DNA of 12,349 nt, from NCBI GenBank assembly GCA_002373555.1, contig DFKM01000101.1, positions 1 to 12,349 of the forward strand, written 5' to 3'. The position numbers and the translations under genes are program-made. The DNA is from Lachnospiraceae bacterium UBA3645. Lineage in GTDB: Bacteria; Bacillota; Clostridia; Lachnospirales; Lachnospiraceae. Positions 1-12,349 of the stretch are shown piece after piece; position 1 is the stretch's first letter, and each line of letters begins with the position of its first letter. Under the pieces are notes generated by a model. The model searched no databases. It saw only the letters and a list, made by a program, of their open reading frames with translations, and was not told where the DNA came from.

Positions 1-752
1 TCCTTGGACATCTCCAGGCTGAAGATCGCCGTGCAGTACCCCTTTTTGAAGCAGGCATACTGCGCGATATTCAGCGCAAATGCCGTCTTTCCCATGGACG
101 GTCTGGCAGCCAGCAGGATCAGATCCGAAGGCTGGAGACCTGCCAGCTTCCGGTCCAGATCCGTAAAGCCTGTCGGCACGCCGGTGATCAGGCTCTTCGT
201 CCTGGCCGCCTTGTGAATACGCTCCAGCGTCGAGATCGCGACCTCCTGGATCGGTACATAATCCTGCTCTCTCCGGCGGTTCAGCACGTCGAAGATCTTC
301 TTCTCGGTATCCGCCAGGATATTCTCCGTCTTGTCCTTCCCGGCGTAGCACGCGCCGGCAATATCCTCCGTGACATGGATCAGCCTCCGCAGGACTGCCT
401 TGTCATGGATGATCTCCGCATAATATTTTCCGTTCGCGGAATACGGTACTGCGGCCACGAGACCGCCGAGGTATTCCATCCCCGCCGTCTCCGGCGGGAC
501 ATCCTTTTCCTTCAGCCGGTCCTGCAGCGTCATGATATCGACCGGACGGCCTTCCTCATAGAGCTCGACCATGGAATCGAAAATAACCCCGTACTGTCTG
601 ATGTAGAATTCGCTTCCGTTAACGATATTCTCCACGACGGGAATCACTTCATTATCCAGGAGCATCGCTCCGATCAGGATGCCCTCAGCTTCTTCGCTGT
701 GGGGCTGTATTCGTTTGATCTGATTTTCTTCCATGCCGCTACTCTCTGTCAT
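1..752 (-). CDS. dnaB: Replicative DNA helicase DnaB, N-terminal 250 residues (cut by window edge)
   Basis: Replicative helicase that unwinds DNA at the fork and recruits primase. The frame starts at ATG 750-752 and runs off the left edge, so only the first 250 residues are visible. Residues 15-115 form the helical N-terminal domain, opening with the family-typical QPHSEEAEGILIGAML. A linker follows to about residue 185, then the RecA-like domain starts (TGVPTGFTDLDRKLAGLQPSD). The Walker A motif ARPSMGKT lies at 216-223, and SLEMSK, also conserved in DnaB, ends the visible part. No intein is seen in this part. GGAGGGG lies 10 bases before the ATG; Met7 is an alternative start but has no good ribosome binding site. 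It is the last visible gene of the operon, 43 bases after rplI, the usual Firmicutes neighbour. Called dnaC in Bacillus subtilis. Confidence 0.97.
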   Translation of the reverse strand, partial: MTESSGMEENQIKRIQPHSEEAEGILIGAMLLDNEVIPVVENIVNGSEFYIRQYGVIFDSMVELYEEGRPVDIMTLQDRLKEKDVPPETAGMEYLGGLVAAVPYSANGKYYAEIIHDKAVLRRLIHVTEDIAGACYAGKDKTENILADTEKKIFDVLNRRREQDYVPIQEVAISTLERIHKAARTKSLITGVPTGFTDLDRKLAGLQPSDLILLAARPSMGKTAFALNIAQYACFKKGYCTAIFSLEMSK

Positions 753-762
753 TTCGTAAGAT

Positions 763-789
763 CCCCTCCGCACACGTTCCGCAGAGGAG
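763..789 (-). promoter_or_regulatory. Hairpin enclosing the dnaB ribosome binding site
   Basis: In the minus-strand transcript the bases complementary to 781-789 (CTCCTCTGC) can pair with those complementary to 763-771 (GCGGAGGGG) over 9 positions, two of them G-U, around a 9-base loop. The GGAGGGG half is the only good Shine-Dalgarno sequence for dnaB, so the stem would hide it. No run of U follows, so it is unlikely to be a terminator. A translational control role is inferred; it may also be chance pairing in GC-rich sequence. Confidence 0.4.
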
Positions 790-795
790 ACCGTT

Positions 796-1242
796 TTATT
801 CCGCTGTTACGTTCACCTTGATCGCCGCCGTCACATCCTTGTGCAGCTTGACCGACACGGGATGCTCGCCCAGGGTCTTGATGGGATCGGGCAGCACGAT
901 CTTTTTCTTGTCGACTGCGACGCCCAGCTGCTTTTCCACTTCCTGCGCAAGCTCCTTGGAAGCGATGGCGCCGAAGAGCCTGCCGCCCTCACCGGCCTTG
1001 ACCTTCATCTGAATGGTCTTGCCGGAGATGGAATCCGAAAGCGCTCTCGCCGCCGCCAGCTCCTCCGCCGCGACCTTCGCTTCATAGGCTTTCTGCTGTT
1101 TCAGCTTGGCGAGATTCGCCGCATTCGCCTCGACCGCCATCTTCTTGGGGATCAGGAAATTCCTGGCGTAGCCGTCATTCGCCTTGACCACATCGCCGGC
1201 CTTTCCAAGCGTCTTTACATCCTGAAGCAATACTACCTGCAT
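796..1242 (-). CDS. rplI: 50S ribosomal protein L9
   Basis: Large-subunit ribosomal protein that binds 23S rRNA at the base of the L1 stalk and reaches out along the ribosome, helping to keep reading frame. At 148 residues it is full length for the family. The N-terminal rRNA-binding domain has the L9 signature GYARNFLIPKKMA at about 24-36. The Lys/Ala/Glu-rich connecting helix spans about 40-75, and the C-terminal domain runs from about 76 with GEGGRLFGAIASKE. The start is fixed by AAGGAGG six bases before the ATG, overlapping the gdpP stop codon region. It lies 12 bases after gdpP and 43 bases before dnaB, so it is co-transcribed with both. Nothing in the protein is unusual. Confidence 0.98.
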   Translation of the reverse strand: MQVVLLQDVKTLGKAGDVVKANDGYARNFLIPKKMAVEANAANLAKLKQQKAYEAKVAAEELAAARALSDSISGKTIQMKVKAGEGGRLFGAIASKELAQEVEKQLGVAVDKKKIVLPDPIKTLGEHPVSVKLHKDVTAAIKVNVTAE

Positions 1243-1247
1243 GATTT

Positions 1248-1256
1248 CCTCCTTTT
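1248..1256 (-). promoter_or_regulatory. Ribosome binding site of rplI
   Basis: On the minus strand the sequence reads AAAAGGAGG, a near-perfect anti-16S match, placed six bases before the rplI ATG. Its first two bases are the last two of the gdpP stop codon, so termination on gdpP and initiation on rplI occur at practically the same place. This suggests translational coupling. Confidence 0.85.
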
Positions 1257-3249
1257 ACAGGGCCCCTTCCTGCGTCATCTGCAGAATGGTGTCCTTCACT
1301 CTTTCCTTCGCTTCATCGATCGAGCAGTTCGTCAGCTGCGCGCCGGCAATGCTCAGATGTCCGCCGCCGCCCAGGCGTTCCATGATCAGCTGAACATTCA
1401 CTTCGTCGATCGACCGTGCGCTGATATAGATCTTGTCATTGTACGGCGTGAATACAAAGGATGCTTTCACACCGATGATATCGAGCATATCGTTCGCTGC
1501 CTGCGCGCCGATCACCGTAGGGCTCTCCACGCCGTCAGGCTTGCATACGCTCATTGCGTAATTGTCCATGAACATCTCCGCGTTGCTGACCGTAGCCGTC
1601 TTCACGCGCGTATCCTGCATGCGCTCGCGGAAAAGCTTGCGGACTCTCGTCACATCCGCGCCGTGTCTGCGCAGGAATGCCGCCGCTTCGAATGTCCGGA
1701 CGCCGGTCTTCGCCAGGAAGTTGTCCGTATCCATGACGATGCCGGCATAGATCGTCTCGGCTTCCAGCGGGCGGATGCGCATGCTGTCGCTGAAGTACTG
1801 CAGCACCTCCGCGACCATTTCGCTGGCCGAAGACGCATAAGGCTCGATATACGAAAGCGTCGATTTCTTGATCGTCTCGCTGTTCTGTCTGTGATGGTCG
1901 AGCACCACGATCGTCTCGGCTTTTTCGATCAGGGACGGGCATTCCGTATAGCTCTGCCGGTTCACGTCCACCACGACGACCATCGTTCCGGGCGCGAGCA
2001 GGCTCTTCGCCTTCTCTGAATTGATAATGAGATCCTGCGGATAATCCGGGTTGTCCACGAAACGGTCGATGATCGGCCGCAGCGAAGACGTGATCTCGTT
2101 CATGACGATGTGCGCGCTCTTCTGCATGTGCACAGCCGCGCGGTAGATGCCGATCGCCGCGCCGAAGCAGTCCATGTCGGGCATCTGATGGCCCATGATG
2201 AGCACCTGCTCCTTGCCCGTCATCAGCTCCCGGAGTGCCTGGGCCTTGACTCTCGCCTTGACGCGGGTGGCCCGGCCTTCTTCTCTTTCCTTCTTGCCGC
2301 CGTAGAAGATGGTCTTCTCCGGCATCCGGACGACCGCCTGGTCGCCGCCGCGGCCGAGGGCAAGATTCATGGCGTTCTGCGCCGTTTCATCATTTTTATC
2401 CAGCGTACCTCTGCCGGTCGCCATGCTGATGCTGAGCGTGACGGCCGTCGTATTGCCGATATTCAGGGTCTTGACATCCTCCAGGATGGAGAAATGATCC
2501 TCCATCGCGGCATCCAGGCCCTTTTTCTGCATGAAGACGGAATACTTGTCCTTCTCCACCTTGCGGATCTGGGCGTCGAACTGGCCGAAATATCTGCTGA
2601 GCTTCCGCTCGATCAGCGCTGCAAGCAGGGACTGTCTGACCTGCTCCGTGCTGCCCATGACTTCTTCGTAATTGTCGATGTAGACCTGACCGATGACCGC
2701 CCGCTGGGCTTCCAGTTCGGCCAGCGTCTTCAAATGGGTCGTCTCATCGAACAGGAAGACCGAATACATGCCGGTCCGCTCGGAGATCAGCTGGATATCG
2801 AACTGATAGGCCCGGTCCTTCCATTTGATATGCTCCGTGCGCTTCACGCCGGGTTCCGGCAGCTTTTTGATCAGGCCCGGGCACATGCTTTCGATCGAGA
2901 AAGAGTCCTCCTCTTCCGGCAGCAGCGCCTCAAACTCCCGGTTCACCCAGAGCACCTCGCCCTTGTTGCCGATGATGCAGTACGGTCTCGGCAGGGACAT
3001 CAGCCGCTCGTACTGGTTGCTGACGAATTCCGTTCCGAATTCGATCAGCTCGCCTTCCATCTGTCTGCGCCAGGAAAGCATCCACCAGATCAGGAAGGCG
3101 CCGTAGCATCCCGTGATCACGCCCGTGATCAGACCCGCATAGGGATTGATCCAGGTCATCAGCAGGACCAGTATGAGCAGAAGCGGGAGCAGGTACAGCG
3201 GCCAGTGCAGCGACTGCCGCAGCTTTCCCTGGATCCTTTTGTCAGTCAT
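1255..3249 (-). CDS. gdpP: Cyclic-di-AMP phosphodiesterase GdpP (DHH/DHHA1 family)
   Basis: Membrane-bound enzyme that hydrolyses the second messenger c-di-AMP to pApA and so affects cell-wall stress and osmolyte balance. At 664 residues it has the usual family length and domain order. Two membrane helices lie at about 15-33 and 36-59, and a PAS-like domain at about 80-170. The GGDEF domain is degenerate (GRGGDQ, 299-304), as is normal in GdpP. The DHH domain starts near 345 and DHHA1 follows, with GGGGH at 627-631. The catalytic metal ligands are visible: H354, D358 and D360 in GHQMPDMD, D428 in VVVVDV, D451-H452-H453, and D507 in VMDTDNF, so the enzyme should be active. The start overlaps the end of the ClpX-like gene by 8 bases (ATGACTGA). 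Its ribosome binding site GGAGG lies inside that gene's last codons, pointing to coupled translation. It is known as yybT in Bacillus and precedes rplI-dnaB there too. Confidence 0.96.
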   Translation of the reverse strand: MTDKRIQGKLRQSLHWPLYLLPLLLILVLLMTWINPYAGLITGVITGCYGAFLIWWMLSWRRQMEGELIEFGTEFVSNQYERLMSLPRPYCIIGNKGEVLWVNREFEALLPEEEDSFSIESMCPGLIKKLPEPGVKRTEHIKWKDRAYQFDIQLISERTGMYSVFLFDETTHLKTLAELEAQRAVIGQVYIDNYEEVMGSTEQVRQSLLAALIERKLSRYFGQFDAQIRKVEKDKYSVFMQKKGLDAAMEDHFSILEDVKTLNIGNTTAVTLSISMATGRGTLDKNDETAQNAMNLALGRGGDQAVVRMPEKTIFYGGKKEREEGRATRVKARVKAQALRELMTGKEQVLIMGHQMPDMDCFGAAIGIYRAAVHMQKSAHIVMNEITSSLRPIIDRFVDNPDYPQDLIINSEKAKSLLAPGTMVVVVDVNRQSYTECPSLIEKAETIVVLDHHRQNSETIKKSTLSYIEPYASSASEMVAEVLQYFSDSMRIRPLEAETIYAGIVMDTDNFLAKTGVRTFEAAAFLRRHGADVTRVRKLFRERMQDTRVKTATVSNAEMFMDNYAMSVCKPDGVESPTVIGAQAANDMLDIIGVKASFVFTPYNDKIYISARSIDEVNVQLIMERLGGGGHLSIAGAQLTNCSIDEAKERVKDTILQMTQEGAL

Positions 3250-4846
3250 GATACTCTCCTCCCGGAAGCGCCGGCTGTCCCCGGAATTCGATCCCCGGGC
3301 CGCCTGTTCCCTTCAGGTAGTCCGCCGTAATGATCACTCTTCCGATATTGGGGTCCTTGGGTATCTCATACATGATATCGAGCATGAATTCCTCGATGAT
3401 CGCCCGGAGCGCTCGCGCGCCGGTATCCTGTTCCAGGGCTTTTTCCGCGATCACCGCGAGCGCGTCGTCCTCAAATACCAGGTCGACTTCGTCCATGGCG
3501 AGCAGCTTTCTGTATTGCTTCAGGATCGCGTTCTTCGGCTCCTTCAGGATGCGGATCAGCGCTTCCTTATCCAGCGGCTTCAGTGTGACGACCACCGGGA
3601 GCCTGCCGAGGAACTCCGGGATCATGCCGAATTTTCTGAGATCCTCCGTCTTTACCTGGCTTAAGATCTCCTCCTCGCTCTCAAGGCCCTTCAGCCGGGC
3701 GCCGAAGCCCATCGAGCCGTTCTTTGTGAGCCGCTCTCTGATCACCCCGGTCAGATCCGGGAATGCGCCGCCGCAGATGAACAGGATATTCCCGGTATCC
3801 ATCGTGGCCATCGGCACCATGCCGTTCTTGCTGCCGGCGCCGACCGGGACATCCACGCGGCTGCCCTCCAGGAGCTTTAAGAGCTCCTGCTGCACGGATT
3901 CTCCGCTGACATCTCTGGTATTTGCATTGTGTTTTTTCGCGATCTTGTCGATCTCATCGATGAAAACGATGCCTGTCTCGGCCTTGTCCACATCATTGTC
4001 GGCTGCGGCCAGCAGCTTCGAGAGCACGCTCTCGATATCATCGCCGATATAGCCGGCCTCGGTCAGGGACGTGGCATCCGCAATGGCAAGCGGCACATTG
4101 AGGAGCTTTGCGAGCGTCTGCACGAGGTACGTCTTTCCGCTTCCCGTCGGACCGATCAGCATCATGTTGGATTTCCGGATATCAACGCCGTCGGAATTGT
4201 CGGAAAGGATCCTTTTGTAATGATTATAGACGGCAACGGAAATGGATTTCTTTGCCATCTCCTGCCCGACCACATATTCATCCAGCATGGCCTTGATCTT
4301 ATGCGGCGCGGGGACATCCTTCATCGTGAAATCCGGCTTTTTGTTCTCCGTGCGCTTCTTTACTCTCTGGCGCTCGGGGATCTGCATGCCGAACGGGCCC
4401 ATCTGCGTCAGATCGATCATCCGGACGTTGATCCTGGGGCTGCTGTTCTTCTTTTTCTTCTGATCGGAAGACGGTTCTCCGCCGTCGGGATCCGGGACAT
4501 CCTCTTCCGTCTGTTCGTCCGCGGATACTTCCGCCGCGCTGTCTGTCGCTTCTTCCGCCGCCGCGTTTTCCGTTCCGGGGGCTTCGTCTCCCGCCTCGTC
4601 CGCATCTTCCGCTGCACTGCCGTCCGCCCCGCCGGGCATCAGGCTGCCAAGAATATCAAACGGCATTCCCTGTCCGGACAGAAACGGCGTGAGCATGGGC
4701 ATGCTGTCGATGGCTTTCTGGATGCAGTCATTGCACACACAGACGCCGTCGGCAATATGGATCATCTTCCCGGCTTTGCTCTGCGGTCTGCGGCAGATAT
4801 TGCAGACGTCTTCATATTCCTGTGTATTGTTGTTGTCGTTGTTCAT
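3242..4846 (-). CDS. clpX: ClpX-family AAA+ unfoldase with acidic insert, probable ClpX paralog
   Basis: ATP-driven unfoldase of the ClpX family, which feeds proteins into ClpP. At 534 residues it is about 110 longer than usual ClpX. The N-terminal zinc domain has C15, C18, C38 and C41, plus an extra C36. Residues 74-130 are an Ala/Glu/Asp-rich insert ending in four lysines. The AAA+ core starts near 179 with Walker A GPTGSGKT (232-239), pore-1 loop GYIG (265-268), Walker B VFIDE (294-298) and sensor-2 GAR (476-478). The ClpP-binding loop reads MGF (379-381; IGF or LGF in typical ClpX). The pore loop that carries RKH in ClpX reads SKN (339-341). RKH is needed in E. coli ClpX for ssrA-tag binding, so altered substrate choice is inferred. 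It is first gene of the operon with gdpP, rplI and dnaB. The housekeeping clpX is presumably elsewhere; that cannot be seen here. Confidence 0.88.
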   Translation of the reverse strand: MNNDNNNTQEYEDVCNICRRPQSKAGKMIHIADGVCVCNDCIQKAIDSMPMLTPFLSGQGMPFDILGSLMPGGADGSAAEDADEAGDEAPGTENAAAEEATDSAAEVSADEQTEEDVPDPDGGEPSSDQKKKKNSSPRINVRMIDLTQMGPFGMQIPERQRVKKRTENKKPDFTMKDVPAPHKIKAMLDEYVVGQEMAKKSISVAVYNHYKRILSDNSDGVDIRKSNMMLIGPTGSGKTYLVQTLAKLLNVPLAIADATSLTEAGYIGDDIESVLSKLLAAADNDVDKAETGIVFIDEIDKIAKKHNANTRDVSGESVQQELLKLLEGSRVDVPVGAGSKNGMVPMATMDTGNILFICGGAFPDLTGVIRERLTKNGSMGFGARLKGLESEEEILSQVKTEDLRKFGMIPEFLGRLPVVVTLKPLDKEALIRILKEPKNAILKQYRKLLAMDEVDLVFEDDALAVIAEKALEQDTGARALRAIIEEFMLDIMYEIPKDPNIGRVIITADYLKGTGGPGIEFRGQPALPGGEYHD

Positions 4847-4899
4847 TGCGTCTCCGTGGTCCGAAATTCAGTGGATCAAACACAAAAATCTATCTATGT

Positions 4900-4928
4900 A
4901 TCATAACAGAAATGCAGTTCTTCATCAA
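4900..4928 (-). promoter_or_regulatory. Sigma-A type promoter of the ClpX-like/gdpP/rplI/dnaB operon
   Basis: The minus strand reads TTGATG (4923-4928), a 17-base spacer, then TATGAT (4900-4905). These match the vegetative consensus at 5 of 6 positions in the -10 box and 4 of 6 in the -35 box. Transcription would begin near 4893, giving a leader of about 47 bases with GGAG five bases before the ATG at 4846. No other promoter this good is seen inside the operon. Confidence 0.75.
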
Positions 4929-4976
4929 TAGGTGAAATGACCGGCAGGCGGCGGAGGCGGCCGCCCGCAGAAGCCG

Positions 4977-5002
4977 AAAAAGAGCCGGCGTGCTGCCGGC
5001 TC
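4977..5002 (-). terminator. Rho-independent terminator of the giant surface-protein gene
   Basis: The minus-strand RNA forms an 8-base-pair perfect stem GAGCCGGC/GCCGGCTC with a five-base loop, followed directly by UUUUU. It starts 12 bases after the TAA stop at 5015-5017. The GC-rich stretch 4941-4970 and then the promoter of the next operon follow, so the two transcription units are well separated. Confidence 0.92.
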
Positions 5003-5014
5003 CTCTCGCAATGT

Positions 5015-8000
5015 TTATTTTTTCCTGTGTGAAAATACCGCCAGGCCGGCTGTCATCGCGCCGGCTGCCGCCAGAAGCAGCGCCCAGAAAAGAGGATCGG
5101 ATGCGTCTCCCGTCTTCGGCGAGGTCTTCGGCGTACTCTTTACCGTATTACCTCCGCCTCCGCCGCCGGATCCGCGCTTTTCCTTCTCTGCAGACGTCGT
5201 CTCCGAACCGGCCTGCGTGCTTGTCTCTTCTTTTGTTTCTTCGGCTGTCGTCTCCTCCGCAGTCTCCGTTTCCGGTTCCTCTTTTTCGGGATACGTTACG
5301 GTCTGATCGGCATCGTTCAGATCCGCATGTACCGCAACGGTGCTGCCCTCCGAGAGCAGTTCCTCGAAGGCGACCACGGAAACTGCCGTCAGTTCTGTTT
5401 CACGGAACACAAATTCCAATGCGGCCTCTCCAAAGGAAGCTTCCGGGGTGAAGGTCACCGACGCACGGATCTCTTCTCCGTTCTCCCGTTTCATGCTCTC
5501 TTTCGTTTCTTTATTCATGAGCACGCCGGAAAGCGTATATTCCTTTCCGGGGATCAGGTTCGCATACGTCACGGTGTCGATGATCCGGATCTCTTCCTGC
5601 CGGACGCCGGCATGATTGCCGGATACCGCATCCTTTGCCGTTGTCCGGATCTCGGGAACATAGACCGACTGGGCCGTGTCGCTGATGTCCTCATGGGAAC
5701 CGAGCTTTGCATCTCCCGCATACAACTCCTCGAAGACCACGACGGTCGTGCCGGCAAGCGCGGACGCATCCAGCGTGAATTCCAGATCGATGGTCCCTTC
5801 TGCCGCTTCCGGAACGAATTCCTTCTGCGCGATTACTTCTTTGTCACCCGCGAGGAGCGGCTTCCCGTCCGCAGCATTCATCAGCAGCCCGCGGATCGTA
5901 TATGTTTTTTTCGGCTGCAGATTCCTGTAGGTCACGGTATCCGTCAGCGCTGCGTTCGCCGCCGCAAGCATCTGGCTGCCGCCGGACGTCTGATCCTTCG
6001 CGGATGTCCGGATCTCCGGATAGGACACCGTCTGCTCCGGATCGGTCAGATCCTCGTGCGCGGCCACCTCGGTCTCACCGATCAGCACTTTTTCAAATGC
6101 CACGACACTTTCTCCCCGGACCAGTTCTCCCGGAAACGTGAAGGTCAGTTCGCATGCGCCGGCAGGTGTATCGGGGGTGAATGTTTTTTCCGCCGTGACA
6201 GGCGTTCCGTCCGCAAGCGTGAGCGGCGTACCGTCCGACTTTTTCATCAGTGTTCCCCGCACGGTATATTCCTTTCCGGGTGTCAGACCGATATAGCTGA
6301 CGCTGTCCTTCACCGTGACGGTCTTTTCCGAAGCGTTTCCTTCATGCAGACCGGTGACGGCATCTGCTGCTTCCGTATGCAGAGAAGAGACAGACACGGT
6401 CTGATCCGGATCCGTCAGATCCTTATGCTCTGCCGCCAGGGTACCTTCTCCGTTTTCCTCTGTGACATGGAACAGCTCCTCGAACACCACATAGCCGGAA
6501 TCCGTCCGGCCGGTCAGGGAAAAGGTGAACTGCAGCCTGCGGCTTCCGCTTTCCGTCTCCGCGGTAAATGCATCCTGTGCCGTGACCGGCGCGTCCTTTT
6601 CCATGACGGGCTCTCCTGTGTCTTTGCTCATCAGCGTTCCGCGGATCACGTAACGTTCTCCGGGCTGTACATGATCGTAAAGCACCGTATCCGTGATCAC
6701 TGCGGCTTCGTCGGCGGAGAGCGTATGCGTCCCGTTGGTCCCGTCCGCGGCGGAGGTCCGGATCTGCGGGAACCAGACCGTCTGCGGCACATCCTGCAGA
6801 TCGGCATGGACCGCGACCGGCGTATCGCCCACGCGGACTGTCTCAAAAGCGACGATCCGCCGTCCGGTCAGCGTCACATTTTTGAAAGTGAAGGTGAGGA
6901 TCACCGAGCCGTCCGGCTCCTGCGGGGTATGCTTCACCTGTGCGGTCACCGGTTCTCCGGCTTCATACGTCAGAGGTTCTCCGGTCTCCTGATCCATCAG
7001 AATGCCGTTGAAGGTGTACTCCGTGCCCGGGATCAGATTCCGGTAGGTCACCTCGTCCGCGACCTGCAGTACCTCCCGGAAAATGGCTGTCTGCTCCTTC
7101 GTTTCCGCATCATACGCGTGCGTTTCGACCTCCGGGACATGGAGCGTCTGGGCCGCGTCACGGAGATCTTCGTGGACAGCAAGCGTCGTGCCGTCCTTCG
7201 TCAGCGTCTCAAACACCACCAGATTCTGTCCGGCGCAGCCGGAGGCGTCGAAGGTGAACTGCACGGGGACGCTGCTGTCCGCTTCCTTCGGGACGAAGGT
7301 CTTCTCTGTCGTCACGGTCTGTCCGTTTACTTTGACGGCTTCTCCGGTCTTCTGATCCATCAGGATGCCGGACAGTCTGTATTTTTCTCCCGGCTGCAGG
7401 TTCGAATAGATGACGGTATCGATAATGACCGCATTTTCCTCTGCAAGAAGGATATTCAGGCCGGTATCCGGATTGACCGCCTGTGTCCGGATACTGCAGA
7501 AATGAATGGTCTGGTCGGGATCCTCCGGATCTTTATGCTCCGCGGCCGGCTTCGCATCTTCGGGAATCTCTCCGTTCTCATCCGCTGCATAAAGCTCTTC
7601 AAAGAAGACAACATCCTTTCCGGCAAGCGCGGAGGCATCCAATGTCAGTTTCGTTCTGACCGTGCCGAAGGAAGTGCCTGCCCTGAACTTCTTTTTCACT
7701 GACACCGCGTTCCCGTCGGGATCCCGGACGGCTTCGCCGGATCCTTTTTCCACAAGCGACGTGATCAGCACATACTGCTTTCCTTCGGTAAGCCGTGCAT
7801 AGGTGACCGTATCCGTCAATGTGACCGCACTGTCCGCCGCGGCATACTGCCCGCCGTTTCCGGCCTGCGCCTGCGTACCGATCACCGGCCCGCCTTCATT
7901 TTCGATCGAGGACAGATCCACGGCGGCTGCGCCCTGATAAGCGCGGTCATTTTCGATAGTGAACACATCCTCCCACATCCGCATGCCTTCATTGGCGCTG

Positions 8001-11000
8001 CAGGGAAGCTCTTCGATATGATAGGTGTCATAGGGAAGCGCGCCCAGGCTGTCATTCACAGGTACGGAATTTCCATCCGGATCCATGCCGAACCAGAGGC
8101 CGGCGGCCGGATCCCCGTTCGTTTCATCTCCTGCGTTTGTCTTCACGCTGTGCTTAACCTTCGCGGAGCTGTAGCGGCCGTTCGCGTCGGTCATGACGAT
8201 ATGGCTCTCGCCTGTCGTCAGCGACGTGATCCGGAACGGGATATTCGCCATACCCTTCTGGGAGCCCGCACTGATCTTCCGGAGCGTAAAATCATTCCGG
8301 ATCACCTGCTCCTGCACGGCTTCCTTTCCCGTCAGATCGATCATCTGCCCGTCTTCCGTAACGGAGAAGGTGCGGGTATACGTTTCTTCCGGGAATTCTT
8401 CCGGAGACAGATACCCCTCCGGCGCTCCCGTCTCGCGGATCTCGTAGGTGCCGCAGGGAAGATCCCTCTCTCCGGTCTGCGCCGTGCCGTCTTCTCCCGT
8501 CACAATCGCCGTCACGACACCGCCGGTCTCCACTTCCTTCTCGTATCTGCCGTCGCCGTCCGTGTCGATATACACGGATGCTTTGGAGCGGTTGACGATC
8601 TCAAATTCCGCGCCGGCAAGCGAGGCGCCGCCGAGCGGCTGATTCTTCCCGGACTCCCGGTCGGTTTTCCCGATCTTCACGCCGCCCCGGAAGATCTCAT
8701 CCTTTGCCGTCAGCGCAATGACTTTATCCGCATCGGTCTTTTTGATCTCAAACGGAATATCCTCTGCCCGGAACCTTCCGTAAGGCGCTTTCAGCTCCCG
8801 CAGGATATAGCTGCCCTCCGTCAGTGCGTTCGCCGCTGTCTTCGCCGTGCCGTCCGCACCGATCGTAAGACCGCGCACAACCACATCGCCTTTTTTGTAC
8901 CGGAAGCCGTCCTGGTTGTCGATGTCGGCCGCCGCCAGGATATCGAACACCGCACCGGCCACCGGCGAATCGCCCTGCATGACCGGCTTCCCGGAATCCG
9001 CATCCAGCTTCAGAAGGCCGACAGGTACGAAAAAGGGGGCATTGGTCTCGGTATGCTGATTCTTTCCGCCCCGGATCTGCAGATCGACTGTCCTGTAATC
9101 CGCACGGTAACCGGCCGGGGACAGGATTTCCGTCAGCTGATAGGTGCCCTTCGGCAGATGCATAACGCGGGCAAAGCCGTCCGCACCGGTCGTGATCACG
9201 CCGGAGGCATCGATATCACCCCGGATCCCGTTCGCGGATGAAGGCGTCACCGTCTTGCCGTTCTGTGTCAGCCGGAATTTCGCGCCGGCCAGAGGCTTCG
9301 CAGTCCCCGCAGTCACCTTCTTTACTTCCAGATCTCCGTAATTCGGCTGGTCATACGCTTCCAGACGGATCACTCCGGCCGTCTGCGTGCTGCCGGCCGC
9401 TGTGATCTCCGCGGATTTCGTGCCGTCTGCATTCACCTTCTCCCGGATATTCACCGCGATCCCGGGACCGGCGGCGTCCTTTCCGCCGAAACGGAAGTGC
9501 ATGCCTTCGTTGCTGTAATCTTTCGTACCCGCGGTCTCCGTCACGGTCAGCGTGCCGAGCGGGATCACATACTTTCCGTTGACTTCATATACTTTCGTGC
9601 TTTCGACAAGATGCGCAGCATCGGATTTTGCCAGATAATGTGTCCGTCCGCCCGCGCTTTCCGGCATGGTCCGGACGGTCCAGCCCGCTGCCCGCGTACC
9701 CGCCTGTGCCTCCTGATACGATCCATATACGGCATTATAGTGATCCAGTCGGAAACGGATGTCCGACAGATCCATGCCCGCGGACGGCGCGCCGTCTGCG
9801 GTGAGCGCATCGAATTTTTCAATCTCAAGCTCCGCAAAGACCGGGATATCCTCTGCCTGCAGCCTGTTGGCGCCCGCATTCAGATTGACGGGGATGACCG
9901 TATCTGAAAGCTGATAGCCGCTTCCGGCTTTGATCTCCTTTGCATAAACGGTCTTCCCGATATAGGCCGTGCTGATCTCCGTCTCCGGCGTGCTGCCGTC
10001 CGCACCGCATGTCAGGACCAGGATCCGGTTCCGGTCGGCAGCCGCATCCGCCTCCGACGCATAGACCGCATACTGCGTGCCGGCAAGAGAATAGAGACTG
10101 TTGTTCTTCACCATTTCCGCATACGCTGCATTGTCACCGGACACGGTTTTTTCAATGGCCAGCGTCGCCGTATTGGTCCACTCCACCGTGAAAGAAGCCT
10201 CCCGGTCTCCCGCAGAGCTCTCCACGCACATCACCGGCTGGTAGTGATCGCCGGAAGACGATTTGCCGGCATCCAGAAGATACGCCTGAATATCCTTCGT
10301 ATATTTTCCTTTGGCCTTTACCTTCCACTGCCGCTCCATATCGCCTGCATGGGACAGCGCCGCGGTAAAATAAAATGCGGTTCCCGCCTCGATCGTCACC
10401 TTCACCGAACCGTCGGACTCCTTCGAACTTTTGCCGGTATCCGCATTGTGATACGTGACATATTTCGGAAGCGTGATCGTGATGCTGTTGCCTTCATCCG
10501 CCTTGAAGACATTCTCCGGCGTCTTTTGATAATCCGCGCCCTCCGGGACCGAAGCCGTAAGCTTCGTTTTCTGAAAGGAGATATTCGCGTCCGGGATCGA
10601 AGGCATGGAATCCGCGTAGTCAATCAGCGCATTGACGGCGGACCTTCCTTTGCTGTTTATGCAGTATGTCCAGTCATCGCTGCCGTAGATCTTCGCAGCC
10701 GTCCAGTGGACGATCCCATACTGTTCATTTTCCGTGTATCCGGTATTTCCCTTTTGTTTAAAGAAACAGTCGTCGCCGGACATGGAAGTACCGTAATAGA
10801 CCACCTTTGCCAGCTCTTTGCTGTCCTTGTACTCCTTTACGCCGACCTTTGTAAAGGAGCCGTCCGGTCCGGGAAAACGCGGCTCCACACAGTAGGCATC
10901 CTGGTCAATCTTATTTCCCTCACTGTCTGTAAAGGAGACATGATACCGTCCGGTAGAGCCGTCGCCGACATCACCGAAGCCGACCCACTGTGTGCGGTCG

Positions 11001-11599
11001 ATCTTTGCGCTCGTCGTATAATCCGGCGATGGCACGGCTTTCATCATTGCCGGTTCGCTCGACAGCGAAGGGGCCGGCGTCTCTGCAGGGATGGTCTGCA
11101 TTTCCGCAGCGGCCGACGTCTCCGCCGGCAATGTTTCCGTCGGCAATGTCTCCGCCGGCAATGTTTCCGCCGGCAGGGTCTCCGCCGGCTGTGAAACTTC
11201 CCGTGCAGTGGTCTCCTGTTCAGTTTCCGCGGGCTCGGGCCGGGTTTCCGCTGCCGTGTGGTCTTCACTCCCGGATTCTTTCTTCGCCGTTTCTCCGGTC
11301 TCCGGCACCGTTTTCTTTGTTTCCTCAGCGGCTGTATGTGCCGCCGTTGTTTCCGGCGCCGGTTCCGGAATTGTCTCCGCTGCCGGTTCCGGCAGTATTT
11401 CCTCCGTGGCTTCCGTTTCCGCCGCTTCCGTCTCTGCAGCGGTTCCGGATTCTGCCGTTGATTCCGCTGCTTCCGTCATGATGGATGCGCTCCCCGCCGG
11501 CATCACGGCACAGGCTTCCATCGGCGTCGAAACCGCCAGAAGCACAGCCGCTGCCAGCGCTGCCGCACGCATCCCGATCGTTCGCATTCTGCTCTTCAT
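5015..11599 (-). CDS. Giant sortase-anchored VaFE-repeat surface protein (TIE-type adhesin), 2194 aa
   Basis: Predicted wall-attached adhesin held together by self-formed covalent bonds. Residues 1 to about 34 are a signal peptide (basic start, Ala/Leu core). Residues 42-185 are a Pro/Glu/Thr/Ala-rich stalk containing an ETLPA tandem repeat. Residues 195-478 resemble a thioester head domain (C237 in AYCVEPRF; EQYGIVHW with Q293). About six SpaA/Cna-B-like domains follow (480-1235) and then seven VaFE repeats (1240-2105). The tail is Glu/Thr-rich, then six glycines (2145-2150), the sorting motif SPKTG (2160-2164), a membrane helix (about 2169-2189) and HRKK. AAGGAAGG before ATG 11597-11599 supports the start. 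The gene stands alone with its own terminator; no sortase gene is in the window. The frame is intact, with no frameshift. Host target and binding function are unknown; adhesion is inferred from architecture. Confidence 0.93.
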   Translation of the reverse strand: MKSRMRTIGMRAAALAAAVLLAVSTPMEACAVMPAGSASIMTEAAESTAESGTAAETEAAETEATEEILPEPAAETIPEPAPETTAAHTAAEETKKTVPETGETAKKESGSEDHTAAETRPEPAETEQETTAREVSQPAETLPAETLPAETLPTETLPAETSAAAEMQTIPAETPAPSLSSEPAMMKAVPSPDYTTSAKIDRTQWVGFGDVGDGSTGRYHVSFTDSEGNKIDQDAYCVEPRFPGPDGSFTKVGVKEYKDSKELAKVVYYGTSMSGDDCFFKQKGNTGYTENEQYGIVHWTAAKIYGSDDWTYCINSKGRSAVNALIDYADSMPSIPDANISFQKTKLTASVPEGADYQKTPENVFKADEGNSITITLPKYVTYHNADTGKSSKESDGSVKVTIEAGTAFYFTAALSHAGDMERQWKVKAKGKYTKDIQAYLLDAGKSSSGDHYQPVMCVESSAGDREASFTVEWTNTATLAIEKTVSGDNAAYAEMVKNNSLYSLAGTQYAVYASEADAAADRNRILVLTCGADGSTPETEISTAYIGKTVYAKEIKAGSGYQLSDTVIPVNLNAGANRLQAEDIPVFAELEIEKFDALTADGAPSAGMDLSDIRFRLDHYNAVYGSYQEAQAGTRAAGWTVRTMPESAGGRTHYLAKSDAAHLVESTKVYEVNGKYVIPLGTLTVTETAGTKDYSNEGMHFRFGGKDAAGPGIAVNIREKVNADGTKSAEITAAGSTQTAGVIRLEAYDQPNYGDLEVKKVTAGTAKPLAGAKFRLTQNGKTVTPSSANGIRGDIDASGVITTGADGFARVMHLPKGTYQLTEILSPAGYRADYRTVDLQIRGGKNQHTETNAPFFVPVGLLKLDADSGKPVMQGDSPVAGAVFDILAAADIDNQDGFRYKKGDVVVRGLTIGADGTAKTAANALTEGSYILRELKAPYGRFRAEDIPFEIKKTDADKVIALTAKDEIFRGGVKIGKTDRESGKNQPLGGASLAGAEFEIVNRSKASVYIDTDGDGRYEKEVETGGVVTAIVTGEDGTAQTGERDLPCGTYEIRETGAPEGYLSPEEFPEETYTRTFSVTEDGQMIDLTGKEAVQEQVIRNDFTLRKISAGSQKGMANIPFRITSLTTGESHIVMTDANGRYSSAKVKHSVKTNAGDETNGDPAAGLWFGMDPDGNSVPVNDSLGALPYDTYHIEELPCSANEGMRMWEDVFTIENDRAYQGAAAVDLSSIENEGGPVIGTQAQAGNGGQYAAADSAVTLTDTVTYARLTEGKQYVLITSLVEKGSGEAVRDPDGNAVSVKKKFRAGTSFGTVRTKLTLDASALAGKDVVFFEELYAADENGEIPEDAKPAAEHKDPEDPDQTIHFCSIRTQAVNPDTGLNILLAEENAVIIDTVIYSNLQPGEKYRLSGILMDQKTGEAVKVNGQTVTTEKTFVPKEADSSVPVQFTFDASGCAGQNLVVFETLTKDGTTLAVHEDLRDAAQTLHVPEVETHAYDAETKEQTAIFREVLQVADEVTYRNLIPGTEYTFNGILMDQETGEPLTYEAGEPVTAQVKHTPQEPDGSVILTFTFKNVTLTGRRIVAFETVRVGDTPVAVHADLQDVPQTVWFPQIRTSAADGTNGTHTLSADEAAVITDTVLYDHVQPGERYVIRGTLMSKDTGEPVMEKDAPVTAQDAFTAETESGSRRLQFTFSLTGRTDSGYVVFEELFHVTEENGEGTLAAEHKDLTDPDQTVSVSSLHTEAADAVTGLHEGNASEKTVTVKDSVSYIGLTPGKEYTVRGTLMKKSDGTPLTLADGTPVTAEKTFTPDTPAGACELTFTFPGELVRGESVVAFEKVLIGETEVAAHEDLTDPEQTVSYPEIRTSAKDQTSGGSQMLAAANAALTDTVTYRNLQPKKTYTIRGLLMNAADGKPLLAGDKEVIAQKEFVPEAAEGTIDLEFTLDASALAGTTVVVFEELYAGDAKLGSHEDISDTAQSVYVPEIRTTAKDAVSGNHAGVRQEEIRIIDTVTYANLIPGKEYTLSGVLMNKETKESMKRENGEEIRASVTFTPEASFGEAALEFVFRETELTAVSVVAFEELLSEGSTVAVHADLNDADQTVTYPEKEEPETETAEETTAEETKEETSTQAGSETTSAEKEKRGSGGGGGGNTVKSTPKTSPKTGDASDPLFWALLLAAAGAMTAGLAVFSHRKK
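5018..5122 (-). other. Cell-wall sorting signal (SPKTG, membrane helix, basic tail)
   Basis: Encodes residues 2160-2194: SPKTGDASDP, a hydrophobic helix rich in Leu and Ala, then HRKK. It is an LPXTG-like signal with Ser in place of Leu. (S/P)PXTG motifs are the substrates of Clostridioides difficile sortase B, so a sortase of similar specificity is inferred. The preceding residues STPKT look like a near copy of the motif but lack the glycine. Confidence 0.88.
5285..7882 (-). repeat. Seven tandem VaFE repeats (predicted ester-bond domains)
   Basis: Seven units of 121-130 residues, diverged in sequence: 7493-7882, 7130-7492, 6764-7129, 6383-6763, 6014-6382, 5651-6013 and 5285-5650. Each begins near xxTxA (Thr 1242, 1372, 1493, 1615, 1742, 1865, 1986). 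Each has D[TSE]V (Asp 1263, 1394, 1515, 1637, 1765, 1887, 2008) and a [VF][VAF]FE core (Glu 1334, 1464, 1586, 1707, 1836, 1957, 2079). Each ends in HxDxxDxxQ[TS], with His and Gln exactly eight apart (1355/1363, 1476/1484, 1598/1606, 1725/1733, 1848/1856, 1969/1977, 2091/2099). Thr, Gln, His, Glu and Asp are the residues that form and assist the Thr-Gln ester bond in the Clostridium perfringens adhesin Cpe0147. The equivalence here is by motif reading only. Confidence 0.85.
7895..10162 (-). other. About six SpaA/Cna-B-like isopeptide domains of the surface protein
   Basis: Residues 480-1235 hold a series of domains that start with a lysine-bearing strand and end with a glutamate in the pattern Y.l.E...P.GY. 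Likely Lys/Glu pairs are K484/E555, K595/E688, K760 or K761/E824, K864/E935, K975 or K978/E1056 and K1108/E1196 or E1197. Examples of the ends are YQLTEILSPAGY and YEIRETGAPEGY. In such domains Lys forms an isopeptide bond with Asn or Asp, assisted by the Glu. Asn/Asp partners were not assigned, and the first, second and sixth domains are the least typical. Confidence 0.7.
8534..8566 (-). other. DxDxDG calcium-type loop inside a SpaA-like domain
   Basis: Encodes residues 1012-1022 (DTDGDGRYEKE). D1012, D1014 and D1016 followed by G1017 match the first half of an EF-hand or dockerin loop, but position 12 is Val, so it is incomplete. Short DxDxDG loops occur in bacterial surface proteins as calcium sites. 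Calcium binding is an inference. Confidence 0.45.
10166..11017 (-). other. N-terminal head domain, probably of thioester type
   Basis: Encodes residues 195-478, the first folded part after the stalk. C237 sits in DAYCVEPRFPGPDG, the context seen around the thioester Cys in TED domains. ENEQYGIVHW (Q293) is a divergent counterpart of the TQxAIW motif. The Cys-Gln distance is 56 residues, and three more Cys (278, 313, 458) could form disulphides. The YCVEP motif fits the family better than the Gln motif does, so thioester formation is uncertain. Confidence 0.5.
11121..11190 (-). repeat. 15-base tandem repeat, about 4.7 copies
   Basis: On the plus strand units of TCCGCCGGCAATGTY repeat at 11121, 11136, 11151, 11166 and, partly, 11181, with one to three changes per unit. 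In the gene they encode the five-residue ETLPA/ETLPT repeat of the stalk (about residues 138-160). The unit is a multiple of three, so copy-number change would keep the frame. Confidence 0.9.
11501..11599 (-). other. Signal peptide of the surface protein
   Basis: Residues 1 to about 33 begin with MKSRMRTIGMR (four basic residues), continue with the hydrophobic stretch AAALAAAVLLAVS and reach a small-residue region near ACAVMPAG. This is a standard Sec signal. The exact cleavage site is uncertain. C30 is not in a lipobox, so it is not a lipoprotein. Confidence 0.85.
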
Positions 11600-11682
11600 T
11601 TTCCTTCCTTTCTTTGATCTCGTTTGTATTTATATAAAAGGTCTGCCGGCCTGTTGTTTTCCGTCCACTACAAAAGCGCACG

Positions 11683-11688
11683 ATTATA
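11683..11688 (-). promoter_or_regulatory. Possible -10 box for the surface-protein gene
   Basis: The minus strand reads TATAAT here, about 84 bases before the start codon, in an AT-rich stretch. No recognisable -35 box lies 16-18 bases upstream (the 17-base position reads AAACGG). The true promoter may therefore need an activator or lie elsewhere in the region. Confidence 0.3.
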
Positions 11689-11714
11689 TAAGGAAAAAAC
11701 TTCTCCCGTTTATG

Positions 11715-11911
11715 TATAATCAGCATGGGAAAGGCTGCGTTTTCCTGCAGATCATGGTGAGCGTAGCATAAGAACAGCGTATCCCGCGGACACTTCCTGT
11801 GCCGGTTTGTCACGGATCTGCCGGATCGTTTCCTTCCGTTTCCTGCGGTCACCCGCAGTCACCGGAAGTACCAGCGACGGACGACCTTCGTCGTCCGCTT
11901 TATGTTTTCTT
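11715..11911 (+). ncRNA. Candidate structured RNA of unknown family
   Basis: A plus-strand TATAAT (11715-11720, preceded by TATG but with no clear -35 box) is followed by three hairpins. The first is at 11787-11804 (six pairs with a bulged A). The second is at 11833-11868, where an outer stem CTTCCG/CGGAAG encloses an inner stem CTGCGG/CCGCAG, with a 4x4 internal loop and a TCAC tetraloop. The third is the terminator-like stem at 11878-11897. The unit would make an RNA of about 180 bases. It matches none of the common RNA families I checked by eye (6S, SRP, tmRNA, RNase P, common riboswitches). It may instead be GC-rich sequence with chance pairing. Confidence 0.25.
11878..11911 (+). terminator. 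Terminator-like hairpin upstream of the activase promoter
   Basis: A perfect 8-base-pair stem CGGACGAC/GTCGTCCG with loop CTTC is followed by CTTTATGTTTTCTT, an imperfect U-rich tract. It reads on the plus strand although no plus-strand gene precedes it. It may shield the activase promoter from readthrough or end a small RNA. Confidence 0.55.
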
Positions 11912-11914
11912 AAC

Positions 11915-11943
11915 TTGTAAATAACAGGAAAAAGATTTATATT
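11915..11943 (+). promoter_or_regulatory. Sigma-A type promoter of the activase gene
   Basis: TTGTAA (11915-11920), a 17-base spacer and TATATT (11938-11943) give 4 of 6 and 5 of 6 matches to the consensus. Transcription would begin near 11950, leaving a leader of about 24 bases that is nearly all ribosome binding site, with no room for a riboswitch after the start point. Confidence 0.65.
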
Positions 11944-11960
11944 AGAATGACGACTTTTTA

Positions 11961-11976
11961 GGAGGAGATCCCCTTG
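11961..11976 (+). promoter_or_regulatory. Ribosome binding site deciding a TTG start
   Basis: GGAGGA at 11961-11966 stands 7-8 bases before TTG 11974-11976. The conserved DIGSTTVK region begins nine residues later, leaving no room for a downstream start. The first in-frame ATG is at about codon 62, after the phosphate-binding motif, so TTG is the start. Confidence 0.85.
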
Positions 11977-12349
11977 GAAAAGCATTACAGTCTTGGCATC
12001 GATATCGGATCCACCACGGTCAAGATCGCCGTGATCGACGATGAACGCCATGTACTATTTTCAGACTATAAAAGACATCTGGCGCACATCCAGGAAACGC
12101 TGGCCGAGCTTCTGTCGGAAGCCCGCGCACAGCTCGGGAATGTGATCCTGCACCCGATGATCACCGGCAGCGGCGGCCTGACGCTCGCGAACCATCTGCA
12201 TGTACCGTTCGTACAGGAGGTGGTCTCCGTGGCTTCCGCGCTGGAGTACTATTCTCCGAAGACCGATGTTGCGATCGAGCTCGGCGGAGAGGATGCGAAG
12301 ATCATTTATTTCACCGGCGGCGTCGACCAGCGCATGAACGGCATCTGCG
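11974..12349 (+). CDS. Acyl-CoA dehydratase activase (BadF/BadG/HgdC ATPase family), N-terminal 125 residues
   Basis: ASKHA-fold ATPase that drives one electron into a 2-hydroxyacyl-CoA dehydratase or related enzyme, as in anaerobic amino-acid fermentation. The visible part opens with the phosphate-binding motif LGIDIGSTTVKIAVID (7-22). It continues with TGSGG (64-68) and IELGGEDAKI (101-110), and ends in QRMNGIC. In HgdC-type activators a Cys at this place binds the [4Fe-4S] cluster at the dimer interface; C125 is the last complete codon of the window. The IELGGEDAK and QRMNGIC wording resembles the long activases that carry two ATPase domains and a dehydratase-like part, but the length cannot be seen. 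Transcribed away from the surface-protein gene from its own promoter. Confidence 0.93.
   Translation, partial: MEKHYSLGIDIGSTTVKIAVIDDERHVLFSDYKRHLAHIQETLAELLSEARAQLGNVILHPMITGSGGLTLANHLHVPFVQEVVSVASALEYYSPKTDVAIELGGEDAKIIYFTGGVDQRMNGIC

Follow-up and report, generated by a model that had tools for sequence, protein, structure and literature searches.

Seven tandem VaFE repeats of a Lachnospiraceae surface adhesin keep the complete residue set of the Cpe0147 ester bond

The 12,349-nucleotide window, which is the whole stretch of DNA that we analyzed, encodes a surface adhesin whose seven tandem TQ/VaFE repeats all keep, at matching places in the sequence, the six residues of the Thr–Gln ester cross-link of Clostridium perfringens Cpe0147. 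We consider it very probable that this protein is a sortase-type cell-wall TIE adhesin in which each of the seven Ig-like stalk domains would close a Thr–Gln ester as in Cpe0147. It would then add another clear case to the adhesin stalks that cross-link themselves, here in a gut lineage of the Lachnospiraceae. The six-residue set is kept in every copy despite pairwise identities of 28–45% (mean 38%, a divergence that the original prediction had noted), and the repeat order predates the divergence of three related genomes.

Both family models recognize the repeats in the whole protein: PF18202 (TQ) matches seven stretches with E 4.1e-186 and 609.5 bits against a Pfam cut-off of 23.8, and NF033903 (VaFE_rpt) matches seven stretches with E 4.9e-242 and 788.7 bits against an NCBIfam cut-off of 24. 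Each of the seven repeats also scores over the Pfam cut-off when taken alone. Within the repeat block (Table 1), the first Thr codon lies at 7874–7876 and the last Gln codon at 5303–5305. The original prediction had named five ester-bond residues in every copy, Thr, the Asp of D[TSE]V, the Glu of FE, His, and Gln, with a spacing of exactly eight from His to Gln, and we find these residues and this spacing in 7/7 repeats. Its list was one residue short, because the triad acid at His+5, which corresponds to D577 of Cpe0147, is Asp in all seven, and the set therefore consists of six residues; in a sequence alignment, all six fall on their Cpe0147 counterparts. Across the seven repeats, 14 columns never vary, and these include all six residues of the set, whose definition comes independently from Cpe0147. 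For six residues to fall within these 14 of the 120 usable columns, the hypergeometric probability is 8e-7, a value that serves only as a guide because neither the columns nor the paralogues are independent.

Table 1. Features of the adhesin gene, with positions in the window and residues numbered in the protein
Feature	Position	Strand	Residues or basis
VaFE-repeat surface-anchored adhesin gene, 2,194 aa, single ORF	5015..11599	-	ORF, Pfam, NCBIfam
Thioester domain, residues 200-336	10592..11002	-	PF20610 TED_2, E 9.6e-17
Best SpaA prealbumin-like domain, residues 755-846	9062..9337	-	PF17802
VaFE repeat block	5291-7888	-	
VaFE repeat 1	7499..7888	-	T1242, D1263, E1334, H1355, D1360, Q1363; Glu-His 21 (longer loop)
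VaFE repeat 2	7136..7498	-	T1372, D1394, E1464, H1476, D1481, Q1484
VaFE repeat 3	6770..7135	-	T1493, D1515, E1586, H1598, D1603, Q1606
VaFE repeat 4	6389..6769	-	T1615, D1637, E1707, H1725, D1730, Q1733; Glu-His 18 (longer loop)
VaFE repeat 5	6020..6388	-	T1742, D1765, E1836, H1848, D1853, Q1856
VaFE repeat 6	5657..6019	-	T1865, D1887, E1957, H1969, D1974, Q1977
VaFE repeat 7	5291..5656	-	T1986, D2008, E2079, H2091, D2096, Q2099
SPKTG, candidate LPXTG-type sorting motif, residues 2160-2164	5108..5122	-	inspection

The predicted structures place Thr and Gln where an ester would need them. An AlphaFold model of repeat 2 alone has a mean pLDDT of 97.5 and matches the Cpe0147 structure from end to end, so that by the alignment ends its Thr and Gln land on T450 and Q580. 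The same holds for repeats 1 and 6 (T11 and Q141 in the numbering of 4mkm and 4ni6), and models with Thr and Gln far apart, the outcome that had been named as speaking against the ester, were not seen among these three predicted repeats. The placement is taken from the ends of structural alignments of predicted models and not from atom distances, and single repeats other than 3, 4, and 7 were matched to solved chains. The predicted fold is Ig-like; Thr sits on its first strand and Gln at its last one, as is characteristic of TQ/VaFE domains. In a Foldseek search with repeat 2, the 17 best chains are all ester domains (E 1.5e-7 to 4.0e-5), and a further chain, 7ui8, follows at E 1.1e-3, ranked behind two glycoside hydrolases. 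Because these E-values are modest, we placed the residues through the alignment ends together with a HMMER sequence alignment instead. The model of the whole stalk has a pTM of 0.51 and thus does not predict how the repeats are oriented toward one another.

The stalk domains of Cpe0147 (PDB 4MKM, 4NI6, 9BLO, 9BLP) are the closest guide to what these residues may do. They share with the adhesin repeats an Ig-like domain with the HxDxxDxxQ motif, a buried Asp and Glu, a Thr on strand 1, and a Gln near the last strand, and in both proteins the domains follow one another in tandem after an N-terminal adhesion domain, although Cpe0147 has 11 repeats and the adhesin seven. In the protease-like mechanism described for Cpe0147, T450 is the nucleophile, H572 the base, D577 the acid, and Q580 the electrophile, while D480 and E547 form a buried pair (PMC12679949). 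By analogy, the His of each adhesin repeat, aided by the Asp at His+5, would activate the Thr of the first strand, which would attack the side-chain amide of the Gln adjoining the last strand while the buried Asp/Glu pair polarized that amide. Ammonia would be released, and the resulting Thr–Gln ester would join the first strand to the last. With a step of nine residues from each Gln to the following Thr, seven esters and their linkers would make up a nearly continuous covalent spine from the head to the cell wall, an idea already in print for ester domains, as are tandem ester domains themselves in Cpe0147 and a Mobiluncus protein (PMC10619420). A load-bearing role of the stalk, likewise suggested by the comparison with Cpe0147, would fit the published force data on its C1 domain, where a partially unfolded structure is held up to 2.5 nN and unfolding occurs at ~92 pN without the bond (PMC8382745).

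How unusual is a complete set in every repeat? Two samples bear on this. The first consists of the query and 119 homologues, the best 120 of 6,491 matches, a choice that favors relatives sharing words with the query; it holds 1,826 domains, one of which was dropped for being shorter than 95 amino acids, and the remaining 1,825 comprise 785 different sequences. All six residues are present in 768 of the 785, and the five without the D577 position are complete in 775. When this sample is thinned to 293 domains, by shared 4-mers and not by a proper identity cut, the corresponding counts are 279 and 283. The second sample comes from the same family as the window's genome, in which PF18202 occurs in 32/150 genomes, the window's own included. 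Of the 31 remaining genomes that have a match, it covers 29, with 29 loci that were drawn by the Pfam model and are cut at the locus edges; 9/94 domains were dropped as shorter than 95 amino acids before counting. All six residues are found in 68/85 of these domains and all five in 76/85. Of the nine domains short of the five, five have a gap at the Thr column and one has a gap from His onward, some of them at cut locus edges. The other three are VaFE-like domains that seem to have lost one or more residues of the set: two, in locus L040, appear degenerate, and one, in L036, carries Ala in place of Glu. In both samples, no position of the six varies as much as D577 (Ser in 8/85 family-sample domains), which fits the published tolerance of Cpe0147 D577A/H mutants, which cross-link at 79–86% of wild type (PMC12679949).

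Judged by these counts, a complete residue set is the norm where the domain occurs. We therefore reject the idea that completeness in every copy is special to this adhesin, and the surprise that the original prediction implied is not supported, the complete set being the rule of the family and tandem ester domains being published. The finding itself is right and well supported; the adhesin is a further case of a known family in its ordinary state.

That all seven esters form, and form completely, is a reading by analogy with Cpe0147, and there is an unlikely alternative, in which the residues are kept while only some of the seven repeats are cross-linked at a time, the esters being slow to form or hydrolyzed. 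In Cpe0147 C1, the ester ruptured in 17.9% of events at pH 9 and in 22.3% when EDTA was present, and domains unfolded fully without the ester in 37.5% and 20.0%, respectively (PMC8382745). Five of the adhesin repeats, moreover, have a short Glu–His loop, a class with no solved example among the entries read. Against partial cross-linking, the six residues are invariant in 7/7 repeats and present in nearly all homologue domains from the best 120 of 6,491 matches, and the ester is stated to form in all Cpe0147 C1 domains (PMC8382745).

A second alternative is that this branch of the family makes no ester and that what keeps the residues in place is the Ig-like fold or a need for buried charge networks. 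Some of the conservation could be read in this way, since an Ala at Thr+2, a Val at Asp+2, a Tyr, and the Phe before Glu have no known catalytic role and are nevertheless invariant in 21 repeats from three genomes, and none of the entries examined offers a short-loop repeat with a demonstrated bond. However, the fold leaves unexplained why Thr, Gln, His, Asp, and Glu are retained jointly at their Cpe0147 places, and the most variable of the six positions is D577, a residue that Cpe0147 can lose and still cross-link, as expected if catalysis sets the constraint; we regard this alternative as highly improbable. That common residues of a repetitive protein merely line up by chance has practically no prospect of being right. 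We found nothing in favor of this reading, and it is already refuted by the full-length Pfam and NCBIfam matches and the fold match. HxDxxDxxQ, a published signature of ester domains (PMC10619420), moreover occurs seven times in the adhesin, whereas 1,000 shuffles of that protein gave it 0.005 times on average and never more than once. The motif is absent from the other four proteins of the window (1,603 residues).

Ester formation in every repeat, the reading that we prefer, carries the chemistry by homology across one structural difference, which is the distance from Glu to His. In Cpe0147, this distance is 25 (E547/H572), and the loop contains DTDNNYELD, whereas in the adhesin it is 12 in 5/7 repeats and longer in repeats 1 and 4. 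None of the seven repeats has a full long acidic DxDxD loop, and by our own grouping they thus fall outside the Cpe0147-like long-loop domains. A repeat can belong to the wider TQ/VaFE family without that loop. A spacing of 12 is also found in 684/779 different homologue domains (best 120 of 6,491 matches) and in 49/81 family-sample domains; 9/81 of the latter have a spacing of at least 20, and in four of these, all in locus L039, an acidic pattern can be read from the loops. The longer acidic loop is present in the solved relatives 4mkm, 4ni6, 9blp, 8dj2, 8f90, 8fha, and 7uc3, and the short-loop class has no example among the solved entries whose loop was read, a set that does not include 8f9l, 5u5o/5u6f, and 7ui8. 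The entry 8dj2 is a solved ester-domain adhesin labeled Chlamydia trachomatis, and this source label may be wrong. Chlamydia trachomatis is an unlikely host for a sortase-anchored adhesin.

Other spacings are nearly fixed. From Gln to the next Thr there are nine residues in 6/6 junctions of the adhesin and in 1,678/1,700 junctions of the 120 proteins (best of 6,491 matches), and from His to Gln there are eight in 776/777 homologue domains from the same best 120 and in 81/81 family-sample domains. A metal-binding loop is mentioned for ester domains (PMC10619420), and Cpe0147 has two calcium ions, at sites reported as not contributing to thermodynamic stability or ester formation (PMC8382745); the acidic Glu–His loop is probably the calcium site. 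We tentatively suggest, as a possibility that we would rate at somewhat below even, that short-loop VaFE repeats are a structural class of ester domain without this acidic, probably calcium-binding, loop, that their esters are protected without metal, and that a stalk built with the nine-residue step is a metal-independent covalent cable. Given the report on the Cpe0147 calcium sites, only mechanical protection is at issue here. If the suggestion is true, short-loop esters would escape the low-calcium failure seen for Cpe0147 C1. Since the short-loop class is the commonest among the sampled proteins, data on one of its repeats could be informative about a large part of the family.

The rest of the protein is in keeping with a surface-anchored adhesin. 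From the N- to the C-terminus it has a signal-like start (a hydrophobic stretch seen by inspection), a linker rich in Thr, Glu, Ala, and Pro, a thioester domain, SpaA/Cna-B-type domains, the seven TQ/VaFE repeats, and a putative sorting-type C-terminus. At 11103–11192, the gene contains 15-base tandem repeats that encode part of a PAETL-like linker, which connects the N-terminus to the thioester domain. YCVE at residues 236–239 fits the published thioester Cys motif, [YFL]C-hydrophobic-polar (PMC6194298), and the motif is also found in the homologues P0009, P0051, and P0068. In P0051 and P0068, the pattern for the partner Gln matched a stretch with YQPV. It gave no match in the adhesin (P0001), which by inspection contains YQPV followed by a residue that departs from the pattern; EQYGIVHW is an inexact fit to the partner-Gln motif TQxxXW. 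SpaA (PF17802) matches three stretches (E 7.6e-39, Pfam), which are domains of the isopeptide type (Cna-B/SpaA). From these family matches and motif readings, the thioester and isopeptide bonds of the adhesin are putative. At the C-terminus, SPKTG is followed by a hydrophobic stretch and then a basic tail, as read by inspection, and Gram_pos_anchor is absent from the Pfam matches of the whole adhesin. PF04203 finds a single sortase in the adhesin's own genome (63% complete, 244 contigs). It is of class C and lies beside a pilin-like gene, in a pilin-like cluster at positions 1–3273 of locus L008 (contig C175 of this genome) whose pilin backbone protein ends in LPSTG.

Two groups of known proteins resemble this design. 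VaFE repeat-containing surface-anchored proteins (NF033903; PF18202) have the same repeat type and general architecture, and one homologue, P0010 of Lachnoclostridium phocaeense, carries that name in UniRef. They differ in repeat number, with seven repeats in only 4/120 proteins scanned (the query included) and 12–24 in the other 116 (best 120 of 6,491 matches). The TIE proteins SaTIE and BaTIE and the Mobiluncus giant adhesin also combine thioester and isopeptide-type domains in one sortase-anchored chain, and SaTIE and the Mobiluncus protein have ester domains in the same chain as the adhesin does (PMC6194298, PMC10619420). In contrast to these, the thioester and isopeptide bonds of the adhesin are putative ones, read from family matches and motifs.

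The nearest relatives that we found are in two Lachnospiraceae metagenome-assembled genomes, L010 (goat jejunum) and L011, whose orthologues are 76% identical to the adhesin over ~1,940–1,980 residues and also have seven repeats. Their gene neighbors are the same: an acyl-CoA dehydratase activase gene lies upstream on the other strand, and clpX, a gdpP-like gene, rplI, and dnaB follow downstream in conserved order. Two differences from the adhesin are seen: repeat 2 of the L010 orthologue has Glu for the triad-acid Asp, the sole change of this acid in 21 repeats, and repeat 4 of the L011 orthologue has Glu at His+2. Across the 21 repeats, 9/120 columns are invariant, five of which are the core catalytic residues. 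In a tree of these repeats, each of the seven positions forms its own clade with its orthologues, and identity across the three genomes is 68–83% at the same position against 28–44% within a protein. This grouping by position in 7/7 clades dates the array to before the three genomes split, and it leads us to reject a recent amplification. A 27%-identical relative that matches the SpaA and VaFE regions is found on a contig titled Candidatus Saccharibacteria from yak duodenum (L012), for which gene transfer and mis-binning are both possible.
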